A DNA stretch of 38,904 nucleotides from Planctomycetota bacterium (lineage in GTDB: Bacteria > Planctomycetota > Phycisphaerae > Phycisphaerales > SM1A02): NCBI GenBank assembly GCA_022563315.1, contig JADFNO010000013.1, forward strand, positions 1 to 38,904. Reading direction: 5' to 3'. The position numbers and the translations under genes are program-made. Shown here in pieces: positions 1 through 38,904 of this stretch. Below the pieces are notes generated by a model. The model was not told where the DNA came from and did not search any database. It saw only the letters and a program-made list of their open reading frames with translations. Position 1 is the stretch's first letter; each line of letters begins with the position of its first letter.

Positions 1-774
1 GTTACACGCGCGGAGCGGGCGATGGTGCGGCTGGCCGAGAACCTTCCCATCGGCGGGACCGCGGTCGGCACGGGAATCAACACGCATCCTCGCTTCGGAA
101 AGCTCGTAGCCGGGCGATTGTCCAAAGCGACCGGCGTGAAGTTCTCCGAGGCCGCCAATCACTTCGAGGCCCAAGCCACGCGCGATTGTGTGGTCGAAGC
201 GTCCGGCGAACTGAAGACGATCGCCGTGAGTCTCTCCAAGATCGCCAACGACATTCGTTGGCTCGGCTCCGGCCCGCGCTGCGGCCTCTATGAGCTGTCG
301 TTACCGTCGATTCAGCCGGGTTCGTCGATCATGCCCGGCAAGGTCAACCCCGTGATCTGTGAATCAGTGATGCAGGTCGCGTGCCAGGTGATCGGCAACG
401 ACACCGCGATCACGATGGGCGCCATGGGAGGCATCGGTTCGTTGTTTCAACTCAATGTCGCGATGCCGATGATGGCGGACAACTTGATGCAGACCATCGA
501 TCTCCTGGCGAATGTCTCGCGCGCGTTCGTGGACAAGTGCATCAAGGGGCTGAAGCTCAACAAAGCGATCGCCTCGGGGTTCGTGGAGAAGAGCCTGATG
601 ATGTGTACGTCGCTTGCGCCCGAGATCGGCTATGACGAGGCGGCGAAGGTCGCCAAAGGCGCGTTCGCTTCGGGTCTGACCGTGCGCGAGTATGTGCTGA
701 AGCACAAGTTGCTTGATCCCAAGCGGCTCGACGAGCTGCTCGACGCGAGGTCGATGACCGAGCCCGAGAAGTAG
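1..774 (+). CDS. fumC: Fumarate hydratase class II, C-terminal part (5' end outside window)
   Basis: Fumarase C interconverts fumarate and malate in the TCA cycle, in the cytoplasm. The reading frame is open from base 1, so the N-terminal part of the gene lies upstream of the window; about 257 residues remain of a usual 460 or so. The fumarase/aspartase superfamily signature GSSIMPGKVNP (bases about 322-354) supplies the flexible catalytic Ser loop, and GTAVGTGINTHP lies before it. The C-terminal segment (GLTVREYVLKHKLLDPKRLDELL) is typical of class II fumarase rather than aspartase or argininosuccinate lyase. It converges on the hydrolase gene with a hairpin between them. Being next to a paa cluster makes sense, since phenylacetate degradation yields succinyl-CoA, but it may simply be a housekeeping gene. 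Confidence 0.93.
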   Translation, partial: VTRAERAMVRLAENLPIGGTAVGTGINTHPRFGKLVAGRLSKATGVKFSEAANHFEAQATRDCVVEASGELKTIAVSLSKIANDIRWLGSGPRCGLYELSLPSIQPGSSIMPGKVNPVICESVMQVACQVIGNDTAITMGAMGGIGSLFQLNVAMPMMADNLMQTIDLLANVSRAFVDKCIKGLKLNKAIASGFVEKSLMMCTSLAPEIGYDEAAKVAKGAFASGLTVREYVLKHKLLDPKRLDELLDARSMTEPEK

Positions 775-800
775 AACGCAACTTCGTTTCCTTGCCGACG

Positions 801-822
801 CCCACCGATAGCAATCGGTGGG
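801..822. terminator. Perfect 9-bp hairpin between convergent genes
   Basis: Arms CCCACCGAT and ATCGGTGGG pair perfectly around the loop AGCA, directly between the fumC stop (774) and the hydrolase stop (825-827). The position suggests a bidirectional terminator, although there is no real T tract. The same 22-nt architecture recurs at 9296-9317 with a compensated base-pair change, so it is probably also a member of a dispersed palindrome family. Confidence 0.6.
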
Positions 823-824
823 TT

Positions 825-1775
825 CTACTCGTGGCCAAATGTTCCCACCACCCGCTCTACAAACGCGCGCACCGCTGCATGATGCGATTGAGAATCCACA
901 GTATGCACATCGGAATGGCCAGCCCCTTGAGCGGTGTGCAGCACAGCGTCCGGCGCCAGAGCCACGATCATCTCCGCGTGATGAGCGGGCGAGATTCGAT
1001 CCTCGTCTCCGCGGATCACCAACAGCGGGCAGCGAAGTTGCGCTGCATCTTCAAGCGTGCGCTGTTGTCGTAAGCCGCGCAGTCTGAACCACAACATCGC
1101 CAGGTCCGTGAACGGACGGGTCGGTAGGCCCGCCACCCTCAGTCTGTGTCGCAGCGACGTGTGAAAGTCTAGGTAGGGTCCGTAGGCGATGAGTCCCACA
1201 ATACGCCGGCGAACCGCAGCGTCAGTAGCGGCGGCTGAGATGGCGATCACCGCGCCCATCGAAGACCCCACAAGGATGAAACGCGCCTCGCCGAGTCGCT
1301 CAAGCAGCGCGATCAGATCGGCATCCTCGTCGCAGCCCAGACGACTGGCCCCGCCCGTCGCTTCGCCATGACCGCGCAAATCGTAAAGCACCAGCCGATC
1401 GCACAGCTCATCCCACGGCCGTATCCGAGCGAGCAGATCAATGCGCGATCGCCCCCACCCGTGAAGGAACACCGCGGTGAGCAGCGGCCGCCTATTGGAT
1501 CCGCGCTCGTCAAAGCCCACGGCGTGCACGCCGTGGGCTTTGGTGCATGCGATCTCCCACACCGGCAGCTTCGCCCCGTCCGGACGATCAAGCGTCCACG
1601 ACTCGAAACGCAGATCAAGCTCACCGGGATCACACGCCAAGCTGTGGGCCAGGGCGTACCCAGCCGTGTGGCGCGGCGGGTGTGTCGCACCATGCACGAG
1701 CATCGCCGCCAGCAGCACACCCAGCACCGCCAGTGCGATCAGCAACAAAATGGCCAGGCCCACAAGTTCCTGCAT
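825..1775 (-). CDS. Membrane-anchored alpha/beta hydrolase
   Basis: Serine hydrolase of the alpha/beta fold, 316 aa from the ATG at 1775; the substrate is unknown. Residues 3-28 form one hydrophobic segment that probably anchors the enzyme in the membrane. The oxyanion motif HGWG is at 105-108. The nucleophile elbow GSSMG is at 170-174 with Ser172, the acid lies in GDED (257-260) and the catalytic His is His287 in GAGHSD. The frame continues upstream of 1775 without typical protein sequence and would run into the divergent thioesterase gene, so the ATG before the hydrophobic segment was chosen. Residues 78-89 are encoded by a perfect 32-bp palindrome. The divergent start lies only 49 bp away, so the two genes probably share a promoter region. 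Could be an esterase, lipase or lysophospholipase. Confidence 0.8.
   Translation of the reverse strand: MQELVGLAILLLIALAVLGVLLAAMLVHGATHPPRHTAGYALAHSLACDPGELDLRFESWTLDRPDGAKLPVWEIACTKAHGVHAVGFDERGSNRRPLLTAVFLHGWGRSRIDLLARIRPWDELCDRLVLYDLRGHGEATGGASRLGCDEDADLIALLERLGEARFILVGSSMGAVIAISAAATDAAVRRRIVGLIAYGPYLDFHTSLRHRLRVAGLPTRPFTDLAMLWFRLRGLRQQRTLEDAAQLRCPLLVIRGDEDRISPAHHAEMIVALAPDAVLHTAQGAGHSDVHTVDSQSHHAAVRAFVERVVGTFGHE
1511..1542. repeat. Perfect 32-bp palindrome inside the hydrolase coding sequence
   Basis: The 32 bases are exactly self-complementary, with left half CAAAGCCCACGGCGTG and right half CACGCCGTGGGCTTTG. On the - strand it is read in frame as T-KAHGVHAVGF-D (residues 78-89), between the N-terminal strand and the oxyanion loop. 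The core CCCACGG...CCGTGGG is shared with the intergenic hairpin at 9296-9317. Confidence 0.9.
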
Positions 1776-1824
1776 GGCGAGCAGTCTATCCGCCCCGGCG
1801 GTGGTGCTACACTGCCGCTTGCTC

Positions 1825-2229
1825 ATGAAGCCCACCCTTAAAGTCGGCAACACGGCTGAGTTGACCGCCCTCGTCACGGAAGACATGTGCCCAGCGTTCG
1901 ACGGTGTCGTCGTCCACCGCGTGTATTCGACATGGTCCATGGCCCATCACATGGAAGTTGCCGCGCGGAAGGTGCTGGCCCCACACCTGGACGCGCACGA
2001 AGAGGGCATCGGATCGCACATTTCGATCGACCACCTCGCGCCGACACCGGTAGGCCGAACGGTGCGGATCGTTGCCCAAGCGGTGGAAGTGGGCGCCACG
2101 ACCCTCGTGTGCGAGGTCAAAGCGTATGATGGCGATCGCTTGGTGGGTCAAGGCCGGCAAATCCAGCGGATCCTACCGAAGAAGAAACTCCAATCACTGA
2201 TTGAGCGAGCGAAGATGAGAAGTTGTTAG
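1825..2229 (+). CDS. FlK-like hot-dog-fold acyl-CoA thioesterase
   Basis: Probable acyl-CoA thioesterase, 134 aa, of the fluoroacetyl-CoA thioesterase (FlK)-like hot-dog family. The FlK catalytic triad is Thr42, Glu50 and His76. Here Thr36, Glu44 and His70 appear with the same spacing (8 and 26 residues), in STWSMAHHME and GSHISIDH. This supports an active enzyme. The ATG at 1825 was chosen because family similarity begins there; no clear ribosome binding site precedes it. It heads the paa gene run, where a thioesterase (PaaI in enterobacteria) commonly recycles CoA from dead-end intermediates. That role is inferred from context, since PaaI is a different hot-dog subfamily. The substrate cannot be read from the sequence. 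Confidence 0.75.
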   Translation: MKPTLKVGNTAELTALVTEDMCPAFDGVVVHRVYSTWSMAHHMEVAARKVLAPHLDAHEEGIGSHISIDHLAPTPVGRTVRIVAQAVEVGATTLVCEVKAYDGDRLVGQGRQIQRILPKKKLQSLIERAKMRSC

Positions 2230-2249
2230 TAATTAGTACTTGGTTATTG
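2225..2249. repeat. Left inverted repeat of the four-helix-protein element
   Basis: AT-rich repeat GTTAGTAATTAGTACTTGG followed by TTATTG, overlapping the thioesterase stop codon. It is an imperfect inverted match to 2708-2739 beyond the four-helix-protein gene (GTTAGTAATTAG against GTTGGTAATTGG on the opposite strand). It is much richer in A+T than its surroundings. Confidence 0.5.
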
Positions 2250-2309
2250 TCTTGCTCGACACGATAGCGGCACTCACGGAACGGCCATCCAATCAGTGTG
2301 GAGGCAAAC

Positions 2310-2750
2310 GTGCAGGATTTCCGAAATCTCGAAGTTTGGCGACGCTCATACGAATTGACGTTGCAGGTGTATCAGGCGACTCGGTCGATGCCCGCAGAAG
2401 AGAAGTACGGCCTCGTCTCACAGATGCGGCGCTGCAGCGTCTCGATTCCAGCTAACATCGCTGAAGGCTGCGGCCGAGAGACGAAAGCCGACTTGAAACG
2501 CTTCCTCCACATTGCGATGGGCTCTGCCTCGGAGCTTGAATGCCAACTACTTCTCGCAGCCGATCTTGATTTCATGAACTCGGATATGGCAAGCGAACTC
2601 ATCAAGTATCTCACCACTACAAAGAAAATGCTCAACGCCCTCATCGGTCGTATCAAGGCCGAGATCACCGCATCAGCACGCATCAACCAAAAGCCGAGCA
2701 TATCCCACCAATTACCAACCACTACCTACCAAGAACCAGCAACACGATGA
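2310..2750 (+). CDS. Four-helix-bundle protein (23S rRNA intervening-sequence protein family)
   Basis: Small basic helical protein, 146 aa, of the four-helix-bundle family first seen in intervening sequences of 23S rRNA genes. The motifs FRNLEVWRRSYEL, RRCSVSIPANIAEG and FLHIAMGSASELECQL are characteristic. The molecular function of free-standing members is unknown. The GTG at 2310 is preferred over an in-frame GTG at 2298 because GGAGG (2300-2304) lies 5 nt before it and family members begin MQDFR-like. The last 16 or so residues (HQLPTTTYQEPATR) are encoded by the right-hand inverted repeat rather than by family sequence. The gene interrupts the paa run and its stop overlaps the next ATG by 4 nt. 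Inverted repeats on both sides suggest a mobile or once-mobile unit. Confidence 0.8.
   Translation: MQDFRNLEVWRRSYELTLQVYQATRSMPAEEKYGLVSQMRRCSVSIPANIAEGCGRETKADLKRFLHIAMGSASELECQLLLAADLDFMNSDMASELIKYLTTTKKMLNALIGRIKAEITASARINQKPSISHQLPTTTYQEPATR
2708..2739. repeat. Right inverted repeat of the four-helix-protein element
   Basis: Repetitive tract CCAATTACCAACCACTACC followed by TACCAAGAACCAG at the 3' end of the four-helix gene, read in frame as its C-terminal tail. It is a degenerate tandem of ACCAA(C/T)-type units and an imperfect inverted match to 2225-2249. Confidence 0.5.
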
Positions 2751-3553
2751 CTACTGCAACCCTTGAGACCAAACCTATGACGGCTGAACAACTCATTCTC
2801 GTGGAGACCGACGGTTCGGTCGGCATTATCAAACTCAATCGCCCCAAGGTTCTCAACGCGCTCAACCCGGAATTGATGACGCAACTGGCTGAGCAGTTGG
2901 AGGCGTTCGACAAGGATGATTCGATCTATGTGATTGTCCTGGCGGGTAGTGAACGCGCCTTCGCAGCCGGGGCGGACATCGGCGACATGGCGGAGTGCTC
3001 GTCGCTTGAGATGTACAAGCGAGATCAGTTCGCGACATGGGATCGAATCAAGCGCACGAAGAAGCCGATCGTCGCCGCCGTCAGCGGCTACGCCCTGGGC
3101 GGTGGTTGCGAACTGATGATGTTGTGCGATGTCATCATCGCTTCGGACACGTCGCAGATCGGTCAACCCGAGATCAACATCGGCGTGATGCCCGGCGCGG
3201 GCGGCACGCAGCGTTTGACGCGAGCCGTCGGGAAAGCCACGGCCATGGATGTGATCCTGACCGGGCGGTTTCTCAACGCAGCCGAAGCGCTTGCCGGCGG
3301 ATTGGTGAGTCGTGTCGTTCCAAGAGAGCATTTCTACAGTGAAGCCTTGCGCATTGCGCACGAGATGGCGCGTAAGGGACCGATCGCACTTCGTTTCGCC
3401 AAGGAGTCCGTGCTCAAAGCTCACGAGACCGCGCTGAGCGAAGGACTCGAGTACGAACGCAAACTGTTTTACGCCCTGTTTTCCACGGAAGATCAAAAAG
3501 AAGGCATGCGCGCGTTCATGGAGAAGCGCAAGCCGGACTTCAAAGGAAAATAA
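2747..3553 (+). CDS. paaF: Enoyl-CoA hydratase, PaaF-like
   Basis: Crotonase-fold enoyl-CoA hydratase, 268 aa, which would hydrate 2,3-dehydroadipyl-CoA in the phenylacetate pathway. Both catalytic glutamates of classical hydratases are present: Glu122 in GGGCELMMLCD and Glu142 in GQPEINIGVMPGAGGTQRL. The oxyanion-hole segments AFAAGADI (71-78) and the GGG at 118-120 are intact. The ATG at 2747 overlaps the four-helix stop. An ATG at 2777 begins the conserved part and is an equally good start, since the first ten residues are not family sequence. It lies next to paaG-, paaH- and paaJ-type genes, which supports the paa assignment over general fatty-acid oxidation. Confidence 0.85.
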   Translation: MTTATLETKPMTAEQLILVETDGSVGIIKLNRPKVLNALNPELMTQLAEQLEAFDKDDSIYVIVLAGSERAFAAGADIGDMAECSSLEMYKRDQFATWDRIKRTKKPIVAAVSGYALGGGCELMMLCDVIIASDTSQIGQPEINIGVMPGAGGTQRLTRAVGKATAMDVILTGRFLNAAEALAGGLVSRVVPREHFYSEALRIAHEMARKGPIALRFAKESVLKAHETALSEGLEYERKLFYALFSTEDQKEGMRAFMEKRKPDFKGK

Positions 3554-3570
3554 CGATCGAAAATCCGCAA

Positions 3571-3594
3571 TTTAGCCGCGGAGCTTGCCCCGCG
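3571..3594. repeat. Diverged REP-like hairpin
   Basis: Begins TTTAGCCGCG, the same ten bases that begin the 26-bp repeats around the RAYT gene. It then forms a hairpin between CGCGG (3577-3581) and CCGCG (3590-3594) with loop AGCTTGCC. It lies between the paaF and paaG genes. Confidence 0.55.
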
Positions 3595-3616
3595 CTCTTC
3601 TACGTAGGACACGACC

Positions 3617-4432
3617 ATGCCCGCCACCACTGCTTCAACAACCTTCGAAATGCTCACCGTTGAGACGTCCGATCACATCTGCACGATCACGCTCAATCGC
3701 CCCAAGGTGTATAACGCCTTCAACGATCAGCTCACGTTCGAGTTGCAAGATGCGCTCAAGCAGGCCGAGCGCGATCACGACGTGCGCGTGATCATCATCA
3801 CCGGCGCGGGCAAGGCCTTCTGCTCCGGCCAAGACCTTGGTGATCTCAAGGAGCGGTACGTACCGGGTTATGTCCCGGAGTTCGCCAAGGACCTCGATCG
3901 TCGCTACAACCCGATCGCCAAGCGCATCATCAATATGGAAAAACCTGTCATCGCCGCGATCAACGGCGTGGCGGCGGGCGCGGGTTGCAGTCTCGCCCTG
4001 GCCTGCGATATCCGCATCGCGTCGCAACACGCCTCACTCATCGAAGTGTTCATCAACGTCGCGCTGATCCCCGATACGGGCAGCACCTATACGCTGCCGC
4101 GGCTGGTCGGGCTCGGCAAGGCGAAGGAACTCTGCTTCACCGGAGACAAAGTGGATGCTGAGGAGGCGTTGCGGATCGGGCTCGTCAATCGTGTTGTGGA
4201 TGCGGATCAGTTGATGGACGAGACGCGAGCATTGGCGAAGAAGCTCGCGTCGCTCCCCAGTCGTGGGATCGCGTTGACGAAGCGATTGTTGAACCAATCG
4301 TTTGATAATGACTTGGATGGACAACTTCAGGCGGAGTCATTCGCGCAGGACACGGCAGGCCGAACCGAGGACCACTTCGAGGGCGTGAGCGCGTTCCTCG
4401 AAAAACGCAAACCGCAGTTTAAGGGATCCTAA
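3617..4432 (+). CDS. paaG: PaaG-like crotonase: ring-1,2-epoxyphenylacetyl-CoA isomerase
   Basis: Crotonase-fold protein, 271 aa, likely the isomerase that converts ring-epoxidised phenylacetyl-CoA to oxepin-CoA and shifts a later double bond. FCSGQDLGD (68-76) is the typical PaaG oxyanion segment. Asp153 in ALIPDTGST matches the single catalytic Asp of PaaG. The glutamate found in the neighbouring hydratase at GGCE is absent (GAGCSLAL), as expected for an isomerase. An AGGA at 3605-3608 precedes the ATG. It is one of two adjacent, clearly different crotonases, as in other paa operons. Confidence 0.87.
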   Translation: MPATTASTTFEMLTVETSDHICTITLNRPKVYNAFNDQLTFELQDALKQAERDHDVRVIIITGAGKAFCSGQDLGDLKERYVPGYVPEFAKDLDRRYNPIAKRIINMEKPVIAAINGVAAGAGCSLALACDIRIASQHASLIEVFINVALIPDTGSTYTLPRLVGLGKAKELCFTGDKVDAEEALRIGLVNRVVDADQLMDETRALAKKLASLPSRGIALTKRLLNQSFDNDLDGQLQAESFAQDTAGRTEDHFEGVSAFLEKRKPQFKGS

Positions 4433-4433
4433 C

Positions 4434-4459
4434 GTTTAGCCGCGACCCAAAGGGGAGCG
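4434..4459 (+). repeat. 26-bp REP-like hairpin, copy 1 (left border of RAYT gene)
   Basis: Starts GTTTAGCCG and continues CGCGACCCAAAGGGGAGCG. The hairpin has outer pairs CGC/GCG, a symmetric GA/GA mismatch, inner pairs CCC/GGG and loop AAA. It is identical to the inverted copies at 5066-5091 and 10186-10211. Confidence 0.85.
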
Positions 4460-4469
4460 CTTTCCCATC

Positions 4470-5105
4470 ATGGTTCACGCATACCACATCATCTTCTGTG
4501 CCTACGGTTTCTGGCTCCCCAACGATCCGCGCGGATCGTGGTCGGAATTCGTCGGTGCTTGGGAGCTGTTGAGATTTGGAACAGCTACGAAGACAGATAC
4601 CCGCCGATCGGTCGCCGGCGTTGCACATGATCGGGTAGTTCGGCAAGCCGCCAAGCGCGAACTGAAGCACTCACCGGTTCACTTTACGGGTGTTCAGGCG
4701 CAAAGCATCGGCCGTGGATTCGCCGGTTTTGTCGATCGCTCCGGCGTAAACGTATTGGCCTGCTCGATCCTTCCAGAGCACGTTCATATGGTCGTATCAC
4801 GTCATCGGTTTAGGGTGGAGCAGATTGCGAATCTGCTCAAAGGCGCTGCGACAAGACAGTTGTCAAGCGATCGTCTGCATCCGTTCGACTCGTCGCAGCC
4901 GACGAACGACCGTTTGCCCAACATGTGGGCTCGCGGACAGTGGAAGGTGTTTCTTAATTCCGAGGCGGATATCTCCCGAGCCGTGCGCTACGTCCAGGAC
5001 AACCCGTTGAAAGAAGGAAAGCAGCGACAACGTTGGGGCTTTGTGCGGACGGTCGCCGCACGAAACGCTCCCCTTTGGGTCGCGGCTAAACGCGCTGATG
5101 GCTGA
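4470..5105 (+). CDS. REP-associated tyrosine transposase (RAYT), IS200-like Y1 fold
   Basis: Y1 HUH-type transposase, 211 aa, single-domain, of the group that mobilises or maintains REP hairpins. The HUH motif is His104-Val-His106 in LPEHVHMVV. LLKGAATRQL (122-131) matches the KG helix of IS200-type enzymes. Tyr174 in RYVQDNPLKEG is in the position of the nucleophilic tyrosine. The gene lies between inverted copies of a 26-bp REP-like hairpin, the typical RAYT arrangement. Its last 16 or so residues are encoded by the right-hand repeat, and its stop (5103-5105) lies 8 nt inside the following paaH. No typical ribosome binding site was seen. The core looks intact, so it may be active, but single-copy RAYTs are usually domesticated. 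Confidence 0.82.
   Translation: MVHAYHIIFCAYGFWLPNDPRGSWSEFVGAWELLRFGTATKTDTRRSVAGVAHDRVVRQAAKRELKHSPVHFTGVQAQSIGRGFAGFVDRSGVNVLACSILPEHVHMVVSRHRFRVEQIANLLKGAATRQLSSDRLHPFDSSQPTNDRLPNMWARGQWKVFLNSEADISRAVRYVQDNPLKEGKQRQRWGFVRTVAARNAPLWVAAKRADG
5066..5091 (-). repeat. 26-bp REP-like hairpin, copy 2 (right border of RAYT gene)
   Basis: Exact inverted copy of 4434-4459, read here as CGCTCCCCTTTGGG followed by TCGCGGCTAAAC. It encodes the RAYT C-terminus and ends 6 nt before the paaH ATG, so it forms the paaH leader. Confidence 0.85.
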
Positions 5106-6270
5106 CCGCTCTTCCACCCTCGGAATCATCGGCGCCGGCACAATGGGCGCAGGCATCGCCCAAGTTGCCGTCACGACCGGGTGGAACGTCGAGTTGATGG
5201 ATGTCGATGAATCGATCGTCCGCAACGCCATCGATGGTATCGTCAAACGCCTCGATCGCCTTGTCGAGAAGAAGCGGATCACGCAGGAACAGCGAGACGA
5301 CGCGGCCGGTCGATTGCTCGTGGCAAGCTCACCCGATTGCCTCAGCCGTTGCGAATTGGTCATTGAAGCGGTCGTCGAGGATCTCGATATCAAGTCGAAG
5401 GTGCTCGAAAACGTCATCCCGGCTTTGCGCGACGATTGCATTATCGCCACGAACACCTCGTCTCTGTCGATTACCAAGATTGGCGAGACAATCGGTCAAC
5501 CGCACCGCACGGTGGGTATGCACTTCTTCAACCCCGCGCCGATCATGAAGCTGGTCGAGGTTATTCAGGGCGCGGAAACCGATCCGGCCGTCGTCGATCG
5601 TGTGGCTGAGATCGCGGTGAGCTGGGGCAAGAAGGTTGCGCGGGCTGCGGACGTGCCTGGGTTCATTGTCAATCACGTGGCCCGGCCGTACTACCTCGAA
5701 GCGTTCCGCATCCTTGAGGACGGCTACGCTTCGCCGGACGTAATCGATCGCGCGATGAAGTCGCTCGGCGGATTTCGTATGGGTCCGCTGGAATTGACGG
5801 ATTTCATCGGCCAGGATGTCAACACCGCGACCACGCGCTCGGTCTGGGAGCAGTTGGACCGGCCAGTGTTGCTTACACCGAACCCGTTGCAGGAAAAACT
5901 TGTTGCTGATGGATATTTGGGCAGGAAGACCGGGCGCGGTGTGTATGACTATGGTGGCGATGAACCGGTTGTTACGTTGCGGGTCGATCACAGATCGTTG
6001 GAGATGACCGCGGAGCTGCGCGAAGCCGCAAGCGGGTTTGTGCGAAAGGCGACGAACGAGGCCGGCGACGAATTGGAGGAATACATCTTTGCACGAATTC
6101 TCGTCGCACTCATTACCCAGGCGAAACTTGCCAATGAGCGCGGCGTGGCGGAGAAAGCCGATATCGATACGGCCCTCAAGTACGGCGTGAACTATCCTAA
6201 AGGCCCGTTTGAGTGGGCCGATCAGATTGGGCCCGAGCGAGTGAATGCGCTGAAGGGTGCGCTGGGCTGA
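5098..6270 (+). CDS. paaH: 3-hydroxyacyl-CoA dehydrogenase, PaaH-like
   Basis: NAD-dependent oxidation of 3-hydroxyadipyl-CoA to 3-oxoadipyl-CoA, 390 aa. The N-terminal Rossmann domain has GAGTMG (12-17). The catalytic and substrate residues of the family are visible: Ser121 (NTSSLS), His142 and Asn145 (MHFFNP), Glu154 (LVEVI) and Asn192 (VNHVARP). Two C-terminal dehydrogenase domains follow (about 187-280 and 300-390), so it is longer than the 280-aa butyryl type and shorter than the 475-aa E. coli PaaH. The ATG at 5098 was chosen because the Rossmann fold starts there. The paaH leader is a REP copy overlapped by the RAYT 3' end, so this gene may have lost its original upstream spacing. Bases 6018-6035 carry the recurrent word GCGCGAAGCCGCAAGCGG. 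Confidence 0.88.
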   Translation: MADRSSTLGIIGAGTMGAGIAQVAVTTGWNVELMDVDESIVRNAIDGIVKRLDRLVEKKRITQEQRDDAAGRLLVASSPDCLSRCELVIEAVVEDLDIKSKVLENVIPALRDDCIIATNTSSLSITKIGETIGQPHRTVGMHFFNPAPIMKLVEVIQGAETDPAVVDRVAEIAVSWGKKVARAADVPGFIVNHVARPYYLEAFRILEDGYASPDVIDRAMKSLGGFRMGPLELTDFIGQDVNTATTRSVWEQLDRPVLLTPNPLQEKLVADGYLGRKTGRGVYDYGGDEPVVTLRVDHRSLEMTAELREAASGFVRKATNEAGDELEEYIFARILVALITQAKLANERGVAEKADIDTALKYGVNYPKGPFEWADQIGPERVNALKGALG

Positions 6271-6293
6271 ACGCTGACCGGTGAAAGCTAGCT

Positions 6294-6394
6294 GGGTGCC
6301 ACCGACAGCGTAGCGCAGCGAAGTCGTCGGTGCATTTGGAAGTTTGCCACCCGTTTTGCACCGACGACTCGAAGACTCGCTGTCGGTGGCACCC
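6294..6394. repeat. Nested long inverted repeat between paaH and paaJ
   Basis: Outer arms of 17 bp match perfectly: GGGTGCCACCGACAGCG at 6294-6310 and its complement at 6378-6394. Inner arms of 12 bp also match perfectly: GTCGTCGGTGCA at 6323-6334 and its complement at 6357-6368. They are separated by an asymmetric internal loop and a 22-nt apical loop. This could terminate paaH transcription or be a MITE-like palindrome. Confidence 0.85.
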
Positions 6395-6447
6395 CAATCC
6401 GTGAATCCTGAATTCTTCTTCTCCCCCAAACCGCTATCATTGCTCCC

Positions 6448-7650
6448 ATGCGACGAGCCGCGATTATTACGGCCCTCCGCACCCCGATCGGACGATACGG
6501 CGGTGCGCTGGCGGCGGTCCGGCCTGATGATCTGGCCGCCTTGGTCATCGGCGAGGTGATCAAGCGATCCGGCATCGACCCGGCCACCGTCGAGGATGTC
6601 TACTTCGGCGCTGCGAATCAGGCTGGGGAGGACAACCGCAATGTGGCCCGGATGGCCGCGCTGCTGGCCGGGCTTCCTGAGACCGTTGCGGGTTGCACCG
6701 TCAATCGGCTCTGCGCTTCCGGCCTGGATGCGATCAACATCGCGGCGCGGATGATCGAGACTGGTCACGGCGATGTGATGATTGCCGGCGGCGTCGAGAG
6801 CATGAGTCGTGCGCCGTTTGTCATCGCGAAGCCGCAAGCGGCGTTTGATCGTAATGCTGAGATGTACGACACGACGATCGGGTGGCGGTTTACGAATCCG
6901 AAACTGGCTGAGATGTATCACCCCTATGCGATGGGTGAGACGGCGGAGAACGTCGCGCGCAAGCACAACATCAGTCGCCAAGACCAGGATCGCTTCGCCC
7001 TGGAAAGTCAGCAGAAGTGGGCGGCTGCGAAGGCATCCTGCAAGTTCGAGGCCCAAATCGTGCCGGTCGAGATACCGCAGCGCAAAGGTGGGCCGATCAT
7101 CGTTGACACCGATGAACACCCTCGTCCAGATACGACGATCGAAAAACTCGCATCGTTGCGCCCGGTGTTTGCCAAGGACGACCAAGGCACCGTCACGGCC
7201 GGCAACTCCTCCGGGATCAACGATGGGGCGGCGGCGGTGCTGCTGGTCGAGGCGGATATCGCCAAGAGCCTGGGGCTGGAGCCGATCGGATTCGTCGGCC
7301 CATCGGCGACGGCGGGCGTTGATCCAGCGTGTATGGGCCTGGGGCCGATTCCTGCCACGCAAAAAGTTTTGGCGCGAGCCAAACTCGGACTCGATGATCT
7401 TGATATCATTGAACTCAACGAGGCCTTTGCCGCTCAAGCGATCGCATGTATACGAGAACTCAAATTGGACGAGTCAAAGGTGAATCCCAACGGCGGGGCC
7501 ATCGCGATCGGCCATCCGCTCGGCTGCACCGGAGCGCGGCTTGTCACGGCGCTTGTGCATGAGATGAACCGGACGAACGCCGGGCACGGCCTTGTTACAC
7601 TGTGCGTCGGCGTTGGCCAAGGCGTCGCGACGGTTATTGAAAGACAATGA
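6448..7650 (+). CDS. paaJ: Thiolase, 3-oxoadipyl-CoA/beta-ketoadipyl-CoA type
   Basis: Thiolytic cleavage of 3-oxoadipyl-CoA to succinyl-CoA and acetyl-CoA, 400 aa, full family length. Cys89 (VNRLCASG) is the acyl-carrying nucleophile. The signatures [18 protein letters not shown] (His356) and CVGVGQG (Cys386) complete the active site. The segments [21 protein letters not shown] and [10 protein letters not shown] resemble PaaJ/PcaF more than acetoacetyl-CoA thiolases. A TATCAT box lies only 7 nt before the ATG and no Shine-Dalgarno is visible, so the message may be leaderless. Bases 6825-6841 hold a copy of the GCGAAGCCGCAAGCGG word, here in another frame (IAKPQAAF). Confidence 0.9.
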
Positions 7651-7653
7651 GCA

Positions 7654-7795
7654 GATTCACCGCAGAGACGCAGAGAACGCAGAGGTAAGACGAATGGCAG
7701 GATTTCCAAAACACGAAGAATCACTATCGCGCTTCGCGACCAGGCTTCGTACCTATTGTCCTAGCTCTGTGTCCTCTGTGCCTCTGTGTTGAATC
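7654..7795. repeat. 142-bp CAGAG palindromic element, copy 1
   Basis: Left end GATTCACCGCAGAGACGCAG, continuing AGAACGCAGAGG. The right end is its imperfect complement, CTCTGTGTCCTCTGTGCC then TCTGTGTTGAATC. The arms of about 32 bp enclose about 78 bp of unrelated sequence. It occupies almost the whole gap between paaJ and paaA. A second element of exactly the same length is at 18814-18955. Confidence 0.85.
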
Positions 7796-7816
7796 GATTT
7801 CTAAAGGGTCCCATTC

Positions 7817-8839
7817 ATGTCTGGAAGCTCCAACGTAGGAATGCACATCGATCACAACGTGCAGGAGGATCCCGAGAAGCTCGCCGAGTTCGAGGCGAAG
7901 ATCGATGCCGGCCAACTCATCGAGCCGGACGATTGGCTGCCTCAGGCCTATCGCACCGGCATGCTCAAAATGGCGGAACATCACGCCAACTCCGAGATCA
8001 TCGGGGCGCTGCCCGAAGGCGAGTGGATCACACGGGCCCCGAGTCTGCGGCGCAAGCTCGCATTGACGGCCAAGGTCCAGGACGAAGTCGGCCACGGCCA
8101 GATGCTCTATCGCGTGTCACAGGACCTCGGCAAAACGCGCGATCAGATGCTGCGCGATCTGATTACAGGCGTAACGAAGTATCACAACGTCTTCAACTAT
8201 CCCGCGCCGACCTGGGGCGACATCGCCATGATCCAGTGGCTCATCGACGGTGCGGCGATCATGAATCAGAAATCGCTCGCCGATGGCGCCTACGGCCCGT
8301 ACGTGCGCACCATGAAGCGGATCAACATGGAGGAGGCGTTCCACTTCAAGTGCGGCGAGGACATGGTGCTCACCCTGATGAGCGGCACGGCGCAGCAACG
8401 GGTCTTGGGCCAGGATGCCTTTGATCGCTGGTGGTATCCGTCGTTGATGTTCTTCGGCCCGCCGGACAAACCCAACTGCCGCAACCTCCCGCCCATGCGC
8501 TGGCGCATGAAGACGGTGACCAACGACGATCTACGGCAACGATTTATCAATCGCTTCGTGCCTGCCGCCAAGGATCTCGGCCTCAAGATCCATGTCGTCA
8601 AGAAGAGCGACGACGGCATGGTCATCGAAAAGCAACTCGATCCCAACTTGCACTACGACGAATCGACTGAGAACTGGACGGTGACCGATCCGGACTGGGA
8701 GGAGTTTTACCGTGTGATCCGCGGCGGCGGCCCGTGCAACAAGCAACGCCTTGGTCTGCGCCGATTTTCGTATGAGCAAGGCCGGTGGGTTCGCATCGCG
8801 ATCATGAACGGCCGTGCGGGCCTCCCGCCCGCTGCCTAG
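7817..8839 (+). CDS. paaA: Phenylacetyl-CoA 1,2-epoxidase catalytic subunit PaaA
   Basis: Diiron monooxygenase subunit that epoxidises the aromatic ring of phenylacetyl-CoA, 340 aa. Ferritin-like helices carry the iron ligands: Glu60, the ExxH motif EVGH (90-93) and a second ExxH in MEEAFH (173-176). LPQAYRTGMLKMAEHHANSEIIGALPEG and the tail RRFSYEQGRWVR are highly PaaA-like. AAAGGG at 7804-7809 lies 7 nt before the ATG, one of the better ribosome binding sites here. The first gene of paaABCD, it has the 142-bp CAGAG element directly upstream. Its partners would be PaaC, PaaB and a reductase PaaE, which is not in this window. Confidence 0.95.
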   Translation: MSGSSNVGMHIDHNVQEDPEKLAEFEAKIDAGQLIEPDDWLPQAYRTGMLKMAEHHANSEIIGALPEGEWITRAPSLRRKLALTAKVQDEVGHGQMLYRVSQDLGKTRDQMLRDLITGVTKYHNVFNYPAPTWGDIAMIQWLIDGAAIMNQKSLADGAYGPYVRTMKRINMEEAFHFKCGEDMVLTLMSGTAQQRVLGQDAFDRWWYPSLMFFGPPDKPNCRNLPPMRWRMKTVTNDDLRQRFINRFVPAAKDLGLKIHVVKKSDDGMVIEKQLDPNLHYDESTENWTVTDPDWEEFYRVIRGGGPCNKQRLGLRRFSYEQGRWVRIAIMNGRAGLPPAA

Positions 8840-8840
8840 G

Positions 8841-8875
8841 ACTGACAACTGACGACTGACCACTGATAACTGATG
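8841..8875. repeat. Degenerate tandem repeat between paaA and paaB
   Basis: Four to five units of an 8-9 bp ACTGAC(A/G)-type repeat: ACTGACA, ACTGACG, ACTGACC, ACTGATA, ACTGATG. It starts two bases after the paaA stop and runs into the first possible paaB ATG. The base composition differs from the flanking genes. Confidence 0.7.
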
Positions 8876-8878
8876 CCA

Positions 8879-9271
8879 ATGTCCAAGATCAGAGAACACC
8901 CGCCGGATGCCAAGGGTGAAATGACTTCCCCCAAAGAGGGAGACCTCAAGGCTTTCACCGTGTTCACCCAGCTCCAGCGGGGTGATCCGCATATCTATGC
9001 CGGGTGTGTTGATGCGGCCGACGCCAAGATGGCGCTTCAGTTTGCTCGCGAGCACTACGGACAGGATCAACCGTGCGTGAATATCTGGGTCGTGCCGAAG
9101 CAAGCGATCGCCGCGACCGAATACGACAAGGACCTCATTTGGCGGTATACCGATCAGACGTATCGTCTCGCCCGCGGCTACGCCAAGGGCGTGCGTGAGA
9201 AATGGGAAAAGATTCGTGCCAAGAACGACCTCGATGATTATGAGAAGGAAGACTTGAAGGAGATGTTTTGA
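8879..9271 (+). CDS. paaB: Phenylacetyl-CoA epoxidase subunit PaaB
   Basis: Small bridging subunit needed for assembly or activity of the PaaA-PaaC epoxidase. The core FTVFTQLQRGDPHIYAGCVDAADAKMALQFAREHYG, followed by VNIWVVPKQAI, matches PaaB. At 130 aa it is about 35 residues longer than E. coli PaaB because of N- and C-terminal extensions (charged tail AKGVREKWEKIRAKNDLDDYEKEDLKEMF). An ATG at 8873 lies two codons upstream but belongs to the tandem repeat, so the ATG at 8879 is preferred. No clear ribosome binding site was seen. Confidence 0.9.
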   Translation: MSKIREHPPDAKGEMTSPKEGDLKAFTVFTQLQRGDPHIYAGCVDAADAKMALQFAREHYGQDQPCVNIWVVPKQAIAATEYDKDLIWRYTDQTYRLARGYAKGVREKWEKIRAKNDLDDYEKEDLKEMF

Positions 9272-9295
9272 CGAGCGGAACCCACGGATTGCCAA

Positions 9296-9317
9296 CCCAC
9301 GGATTGGTATCCGTGGG
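9296..9317. terminator. Hairpin after paaB with a duplicated half-arm
   Basis: Arms CCCACGGAT and ATCCGTGGG pair perfectly around the loop TGGT. A duplicate of the left arm (CCCACGGATTG) sits just before it at 9281-9291. Relative to the hairpin at 801-822 the sixth stem pair is changed from C-G to G-C on both sides, which supports selection for the structure. No T tract follows. Confidence 0.5.
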
Positions 9318-9364
9318 CGTCGGTATCCGGGGGGGGCGTCGCTTGTTGAGTTTACTAGCGCGAT

Positions 9365-10144
9365 ATGGACAGCCTTCCTGAGAATCTGAAACAGCCGATG
9401 ATCGATCTGCTGTTGGCCGTGGCTGATGACAAGCTCATGCTCGGCCACCGCAACAGTGATTGGACGGGGCTTGGGCCGATCCTCGAAGAGGACATCGCCT
9501 TCTCGTCGCTGGCCCAGGACGAGATCGCCCATGCCCAGGTGATCTACGAGTTGCTCAGCCCGCTTGTCGACAAAACGGCCGATGAGCTCGCCTACGGCCG
9601 GTCGGTCGACCAGTACCGCTGCGCCCAGATCGTTGAGCTACCCGATAATTTCGACTGGGCCGTCGCCATCGCCCGGCAGTTCTTCTGCGACCATTTCGAC
9701 CGCTTGCGGCTTCGCGCTCTGTCACACTCTTCATATAAACCCCTGGCCGATGTCGCCTCGCGCCTGGCCGCGGAGGAGCAGGTTCACGTGGATCACGTTG
9801 ATGCATGGATCGTTCGGCTCGGACGCGGCAACGACGAGTCGAAACGACGCTTGCAGACGGCGCTCGATCAACTATCGCCGATGGCGCCGATGTTGTTTGA
9901 ACCGGTTGACCGCGAAGCTGAGCTGACTGGGGCAGGCCTGTACCCTCAAGCGGAAACGGACATGTTCCACGCTTGGCGCGACGTGCTTCAGCACGTCGCG
10001 CACGAAGGCGGACTTGCCCTAGAACTATCACCGCCAAACGCAGGCGCACAAGGCGGTCGACGCGGCCACCACAGCGAGCACCTCAAATCCCTGCTCGATG
10101 AGATGTGCGAGGTCTATCGTCTCGAACCCGGGGTCGCGTGGTAA
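9365..10144 (+). CDS. paaC: Phenylacetyl-CoA epoxidase structural subunit PaaC
   Basis: Ferritin-like partner of PaaA, 259 aa; in characterised enzymes it is structural rather than catalytic. LMLGHRNSDWTGLGPILEEDIAFSSLAQDEIAHAQ, ARQFFCDHFDRLRL, AAEEQVHVDH and the C-terminal RRGHHSEHLKSLLDEM are PaaC signatures. Two unusual DNA features lie inside the coding frame: the 18-nt word CCGCTTGCGGCTTCGCGC at 9700-9717 (encoding RLRLRA) and a 12-bp perfect inverted repeat at 9976-10001 (encoding WRDVLQHVAH). The segment near PPNAGAQGG just after the palindrome also looks less conserved. No Shine-Dalgarno was seen. Confidence 0.93.
   Translation: MDSLPENLKQPMIDLLLAVADDKLMLGHRNSDWTGLGPILEEDIAFSSLAQDEIAHAQVIYELLSPLVDKTADELAYGRSVDQYRCAQIVELPDNFDWAVAIARQFFCDHFDRLRLRALSHSSYKPLADVASRLAAEEQVHVDHVDAWIVRLGRGNDESKRRLQTALDQLSPMAPMLFEPVDREAELTGAGLYPQAETDMFHAWRDVLQHVAHEGGLALELSPPNAGAQGGRRGHHSEHLKSLLDEMCEVYRLEPGVAW
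9976..10001. repeat. 26-nt palindrome inside paaC
   Basis: Arms GCGCGACGTGCT and AGCACGTCGCGC pair perfectly around the loop TC. It is read in frame as WRDVLQHVAH of PaaC. Together with 1511-1542 it is the second long palindrome in a coding frame. Confidence 0.85.
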
Positions 10145-10185
10145 AGGAAGCAATCAACGTTCAGCCCTTGATGCCCTTGTGCTCG

Positions 10186-10211
10186 CGCTCCCCTTTGGGT
10201 CGCGGCTAAAC
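10186..10211 (-). repeat. 26-bp REP-like hairpin, copy 3 (orphan, upstream of paaD)
   Basis: Identical over 26 bases to the two copies that border the RAYT gene, about 5 kb away. It occupies the paaC-paaD gap with no transposase beside it, as expected for dispersed REP sequences acted on in trans. Confidence 0.85.
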
Positions 10212-10239
10212 GTGTGTGTGGCGTATGATATTCTGACCA

Positions 10240-10752
10240 ATGATCGATACCGAAGCCATCATGGACGTGTTGCGGGAGATACCCGATCCGGAGATGCCGA
10301 TCAGCATCGTCGATCTGGGGTTGGTGGAAGATGTTCGCGTGGAAACGAATGGCGAAGCCGCAAGCGTGTTCATCGATATCCTCCCTACGTTCGTCGGTTG
10401 CCCCGCGTTGCCGATGATCGAGAACGAGATCAGGACGAAGGTGGGGGCGGTCGAGGGCGTCGGCGAAGTCTCGGTGCAATTTATTTACGATCCGCCGTGG
10501 TCGGTTGATCGCATCAGCGACGACGGTCGCCGATCCCTGGCGGCGCACGGCGTGACGGTTCCCGAACATGGCTCCAAGCTGGACGTGCCCGGTCACGGCT
10601 CAACAGTCGAGCTTCGCACCTCCGCCATCGCCTGCCCGTTCTGCGGCTCGAACGAGACGCGACTGGATAGCCAGTTCGGCCCGACGCGGTGCCGAATGAT
10701 CTACTACTGCGAAGCATGCAAAAACTCGTTTGAACATATGAAACGGGTGTGA
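10240..10752 (+). CDS. paaD: PaaD: MIP18/SufT-like iron-sulfur maturation protein of the epoxidase
   Basis: Predicted metallocluster maturation protein for the phenylacetyl-CoA epoxidase system, 170 aa. The N-terminal MIP18/DUF59 domain has IPDPEMPISIVDLGLV (14-29) and the conserved Cys54 in PTFVGCP. The C-terminal zinc-ribbon-like part carries Cys132, Cys135, Cys151, Cys157 and Cys160 (CPFCGS...CRMIYYCEAC). This two-part layout is specific to PaaD among DUF59 proteins. A TATGAT box is 13 nt upstream of the ATG. Normally paaE follows, but here the next gene is a 2-oxoacid dehydrogenase E1 alpha. A 15-nt copy of GCGAAGCCGCAAGCG lies at 10352-10366. Confidence 0.92.
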   Translation: MIDTEAIMDVLREIPDPEMPISIVDLGLVEDVRVETNGEAASVFIDILPTFVGCPALPMIENEIRTKVGAVEGVGEVSVQFIYDPPWSVDRISDDGRRSLAAHGVTVPEHGSKLDVPGHGSTVELRTSAIACPFCGSNETRLDSQFGPTRCRMIYYCEACKNSFEHMKRV

Positions 10753-10889
10753 TGGGACGTCCGGGCCGATCGCCGTCAACTGGAGAGAACAGGCGGTTGT
10801 CGCTACGATAAATTGGCCGGCTCTTTGAGCGGTGCTTCGGTCCGATCCGGGCCCGCACGAGTCTCACCAACGATGGGACGCACCGAATC

Positions 10890-12107
10890 ATGTCCAAAGA
10901 AACGGTTCACGACCGGACGAAGGTGACGCCCAGCGCTCCTGAGCTTGCCGTGAAGAGTTCGCACATACCACGGAGACCGAAGATCACGCCGCCCAAACCT
11001 CGCAAAGACATCAGCACGCCGACGATCGCCCTCGGCGAGATCCCCAATCTTCAGATTCTCAACGAGAAGGGCGAGATCAGCGACCCGTCGCATGAGCCGA
11101 ACCTCGAGCCGGCCGAGCTGCTGCGGATCTACCGGGCGATGGTGCTGACGCGCAAGCTGGACACCCGCATGCTGACCATGCAGCGCCAAGGCGAGATGGG
11201 CACTTTCGCGCCGGGGATGGGACAAGAGGCCACGCAGATTGGGCAGATCTATCCACTGACAAAGAAGGATTGGTTTGCTCCGTCGTATCGCTCGTTCGGA
11301 GCGCAGCTGTGGCGCGGCTGGACAATCGAAGGACTGATGCTCTTGTGGGATGGATTCTCCGAGGGCTTTGAGATTCCGGATGGCGTCAATGATCTGCCGT
11401 TTTCGATCGTGATCGGCTCGCACGTGGCTACGGCGACGGGCGTGGCGATGGGCATCAAGCGGCGAGACGACGACGATGCGGTGGTGCTGACCAACTTCGG
11501 TGACGGCGCTTTCTCGCAAGGGATCGTGGCTGAGTCATTGAACTTCGCTGCGGTCGACAATGCCCCGATCGTTTTCGTCTGCGAGAACAACGGCTACGCG
11601 ATCTCGATGCCCGTGCAAAGGCAAACCGGCGCTGACTACTTGGCCGGACGGAGCGTCGGATACGGCATCCCCTCCATGCGCGTCGATGGCAACGACGTCT
11701 TGGCGATGATCGTTGCGACGACCGATGCCGTCGAACGCGCCCGCAAGGGCGAAGGGCCGACGCTGCTCGAAGCCGTCACCTATCGCATGAGCCTGCATAC
11801 CACCGCCGACGATCCAAAGGTGTATCGAAACGAAGAAGAGGTCGAGTATTGGAAGACGCGATGTCCGCTGGCGAGGTTCGAGATCTACCTGAAGAATAAG
11901 AACCTCCTTGACGATGCCGCGATCGAGCGGACGGCCGCCGAATGTGAGCAGGAAGTGATCGAGGGGAGAGAACGATTCCGAGGGCGTGCGACCGCGAACC
12001 CGCGCGAGGTGTTTGATTCCATGTACGAGAAGCTCCCGCCGGAACTCGAGGATCAGAAGCGCGAGTATTTATCGAAGTTGGATCGGAAGAATGAAGAAGG
12101 GCACTAG
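10890..12107 (+). CDS. pdhA: 2-oxoacid dehydrogenase E1 alpha subunit (pyruvate dehydrogenase type)
   Basis: Thiamine-diphosphate-dependent decarboxylase subunit, 405 aa. The ThDP/Mg motif runs from GDGAFSQG (about 204) to ENNGYAIS (about 239). GTFAPGMGQEATQIG, the SYRSFGAQLWRGW segment and YRMSLHTTADDP (phosphorylation-loop region) are typical of Gram-positive-type PDH or branched-chain E1 alpha. The N-terminal 70 or so residues are charged and proline-rich and not conserved. The gene begins a run of E1 alpha, E1 beta, E2 and E3. The substrate cannot be decided from sequence alone: pyruvate, branched-chain oxoacids or an aryl-oxoacid are all possible. Position directly after paaD, where paaE is usual, is noteworthy. 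Confidence 0.88.
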   Translation: MSKETVHDRTKVTPSAPELAVKSSHIPRRPKITPPKPRKDISTPTIALGEIPNLQILNEKGEISDPSHEPNLEPAELLRIYRAMVLTRKLDTRMLTMQRQGEMGTFAPGMGQEATQIGQIYPLTKKDWFAPSYRSFGAQLWRGWTIEGLMLLWDGFSEGFEIPDGVNDLPFSIVIGSHVATATGVAMGIKRRDDDDAVVLTNFGDGAFSQGIVAESLNFAAVDNAPIVFVCENNGYAISMPVQRQTGADYLAGRSVGYGIPSMRVDGNDVLAMIVATTDAVERARKGEGPTLLEAVTYRMSLHTTADDPKVYRNEEEVEYWKTRCPLARFEIYLKNKNLLDDAAIERTAAECEQEVIEGRERFRGRATANPREVFDSMYEKLPPELEDQKREYLSKLDRKNEEGH

Positions 12108-12168
12108 GCACTTGGCATTAGGCATTAGGGGGAAGAATAACTCGCATCACGACCCTAATGCCTAGTAC
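12103..12168. repeat. TTAGGCATTAGG-type palindromic repeat in the pdhA-pdhB gap
   Basis: Left part ACTAGGCACTTGGCATTAGG then CATTAGGG is a short tandem of (C/T)TAGGCA-like units; right part CCCTAATGCCTAGTAC is its complement over 12 bases (TAGGCATTAGGG). It overlaps the pdhA stop and fills most of the gap, so it would form a hairpin within the message. Confidence 0.75.
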
Positions 12169-12183
12169 CTCTGGATTTTCATC

Positions 12184-13167
12184 ATGCCGCAACTGACCAT
12201 GGCTGAATCATTGAACCTCGCGCTCGACCAGAGCATGGCGGCCGACGACGCCGTCTGTGTGATCGGCGAAGACATCGGCGTCAACGGCGGCGTGTTTCGT
12301 ATCACCAAAGGGCTGCTTGAGAAGTACGGCGAGGATCGTGTTATCGACACGCCGCTGGCCGAGAACGGCATCATCGGCGCCGCCGTGGGCATGGCGATCT
12401 ACGGACTCAAGCCCGTCGCGGAGATTCAGTTCTCCGGGTTCATGATGCAGGCGTTCGATCAGATCGAGCAGAACATGGCACGCATGCGCAATCGGTCGCG
12501 CGGCCGCTACCCTGTGCCCATGGTCCTTCGGACACCCTATGGCGGGGGGATTCGCGCCGTCGAACACCATTCGGAATCGCGCGAAGCCTATTGGGCGCAC
12601 ACGCCCGGGCTCAAAGTCGTGATCCCCTCTGGACCGCGAAATGCACGGTCACTGCTTCACGCTGCGATCAACGATCCTGATCCGGTCATCTTTTACGAAC
12701 CGAAAGCGGTGTACCGTGCGTTTCGTGAAGATGTGCCCGACGAACCGGAGAGCTTGGAAATCGGCAAGGCGCAGGTGGTGCGAGAAGGCTCCGACATCAC
12801 GTTGATCGCGTACGGCGCGATGATGCGGCCGACACTGGAAGCGGCGGAGGATCTCGTTGATTTGCATCAAGTCAACGCCGAGGTGATCGATCTGTTGTCG
12901 ATCTCGCCGATGGATACGCAGACGCTCGTCGATTCCGTCTCCAAGACCGGCCGATGCGTGATCGTCCACGAAGGTCCGCGCACCTGCGGGGTGGCGGCGG
13001 AAATCATCGCCCGACTCAACGAACATGCCTTTGAGCACCTCGAAGCGCCGATCAAGCGCATCACCGGCTACGACATCCATTTCCCCTTCTTCCAAGTCGA
13101 GCAGCATTACCTACCTGACCCCGACACGATCGTCGAAGCGGTGCAGCAGACGCTTGCGTACGAGTAG
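12184..13167 (+). CDS. pdhB: 2-oxoacid dehydrogenase E1 beta subunit
   Basis: Transketolase-like E1 beta subunit, 327 aa, forming the alpha2-beta2 decarboxylase with the preceding protein. GEDIGVNGGVFRITKGL, TPLAENGIIGAAVGMA, EIQFSGFMMQAFDQI and RTPYGGGIRAVEHHSES are family hallmarks. EHHSES contains the conserved histidine that takes part in reductive acylation. The length is normal. The start follows a TTAGGCA-type palindrome with no recognisable ribosome binding site. Confidence 0.92.
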   Translation: MPQLTMAESLNLALDQSMAADDAVCVIGEDIGVNGGVFRITKGLLEKYGEDRVIDTPLAENGIIGAAVGMAIYGLKPVAEIQFSGFMMQAFDQIEQNMARMRNRSRGRYPVPMVLRTPYGGGIRAVEHHSESREAYWAHTPGLKVVIPSGPRNARSLLHAAINDPDPVIFYEPKAVYRAFREDVPDEPESLEIGKAQVVREGSDITLIAYGAMMRPTLEAAEDLVDLHQVNAEVIDLLSISPMDTQTLVDSVSKTGRCVIVHEGPRTCGVAAEIIARLNEHAFEHLEAPIKRITGYDIHFPFFQVEQHYLPDPDTIVEAVQQTLAYE

Positions 13168-13197
13168 TTGTTGACGCACAAGAAGCGATCCGCGGAA

Positions 13198-14514
13198 ATG
13201 ATGATGGACTTCAAACTTCCCGATCTCGGCGAAGGCGTCAAAGAAGGCCAAATTGTGCGCCTGATGATCGCCGAGGGTGATCGCATTGCTGAAGATCAGC
13301 CGTTAATGGAAGTGGAAACGGATAAGGCTGCGGTCGTCATTCCGTCGCCATATTCCGGTGTTGTCAAGAAGCTTCATGTCACCGCGCAGCAGATTGTCAA
13401 CGTCGGCGACGTGATGGTAACGTTCGACACGACCGCATCACCAACCACTACTCCCACCCAACCGCTTGCGGCTTCGCGCTCCAGCTCCCCCTCCCCCCGG
13501 CCCTCCCTTGGTACAACCGTCACCAAGCGCGCCGTCGCCGCCGGAACCCCCGGAAAAACCAAACCCGCTTCGCCCGCGGTGCGAAAACTCGCGCGCACAT
13601 TGGGCGTTGACCTCAACAAAATCGAAGGTTCCGGCCCGGGCGGGCGCGTATTGCGCGCTGATGTTGAGCAAGCGAAGAGCGGTGTGCCTACCACACCAGC
13701 CCCGCCTATCAACGTTACAGCGGTGAGCGTACCTGTGGTTCCTTCAATACCAAAAAGACCAACAGCTGCGGCCCAGCCCATGCCCGAACCGCCGGGCACG
13801 GCCGATCACGATCAATACGGACCGATCCGCCGTCATCCGTTGACGCAGGCCCGCAAGACGATCGCGGCGAATATGGCCACGTCTTGCCGGACGATCCCGC
13901 ATGTGACGGACACCGACGAAGCTGATGTCACCCTGCTCGACGAGTTGCGGCGCACCCATGACAGCATCGACAGCTCGGTGGGGAAATTGACCCTGCTGCC
14001 GTTCGTGCTTTGCGCAACAGGTTTGGCGTTACGCCGGCACCCCATCTTCAACGCGAGCTTTGACGAAGAGGCCGGCCAGATTATCTACAAGCGATATATC
14101 AACATTGCCGTCGGCGTTCACACTGAGCGGGGACTCGTCGCGCCGGTGATACGAGACATCGATCAGATGGGCGTGGCGGAGATCAACGGGGCCCTTCACG
14201 AGTTGGCCGAGAAGGCTCGCACCGCCAGCTTTGCCGTCAACGAACTGCGCGGCGGCACGTTCACGGTTTCCAATGCCGGTGCGATGGGCGGAAGCCGATT
14301 CTCCACGCCGATCATCAACCCACCGCAAGTTGCCGTCATGGCCCTTGGTCGAACGAGATGGAGGGCGTGGGCGGTGGACGGGAAGGTTGTCCCGCGATTG
14401 ATCCTGCCGATCAGCATTTCTTTCGATCATCGCATCATCGACGGCGGGTCGGAGATTGCCTTCCAGCAGGATATCATCCGGTCGCTGGAGAACCCGGCGC
14501 AGTTGCTGCTATAA
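13198..14514 (+). CDS. pdhC: Dihydrolipoamide acyltransferase E2
   Basis: Core acyltransferase of the complex, 438 aa. There is one N-terminal lipoyl domain with Lys43 in VETDKAA, then an Ala/Pro/Ser/Thr linker and a peripheral-subunit-binding domain (SPAVRKLARTLGVDLNKIEG, GPGGRVLRADV). A second flexible linker follows, then the catalytic domain ending in FDHRIIDGG (His411, Asp415). Start: the ATG cluster 13198-13206 (three in-frame ATGs) lies just before the lipoyl fold; an upstream TTG right after the pdhB stop is unlikely. The linker contains CCGCTTGCGGCTTCGCGC (13462-13479), a copy of the recurrent word, so a repeat may have been absorbed into a tolerant linker. Confidence 0.92.
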   Translation: MMMDFKLPDLGEGVKEGQIVRLMIAEGDRIAEDQPLMEVETDKAAVVIPSPYSGVVKKLHVTAQQIVNVGDVMVTFDTTASPTTTPTQPLAASRSSSPSPRPSLGTTVTKRAVAAGTPGKTKPASPAVRKLARTLGVDLNKIEGSGPGGRVLRADVEQAKSGVPTTPAPPINVTAVSVPVVPSIPKRPTAAAQPMPEPPGTADHDQYGPIRRHPLTQARKTIAANMATSCRTIPHVTDTDEADVTLLDELRRTHDSIDSSVGKLTLLPFVLCATGLALRRHPIFNASFDEEAGQIIYKRYINIAVGVHTERGLVAPVIRDIDQMGVAEINGALHELAEKARTASFAVNELRGGTFTVSNAGAMGGSRFSTPIINPPQVAVMALGRTRWRAWAVDGKVVPRLILPISISFDHRIIDGGSEIAFQQDIIRSLENPAQLLL

Positions 14515-14580
14515 AGGCGGCGTTTGCGTGTGGAACCGCAACGCGCGGTCCGGCGGCCCGCCTGCTTGGGCGACCGTACT

Positions 14581-14609
14581 TTGTACCTTTCGTATTGACC
14601 GCCTATAAC
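14581..14609 (+). promoter_or_regulatory. Candidate promoter directly upstream of lpd
   Basis: TTGTAC (14581-14586) and TATAAC (14604-14609) are 17 bp apart. The -10 matches the sigma-70 consensus at five of six bases, the -35 at only three. The ATG at 14617 is 8 nt after the -10, so a transcript from here would be nearly leaderless. It would allow E3 to be expressed apart from E1/E2. Confidence 0.35.
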
Positions 14610-14616
14610 TGAGACC

Positions 14617-16029
14617 ATGGTTGTCGGTGAATTCACCCAGGAAACGGATCTGGTCGTGATTGGCGGTGGGCCGGGCGGGTACAGCGCGGCCTTTCGTGCC
14701 GCTGAACTTGGGATCGAGACCATCATCGTCGATACGAAAGGCGCGCTTGGAGGCGTCTGCCTTCACCACGGCTGTATTCCCTCCAAGACAATGCTCAGCA
14801 TCAGCGAGACGGTACGCCTGGCGGAGCGCGCCGCAAAGTTCGGCGTTCATTTCGACAAGCCCCGCGTCGATCTCGGCAAAATCCGGCAGTGGATGAGCCA
14901 AACCATCGACACGCTGGCCTCTGGGCTGGGCAACATCGCCAAGAAGCGCGGCGTGGAGATTCTCAAAGGAAAAGCGCGGTTCGAGGATCAGCGGCAACTG
15001 AGCATCCACAACGGCTCCGGCTCGCGCATCCGCTTCAAGCGCGCCGTCATCGCCACCGGCGCCAGCCCGTTGCCACCGGCCGGCGGTTGGCTCGATTCGC
15101 CGCGCATGATGGATGCGGCCGCGGCTCTGGAATTTAACGAGATTCCCGCGACATTGTTGGTGATCGGCGGCGGATACATTGCGCTGGAGTTGGCGAGTGT
15201 CTACGCGGCGCTGGGCAGCACGGTGACCTTGGCGACGCAGTTCGACCGCTTGTTGCCTGAGGCCGATCCTGATCTCGTGCGCCCCTTGGCCAAGTGTCTT
15301 GGCGAACTCCTCGAGAATGTTCGCTTGAACGCCCCGATCACTGACTTGCGCGAAGTTGATACGGGCATCGAAGCGACAATCCAGAGCGCCGAAGCGCCGT
15401 CGTCGGCCGTGTTCGAACGCGTGCTTGTCGCCATCGGCCATCGTCCCAACACCGCCTCCTTAGATCTCGCCAAAGCTCGAGTTGAGGTGGATGATGCGGG
15501 ATATGTTCGAATCAACGATCAGCTTCGATCGAGCAACGCGCGTATTCTCGCCGTCGGTGATGTTACAGGCGAGCCGCTGCTGGCGGACAAGGCGATTCAC
15601 CAGGGGCGCGTCGCGGCGGAGGTCGTTGCCGGTTGGGGCAGCGTCTTTGATCCGCGCGCCGTTCCGTTTGTCGTGTTCACCGATCCACAAGTTGCGTGGT
15701 GCGGTTTGACTGAAACACAGGCCGCCGAGCAGGGGATCGCGCATAAGACGGTCAGGATTCCCTGGGGCGCTTCCGGGCGCGCCGTGAGCTTGGGGCGCTG
15801 CGACGGGATGACCAAGCTCGTCTACGACCCCGCTACGAAGCTCGTGCTCGGGATCGGGATCGTCGGGGCCGGCGCGGCTGAGATGATCGCCCATGGCGTG
15901 TTGGCGGTGGAAATGGGAGCGGTCACCGCCGATCTCGCCCTGTCGATCCATCCTCATCCCACGATGAGCGAACTGATCAGCGAAGCGGCCGCCCAGGTCG
16001 AGGCAACCGGGCCGACTGAGCCGTCGTGA
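14617..16029 (+). CDS. lpdA: Dihydrolipoamide dehydrogenase E3
   Basis: FAD flavoenzyme that reoxidises dihydrolipoyl groups of the E2 with NAD, 470 aa, full length. GGGPGG (16-21) binds FAD. The redox-active disulfide is Cys48/Cys53 in GGVCLHHGCIPSK. VIGGGYIALELASVYAALG is the NAD-binding motif. ILAVGDVTGEPLLADKA is the second FAD motif, and HPHPTMSE (His447, Glu452) gives the C-terminal acid-base pair. It is fourth in the run, separated from E2 by about 100 bp with its own candidate promoter. The stop overlaps a possible GTG start of the next gene. Confidence 0.94.
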   Translation: MVVGEFTQETDLVVIGGGPGGYSAAFRAAELGIETIIVDTKGALGGVCLHHGCIPSKTMLSISETVRLAERAAKFGVHFDKPRVDLGKIRQWMSQTIDTLASGLGNIAKKRGVEILKGKARFEDQRQLSIHNGSGSRIRFKRAVIATGASPLPPAGGWLDSPRMMDAAAALEFNEIPATLLVIGGGYIALELASVYAALGSTVTLATQFDRLLPEADPDLVRPLAKCLGELLENVRLNAPITDLREVDTGIEATIQSAEAPSSAVFERVLVAIGHRPNTASLDLAKARVEVDDAGYVRINDQLRSSNARILAVGDVTGEPLLADKAIHQGRVAAEVVAGWGSVFDPRAVPFVVFTDPQVAWCGLTETQAAEQGIAHKTVRIPWGASGRAVSLGRCDGMTKLVYDPATKLVLGIGIVGAGAAEMIAHGVLAVEMGAVTADLALSIHPHPTMSELISEAAAQVEATGPTEPS

Positions 16030-18173
16030 GGCTGACGCCGCCGTTTCGTGGCACAATGTCGGCCGATATGCCGTCCCCAAGGAACGTCAACTCGCTCGAT
16101 CAAGCCGACCGACCTCGGCGCCGCCTTGTGCTCTTGGCCGCGATCATCGTTGTGGTTACCGCCATCGCATATCTTCCTGCGGTCAACGGCGGCTTCATCT
16201 GGGATGACGACAACTATGTCACCGACAACGTGCTTCTGCACGATCTGGACGGGCTGAAACATCTGTGGGTGCCGGGCTATACCAAGCAATACTACCCGGT
16301 CGTCTTTACGACCTTTTGGATGGAGTATCAATTGTGGGAGCTGAAACCGCTCGGCTACCACTTGGTCAACCTCACCGGGCACATTATCAACGCGCTACTC
16401 GTATGGGCGGTGTTCGCGCGGCTCAAGATGCGCGGCGCATGGATGATCGCCGCGGTCTTCGCCCTTCACCCTGTTCATGTCGAGTCAGTCGCGTGGATCA
16501 CCGAGCGCAAGAACGTGCTTTCGGCGATGTTCTATCTGCTGGCGATGCTGGGATACTTGCAATGTGACCCTCGGCTCGGCGGGGGTGATAGAGTACGGCA
16601 TGTCGGGGCGGCGGTGGGTTGGTACGTATCGAGCCTCGTGCTGTTCACGCTGGCGCTGCTGAGCAAGTCGGTGACGTGTTCACTGCCGGCGGCGTTGGTT
16701 CTGCTGATGCTCTATCGACGTGTGCCGATGACGTTATGGCGCATGGCCGCGTTGACGCCGATGTTCGTTCTCGGCCTGCTCATGGCCTTGAACACGGTGC
16801 AGCTGGAAAAGCAGAGCGTGGGGGCGGTCGGAGTCGATTTTGACTTCAGCGTCGTCGAGCGCTGCCTTATCGCGTCCAAGGCGCTGCTGTTTTACCCGTG
16901 GAAAATGTTGTGGCCGGGGCCGTTGATTTTCATTTACCCGCGGTGGATCATCGATTCAAGCAGCGCGGCGACTTACTGGTCAGTGGCGGCGGTGGGGGTG
17001 ATCGCAGCGGCTGCGGTCGTATTGTTCGTGCGCTCGAGGCGCGGCCCGGCGGTCGCGTTGGCGTTCTACGCGGGAACCATCCTTCCGGCCTTGGGCTTCA
17101 TCAACGTTTACCCGCACCGATTCTCCTTCGTCGCTGATCATTTCAACTATCTGGCGAGCCTGGGAATCATCGCACTTGTCGTCGGCTGCGCCACGCTCCT
17201 GATTCGAAACAGGGCTGTCCGATTCGGACTTGCGGTCGTTGTGTTGGCGGTGCTGTCGCTACTCACGTGGCGGCAAGGGTCGATGTACCAAAACAACCAG
17301 ACGCTGTGGCGATGGACGGTTGACCGCAATCCGGCCGCGTGGCTTGCCCAGAATAACCTCGGATTGATCGAACGGCGGGCGGGAAACCTCGAGGCGGCGA
17401 TCGATCATTTCGAGGCGGCTATCGCGGCCAAGCCGAATCATCACCGTGCCTGGGCGAACCTCGCCTTGACCCTGCAAATGGAGGGGCGATTCGACGAGGC
17501 CCTGCACCACATGCTCATCGCCAACGAGCAAACGGTGATCGAGTTCGGCCGGCCTCGCGGGCAGGATCTCTATCAAATCGGCGTGCTGTTGGAGAAGCTC
17601 AACCGCATCGACGAAGCGGTGGGTTACTTCGGTCGAGCCGTCGAGGCGAACCCGCAGGAGCTGGATGCTTATTTTCGTCTTGCGGTGCTGGCCGTCGGTC
17701 AAGGCCGACACGCGGATGCGGCCGATCACTTCCAGAACGTTCTGCACCTTGATCCGGACAACGTCACGGCCCACGGATTCCTGGGGAATCATTATCGCGA
17801 TGTCGGTCGTTACCGTGACGCTGAGAATCACTATCGGATGGCGGCGCGTGTTGCGGGCGAAGTGAAAGACCAGTTCGCCACCGCACGAAATCTAGCTCGG
17901 TTCCTGGCGACCTGCCCGGACGACTCGGTGCGCAACGGTATCGAGGCGGTGGCCCGGGCGGAACAGCTCAATGCGCTCCTGTCCGGACAGGATCCCTATA
18001 CGCTCGACATTCTTGCCATGGCCTACGCCGAAGTGGGGCGGCTTGATGATGCAGTCGCCACGGCCCAGCGAGCGCAACAAACCGCAGACGCGATGCAGCT
18101 TGACGAACTGAAACAGGACATCGAACAGCGGCTGATGACGTATCGTGACGGCCGACCTTGGCGCGACGAATGA
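16026..18173 (+). CDS. TMTC-like integral membrane protein with C-terminal TPR repeats
   Basis: Large membrane protein, 715 aa. The N-terminal 420 or so residues have many hydrophobic helices and the early motif FIWDDDNYVTDN, like the acidic loop motif of GT-C-fold and TMTC O-mannosyltransferase-like proteins. HPVHVESVAWITERKNVLS is also characteristic of this bacterial family. From about 430 onward, TPR units follow (NNLGLIERRAGNLEAAIDHFEAAI, NLALTLQMEGRFDEAL, VGYFGRAVEANPQ, FQNVLHLDPDN). A protein glycosyltransferase role is plausible but unproven here. The GTG at 16026 overlaps the lpd stop by 4 nt; ATGs at 16056 or 16068 are alternatives, none with a clear ribosome binding site. Confidence 0.7.
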   Translation: MRLTPPFRGTMSADMPSPRNVNSLDQADRPRRRLVLLAAIIVVVTAIAYLPAVNGGFIWDDDNYVTDNVLLHDLDGLKHLWVPGYTKQYYPVVFTTFWMEYQLWELKPLGYHLVNLTGHIINALLVWAVFARLKMRGAWMIAAVFALHPVHVESVAWITERKNVLSAMFYLLAMLGYLQCDPRLGGGDRVRHVGAAVGWYVSSLVLFTLALLSKSVTCSLPAALVLLMLYRRVPMTLWRMAALTPMFVLGLLMALNTVQLEKQSVGAVGVDFDFSVVERCLIASKALLFYPWKMLWPGPLIFIYPRWIIDSSSAATYWSVAAVGVIAAAAVVLFVRSRRGPAVALAFYAGTILPALGFINVYPHRFSFVADHFNYLASLGIIALVVGCATLLIRNRAVRFGLAVVVLAVLSLLTWRQGSMYQNNQTLWRWTVDRNPAAWLAQNNLGLIERRAGNLEAAIDHFEAAIAAKPNHHRAWANLALTLQMEGRFDEALHHMLIANEQTVIEFGRPRGQDLYQIGVLLEKLNRIDEAVGYFGRAVEANPQELDAYFRLAVLAVGQGRHADAADHFQNVLHLDPDNVTAHGFLGNHYRDVGRYRDAENHYRMAARVAGEVKDQFATARNLARFLATCPDDSVRNGIEAVARAEQLNALLSGQDPYTLDILAMAYAEVGRLDDAVATAQRAQQTADAMQLDELKQDIEQRLMTYRDGRPWRDE

Positions 18174-18192
18174 TGTTGGGGACCAGAACGGG

Positions 18193-18789
18193 TCATCCCT
18201 GCTCGTGCTTCGGTTTGTAGACGAGCTCGGGTACGCGCTTTCGGTTTGGTTCGACGTTCGTAAGCGGATCGACCTCAGCGCTGGTGGCCAGATAGCGCTG
18301 GGCAAGATGTTGATAGTGCCTCGTTCCGACGGATTTCCAGGCGATCTCATCATCGGTCAGCTCGCGCATGACCTTGGCGGGGATTCCGCCGACGAGCGTG
18401 CGCGGCGGCACTTCTGTGCCGGCCTTCACAAACGCCATCGCGGCCACGAAGCTGTCCTCGCCAATGACGGCGTCGTCCATGATGACCGCATTCATGCCGA
18501 CCAAAGCGTTGCGCTTGATCGTGCAGCCGTGCAGCACTGAGCCGTGTCCGATGTGACCATCGGCCTCGATCGTGACGTCTTTGCCCGGAAAACAATGCAG
18601 GACGCAGTTATCCTGGACGTTCGCGCCGTCCTTGACGATCAGTCGGCCGAGGTCGCCGCGAAGCGATGCGCCCGGGCCGATCAGACAGCGCGGTCCGATG
18701 ATCACGTCGCCGATGAGCACAGCCGTGGGATGCACATACGCAGTCGGATCGACGACCGGTCGAATGCCTTCGAACTCATAGGCTGGCAT
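18193..18789 (-). CDS. paaY: PaaY-type left-handed beta-helix thioesterase/gamma-carbonic-anhydrase-like protein
   Basis: Hexapeptide-repeat trimeric protein, 198 aa. The sequence follows E. coli PaaY closely: [74 protein letters not shown] and the tail [13 protein letters not shown]. The histidines of the gamma-class metal site are present. PaaY is a thioesterase that protects cells from inhibitory CoA intermediates of phenylacetate breakdown. Length and C-terminal extension match PaaY rather than a generic carbonic anhydrase. It lies downstream of paaN on the same strand, separated by a 142-bp palindromic element. It ends 19 bp from the TMTC-like gene, convergently. Confidence 0.88.
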
Positions 18790-18813
18790 GATGCGAGTTT
18801 CCGGATCGGAGGG

Positions 18814-18955
18814 GATTCACCACAGAGGCACAGAGGGCGCAGAGGGAAGACAGAAAATAAAAAAGCAATTGGTCTGAGATGATGACGACGGCTCTTTCCA
18901 ATTCTACTCCTTCGCTTCTTCTTACTCTGCGTTCTCTGCGCCTCTGCGGTGAATC
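18814..18955. repeat. 142-bp CAGAG palindromic element, copy 2
   Basis: Left end GATTCACCACAGAGGCACAG followed by AGGGCGCAGAGG. The right end is its imperfect complement, CTCTGCGTTCTCTGCGCC then TCTGCGGTGAATC. It has exactly the length of the copy at 7654-7795 and shares its ends, but the central 78 or so bases are different and more A+T-rich. It lies between paaN and paaY. Confidence 0.85.
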
Positions 18956-18972
18956 TTATTCTTCGGTTTGGT

Positions 18973-20664
18973 TCACGCCTCGACCGCGGCCGGCTGAGGC
19001 ACCATCACGCGACTTTGCACCACGCGGAAACGATTCACAACGAACGCCGCGTCGGAAAGCGTAGCGTTTCCTGCGGGATTCGCGCCCGAGACGTGGAAGT
19101 CGCTGAAGGCGGACGATTGATTCACCCAGATTTGTCCCGTGAGATTGCACGACAGCGCCACGCCTGCATCGGCCGAGGCGTCCTGGGCCTTGGCCAAGAC
19201 CGCCTGGTTCGTTGAATAAACGGAGCAGGTTATGGCCCCGAGTTCACGCGCCGCCTTGGCCGCCAGTTCGATACTCTGGTCGGTGTCGGCCGTCTCGACG
19301 ATATATACGATCGGGCCGAACATCTCGCGCATGAAAAGGTTCTGCTGTGACGCATCAACTTTGAGAATGAGCGGACTGCGCACACGCGCTTCAGGGAACA
19401 TCTCGTTTACGACCGGCGTGGACTCCCGCAGCACGGTACCGCCATCCGATTTCGCCTGATCGATGCGCTGTATCGTGCCCTCATTCTGGATCGCACCGAG
19501 CAGCTCGGCGCCGCGCTTCGCATCGCCCAGCAGCCAATCAACCGCTTTGACAATCGCGCCGGCAACATCATCAAAGCTCATCGGGCCTTGGCCGGTTTCG
19601 ATCCCATCCTTGGGAATGAAGATATTCTGGCTGGTCGTACACATCTGCCCCGAATAAAGGCTGAGCGTAAAGGCGATGTTTCCGGTGACCGCCCGCAGGT
19701 CGTCGATGCTGTCGATGATGATCGAGTTCACGCCCGCCTTCTCGGTGTAGACGACCGCTTGCGAGGCGTTTTGCTCGACCCAATCGCCGAACGCACTTGA
19801 GCCTGTGTAATCGACGATTCGCACTTCAGGGCGCGTCACAAGCTCCTTCGTGATCGGGGCGTCGGAACTGTCGGCGGCCAAGGTGACAAGATTGGGATCA
19901 AAGCCTTGTTCGCTTAGAACACCACGCGCGATCTCGACGGTGATTGCCAAAGGCAGCACAGCGCCGGGATGCGGCTTGACGACGACCGCATTGCCCGTGA
20001 CCAGGCTCGCAAACAGTCCGGGGTAGCTGTTCCAGGTTGGGAAGGTCGAGCAGCCGATGACGACCGCCACGCCGCGGGGCACGATCCGGTATGTCTTGTC
20101 GAGCACCACCGTGTCCGTCTTCGAGACCTTCTTACTCCATTTGACATGCTCGGGAACGCTGGTCATCGCCTGGTAGGCATACGCGATCGCTTCCAGACCA
20201 CGATCCTGAGCGTGCGGTCCACCAGCCTGGAAAGCCATCATGTACGCCTGTCCGGTCGTGTGCATGACCGCCAAGGCCATCTCGAAACTGTGGTGGTTGA
20301 TCCGGTTCAGGATTTCCAGGCAGATGCCGACGCGGTCTTCGATGCTCGCCCGTTTCCACGAATCCATGGCGGACAAGGCAGCCGGCACGAGGATGTCCAG
20401 ATCAACCTTGGGATAGGTGATGCCGAGCTTTGGTCCGAACGGCGAGATTTCTTCGCCGACGGAGCCAGTTTCGCCCGGCTGATCGATGGCAAAGGGCTTG
20501 TTGAGCCGGGCGTCGAAAGCGGTCTGGCCGTCGGCTTTGGCCGTCTCACCGTAGATCTTGCCGCTGGGGACCTCAGGGTACGCGCTCCAGAAGGTGCGGT
20601 CCGCGATGGCCGAGACGGCTCGCTCAAGCGTCTGGCAATGTTGCTGGTAAAGAGGATGGCTCAC
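18973..20664 (-). CDS. paaN: PaaN-type aldehyde dehydrogenase of phenylacetate catabolism
   Basis: Aldehyde dehydrogenase superfamily, 563 aa, expected to oxidise the semialdehyde formed after hydrolytic opening of oxepin-CoA. VIGCSTFPTWNSYPGLFASLVTGNAVVVKPHPGAVLP is the cofactor-binding part. Glu308 (VVYTEKAG) and Cys342 (SGQMCTTSQN) are the catalytic pair. The N-terminal 100 or so residues and the overall length match the stand-alone PaaN group. The MaoC-like ring-opening hydratase domain fused in E. coli PaaZ is absent, so a separate hydratase is needed. The GTG start at 20664 is supported by AAGGA 8 nt or so upstream on the coding strand. It precedes paaY on the same strand. Confidence 0.88.
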   Translation of the reverse strand: MSHPLYQQHCQTLERAVSAIADRTFWSAYPEVPSGKIYGETAKADGQTAFDARLNKPFAIDQPGETGSVGEEISPFGPKLGITYPKVDLDILVPAALSAMDSWKRASIEDRVGICLEILNRINHHSFEMALAVMHTTGQAYMMAFQAGGPHAQDRGLEAIAYAYQAMTSVPEHVKWSKKVSKTDTVVLDKTYRIVPRGVAVVIGCSTFPTWNSYPGLFASLVTGNAVVVKPHPGAVLPLAITVEIARGVLSEQGFDPNLVTLAADSSDAPITKELVTRPEVRIVDYTGSSAFGDWVEQNASQAVVYTEKAGVNSIIIDSIDDLRAVTGNIAFTLSLYSGQMCTTSQNIFIPKDGIETGQGPMSFDDVAGAIVKAVDWLLGDAKRGAELLGAIQNEGTIQRIDQAKSDGGTVLRESTPVVNEMFPEARVRSPLILKVDASQQNLFMREMFGPIVYIVETADTDQSIELAAKAARELGAITCSVYSTNQAVLAKAQDASADAGVALSCNLTGQIWVNQSSAFSDFHVSGANPAGNATLSDAAFVVNRFRVVQSRVMVPQPAAVEA

Positions 20665-20932
20665 GGTGATGCGTCCTTATGTTGGCGATGGCAGGGCGGC
20701 AACGTGGTTGCCCCGGCAGCGGCGCCTCAGCCCCACCCTATGGTAAATGAAGCGGCCAATCCTTGCAGGGACGCCCAATACCGCACGCCTCAGGCACGAG
20801 CCGGCACCGCCATCCCGAATCGAATACTTCAAGCCCTCAGAAGCTCATGCCGATGATCCTACGGCCGAGCGGTGCTTGTGGACGGCTGAAATCGGAAGCG
20901 GCGCCCACCTCATCTGGAACTCCAACTCAGCT

Positions 20933-21973
20933 ATGTTCGTCCTCATCACCGGGAGCAGTGGCCTGATCGGATCGGAAGCCGTCGTCTACTACGGCTCACG
21001 AGGCTGGACCGTACACGGGATCGACAATAACCAAAGGCGGGAGTTCTTCGGCCCACCCGGGGATACGACGCGGAACCTCAAGCGACTCCAGAGCGAGGTT
21101 CCCGATCTGGTTCATCACGATCTGGACATACGCGACCGCCCGGGGATCCTTGGGCTGTTCAAGTCGATGCGGTTTGATCTGATTATCCACTGCGCCGCCC
21201 AGCCGTCACATGATCTTGCGGCGTCGATCCCCTTCGACGATTTCGACACGAATGCGGTGGGAACCCTGAACCTGCTGGAGGCCACGCGTCGCCATTGCCC
21301 CGAAGCGGTGTTCATCTTCATGAGCACGAACAAGGTTTATGGCGACGGGCCGAATCGAATCCCGCTTGTGGAGCTCGAAAAACGGTACGACTACGCCGAT
21401 CCTGCCTACGAGCACGGGATCTCCGAAGACTTCAGCATCGATCAATCGCTGCACAGTCTCTTTGGGGCGTCCAAGACCGCTGCCGATGTCATGGCCCAGG
21501 AATACGGCCGATACTTTGACATGAAGGTCGGCGTGTTCCGCGGCGGGTGTCTGACCGGTCCCAACCATAGTGCCGTTCAGTTGCACGGGTTTCTTTCGTA
21601 CCTCGTGAAGGTCGCACAGTCCGATGAGCCGTACACGATCTTCGGTTACAAGGGTAAGCAGGTGCGTGATCAAATCCATAGCGCCGATGTCATCGCCGCT
21701 TTCGATGCGTTCTATAACAATCCACGGTGCGGCGAGGTGTACAACCTCGGCGGCGGACGCAGCAACAGCGCAAGCATCCTCGAATGTATCGACATGATCG
21801 AGCAGATCACGGGTAGCCGAATCAATTGGACCTACCGCGATGAGCCTCGTCGCGGCGACCACATCTGCTACATCAGCGATCTTCGCAAACTCAAAGCCCA
21901 CTTTCCTGATTGGTCGATTACACGATCGATTCCCAACATGATCGAGGAAATGCTCGCGGTCGCTGTCGCGTGA
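20933..21973 (+). CDS. NAD-dependent sugar epimerase, CDP-paratose/tyvelose 2-epimerase-like
   Basis: Extended short-chain dehydrogenase, 346 aa, acting on a nucleotide sugar. GSSGLIG (7-13) binds [16 protein letters not shown] near 36-48 and the segment from [10 protein letters not shown] to [13 protein letters not shown] resemble CDP-paratose 2-epimerases. The usual catalytic YxxxK is FxxxK here (Phe177, Lys181 in SLFGASK). I recall FGASK in related uncharacterised epimerases, but a catalytic difference remains likely. The ATG at 20933 was chosen because the Rossmann strand FVLITG begins there. It lies 28 bp before a CgeB-like glycosyltransferase. The 268 bp upstream separates it from divergent paaN, and nothing recognisable was seen there. 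Confidence 0.82.
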
Positions 21974-22001
21974 TTCGGCGGTTCGCTGAGGGAGCACGTT
22001 T

Positions 22002-23438
22002 ATGAAGATACTGGCATTCACTCCGCCGGGAACAAACTCGCGTCGGTTCTTTCTGGACATTGTCCAGAGCATTGGCGAGCTTGGGCACGAGGTGTTGCAG
22101 TTCGAGCTTGAACCGTATATCGCTGTGCTTGAGGCGATGGGTGAGCATGTGGAGCGCGCCATTGAGCCGTTAGGCAAGATCGTGCTGAGTCTCATCGAGA
22201 CCAACGGCATCGACCTGTCGATGGCGATGTGGTCCGGGGCAACGTTGTCGCTTCCGTTGTATCTCCAGGCGGACGGATCGACGGTCTCTTTCCTGGATTA
22301 TCACGGTCATCCGCACTTGCATTACTGGTGGGATGCGCCGCATTGGTACCACGGCGGCAAAGAGATCAAGAACATTGCCAATGGCCTGTACCGCGGTGCG
22401 CATCAGTTTCACTACATCAACAATCCAGGCACAGGCAGCGAGATGGCGTCGTTGATGGGATTCAAGAACGTCATTCCTTCGCCGAACGGCGTGAATCCGA
22501 GGCTCTTCCTGCCTCGTCCGGAGATTCCTAAGGAATACGACCTTGTGTTCGTCTCCGGCCCGGGTGATCCAGCGCCGACTGAGGTGATGTTACAAGAGTT
22601 GGAACAGGATGATCCGGATGTTGATCGTATCCGCAAAGATGTTGCGATGAGTCTGCGCCCCAAGCTGGATGCTCTGGTGGAGTCGGTTGATGGATCGGTT
22701 CGTGAACCGATGCGGAAGCTATTTGATGCGATGGTGGAAGCGCGGTTAGCCGATCGCCATAGCCCGGCGTTGGTGCATTTACAGCGGGCGGTGCAACATG
22801 ATGTAGCTCTCGCCGTGGCGGCGGACGCGCTCATCAAAGATCTGGTCCTTTATGTGAAAGTTACCGACACGATCCGTCAGATCGAGAAATGGGAACGGCC
22901 GTTCATGGTTGCCTACCTTTCTCGTCACTTCAACTGTCTGCGTTTGGGTCAGCAGTCGTATGACGCGTGGGGAATCGAAGGCGATGCGAGCGGATTCGTC
23001 GAGTACGAGCGACAATCCGAGGTCTACGCGAAGGGACGGTTCGCGCTGAATGTCATGCGATGGCAGGACGATATCGGCGTGAACTCAAAGGTGTTCGAGA
23101 TCACCGCCTGCGGCGCCGCCTGTCTACAGGCCTATCGCGGAGGCATCGACGAGCTGTTTGAGGTCGGGAAGGAAATCCTTGTCTTCAAGACCCCGGGCGA
23201 GGCGAGGCAACAACTTTCCGAAGCGCTCTCATCCCCCAGTCGAGTGGAAGAGCTCGCAGAAGCAGGCCGATCGCGTACGTTGCGCGACCACACGTGGGCC
23301 AAACGAATGGAAGGCGTGTTGGATATGGTCCGTGAGTATTGGATGTACCGCAGGCGTTTGCCGGCACCTTCGCAAACCAGCCTCGGCGCTGACTCCCAGC
23401 CTGCTGCTGAGCGCGTCGCTCGATCCATCTGTGTCTAG
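22002..23438 (+). CDS. CgeB-like glycosyltransferase
   Basis: Probable GT-B fold glycosyltransferase, 478 aa, similar to spore-maturation CgeB-type proteins. The N-terminus has MKILAFTPPGTNSRRFFLDIVQSIGELGHEV. In the C-terminal half, RFALNVMRWQDDIGVNSKVFEITACGAACLQAYRGGIDELFEVGKEILVF is the donor-binding region typical of this family. The central section 190-310 is long and helical, with no motif recognised. GGGAG upstream of the ATG (about 21988-21992) may serve as ribosome binding site. It follows the epimerase in what looks like a two-gene operon and converges on the FkbM gene with a 20-bp gap. Donor and acceptor are unknown. Confidence 0.75.
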   Translation: MKILAFTPPGTNSRRFFLDIVQSIGELGHEVLQFELEPYIAVLEAMGEHVERAIEPLGKIVLSLIETNGIDLSMAMWSGATLSLPLYLQADGSTVSFLDYHGHPHLHYWWDAPHWYHGGKEIKNIANGLYRGAHQFHYINNPGTGSEMASLMGFKNVIPSPNGVNPRLFLPRPEIPKEYDLVFVSGPGDPAPTEVMLQELEQDDPDVDRIRKDVAMSLRPKLDALVESVDGSVREPMRKLFDAMVEARLADRHSPALVHLQRAVQHDVALAVAADALIKDLVLYVKVTDTIRQIEKWERPFMVAYLSRHFNCLRLGQQSYDAWGIEGDASGFVEYERQSEVYAKGRFALNVMRWQDDIGVNSKVFEITACGAACLQAYRGGIDELFEVGKEILVFKTPGEARQQLSEALSSPSRVEELAEAGRSRTLRDHTWAKRMEGVLDMVREYWMYRRRLPAPSQTSLGADSQPAAERVARSICV

Positions 23439-23458
23439 GGAGCGTGCGGCGGCGTTCG

Positions 23459-24139
23459 CTACACGATAAACTCCGCGCGCACATAGAAATCGTTAATGAC
23501 CTGTCGGTGGACGCGCTTGTAGCCAAACCTTTGGAGGTACTCGGCCACCGCGACCCCGCTGGGGAGGTTGTTCTCGATCAGCAGCACCCGTGGCTTGAAG
23601 CGATCAAGACGAAAACCCCGCAGTACATCCATCTCTCCGCCTTCCACATCAATCGAAACGAGGTCAATCTGCCACCCGACTTTCGGCTTCCAAGGACCGG
23701 GACCCGGCCAGGGGCCGTTGCGCTCGCGCATGATCAACCGATCGAGCGTAATGGCCGGAACCTCAATCTCTTCGAACTGCCGGCCCTCGCTGCGACACCG
23801 CTGGGCATGCGCCGGTTCGGGGTGTATGCAACTGAGCATTTCGTTGCCGACCACACGCGTGAACTTGATCGTGGCCCCCTGGTTCGGCGCCGTACAAGCG
23901 GCATGGACAACCCGGCTGCGAGGGCGATTCCGCACGCAATCCTCGAACAGTTCGCGCAATGGTTCGACGAGGATGCCGGTCCACCCCATCTGCTCCAGAA
24001 AGTACGTGTTGCTGAGGGAGATTCCGTTCCAGGCGCCAACCTCAATGAAGAATCCTTCGCGCCGTTGGTTGAAGATCTCCCAGAGAAGCTTGTCCTCGCC
24101 GTACTGGGACTTGAATAGATCCTCAGCGATCTGGGTCAT
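23459..24139 (-). CDS. FkbM-family SAM-dependent methyltransferase
   Basis: 226 aa, FkbM-like fold. SQYGEDKLL opens the domain. GFFIEVGAWNG (about 29-39) is the SAM-binding glycine-rich strand, and ILVEPLRELFEDCVRNRP, DLVSIDVEGGEMDVLRGF and LIENN follow in the expected order. FkbM enzymes often methylate sugar hydroxyls in glycans, and the position beside glycosyltransferases supports that. It is third in the - strand run after hldE and the family 2 glycosyltransferase, 45 bp downstream of the latter. Confidence 0.85.
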   Translation of the reverse strand: MTQIAEDLFKSQYGEDKLLWEIFNQRREGFFIEVGAWNGISLSNTYFLEQMGWTGILVEPLRELFEDCVRNRPRSRVVHAACTAPNQGATIKFTRVVGNEMLSCIHPEPAHAQRCRSEGRQFEEIEVPAITLDRLIMRERNGPWPGPGPWKPKVGWQIDLVSIDVEGGEMDVLRGFRLDRFKPRVLLIENNLPSGVAVAEYLQRFGYKRVHRQVINDFYVRAEFIV

Positions 24140-24184
24140 AGAAGCGGCATCTCCCGGTAAACGGCGGTGAAAGCGCCATGGTGT

Positions 24185-25297
24185 TCATCGGACAGAACCA
24201 CACGTAACTCTAGAAGACGGCGTGGTCGCCGACGACCATGGCATCAGCACGTCTTGAGCACAGGACCGTCGACGTTCGTAGGCATCCAGCATCGGGCCGG
24301 GTGAGAGTGTGCCAATGACGAAGAGTTGGGCCTCCGACTGTTCCTCGACGATCGTCGCCCCGACTTCGCGCAGGGCCTGCTGTACCGCCCAACCGTTCTT
24401 CCCTTCATCAACGATGGCGATGTGCGTGTGCTCGGCGATCTGCGGTGACTCGGCGAGCGTGTGACGAACATGAGCCAGACCCGTGAAACGATCGAACAAC
24501 GACGAGGGCATTTGCCGTTGTGGTTGCTCCTGAAGTGTCCCAAACAGTTCCGTCAGACCTTCTAGGTAGCCCGCTTGGGCCGATTCAAGCTCAGCGATGC
24601 GTCCGTACCGAACGATCGTCTCGTGAAGCATTGTGATTCGTTGTTCCGGTGGCGCGTAGCGCTGAACGATCCAGCCGTTGTTCCGCACGAGATACTTGAG
24701 GATGACATTCATATCCCGCCCGGCGGAGACCTTTTCGTGCTGCACGCGGAAGCGGTCGTCGTGAACAATACGATGGCCGGCCAACAGCAGCTTCGCACAA
24801 AGGTCGTATTCTTCGGCGTAATAATGAAAACTGGCGTCGTACCCGCCGACATCTATGAACGCCTTTCGGCGAATCGCCGCGCCGCAGCCGACGAAGACCT
24901 CGGGCAGGCCGCCGGCTTCGCGGCGTTGGTCCGGAAGACGGATGTCGGCGCCGATCGCAGCGACCTCCGGGGGCGCTTCGCTAAGCACGCGGACGAAATC
25001 CGTATCGAGCGGATAGGAATCATCATCGAGCATGATGAGCCAGTCGCCCTGTGCCTGCTCGGCTGCGAAGTTGCGCGCGGCTGCACCTTGATTCGACGCC
25101 ATGCGAAACGATCGAACGGGCAAACCGTTGGCGAGCCGTCTGGGGAGCGTGGGCGGCGCATCGGAGGCGTTATCGACGATGATTACTTCAGCGCCGCCGA
25201 GCTGCGCATGATCATCAGCGCACAATCGACCGATGTGGGTGAGCGACTTGGCCAGTCGGTCGGGACGATTATGTGTGGGCAAGATGTAGCTGATCAC
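24185..25297 (-). CDS. Family 2 (GT-A) glycosyltransferase
   Basis: Inverting GT-A glycosyltransferase, 370 aa. SYILPTHNRPDRLAKSL opens the fold, IIVDNASD and ASNQGAAARNFA bind the nucleotide, and the metal-binding DDD is at 91-93 (MLDDDS). FVGCGAAIRRKAFIDVGGYDASFHYYAEEYDLCAKLL completes the acceptor side. The last 80 or so residues (HIAIVDEGKNGWAVQQALREVGATI) form a second small Rossmann-like region of unknown role. The final 20 residues look unlike a domain end, so a frameshift near 24240 is possible but not shown. The GTG at 25297 overlaps the 3' end of hldE by 29 bp, implying translational coupling. Confidence 0.83.
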   Translation of the reverse strand: MISYILPTHNRPDRLAKSLTHIGRLCADDHAQLGGAEVIIVDNASDAPPTLPRRLANGLPVRSFRMASNQGAAARNFAAEQAQGDWLIMLDDDSYPLDTDFVRVLSEAPPEVAAIGADIRLPDQRREAGGLPEVFVGCGAAIRRKAFIDVGGYDASFHYYAEEYDLCAKLLLAGHRIVHDDRFRVQHEKVSAGRDMNVILKYLVRNNGWIVQRYAPPEQRITMLHETIVRYGRIAELESAQAGYLEGLTELFGTLQEQPQRQMPSSLFDRFTGLAHVRHTLAESPQIAEHTHIAIVDEGKNGWAVQQALREVGATIVEEQSEAQLFVIGTLSPGPMLDAYERRRSCAQDVLMPWSSATTPSSRVTCGSVR

Positions 25298-26894
25298 GAG
25301 GCAAACACACGAGTTCGGCTTCCGGCTGGGACACGTACGTCAATTGGGCCTCGCAGAGCCTGCGGATTCCCTTGCGAAGATCAACGGCGCCGATGACGGC
25401 ATTGCCGAGCTGCTGGGACTGAGCGGCGGCGGCCACGGCGCCGAGCAGCGCCGCGAGTGTCAGGGAACCGCCGCAGACTCGCGTCAACGTTGCTGCCGCG
25501 AGCAGCGCATCGCCGCAGCCGAGCTGATCGATCGCATATGGAACCAGCGCGGGAACGTGCTCAGCGGTGAGCCGCGTCTGCCAGTCGTCCGCATCAGCCT
25601 CGGCTCCCGGCGCACGATCGAACGCAATCAATCCGTCGGCGCCAAGGGTGATGATGGCCGACCGCGTGTTCGTGGCGTGCAGAAGCCGCCAGACCACGGC
25701 CGTCAGGCCCTCGTCGTAATCATGCAGCGCCTCGCGAATCTCCAGTTCGCTGGGGCACAACAGGTCCATGCCGTGCATCGACCGCAGGTTGGAGCGCCGT
25801 CCACTGACATCCCCGACGAGCAGGTCCGTGCATGGGCGCAGAAGCTCGCACATTTCGGTCATGAACGCATCGGTAAACAGACCCTGTCCGAAGTCGGCGA
25901 TGATCACCGCCTCTGACTGGTTCGCAGCTTCCTGCACCATACGCTTCAGTTGGCTTTGGCCAGTCGCGTCGAGTGTGATCGGCTCGCCAAGATCGAGCTT
26001 CATCACCTTGATCGAGCCGACGTTGAACCGCTGCTTCTCGATGAGCGGCCCGGCGTGTTCGATCGCTTGCGTCTCGATCCCGAGCCGTGCCAGACGTTGT
26101 CGCAAGGCAGCCGTCTCGGGCGTTGACGGCAGGGCGGTGATCATTGTCGGGCGAGCACCCATTGCGGCCAGATGCTTGGCGATAATCGCCGCACCGCCGT
26201 CAAAGCTTCGGTACTCCACCGGGCGCAACGTCATCAACGGCGCTTCGCCGGCCACCTCGGGCCGATTACACATCACGTACGTGTCGATGATCGTCTCGCC
26301 GACGACAACAACGCGCTTTCCCCGAAACGAATTGATGAACTGATCGACGGAGGCGACATCGATCTCTTGCTGGGCGATGAGCTGTCGCAACCGACTGTGG
26401 GCTGGATCGACCGTCTGCTCCATTGCGTTGATCAGGGCGGTCGAACTGAACACAACATCGCCGGAGGAGAACACGACCCGTCCGCCATAGCTCTCGACGA
26501 CGTGCTTCTCCGCCTGAAACCGAGGATCGCGGTTATGTTCATACTCTCGCCCCTTGACATAAATGTCCGGGCGAATGATGTGGAGCAAGTCGGCTGCGGT
26601 CGGCTCGGGGTTGACCGCAACCCAATCGACGCAGTCGAGGGCAGCGAGGCTTTCGGCCCGCAACTCCTGTGGGATGAGCGGACGCCCCGTTCCCTTGTCC
26701 ACCATCGAGTCGCCGCTGATTGTCACCAGCAACCGATCACCGAGCTTGGCGGCGTGTTGAAGGTGCCGAACGTGGCCGGGGTGGACGATGTCGAAGCAGC
26801 CGTGACAGAGTGCGACCGTTTTGCCCCCACGCTGCGCCGCGCGGACGGAAGCCTCGGCCTCGGCGAGGCTGAGAATCTTGTGCTCAGTGCCCAC
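25269..26894 (-). CDS. hldE: HldE-like bifunctional nucleotidyltransferase and PfkB sugar kinase, reversed domain order
   Basis: Likely heptose-phosphate kinase plus nucleotidyltransferase for ADP-heptose-like donors, 541 aa. Residues 25-150 form a cytidylyltransferase-like domain with GCFDIVHPGH (32-41), then VVFSSGDVVFSST. From about 190 onward is a PfkB ribokinase-like domain: VVVGETIIDTYV, FDGGAAIIAKHLAAMG and DQLGCGD (456-462), a variant of the DTxGAGD motif that keeps the catalytic Asp462. E. coli HldE has the kinase first, so the order here is inverted. The GTG at 26894 is the best start seen, with weak translation signals. The open frame reaches further upstream but without conserved sequence. 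First gene of the - strand run with the GT2 and FkbM genes. Confidence 0.75.
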   Translation of the reverse strand: MGTEHKILSLAEAEASVRAAQRGGKTVALCHGCFDIVHPGHVRHLQHAAKLGDRLLVTISGDSMVDKGTGRPLIPQELRAESLAALDCVDWVAVNPEPTAADLLHIIRPDIYVKGREYEHNRDPRFQAEKHVVESYGGRVVFSSGDVVFSSTALINAMEQTVDPAHSRLRQLIAQQEIDVASVDQFINSFRGKRVVVVGETIIDTYVMCNRPEVAGEAPLMTLRPVEYRSFDGGAAIIAKHLAAMGARPTMITALPSTPETAALRQRLARLGIETQAIEHAGPLIEKQRFNVGSIKVMKLDLGEPITLDATGQSQLKRMVQEAANQSEAVIIADFGQGLFTDAFMTEMCELLRPCTDLLVGDVSGRRSNLRSMHGMDLLCPSELEIREALHDYDEGLTAVVWRLLHATNTRSAIITLGADGLIAFDRAPGAEADADDWQTRLTAEHVPALVPYAIDQLGCGDALLAAATLTRVCGGSLTLAALLGAVAAAAQSQQLGNAVIGAVDLRKGIRRLCEAQLTYVSQPEAELVCLPRDQLHLAHT

Positions 26895-27234
26895 GCCGTC
26901 TAGATCGGCGATCTGCGGTGTGGGACCGGAGTTTCGGGCCACCTGCGGTGGGGCAAACGCCCGGCCTTGAAGAGACGACGCCCGGCCAGCCGGTCGGTCC
27001 CCAGGCGTTGAACGCGGCCGACCGCAACAGTCCCGGCAGGATGGAGCATTCGTGCGGTCTGCGTAAACGAGGTCGAGCACATCCCTTGACCCTCGCACCC
27101 GGAAAAACCTTGACAAAGCAACGCGCGGCTTCATCTTCGTGGTAGAGCGCCGGCGAATTACAAGGGCGAGGCTGTGGTCCTGGGGGCGGACGGCTCGCCG
27201 ATCGTCGCTGCGCAGAAGCTTGGGAGAAAGCAAG
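26895..27234. promoter_or_regulatory. Divergent intergenic region of 340 bp with one candidate promoter
   Basis: Separates hldE (-) from the secreted protein gene (+), so both upstream control regions should lie here. A perfect -35 hexamer TTGACA occurs on the + strand at 27111-27116, but the sequence 17 bp downstream (ATCTTC, 27134) is a poor -10. GGGAG just before 27235 is a plausible ribosome binding site for the secreted protein. No riboswitch or RNA gene was recognised. Confidence 0.3.
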
Positions 27235-29646
27235 ATGACGCTCAGGGGGAACGCACGCGCATATCCGTCGTTACTCAACATCCGGGCCGCGGTTGGGGCG
27301 GCCGGGATCGTGGTGTCCGGGCTGACCGCTTCTGCCTCGGCCCAGAACTGCGAAAATGTGTACGAGCCGATCGTGTACGAGGCGTCGTCGGGCGTACTGC
27401 CCAGTGAGGCGACGCCGCCGTGGCTGGCCGGCTGCGGAAGCGCCGATTGGATCCCCGGCGAACTCAAGGGCGGTCTGCTGCACGTTCTCGATGCCTCGAA
27501 CGGAAACACTGACCCGCCAAACGGGCTGCGCGCCGCCTTCTGCCGGATGGACATATTCGACTGCGCCTCTCAGGACGCTGTGTATGAGGTGGTCGTCCGG
27601 ACCGCTCCCGGGGCCGACTCCACTCCCCCACACAACATCGACATCGTCCTGCTCTGCGGTTTGAGGGACAGTGAACGGTTCATGGTCATCGCCATTACCG
27701 AGGACGCGGTCGGATTCATTACATCAAGTGGGCCGGTTGACTGGCTCGTCGATGGGAACATCACGGCCAAGTACGAGCTTGACACGACCGATGGGCTCCA
27801 CACGTATCGCGTCGAGAAGCATGGCCAACACCGGGTCAAGCTGTTCGTCGATGGTGAATTGCGCCTCGATTGGAACTACGACCATATCGCCCCCGCCAAT
27901 GGTGACGCTCGTGTGATGCTCGCCGTAACGTCCAGCCCCGGCGTGTCTGAATTCTGGCTACAGTCCGGCCGGTATCGCATCGGCTCGACGAGGTTCGACG
28001 ATCTGCCCTCGGATTGTGACGCCGACCTTGACGGCGACGACGCCGTTGGCGTCACCGACCTCCTCATTCTGCTCGGGTCATGGGGATTGTGCGAAGGGTG
28101 CCCGGCCGATATCGACAACGACGGTATGGTCGGGGTGGGCGACCTGCTGATCCTTCTCGGTCTGTGGGGCCCGTTGGAAGGCTGTGGCGATGACGGCGGG
28201 GGCGGCGACGGCGGCATCATCGTGACCGGCAACGCTTGCGACCCCAACATCCCGCCAGGAGCCTATCAAGTGGTTGATTTGGGGAACAACCATTTCGATG
28301 TCTACCTTCTGGACCTCTATGCACCTTACGACTATAGCTTCTTTGAGATCCATCCGACCAGTGGCGGGGAGATTATCGATCACCTGTACATCGACGTGGC
28401 CGGTCCACCCGCCGGATCGCCGGTCGTCGTGCGGGTGCTGCCCAGTTGTGACAACCCTGATCTGAAGATCGACACCGTCTACAACATCCTCGAGACCGCA
28501 GATGGCGAGCATTTGCTCAACCGGGTTGAGGTTGATGGGGACGTAGGGCTGGTCATGGTCGAGGCGATCGGGGACATTCTATTGGGCGGTGATGTCATCG
28601 GTGACATTATCGCGACGACGCCGGATAACGCCGCACGCGGGATCACGAAGGTCAAAGCCGACGGCAACATCTTCGGCGATATTCGTGCTCCGTTCGGCCG
28701 AATTGCGTTTGTTTCTGCGGATGGGGACATCGGCACACCGGAATCACCCATCCTGATTGAGGCCAAACATTACATCCGCCACATCACCAGGGCCAACAAC
28801 CTTTATGCATATATCAATGGTCACGTAAACAACGGCACAGGGACAATCTCTAAGATCATTGTTGACAGATTCGTGGGCTCTCTTGACGTTCGTAAGATGA
28901 GCACACAGCCATCAGGTGGTGAGCTACGGTTCAACGTGCAACTGGATGCGATAATCACATTCGGCGAGTCATTCTCCGGCGCGAACCGCAAAATCGAAGT
29001 GCCGGTCGGCGGCTTGACAACGCAGATCATATTCAATGCAGACAACATTCCAGACGCGGTGTGGAACGCACCGGTCAAGATCGGATTCGACGGCGATCCG
29101 GATCAAGTCATACTCACCGGACCCGGCTACACCAACACCGCCGAATCACTCGGCGGCGGATCGGTCGGCCTCGCCCCCTTTGATCTGCACGATGAATCAT
29201 GTGTGCCGGCCAACGGCGACATGGTGTTGCCTAAAGACGCCGATCCCGATCTTCAAGTGATCCTGCGACACTATGGACCGATTACGCTCAACGCCAATGC
29301 GCCCCTGACCATTGAACGCAGAACTGCCTGTACAAATGATCTGTTCGTACTGCTCTCATCAACGGATTTTGTTTACGCTGTCGATCCGGCTGATGGGAAC
29401 TCTTTGCTCGTATCCGGTGCGCCCGGTACGGACGGGTTTGAGATCGGCTATGAGTATCGGCTTATCGCCACCGCCGACCTGATGTGTGACCAAGTCACCG
29501 GCAACCCAGCTGTGAGTTGGGATAGCTCTGATTACCGAGTGACGGTGAGCGCAGGTTGCCCGGGTGATTCGGACGGGAGCCGCGACGGCGGTGGTTTGCT
29601 GGAAGACAAGAACGGGCCGATCCGGGGACGACTGAATCGCAAGTAG
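27235..29646 (+). CDS. Large secreted protein with an internal dockerin-like EF-hand pair
   Basis: Exported protein, 803 aa, function unknown. Residues 1-36 are a signal peptide with probable cleavage at ASA-QN. Residues 40-255 look like a concanavalin/LamG-like beta-sandwich (LHTYRVEKHGQHRVKLFVDGELRLDWNYDH). Residues 261-317 hold two calcium-loop repeats, DADLDGDDAVGVTDLLILLGSWG and ADIDNDGMVGVGDLLILLGLWG, flanked by Cys: the dockerin-like module common in Phycisphaerae. A Gly/Asp linker follows, then about 470 residues of beta-rich sequence (VEVDGDVGLVMVEAIGDILLGGDVIGDI repeats suggest a beta-helix). The module is usually C-terminal, so its middle position is odd. The ATG at 27235 follows GGGAGAAAG. 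No membrane anchor or sorting tail was recognised. Confidence 0.8.
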   Translation: MTLRGNARAYPSLLNIRAAVGAAGIVVSGLTASASAQNCENVYEPIVYEASSGVLPSEATPPWLAGCGSADWIPGELKGGLLHVLDASNGNTDPPNGLRAAFCRMDIFDCASQDAVYEVVVRTAPGADSTPPHNIDIVLLCGLRDSERFMVIAITEDAVGFITSSGPVDWLVDGNITAKYELDTTDGLHTYRVEKHGQHRVKLFVDGELRLDWNYDHIAPANGDARVMLAVTSSPGVSEFWLQSGRYRIGSTRFDDLPSDCDADLDGDDAVGVTDLLILLGSWGLCEGCPADIDNDGMVGVGDLLILLGLWGPLEGCGDDGGGGDGGIIVTGNACDPNIPPGAYQVVDLGNNHFDVYLLDLYAPYDYSFFEIHPTSGGEIIDHLYIDVAGPPAGSPVVVRVLPSCDNPDLKIDTVYNILETADGEHLLNRVEVDGDVGLVMVEAIGDILLGGDVIGDIIATTPDNAARGITKVKADGNIFGDIRAPFGRIAFVSADGDIGTPESPILIEAKHYIRHITRANNLYAYINGHVNNGTGTISKIIVDRFVGSLDVRKMSTQPSGGELRFNVQLDAIITFGESFSGANRKIEVPVGGLTTQIIFNADNIPDAVWNAPVKIGFDGDPDQVILTGPGYTNTAESLGGGSVGLAPFDLHDESCVPANGDMVLPKDADPDLQVILRHYGPITLNANAPLTIERRTACTNDLFVLLSSTDFVYAVDPADGNSLLVSGAPGTDGFEIGYEYRLIATADLMCDQVTGNPAVSWDSSDYRVTVSAGCPGDSDGSRDGGGLLEDKNGPIRGRLNRK

Positions 29647-29680
29647 CTCACTTCGTGAGCGCGGCTCGCCTCGGACAAAT

Positions 29681-30085
29681 TCAGACTCGCATGTTACGGC
29701 CGCTTATCGCCTGCTCAAGTTGCGCCAGTACCTCATCATCGTCCAGCCGGCAGACAACTTCCATGTCCTGCGTCGACAGGTAACGGTCAAACGCATCCTC
29801 TTTGCCCTGTTCGACGAGCATGACATAAAACCGGCCGTGGCTGTTCTTCGTCAATACCGCCCGGAAGCCGTGCTCGCGTAGCCGTCCATTGAGTGAAGGC
29901 GTCGCGTAGTACCCGAAGTCCGTGCGGGCAACGTCGTATTCGTTGCCCGACTCCGTAACGAACGTGACTTGCTCGTTGGGTTTCAGCTCAATGCGCGCGC
30001 AATCGGTCATTTGAATCTGTTGGTCCGCACCAACTTGGAACGTCCGTGGGGGTTGGTTCTTTGTGAGCTCCATGATCCTTCCCAT
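29681..30085 (-). CDS. Small conserved protein of amino-sugar clusters, function unknown
   Basis: 134 aa. The pattern FVTESGNEYDVARTDFGYYATPSLNGRLREHGFRAVL, followed by FYVMLVEQGKEDAFDRYLSTQDMEVV, resembles small proteins I recall encoded beside N-acetyl sugar amidotransferases; I know no biochemical role. It is predicted soluble, with no signal peptide or membrane segment. It is the last gene of the nine-gene - strand operon, 21 bp after the amidotransferase. An ATG at 30073 (fifth codon) is preceded by GGAAGG and could be the true start. Confidence 0.6.
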   Translation of the reverse strand: MGRIMELTKNQPPRTFQVGADQQIQMTDCARIELKPNEQVTFVTESGNEYDVARTDFGYYATPSLNGRLREHGFRAVLTKNSHGRFYVMLVEQGKEDAFDRYLSTQDMEVVCRLDDDEVLAQLEQAISGRNMRV

Positions 30086-30106
30086 CCTATCGGCAACGAA
30101 CGGTGC

Positions 30107-31264
30107 TCACCGAGCGCCGGCGGTTGCGATCTCGGCAGCGACGCCGTCCTGCAGGTGACCTGGGATCGTCCAGCGACCCGTCGGATCGCGCTGCCAAATA
30201 TCCTGATTTCGATACTGCTCCAAGACGGTGAGCAATTCTTCTTTTGTCATATCGATGTATCGCGCGACATCGTCGAGAAAATAGTCGGACACATCCTCAA
30301 GATCGTGCTCTTTGACCAGAAGCTTGGCCTGCTCGCGCGTGAGCCGCCCGTTTCGGATGTCCTCGCACGCATGATCCGTCGCCCGTCCGTAGCCGAACTT
30401 CAGCACCTTCAAGTATTGATGAATGCGGTGAATCTTCTCATCGAGCCCGACGTAGTTTCGGTATGTACCTTCGGCGGGCCCATCGAGTGATTCAAAGCCG
30501 TACTTCCGCGCGATCTCTAAGTGCGTGGCGGAATCCCAGTGAAAGTAGTAGCTCAAGAACACAGCTTGCGTCGATGACTGTGCGATCCGGTCGGGGAAGT
30601 CGTAGTAACGCAGCGTCTCAAAGGGAATGTCGTATCGCTCGCTGATGAATCGCGCATCCCGCCCTTGGTTCGCCGCATATCGATCAAACCACGCGCGCGT
30701 CATTGTGTTGCCGGCTGCGGTGTCCGTCTCTCCGCTGTATTCAACCGCTGCGTTCTCACCGAGCAATACCAGCGGAATCTCGTATTGCAGCGCCACATGC
30801 TGGGGATAGGCGTGCAGCAGCGTATGGCTGAGTAGATCGGGATCGCCGAAGTCTTCCAACCCGATGCGGATGAGTCGCTTGTGAAGTGGTTGACTTGGGC
30901 GGTAGACCAGTAGGTCCGCGCCCATGTCCGGCACACGCTCGAGATTGCGCCTGCCGATTTCGGTCTTGACGCCGTAGTCCACGTGCACCGCGAGGATTCG
31001 CAAACCTCGACCGAGGACACGATGCACCTGCGCAATGCTGTCCTTGCCCCCGCTCACGGGTACGAGCACGTCGTACGATGGACCGCCGACAGACTTCGCT
31101 TGATCGAGTAGGGCGTTGAATTCGTTCTCCCGTGCGTCCCAGTCGATTCCGCCGAGGTAATCGTTCTTGAGTTGGTGGGCGCGGCAGGCCTGGCACACGC
31201 CGGAATCATCAAACGACAAGTGCGGCTTCGTGTCGGGCATCAGGCAATGTGTGCAGTACTTCAT
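30107..31264 (-). CDS. N-acetyl sugar amidotransferase (WbpG/PseA-like PP-loop enzyme)
   Basis: PP-loop ATP-pyrophosphatase, 385 aa, of the family that converts an N-acetyl group on a sugar to an acetamidino group. Cys4, Cys7, Cys24 and Cys27 form two CxxC pairs (YCTHCLMP, GVCQACRAH), probably a zinc site. SGGKDS (71-76) binds ATP. LLGENAAVEYSGE, the LSYYFHWDSATHLEIARKYGF segment and TYRNYVGLDEKIHRIHQYLKVLKFGYGRATDHACEDIRNG are family hallmarks. It has no glutaminase domain. Known systems draw ammonia from a partner such as HisH/HisF-like proteins, and none is visible here. It follows the acyltransferase by 3 bp. Confidence 0.87.
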   Translation of the reverse strand: MKYCTHCLMPDTKPHLSFDDSGVCQACRAHQLKNDYLGGIDWDARENEFNALLDQAKSVGGPSYDVLVPVSGGKDSIAQVHRVLGRGLRILAVHVDYGVKTEIGRRNLERVPDMGADLLVYRPSQPLHKRLIRIGLEDFGDPDLLSHTLLHAYPQHVALQYEIPLVLLGENAAVEYSGETDTAAGNTMTRAWFDRYAANQGRDARFISERYDIPFETLRYYDFPDRIAQSSTQAVFLSYYFHWDSATHLEIARKYGFESLDGPAEGTYRNYVGLDEKIHRIHQYLKVLKFGYGRATDHACEDIRNGRLTREQAKLLVKEHDLEDVSDYFLDDVARYIDMTKEELLTVLEQYRNQDIWQRDPTGRWTIPGHLQDGVAAEIATAGAR

Positions 31265-31267
31265 CAG

Positions 31268-31873
31268 TCACTCTCGATCACGGATCACGCGTGCGGGGTT
31301 TCCGACCGCTACCTTGTATTCATCTATAGACTCGATCACGATGGCTCCAGCGCCGATTACTGAACCGGTTCCAATCGTCACGCCTTTATTGACAAACACG
31401 TGACCACCCAGCCATACATCGTCCCCGATGACTATTGGCGCCCCAAAAAAACCTTGGTTCTTGATGAGTTGGTCTCGCTTGAAGTGGTGGTCCGAGGTGT
31501 TGACGTACACGAACGCGGCGAAGATGCAGTCGTTTCCGATCGTCAGGCCGTGTCCGCCGTTGAAGATGCTGTAGCTGCCGAGGACCGTGTCGGAGCCGAT
31601 CTTCAATTCCGCGTCGTTGGCGGCGACCAGCCAAACATCCGTCCCGGTTCGAACGCCCTCGCCGAGGATGATCTTCCCACTCTTTCTCATGCGGATGTAG
31701 GTGGCGCCGCCGAGCGTGACGTCATCGCCGATCGTGAGATTGGCCAGACGAGCCCCGTCGCGCAGCAAGATGTGGATTGACCCGTGCACTTGAAGGTTGC
31801 GCCCAACTCGTGCGCCGCGCAGTCTCAGACAATATGTCCAAGCGGCGGAATACAGTGATCGAAAAAAGCGCAT
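31268..31873 (-). CDS. Hexapeptide-repeat acyltransferase
   Basis: Left-handed beta-helix acyltransferase, 201 aa, of the colanic-acid/maltose acetyltransferase type. The hexapeptide pattern is clear (LTIGDDVTLGGATYI, KIGSDTVLGSYSIFNG, LTIGNDCIFAAFVYVN). The catalytic-site segment HHFKRDQLIKNQGF and the closing VWLGGHVFVNKGVTIGTGSVIGAGAIV match O-acetyltransferases. It probably acetylates a sugar in the glycan made by this operon. Its ATG overlaps the asnB stop by one base (TGATG), showing translational coupling. Confidence 0.83.
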   Translation of the reverse strand: MRFFRSLYSAAWTYCLRLRGARVGRNLQVHGSIHILLRDGARLANLTIGDDVTLGGATYIRMRKSGKIILGEGVRTGTDVWLVAANDAELKIGSDTVLGSYSIFNGGHGLTIGNDCIFAAFVYVNTSDHHFKRDQLIKNQGFFGAPIVIGDDVWLGGHVFVNKGVTIGTGSVIGAGAIVIESIDEYKVAVGNPARVIRDRE

Positions 31874-33705
31874 CAGCCGCCGAACTCCTCAACGAACATC
31901 TTGCTGCTGAGGAAGTAGAAAAGGAACTTGCTCTTACTGTTTGGAAGCGGATTCTGCGTGAGTAGCGATTCGATCTTCTCTCTGCGCACATGATCGAAGA
32001 TCGGGCTGTCATCCAGAATCGCTGATCGCACCTCATCATCAGTGAAGTCGATGAAAGAGTTGATCGAGGCATTGAACCCGACCTTGCGGCGCTCATCGAG
32101 GATTCGGTCCGGCACGATCCCGCGCATCGCCTGTCGCAAGACCGCCTTGGCGTAACCGTTGGAAATCAAGTGGCGGGTGGGGATCCGCTGTGATAGATCA
32201 AACAGCTCGCGATCAAGAAACGGCGAACGATTCTCGATCGACTGAGACATCGCGTTGTGATCGTCCTCGTGCAGAATAGGCGGCACCGCTTCGTGAAAAA
32301 GCTCGTTGAGCATGCGGTTCCGCAGCAGTCCGTCGCAGTATCGTTGTTCGGTGAACGGTTCATGCCACGGCTGGATCAGGAACTCAGCAAAGGCATCCGC
32401 ATCAAAGAAGATGTGCTCGCGCATCTTCGGCTCGTGAATGAATGCTTCGGCATTCGCTAAATGAGGATTGCGGACGATCGGCTGGATGTGCCGGCGCCAC
32501 GCCGCGATTGATTCGTTGTAGAGATCGCTGTCGTCGCGGACTTCGTACAAATACTGGTTGTGATGATCGTAGTACCCGGTAAACAGCTCATCAGCTCCGG
32601 TGCCGCTGATCGAGATTCGATAGCCGTGCGCAGCGATGGACTGCATCAAGAGCCACTGGGCGTAGTAGGAGATGGTGTAGACGGGCGCATCATGTTGAAG
32701 GATCAATTGACGGAGTCGGCCGAGAAAATCCGTTGTATCAATGTGAATGGTTGTGTGGCGGATTCCCAGTTGCTTCACTGCGTGCTCGACCATCGCTTGT
32801 TCGTCGTATCGCTTGTCGTGATCGACGATCGTGAAGCCATGCACATCGTAATCGAGCACACGTTTGGCGATACTGATGAGCGCGTTCGAATCGACGCCGC
32901 CGCTCATGAGGAATGCGAGCGGCACATCAGCGCGCAAACGAAGCCGCATGGAGCGGATCAATCCATCCCGTACTTGCGATACGACGTCGTCGAACGACAG
33001 ATCATCTTGGTTCCCAAAGACCGGCTGCCAGTATCGTTCGTGATGAATCGCGCCGGAACGAGTAAACGTCAGCGCCGTTCCCGGCTCAACCTCTTTCACG
33101 CCGCAGAAGAAGCCCGCGCCGGTTTTATATAACGCTTTGTAACCGTTGACCATATACCGGTAGAGATGGTCGAAGTTGATCTGAAGGGGGCGATCCAGCA
33201 GGGCCTTGATGAACTTGATTTCCGATCCGAAGAACAGTCCGCCGTCGGTCTCGAACAGATACAGCGGTTTCTCCCCGAAGCGATCGCGGCACAGCAATAG
33301 TGATCCGGCTCGTTCGTCGTAGAGCGCAAAGGCCCACATTCCTTCGCATTCGTCAAGACCGCCGATGCCGTGGTGGATGAGTTGCTGGAGAAGAACCTCG
33401 GTGTCGCTGTCGGTTCGAAAGGTAGTTCCGCCCGCCTGAAGCTTGCGTTTGCGTTCGAGATAGTCGTAAAGCTCGCCGTTGAAGGTCAGGACATGCGGGC
33501 CGATCTTGAACGGCTGATCGGCGCGCGGATCGATGTCGATGATGCTCAAACGCGTGTGCAGCAAGTAAACATGGTGATCCGGGGCAAGGCTGTGGTGATA
33601 CTGGTTCGAAGCGTCCGGCCCGCGGTGTTGCATCGCGCCGAGACAGACGTCGATCCGCCGTGGATCGATTGTGTGAGATCCGATATATCCCGCAATGCCG
33701 CACAT
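31873..33705 (-). CDS. asnB: Glutamine-hydrolysing asparagine synthase-like amidotransferase
   Basis: Class II amidotransferase, 610 aa. Cys2 (MCGIAGYIG) is the glutaminase nucleophile; RLSIIDID, FNGELYDY and RDRFGEKPLYLF continue the N-terminal domain. SGGVDS (268-273) is the ATP-pyrophosphatase loop of the C-terminal synthase domain. It may make asparagine, but many glycan clusters carry an AsnB homologue that amidates sugar uronic acids or other groups, and the location inside an amino-sugar operon favours that. It could also be an ammonia source for the nearby sugar amidotransferase, which is speculative. The neighbour neuB ends 17 bp upstream. Confidence 0.85.
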   Translation of the reverse strand: MCGIAGYIGSHTIDPRRIDVCLGAMQHRGPDASNQYHHSLAPDHHVYLLHTRLSIIDIDPRADQPFKIGPHVLTFNGELYDYLERKRKLQAGGTTFRTDSDTEVLLQQLIHHGIGGLDECEGMWAFALYDERAGSLLLCRDRFGEKPLYLFETDGGLFFGSEIKFIKALLDRPLQINFDHLYRYMVNGYKALYKTGAGFFCGVKEVEPGTALTFTRSGAIHHERYWQPVFGNQDDLSFDDVVSQVRDGLIRSMRLRLRADVPLAFLMSGGVDSNALISIAKRVLDYDVHGFTIVDHDKRYDEQAMVEHAVKQLGIRHTTIHIDTTDFLGRLRQLILQHDAPVYTISYYAQWLLMQSIAAHGYRISISGTGADELFTGYYDHHNQYLYEVRDDSDLYNESIAAWRRHIQPIVRNPHLANAEAFIHEPKMREHIFFDADAFAEFLIQPWHEPFTEQRYCDGLLRNRMLNELFHEAVPPILHEDDHNAMSQSIENRSPFLDRELFDLSQRIPTRHLISNGYAKAVLRQAMRGIVPDRILDERRKVGFNASINSFIDFTDDEVRSAILDDSPIFDHVRREKIESLLTQNPLPNSKSKFLFYFLSSKMFVEEFGG

Positions 33706-33722
33706 TGTTGGGTATTGGTTCC

Positions 33723-34742
33723 CTACTCTTTGTCGGTGACCATGGAGGCCAAAATGCAGTCACCTGCGGCGACATGTTGTTTGAGTTTCCGGCCCAATAG
33801 ACGTCGCTCGTCGCCTGGGGCGATTCCGCCGGCTGGCCGCACCCACGTCAGATCATCAGCAACGATTACCGTTCCGGCTGAGAGCTCGCGACGCGCGGCA
33901 ATTGAGCGGCGCATCGACTCGAGCCCGACCCGTTCACCCGCCTGGGGTGTTTTGCGACCATGCCCGATCAATGTCGTGAAGGACTCGATGCGCTGCACAA
34001 GCTCGCCAAACTCCGCCGGATCGGCCGAGAGTTGATGGTCCCGGAAATCGGAGTGGTGTTTGTCGATCGTGAAGTGCTTCTCGACGATGCGGGCGCCGAG
34101 CGCGACGGAGAGCGCCGCGGCATCGATGCCAAGGGTGTGATCGGAGTACCCGACGGTGCATCGAAACACGTCGCGAAGCTGTTGGATGGCGGCCAGGTTC
34201 GCTTCGTGCGGTCGAACGGGATAGCTGCTGACGCAGTGAAGGATCGCCAGCTTCTGTTTTATGGCATTCGCCGCCCAGGTTCGTTCGATCACGGCGACCG
34301 ACGCACGAAGCTCAGCGATCGTGGCCAAGCCTGCGGAGAGGATGATCGGCTTACCGGTTTGCGCTGCCGCTTCGAGCAGCGGAAAGAACGTATTGTCGCC
34401 TGACGCGATCTTTAGGGCAGACACCAGCGGCGCAAGCACAGCAACACTCGGTAGGTCAAGCGGTGTAGAAAAGAACAACAGTCCGGCGGCAGAGGCAACG
34501 TCGGATAGTTGTGCGAACTGTTCCGGCGAAAGCTCGTACGATTTCAGCCGCGCGAAGCGCCGTTCCTCGCGGCGGCTGATGTACTGCTCCGTTCGGTACG
34601 TTTGGAACTTGACGGCATGTGCGCCGGCTTCGGCGGCGAGCCCGATCAAATCCTGCGCCAGCGCGAAGTCGCCTTCATGGTTGTTGCCGATCTCGGCCAC
34701 AATCATGATTCGCTTCTCAAGATCGAAGTCGTCGATTTTCAC
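33723..34742 (-). CDS. neuB: NeuB-type N-acetylneuraminate/nonulosonate synthase
   Basis: Condenses a six-carbon amino sugar with phosphoenolpyruvate to a nine-carbon nonulosonic acid, 339 aa. The N-terminal TIM barrel has IVAEIGNNHEGDFALAQDLI, AHAVKFQTYRTEQYIS, LHCVSSYPVRPHEANL, GYSDHTLGIDAAALSVALGA and VEKHFTIDK. The C-terminal 65 or so residues (SIAARRELSAGTVIVADDLTWVRP...GRKLKQHVAAGDCI) are the SAF/antifreeze-like domain. HSDFRDHQLSADPAEF differs from the sialic-acid form, suggesting a legionaminic, pseudaminic or other substrate. No CMP-sugar transferase (NeuA) or NeuC-type epimerase is in the window. Confidence 0.88.
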   Translation of the reverse strand: MKIDDFDLEKRIMIVAEIGNNHEGDFALAQDLIGLAAEAGAHAVKFQTYRTEQYISRREERRFARLKSYELSPEQFAQLSDVASAAGLLFFSTPLDLPSVAVLAPLVSALKIASGDNTFFPLLEAAAQTGKPIILSAGLATIAELRASVAVIERTWAANAIKQKLAILHCVSSYPVRPHEANLAAIQQLRDVFRCTVGYSDHTLGIDAAALSVALGARIVEKHFTIDKHHSDFRDHQLSADPAEFGELVQRIESFTTLIGHGRKTPQAGERVGLESMRRSIAARRELSAGTVIVADDLTWVRPAGGIAPGDERRLLGRKLKQHVAAGDCILASMVTDKE

Positions 34743-34769
34743 CGGTTTCCCCTCATGCGGCGGCCACGA

Positions 34770-35510
34770 TCACGCATCGTGATAATGAAGGACGTACTGG
34801 GAGCGCACGAGCTGGAAGCCCAGGCGTTCATAGCAGCGGATGGCGGGTAGGTTCGCCAACTGCGTGCCGACGCGCAGGCAGCCGGCCTCGGGGAACTGCG
34901 ATTGCGCGAACCAGGTCATATCTCCCGCCACATTTCGACCGCGCATCGCCTCGTCCACGGCCACGAGATCGACGACCATCACGCCGTCGGCGGTCATGAG
35001 CGCCAGGAGAAACCCGACGATTCGTCCGTTCTCGACGGCGACGACCATTGCATCTCCGCGCCGGCCGTGGAAGTAGCTGCGCGTCCACTGGGCCTTGATC
35101 TCGTCGGCGACCGTGTCGGGGATTTGAGCGTCAGCGTGGAAGCGCGAGAATCCGAAGCTTCGCCGGGCCAGGGCCGCGATCTCCTGTTCATCCGACGCTT
35201 CAGCCGACCTCAGATTCATCTCACCCCGGGGACGGCTTGAGCCGGTTACGGCCCGTTCAAACTGAAGACTTGTGTCCACAAGCGTGAAACCCCATCGCAG
35301 CAGGGGCCCGAGGTGCTGCGGTTCCTCGGCCGGCACCTTGATGTAAGCGAAAACCGGCGGGGTGTTCAGCTCGGCCAGTTGGCTGTTCAGATCCGCAGGG
35401 TCGATCTCACGGCTGGTGTTGACCAGGGCTTCGATACTGATTTGGTAGACGTTGCAGCCGAGTCGCTCGGCCAGCCAAACGTCCCGGTGAAGCTCGGCAT
35501 AGGTGAGCAT
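34770..35510 (-). CDS. GNAT N-acetyltransferase, WecD/RffC-like
   Basis: Acetyl-CoA-dependent N-acetyltransferase, 246 aa. The N-terminal 90 or so residues form a divergent half domain. The C-terminal GNAT core has RRSFGFSRFHADAQIPDTVADEIKAQWTRSYFHGRRGD, VVDLVAVDEAMRGRNVAGDMTWFA (acetyl-CoA-binding turn) and LPAIRCYERLGFQLVRSQYVLHYH. The FSRFHADxxIP motif is shared with WecD/RffC, which acetylates the amino group of a dTDP-aminodideoxyhexose. It fits downstream of the DegT aminotransferase in this operon. Gaps of 15-27 bp separate it from its neighbours. Confidence 0.82.
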   Translation of the reverse strand: MLTYAELHRDVWLAERLGCNVYQISIEALVNTSREIDPADLNSQLAELNTPPVFAYIKVPAEEPQHLGPLLRWGFTLVDTSLQFERAVTGSSRPRGEMNLRSAEASDEQEIAALARRSFGFSRFHADAQIPDTVADEIKAQWTRSYFHGRRGDAMVVAVENGRIVGFLLALMTADGVMVVDLVAVDEAMRGRNVAGDMTWFAQSQFPEAGCLRVGTQLANLPAIRCYERLGFQLVRSQYVLHYHDA

Positions 35511-35525
35511 CGGGCTGACCTTGCG

Positions 35526-36578
35526 CTACGGCGCCACCAACGCGCCGCCCATTTTTGGTTCAACCAGGGACGGATCGCCTAGCGGCCCATACGACTTGAT
35601 GTATTGGGCGACGCCGCGCTCGATCGGCCAGTGCGGATCATAACCGAGCAGGGCTCTGGCCTTATCCACACACAGCGTTCCGCGATCGGGCATCAGCCGG
35701 TTCTTCGGGCGATACTCGATGCTGACCTTGGGGAACTCGGCTCTGACCACCTCCACAAGTTCCGCGATCGATCGGGATCGGCCGAAGGTGAGATTGAACG
35801 TCTCACCGCGACTCTCATCGGACTGAATGATCTGGATGACGCCGCCGATGAGATCTTCGATGAAGGTGAAGTCGAGCCGCTCCGCGCCGTCACCGGCCAC
35901 GGTGAGCGTTTCGCCGCCCCGCGCGTTCTCGATAAAGACCTGAACCACCCGTCGGCTGACACAGCGATGGCCGTAGAGGGCCGCCGGACGAATGATCGTA
36001 TAGGGCAGCCCGAAGACCTGGTTGTGGGCGATCACGAGCTTCTCACCGCTGAACTTCAACGCCCCGTAGATGCCGATCGGATTGCAGGGCGTCTCCTCCG
36101 TGACGATCCCGCTGCTGAAGTGTCCGTAGACCATGCTTGAGGAGAAGAAGATGAAGTGCTCGAGCCAATCTCGCGCGCAGGCCAAGGTATTTTCAAGCGT
36201 GTGAAGCGTGTGCTCGAACGCGTCGTGGGGGTGGCGATTGGAGCGATCGGCGTGGGAGATGCCCGCCAGATGGATCAGCACCTGCGGTTGGATCATTCCG
36301 AGCAAGTCGGCGAGGGCGGGCTCGTCACGGGCGTCCTGCGTATAGACGGGGATATCCGCCGCCCGGAGCAGTCGCTGCCGTTCGTTGATCAGGCGAAGGT
36401 AGAGGTCCCGGTTCGGGGTGCTTGGATCGGCATTGGAGAACGCCAGCAGATTGTTGACGCGCAGGGAGTCGATGATGAACACATCCGCCCCGCGCGAAGA
36501 GAGAGCGAGCGCCAGGTTGTGGCCGATGAACCCGGCTCCGCCGATCAACGCGATCTTTCGCTTGTGCAGGGGGGTCAT
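35526..36578 (-). CDS. NAD-dependent nucleotide-sugar epimerase/dehydratase
   Basis: Extended SDR, 350 aa. GGAGFIG (13-19) binds the dinucleotide. FSSSMVYG and Tyr171-xxx-Lys175 (IYGALKFSGE) form the normal catalytic set, unlike the FxxxK of the epimerase at 20933-21973. LDFTFIEDLIGGVIQII is the substrate-side segment. UDP-glucose/GlcNAc 4-epimerase-like, with exact reaction unknown. It starts 1 bp after the aminotransferase stop, so it is probably translationally coupled. Confidence 0.83.
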   Translation of the reverse strand: MTPLHKRKIALIGGAGFIGHNLALALSSRGADVFIIDSLRVNNLLAFSNADPSTPNRDLYLRLINERQRLLRAADIPVYTQDARDEPALADLLGMIQPQVLIHLAGISHADRSNRHPHDAFEHTLHTLENTLACARDWLEHFIFFSSSMVYGHFSSGIVTEETPCNPIGIYGALKFSGEKLVIAHNQVFGLPYTIIRPAALYGHRCVSRRVVQVFIENARGGETLTVAGDGAERLDFTFIEDLIGGVIQIIQSDESRGETFNLTFGRSRSIAELVEVVRAEFPKVSIEYRPKNRLMPDRGTLCVDKARALLGYDPHWPIERGVAQYIKSYGPLGDPSLVEPKMGGALVAP

Positions 36579-36579
36579 C

Positions 36580-37833
36580 TCATCTCACCGCTGCAATGGC
36601 ATCCTTGACCGAAGCGACGATGTACTGGACGTCCTCCCGCACCAGATGCGGCCCCACGGGCAAAGTGATAGAAGCCGCGCTGAGGCGCGACGCCACTGGG
36701 AAGCTGTTATCGGCAAATCCGTATCGACGCCTGTAATAGCTCATGTGAGGGACCGGCCGGGGGTAGTAGACGCTGCAGCCCACGCCCCGATGCTTGAGGC
36801 TCGTCATGATCTGTGGACGCTTGGACATCACTGGATCACGAAGCACCAGGGCCAGGCCGTAGTAGCTGCTGCGGAATCGCCCGTGCGTCGAACGGAGCAT
36901 GCTGATCTCGTCGATCGAGGCCAGCCCGGCCCCAAGCGCCTCGTAGTTGGCCCGCCGGGCGGCGAGGAAGTCCCCCAGCCGGCCCATCTGCACGAGCCCG
37001 ATCGCCGCCCCAAGCTCGGTCATGCGATAGTTGTTGCCCAAATGCACAACGTCGTACTCCCCCGGAGTCGGTCGATCCGAGACGATATTGCGGTCGATGC
37101 CAAAGGCGCGCTGGGTCGCCGCGGCGTCGGCCACATCCCGGCGGCGCGTGATCAACATCCCGCCCTCAGCCGTGGTGATGTGTTTGACGGGATAGAACGA
37201 GAAGCACCCCACATCGCCGTGCAGCCCGACGTGAACGTCATCCAACGTCGCCCCGACCGCCAGCGCACAATCCTCGATCACGAACAGGTCGTGACGGTGG
37301 GCAATCGTCAGCACGCGCTGCATGTCGACCGGAAGCCCGAGGTAATGCACGACGCAGATCGCTTTGGTTCGGCTGGTGATCGCCGCCTCGAGCTGATCGA
37401 GATCGAGGTTCCCGGTTTCCGCCTCGGAATCGACGAACACGCATCGAGCGCCGCACAACTGAACCGCATGAGCCGTGGCGATATGCGTCTGGGCCGGCAT
37501 GATGACTTCGTCTTGCGGTCCAAGATCCAGGAACATATACGCCAGGTGTAAAGCCGCGGTGCACGAGGACGTGGCCACGGCGTGCGGCGCTTTGGTGAAC
37601 TCGGCGAAGGCGGCCTCGAACTGGCGAACCTGCGGTCCGTGAGTGAGCGTCGGGCCCGACAGGACCTCCATCACCGCCTCGCGCTCGGCGTCGCCGATCA
37701 TCGGCCGGCCGAACGGGATGGAACGTGTCGGCGTCGTCTTTGACGCCTGGGATGTCGGGCGGACCTCCACCGTCTGCGTGACGACGCCGGCAGCCGGCGT
37801 TCTGGACGCTGGATCGTTGGTGTGTGGGTGCAT
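36580..37833 (-). CDS. DegT/DnrJ/EryC1/StrS sugar aminotransferase
   Basis: PLP-dependent aminotransferase, 417 aa, which would install an amino group on a keto-sugar nucleotide. The PLP lysine is Lys217 in FYPVKHITTAEGG. Asp188 in VIEDCALAVGA binds the pyridine nitrogen, and SSCTAALHLAYM (89-100) binds the phosphate. The first 40 or so residues (TNDPASRTPAAGVVTQTVEVRP) are low-complexity and not part of the fold. The ATG at 37833 overlaps the upstream oxidoreductase stop by one base (TGATG), as also seen between asnB and the acyltransferase. The pairing with a Gfo/Idh/MocA dehydrogenase recalls the WlbA/WlbC or WbpB/WbpE oxidise-then-aminate step. Confidence 0.87.
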   Translation of the reverse strand: MHPHTNDPASRTPAAGVVTQTVEVRPTSQASKTTPTRSIPFGRPMIGDAEREAVMEVLSGPTLTHGPQVRQFEAAFAEFTKAPHAVATSSCTAALHLAYMFLDLGPQDEVIMPAQTHIATAHAVQLCGARCVFVDSEAETGNLDLDQLEAAITSRTKAICVVHYLGLPVDMQRVLTIAHRHDLFVIEDCALAVGATLDDVHVGLHGDVGCFSFYPVKHITTAEGGMLITRRRDVADAAATQRAFGIDRNIVSDRPTPGEYDVVHLGNNYRMTELGAAIGLVQMGRLGDFLAARRANYEALGAGLASIDEISMLRSTHGRFRSSYYGLALVLRDPVMSKRPQIMTSLKHRGVGCSVYYPRPVPHMSYYRRRYGFADNSFPVASRLSAASITLPVGPHLVREDVQYIVASVKDAIAAVR

Positions 37834-38828
37834 CACTCGTACTCCACTTCGACGATCCGTTGCTCTCGCTGAGCGCGTTGGATCGCCAGACATACGAACA
37901 TCGTCTCGAATACTTCCCGGTGTGTGATCTGGGGCTTGGCGCATCCGAGGATGCTGTCCAGGAAGTTCCCGATCAGGTCTCCCTTGGCGGCGCCGGGGTG
38001 CGCAGCGGTAATGATCTGCGGTGATGAAGAAGCGTCGCGCGAGGTGTAGAGACGTCCGTGCGGATCGTCGTTGACGAATGTTGCCTCGGTTCCGCAGATT
38101 GTCAGACCGTGGCCGTGCGGCCGAACACAACCGAAGTTCGCGGTGACCGTGCCCGTCATGCCGCTGTCAAAGCGCAGCAGCGCCGCGGTCATGTCGTGGC
38201 CGGCAAAGGCGGAGCCGGCGGTTCCGATGCCGTTGCCGAACGCGGCGACCTGAACGATCCGCTCACCCGTCAACCACAGCAGTTGGTCGATCAGATGCAC
38301 CGCCCCGCCCAGGACGACGCTGTAGTTGTGGACTCGGCCTCGCCAGCCTTGGGTCAACTTGTGAAGCCGACCATAGTTGTATTCGCCTTCGACGTGAAAC
38401 AGCCGGCCCATCCGCCCTCGGCGAATCATTTGGCGAACGAGTTGGAACCGAGGCGACAGGCGGAGAATCAGATTGCAGCTAAGCCGTTGCTGTGGCCGCT
38501 GCCGGAGTATTGCTCGAACCTTTCGCAGCTCCTCGATATCAAGACACAACGGCTTCTCGACAAACACATGCTTGCCGTGCTCAAGGGCCAGGACGATCTG
38601 CTCAGCGTGGGCGTCGTCGTACGAGGCGATGGAAACCACATCAATCGCGGGGTCGCTCAGGACAACCCGCGGATCGGCCACGATGTCCAGCTCGGGGTAT
38701 TGCTGCGAGAGTTCGCCGCGCTTGGTTGGCGAGATGTCGCACAGCGTGGTGACGGCGCACGCCGGGTGGGCATCGTACGCTTTGATGTGCTGCCGGCCGA
38801 CGCCCAGGCCAATGACCGCCGCTCGCAA
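37833..38828 (-). CDS. Gfo/Idh/MocA-family NAD(P)-dependent sugar oxidoreductase
   Basis: 331 aa from a TTG at 38828. The N-terminal Rossmann domain is VIGLGVGRQHIKAYDAHP. DVVSIASYDDAHAEQIVLALEHGKHVFVEKPL gives the EKP motif, and GRMGRLFHVEGEYNYGR begins the C-terminal domain. It probably oxidises a sugar nucleotide to the keto form used by the following aminotransferase. The start is uncertain: the frame is open through the window end with no ATG seen, so the protein may begin upstream of the window. First visible gene of the nine-gene - strand operon. Confidence 0.83.
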   Translation of the reverse strand: MRAAVIGLGVGRQHIKAYDAHPACAVTTLCDISPTKRGELSQQYPELDIVADPRVVLSDPAIDVVSIASYDDAHAEQIVLALEHGKHVFVEKPLCLDIEELRKVRAILRQRPQQRLSCNLILRLSPRFQLVRQMIRRGRMGRLFHVEGEYNYGRLHKLTQGWRGRVHNYSVVLGGAVHLIDQLLWLTGERIVQVAAFGNGIGTAGSAFAGHDMTAALLRFDSGMTGTVTANFGCVRPHGHGLTICGTEATFVNDDPHGRLYTSRDASSSPQIITAAHPGAAKGDLIGNFLDSILGCAKPQITHREVFETMFVCLAIQRAQREQRIVEVEYE

Positions 38829-38904
38829 ACGGGTGGTATGAATGGAAGCCGACCCGCTACGGTCCCGTCGGCTTGCAGGAGCGTCCGTGCTCGCGGTTTG
38901 GGGC

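Follow-up and report, generated by a model that had tools for sequence, protein, structure and literature searches.

A probable REPtron composed of a planctomycete RAYT and its own TTAG-headed REP hairpins in a paa operon

We interpret a 658-bp insertion in the phenylacetate (paa) cluster of a Planctomycetota genome as a REPtron: a domesticated, single-copy RAYT (TnpAREP of class 2, with the motif Y---NP) that is flanked by its own REPs in inverted orientation and accompanied by a small dispersed population of these hairpins. The probability of this reading is, in our estimate, roughly 0.88. REP-RAYT pairs are a known kind of system, and this variant differs from them in its guide, which reads TTAG here, and GAAG in two or more lineages, where known REPs have GT[AG]G. 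The window, by which we mean the whole stretch of 38,904 nucleotides analyzed, is contig C248 of the source genome (G000; assembly of 3.76 Mb in 298 contigs).

The inserted unit and its hairpin family

The unit (positions 4434 to 5091, forward strand) consists of a REP, the RAYT gene, and an inverted REP, lies between the stop codon of ECH2 and the start codon of PaaH, and is bounded by GTTTAGCC...GGCTAAAC. Its left neighbor, ECH2 (3617 to 4432, +), is an enoyl-CoA hydratase gene, and its right neighbor, PaaH (5098 to 6270, +), is a 3-hydroxyacyl-CoA dehydrogenase gene whose ATG overlaps the stop region of the RAYT gene. The preliminary description had placed the RAYT gene within a paa cluster, and the Pfam families of the neighboring genes (PaaA/C, PaaB, PaaD, two enoyl-CoA hydratases, 3-hydroxyacyl-CoA dehydrogenase, and thiolase) agreed with that placement.

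The left REP (4435 to 4460, +) begins with the head TTTAGC (4435–4440). An outer stem of CGC (4441–4443) with GCG (4457–4459) and an inner stem of CCC (4446–4448) with GGG (4452–4454) follow, separated by GA (4444–4445) opposite GA (4455–4456) and closed by the loop AAA, so that the hairpin reads TTTAGC-CGC-GA-CCC-AAA-GGG-GA-GCG, or TTTAGC-CGCGACCC-AAA-GGGGAGCG. The symmetric GA/GA mismatch between two GC stems noted at the outset is thus read directly in the sequence, and a DNA fold of the strand gave closely similar pairing; the fold energy by itself was not unusual (z of −1.5 and weaker). The 26-mer TTTAGCCGCGACCCAAAGGGGAGCGC is exact in the left REP and also at 10185 to 10210 on the reverse strand, where a solitary REP between paaC and paaD, with orthologous copies in two congeneric genomes, is the isolated third copy that had been claimed. 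At the right REP (5065 to 5090, −) the last base is T, not C. The flanking REPs therefore do form an inverted pair, but they are identical over 25 bases and not over the 26 first stated; counting the preceding CG, the identity extends to 27 bases (4433–4459 versus 5066–5092), and the 27-mer was placed at 5066 and 10186. No match to the 26-mer with up to three mismatches arose in 100 shuffles.

The last approximately 15 codons of the RAYT gene read across the right REP, with the stop codon overlapping the PaaH start. Given that this hairpin sits inside the reading frame, the protein is approximately 15 residues longer than most of its homologs. Other REPs were also seen to overlap the ends of genes: a RAYT in another genus (G014, L054) terminates at TAA within its own right REP, and the REP head GTTTAG at L011 (G000:C149:30781) supplies the stop codon of the upstream gene.

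A genome search for the 26-mer, which had been set beforehand as a test, revealed 17 copies within three mismatches (reversed control pattern, 0) and not just the three in the window. A strict hairpin pattern detected 23 copies in the source genome (control, 0). In most genomes, the short head GTTTAGCSGC alone showed no enrichment relative to its reversed control, and counts were therefore based on the full hairpin pattern. A search of the source genome by the head TTTAGCCGCG alone yielded 25 family members, and every one of them retained both GA dinucleotides, including three with a mutated outer stem. Several solitary REPs of the source genome (L015, L016, L019, L022, L027, L029, and L030) adjoin degenerate short intergenic tandem repeats, GGCATNAAGGCATCGAGG, and REPs beside such repeats are numerous in this genome and its congeners. 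At L018, L023, and L041, approximately 60 bp upstream of the head are similar, which suggests a longer repeat that ends in a REP.

In the commonest genomic form, GCC/GGC replaces CCC/GGG in the inner stem (AGCC/GGC), a compensatory change. The view of the locus as a complete REP-RAYT pair accordingly needs qualification: REPs flank the gene and are dispersed, but the commonest variant does not flank the window RAYT. Either this RAYT moves both stems or the AGCC/GGC majority has lost a RAYT of its own. The second possibility is a version of the REPtron reading in which the window RAYT serves only the few ACCC/GGG copies and the pair is nearly extinct here, and we consider it to fall somewhat short of even odds. 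AGCC-stem REPs flank RAYTs in G056 and G044, none having been found to do so in G000–G002, and only five ACCC-AAA-GGG copies are present in the genome, three of them inside the window; on the other hand, one inverted pair (L024) joins an AGCC REP with an ACCC REP, and three related REP types are substrates of E. coli TnpAREP (PMC8266576). Truncated RAYT fragments in G001 and G014 were examined as possible partners of the AGCC/GGC REPs; these fragments carry another REP family.

The sequence TTTAGCCGCG also occurs exactly at 3571. With one mismatch allowed, the bare 10-mer was found seven times in the window compared with 2.8 expected, which is little above chance, and the hairpin at this site is therefore judged on genome-wide evidence and not on the window. 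This hairpin, TTTAGCCGCGGAGCTTGCCCCGCGCTCT (3571 to 3598, +), lies between the two enoyl-CoA hydratase genes and is a member of a second REP family (TTTAGCCGCGGGGCTTGCCCCGCGCTCTT and variants) with its own RAYT at G000:C149:33779, a protein 43% identical to the window RAYT whose gene is flanked by members of that family. The shared head of this fourth hairpin thus stood, but the hairpin is not a decayed relative of the other three.

REPs and RAYTs in related genomes

Both the RAYT and the strict REP pattern were sought in 61 genomes of the order. Four or more REPs were present in 12 of the 20 genomes with a close RAYT versus 2 of the 41 without one (Fisher P of 4.7e-6, or 6.6e-5 by genus, both optimistic because the genomes are related and their independence is overstated). 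The highest count, 63, was obtained for G056. The two exceptions lacking a close RAYT were G038, with 18 GA-stem REPs, and G055, with four diverged REPs. The latter belongs to genus g38, has empty paa junctions, and looks like a case of RAYT loss with decaying REPs; for G038, RAYT loss, an assembly gap, and mobilization by a distant RAYT are alternatives.

We also compared the upstream with the downstream flanks of 46 RAYT genes, with shuffled controls and without the use of any head motif. A matched repeat exceeded every shuffle at 42 of the 46 loci, 38 of these 42 carrying TTAG and one GTAG. Hairpins headed by GAAGC were recognized on inspection at four loci, namely three of the four matched loci lacking TTAG (L068, L109, and L115) and L069, which fell just under the threshold. 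Given that the matched repeats carry TTAG or GAAGC heads, their common core is nnAGC, with nn mostly TT and sometimes GA. The genome counts and the matched flanks together establish the association of REPs with RAYT homologs in other genomes for which the preliminary description had called. Its assignment of TTTAGCCGCG to the place of the guide holds for the conserved core TTAG(C), but the bases before and after this core vary between RAYT lineages. The suggestion that the recognition sequence is specific to planctomycetes fits every named close homolog in one collection scan, which was not exhaustive.

In a set of 21 different REPs that share one length, pairing holds in 99% of stem cells, and two inner pairs change on both sides. 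Double changes in the inner stem amounted to 17 cells compared with 7.0 in shuffles, and the covariation score of 0.387 was higher than those of all 500 shuffles and all slid versions; only the inner stem provides a fair test of covariation, because fixed GA and outer-stem letters were used in collecting some of these REPs. On a tree of 56 RAYTs, the GA/GA stem was found in 13 of the 14 members of one clade (support 87/76) and was confined to it, with the remaining member, L108, having a different internal mismatch. GAAG and TTAG heads each required at least two changes on this tree. REP stems thus differ among RAYTs, covary, and track the protein tree; perfect palindromes are common among the REPs of the planctomycete clade.

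The transposase and the history of the locus

The RAYT gene (4470 to 5105, +) encodes a TnpAREP-like Y1 HUH transposase of 211 amino acids, with HVH at residues 104–106 (codons at 4779–4787) and the catalytic Tyr174 (codon at 4989–4991) in the sequence YVQDNP. The intact reading frame, these motifs, and a match to Pfam Y1_Tnp (E of 1.5e-5) bear out its initial description as an intact-looking transposase. H104, H106, Y174, N178, and P179 are invariant among 42 homologs, and HUH together with Y---NP (Y174-VQD-NP) corresponds to RAYTs, or TnpAY1 class 2. Other characteristics of RAYTs were also found, namely flanking REP-like hairpins that are dispersed in the genome as well as low copy number, low paralog identity, and vertical inheritance, the close paralogs in the genome being only 43–53% identical to the window protein. 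The NCBIfam model for REP-associated tyrosine transposases, NF047646, gave 49.7 bits (E of 3.3e-13), which is below its equivalog cutoff of 80 bits, an annotation threshold and not a biological definition; this model matched all 42 homologs scanned, more than any other family did. The best PDB sequence match of the family profile was 4er8, the TnpAREP-REP complex (E of 3e-5). An AF2 model of the protein (pLDDT of 85) matched 4er8 with a Z of 11.5 over 119 residues, the longest span, and matched the IS608 and ISDra2 transposases equally well (Z of about 11.5). The dN/dS of the gene relative to G001, a congeneric Planctomycetota MAG (L107), was 0.115, close to the values of 0.034 and 0.080 for the neighboring enzymes, and the window RAYT is under purifying selection.

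The ECH2/PaaH junction of G001 carries the same RAYT and REP type, and so does that of G014, which belongs to another genus (70% protein identity). ECH2 and PaaH are 665 bp apart here, whereas relatives that lack the insert mostly have gaps of −16 to 85 bp, and excision of 4434–5091 leaves a gap of 7 bp. The comparison with relatives that had been proposed therefore yielded empty sites for the whole unit, but not for solitary REPs, with the two nonshared ones examined giving no clean site. In the search for a precise insertion of a single REP, L011, L015, and L026 were compared with the congeners. L026 is common to them; at L015, both congeners instead have a shorter stretch that is rich in repeats and ends in GGCGAGCGTTT, which may be a remnant; and at L011 the downstream region differs in both, and G014 has another REP cluster at this position. 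Most of the 22 REP loci of the source genome are orthologous to REP loci in two congeners. Given this orthology and the failure to find a precise new insertion, present-day activity appears to be slow or absent.

In three species of another family (G043, G047, and G059; L056, L058, and L059), a related RAYT with longer-looped REPs lies at the ECH1/ECH2 junction, one gene upstream of the ECH2/PaaH position in the paa operon. The RAYTs at the two junctions may form one clade (p-AU of 0.556). Given that a single clade is compatible with the tree, one old association with the operon and two entries are both possible. With regard to other insertions in this operon, a 23S_rRNA_IVP (four-helix-bundle) gene lies at 2298–2750 of the window, upstream of ECH1; a homolog bordered by short inverted tandem repeats of the GTCAGC type is located exactly at the ECH2/PaaH junction of G011 and G005 (L094 and L101), and this gene behaves as another small cassette entering the operon.

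An ordinary insertion sequence of the IS200/IS605 type, with the hairpins as its ends and moving as a unit, would also be bounded exactly by inverted hairpins and leave empty junctions in relatives, and the modeled fold is the same as that of IS608 and ISDra2. We nevertheless regard this explanation as very improbable. A near-identical second copy, the criterion for membership, was absent from the genome, where none exceeded 53% identity; the hairpins are dispersed alone; the gene occupies the same locus in two genera under purifying selection; and the protein matches REP_Tyr_transpos and 4er8 best, rather than IS200, and has the motif Y---NP. Marginally less probable still is that the hairpins are RNA-level elements (transcript stabilizers or attenuators between paa genes) with an incidental RAYT, for although the REPs at 3571, 4435, and 10185 lie between genes of one operon, could fold in RNA, and keep standard RNA pairs, the majority of copies are elsewhere in the genome, the RAYT flanks match each other, and the stem tracks RAYT phylogeny. 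A side effect of the hairpins on mRNA is compatible with the REPtron reading. The points that count against the REPtron reading itself are the population of about 23 copies, far smaller than the more than 100 often seen for typical REPs; the AGCC/GGC REPs unpaired with a RAYT in G000–G002; the REPs of G038; the orthologous positions of most solitary REPs in congeners; the NF047646 score below the cutoff; and the relatedness of the genomes behind the Fisher tests.

Guide recognition and relation to known systems

By analogy with characterized TnpAREP proteins (PMC8266576, PMC6006769), the window RAYT would bind the folded single-stranded REP through its stem, GA/GA mismatch, and unpaired head, and Tyr174 would cut at a dinucleotide beside the hairpin, with such cleavage leading to occasional REP spread. 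The TTAG head occupies the position of the guide GT[AG]G of known REPs, whose A3 and G4 pair with the CT cleavage site in the IS608-like model. CT is the predicted site because TTAG and GAAG leave A3G4 unchanged. In work on the TnpAREP proteins of E. coli, Stenotrophomonas, and Marinomonas, A3G4 of GTAG is believed to select CT, and when a guide base was mutated in the Marinomonas system, which is flexible, the cleavage site shifted as predicted (PMC8266576). E. coli REPs require a mismatched bulge (PMC8266576), of which the GA/GA mismatch is a likely counterpart.

The E. coli TnpAREP/REP system (group 2 RAYT, Quentin subclass 2.2; PDB 4er8) shares with the present one a single-copy Y1 HUH protein with Y---NP, its own flanking REPs, a conserved mismatch that interrupts the REP stem, and the profile and structure matches. 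The two differ in guide (GTAG in E. coli, TTAG here) and in mismatch (AA/GC versus GA/GA), and the window RAYT has a longer NH2-terminal segment, in which the motif YGFWLPNDPRGSWS occurs. Q95, E100, H101, and R104, which PMC6006769 lists as guide contacts of TnpAREP, are replaced in the window RAYT, where they align with A154, K159, V160, and N163. Residue 160, aligned with H101, is a candidate guide switch: V is present in 35 of 38 RAYTs with TTAG and P in all four with GAAG, which represent two lineages. V is also found at this position, however, in distant outgroup RAYTs whose heads are GAAG-like, and the proposed switch is therefore only a lead.

Group 3 RAYTs with GTAG-1 REPs in Stenotrophomonas and Pseudomonas (PMC2817692, PMC3733652) resemble the planctomycete clade in having several RAYTs per genome, each with its own REP family, and in having perfectly palindromic REPs, but their REPs have GTAG or GTGG heads and hundreds of copies, compared with TTAG(C) and tens here. 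TnpAY1 class 3 of Planctomycetes, Acidobacteria, and Proteobacteria (PMC6006769) likewise includes planctomycete HUH proteins and atypical hairpin heads; its Y----Q motif and CnGA foot differ from the Y---NP and TTAG found here, which place the window RAYT outside that class. With TIRYTs and TIRtrons (PMC3733652), the locus shares a RAYT-like gene between inverted repeats other than GTAG REPs, and Rhodopirellula baltica is said there to have numerous tyrosine transposase genes accompanied by flanking repeats. TIRtrons are defined by long flanking TIRs unrelated to REP hairpins; the repeats here are 26-nucleotide hairpins with one shared head, and a comparison at the level of the reported shared motif, GGGGWSAS, gave no match with GGGGAGCG. 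The planctomycete REPs also depart from the GTAG superfamily, both in its GT[AG]G foot (TTAG at 38 of 42 loci, GTAG at one, and GAAG at four loci in all) and in its usual abundance of more than 100 copies per genome (23 in the source genome, with a maximum of 63 in G056).

No report of TTAG-headed REPs was found in a search of the main text of open-license papers. A large RAYT survey was based on GT[AG]G and, apart from subclass 2.6 and class 3, reported no atypical heads (PMC6006769). Given the absence of a description in this literature and the pattern used by the survey, the TTAG heads are likely, but not certain, to be novel.

We consider the chances about equal for and against a lineage of planctomycete RAYTs whose guide GT[AG]G gave way to TTAG and, separately in two or more lineages, to GAAG, with A3G4 and the following C always kept. 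If this is true, guide bases 1 and 2 are able to change together with the protein, whereas pairing to the cleavage site holds the last two in place. Guides of the systems studied to date read GTAG or GTGG, with no substitution accepted by E. coli TnpAREP, so that protein contacts and cleavage-site pairing have been hard to separate. Natural TTAG and GAAG guides together with replaced guide-contact residues separate the two, with the prediction that positions 1 and 2 are set by the protein and positions 3 and 4 by the cleavage dinucleotide. In addition, the perfect and GA-mismatched REPs of this clade, which track the protein tree, provide a natural series for studies of hairpin recognition.
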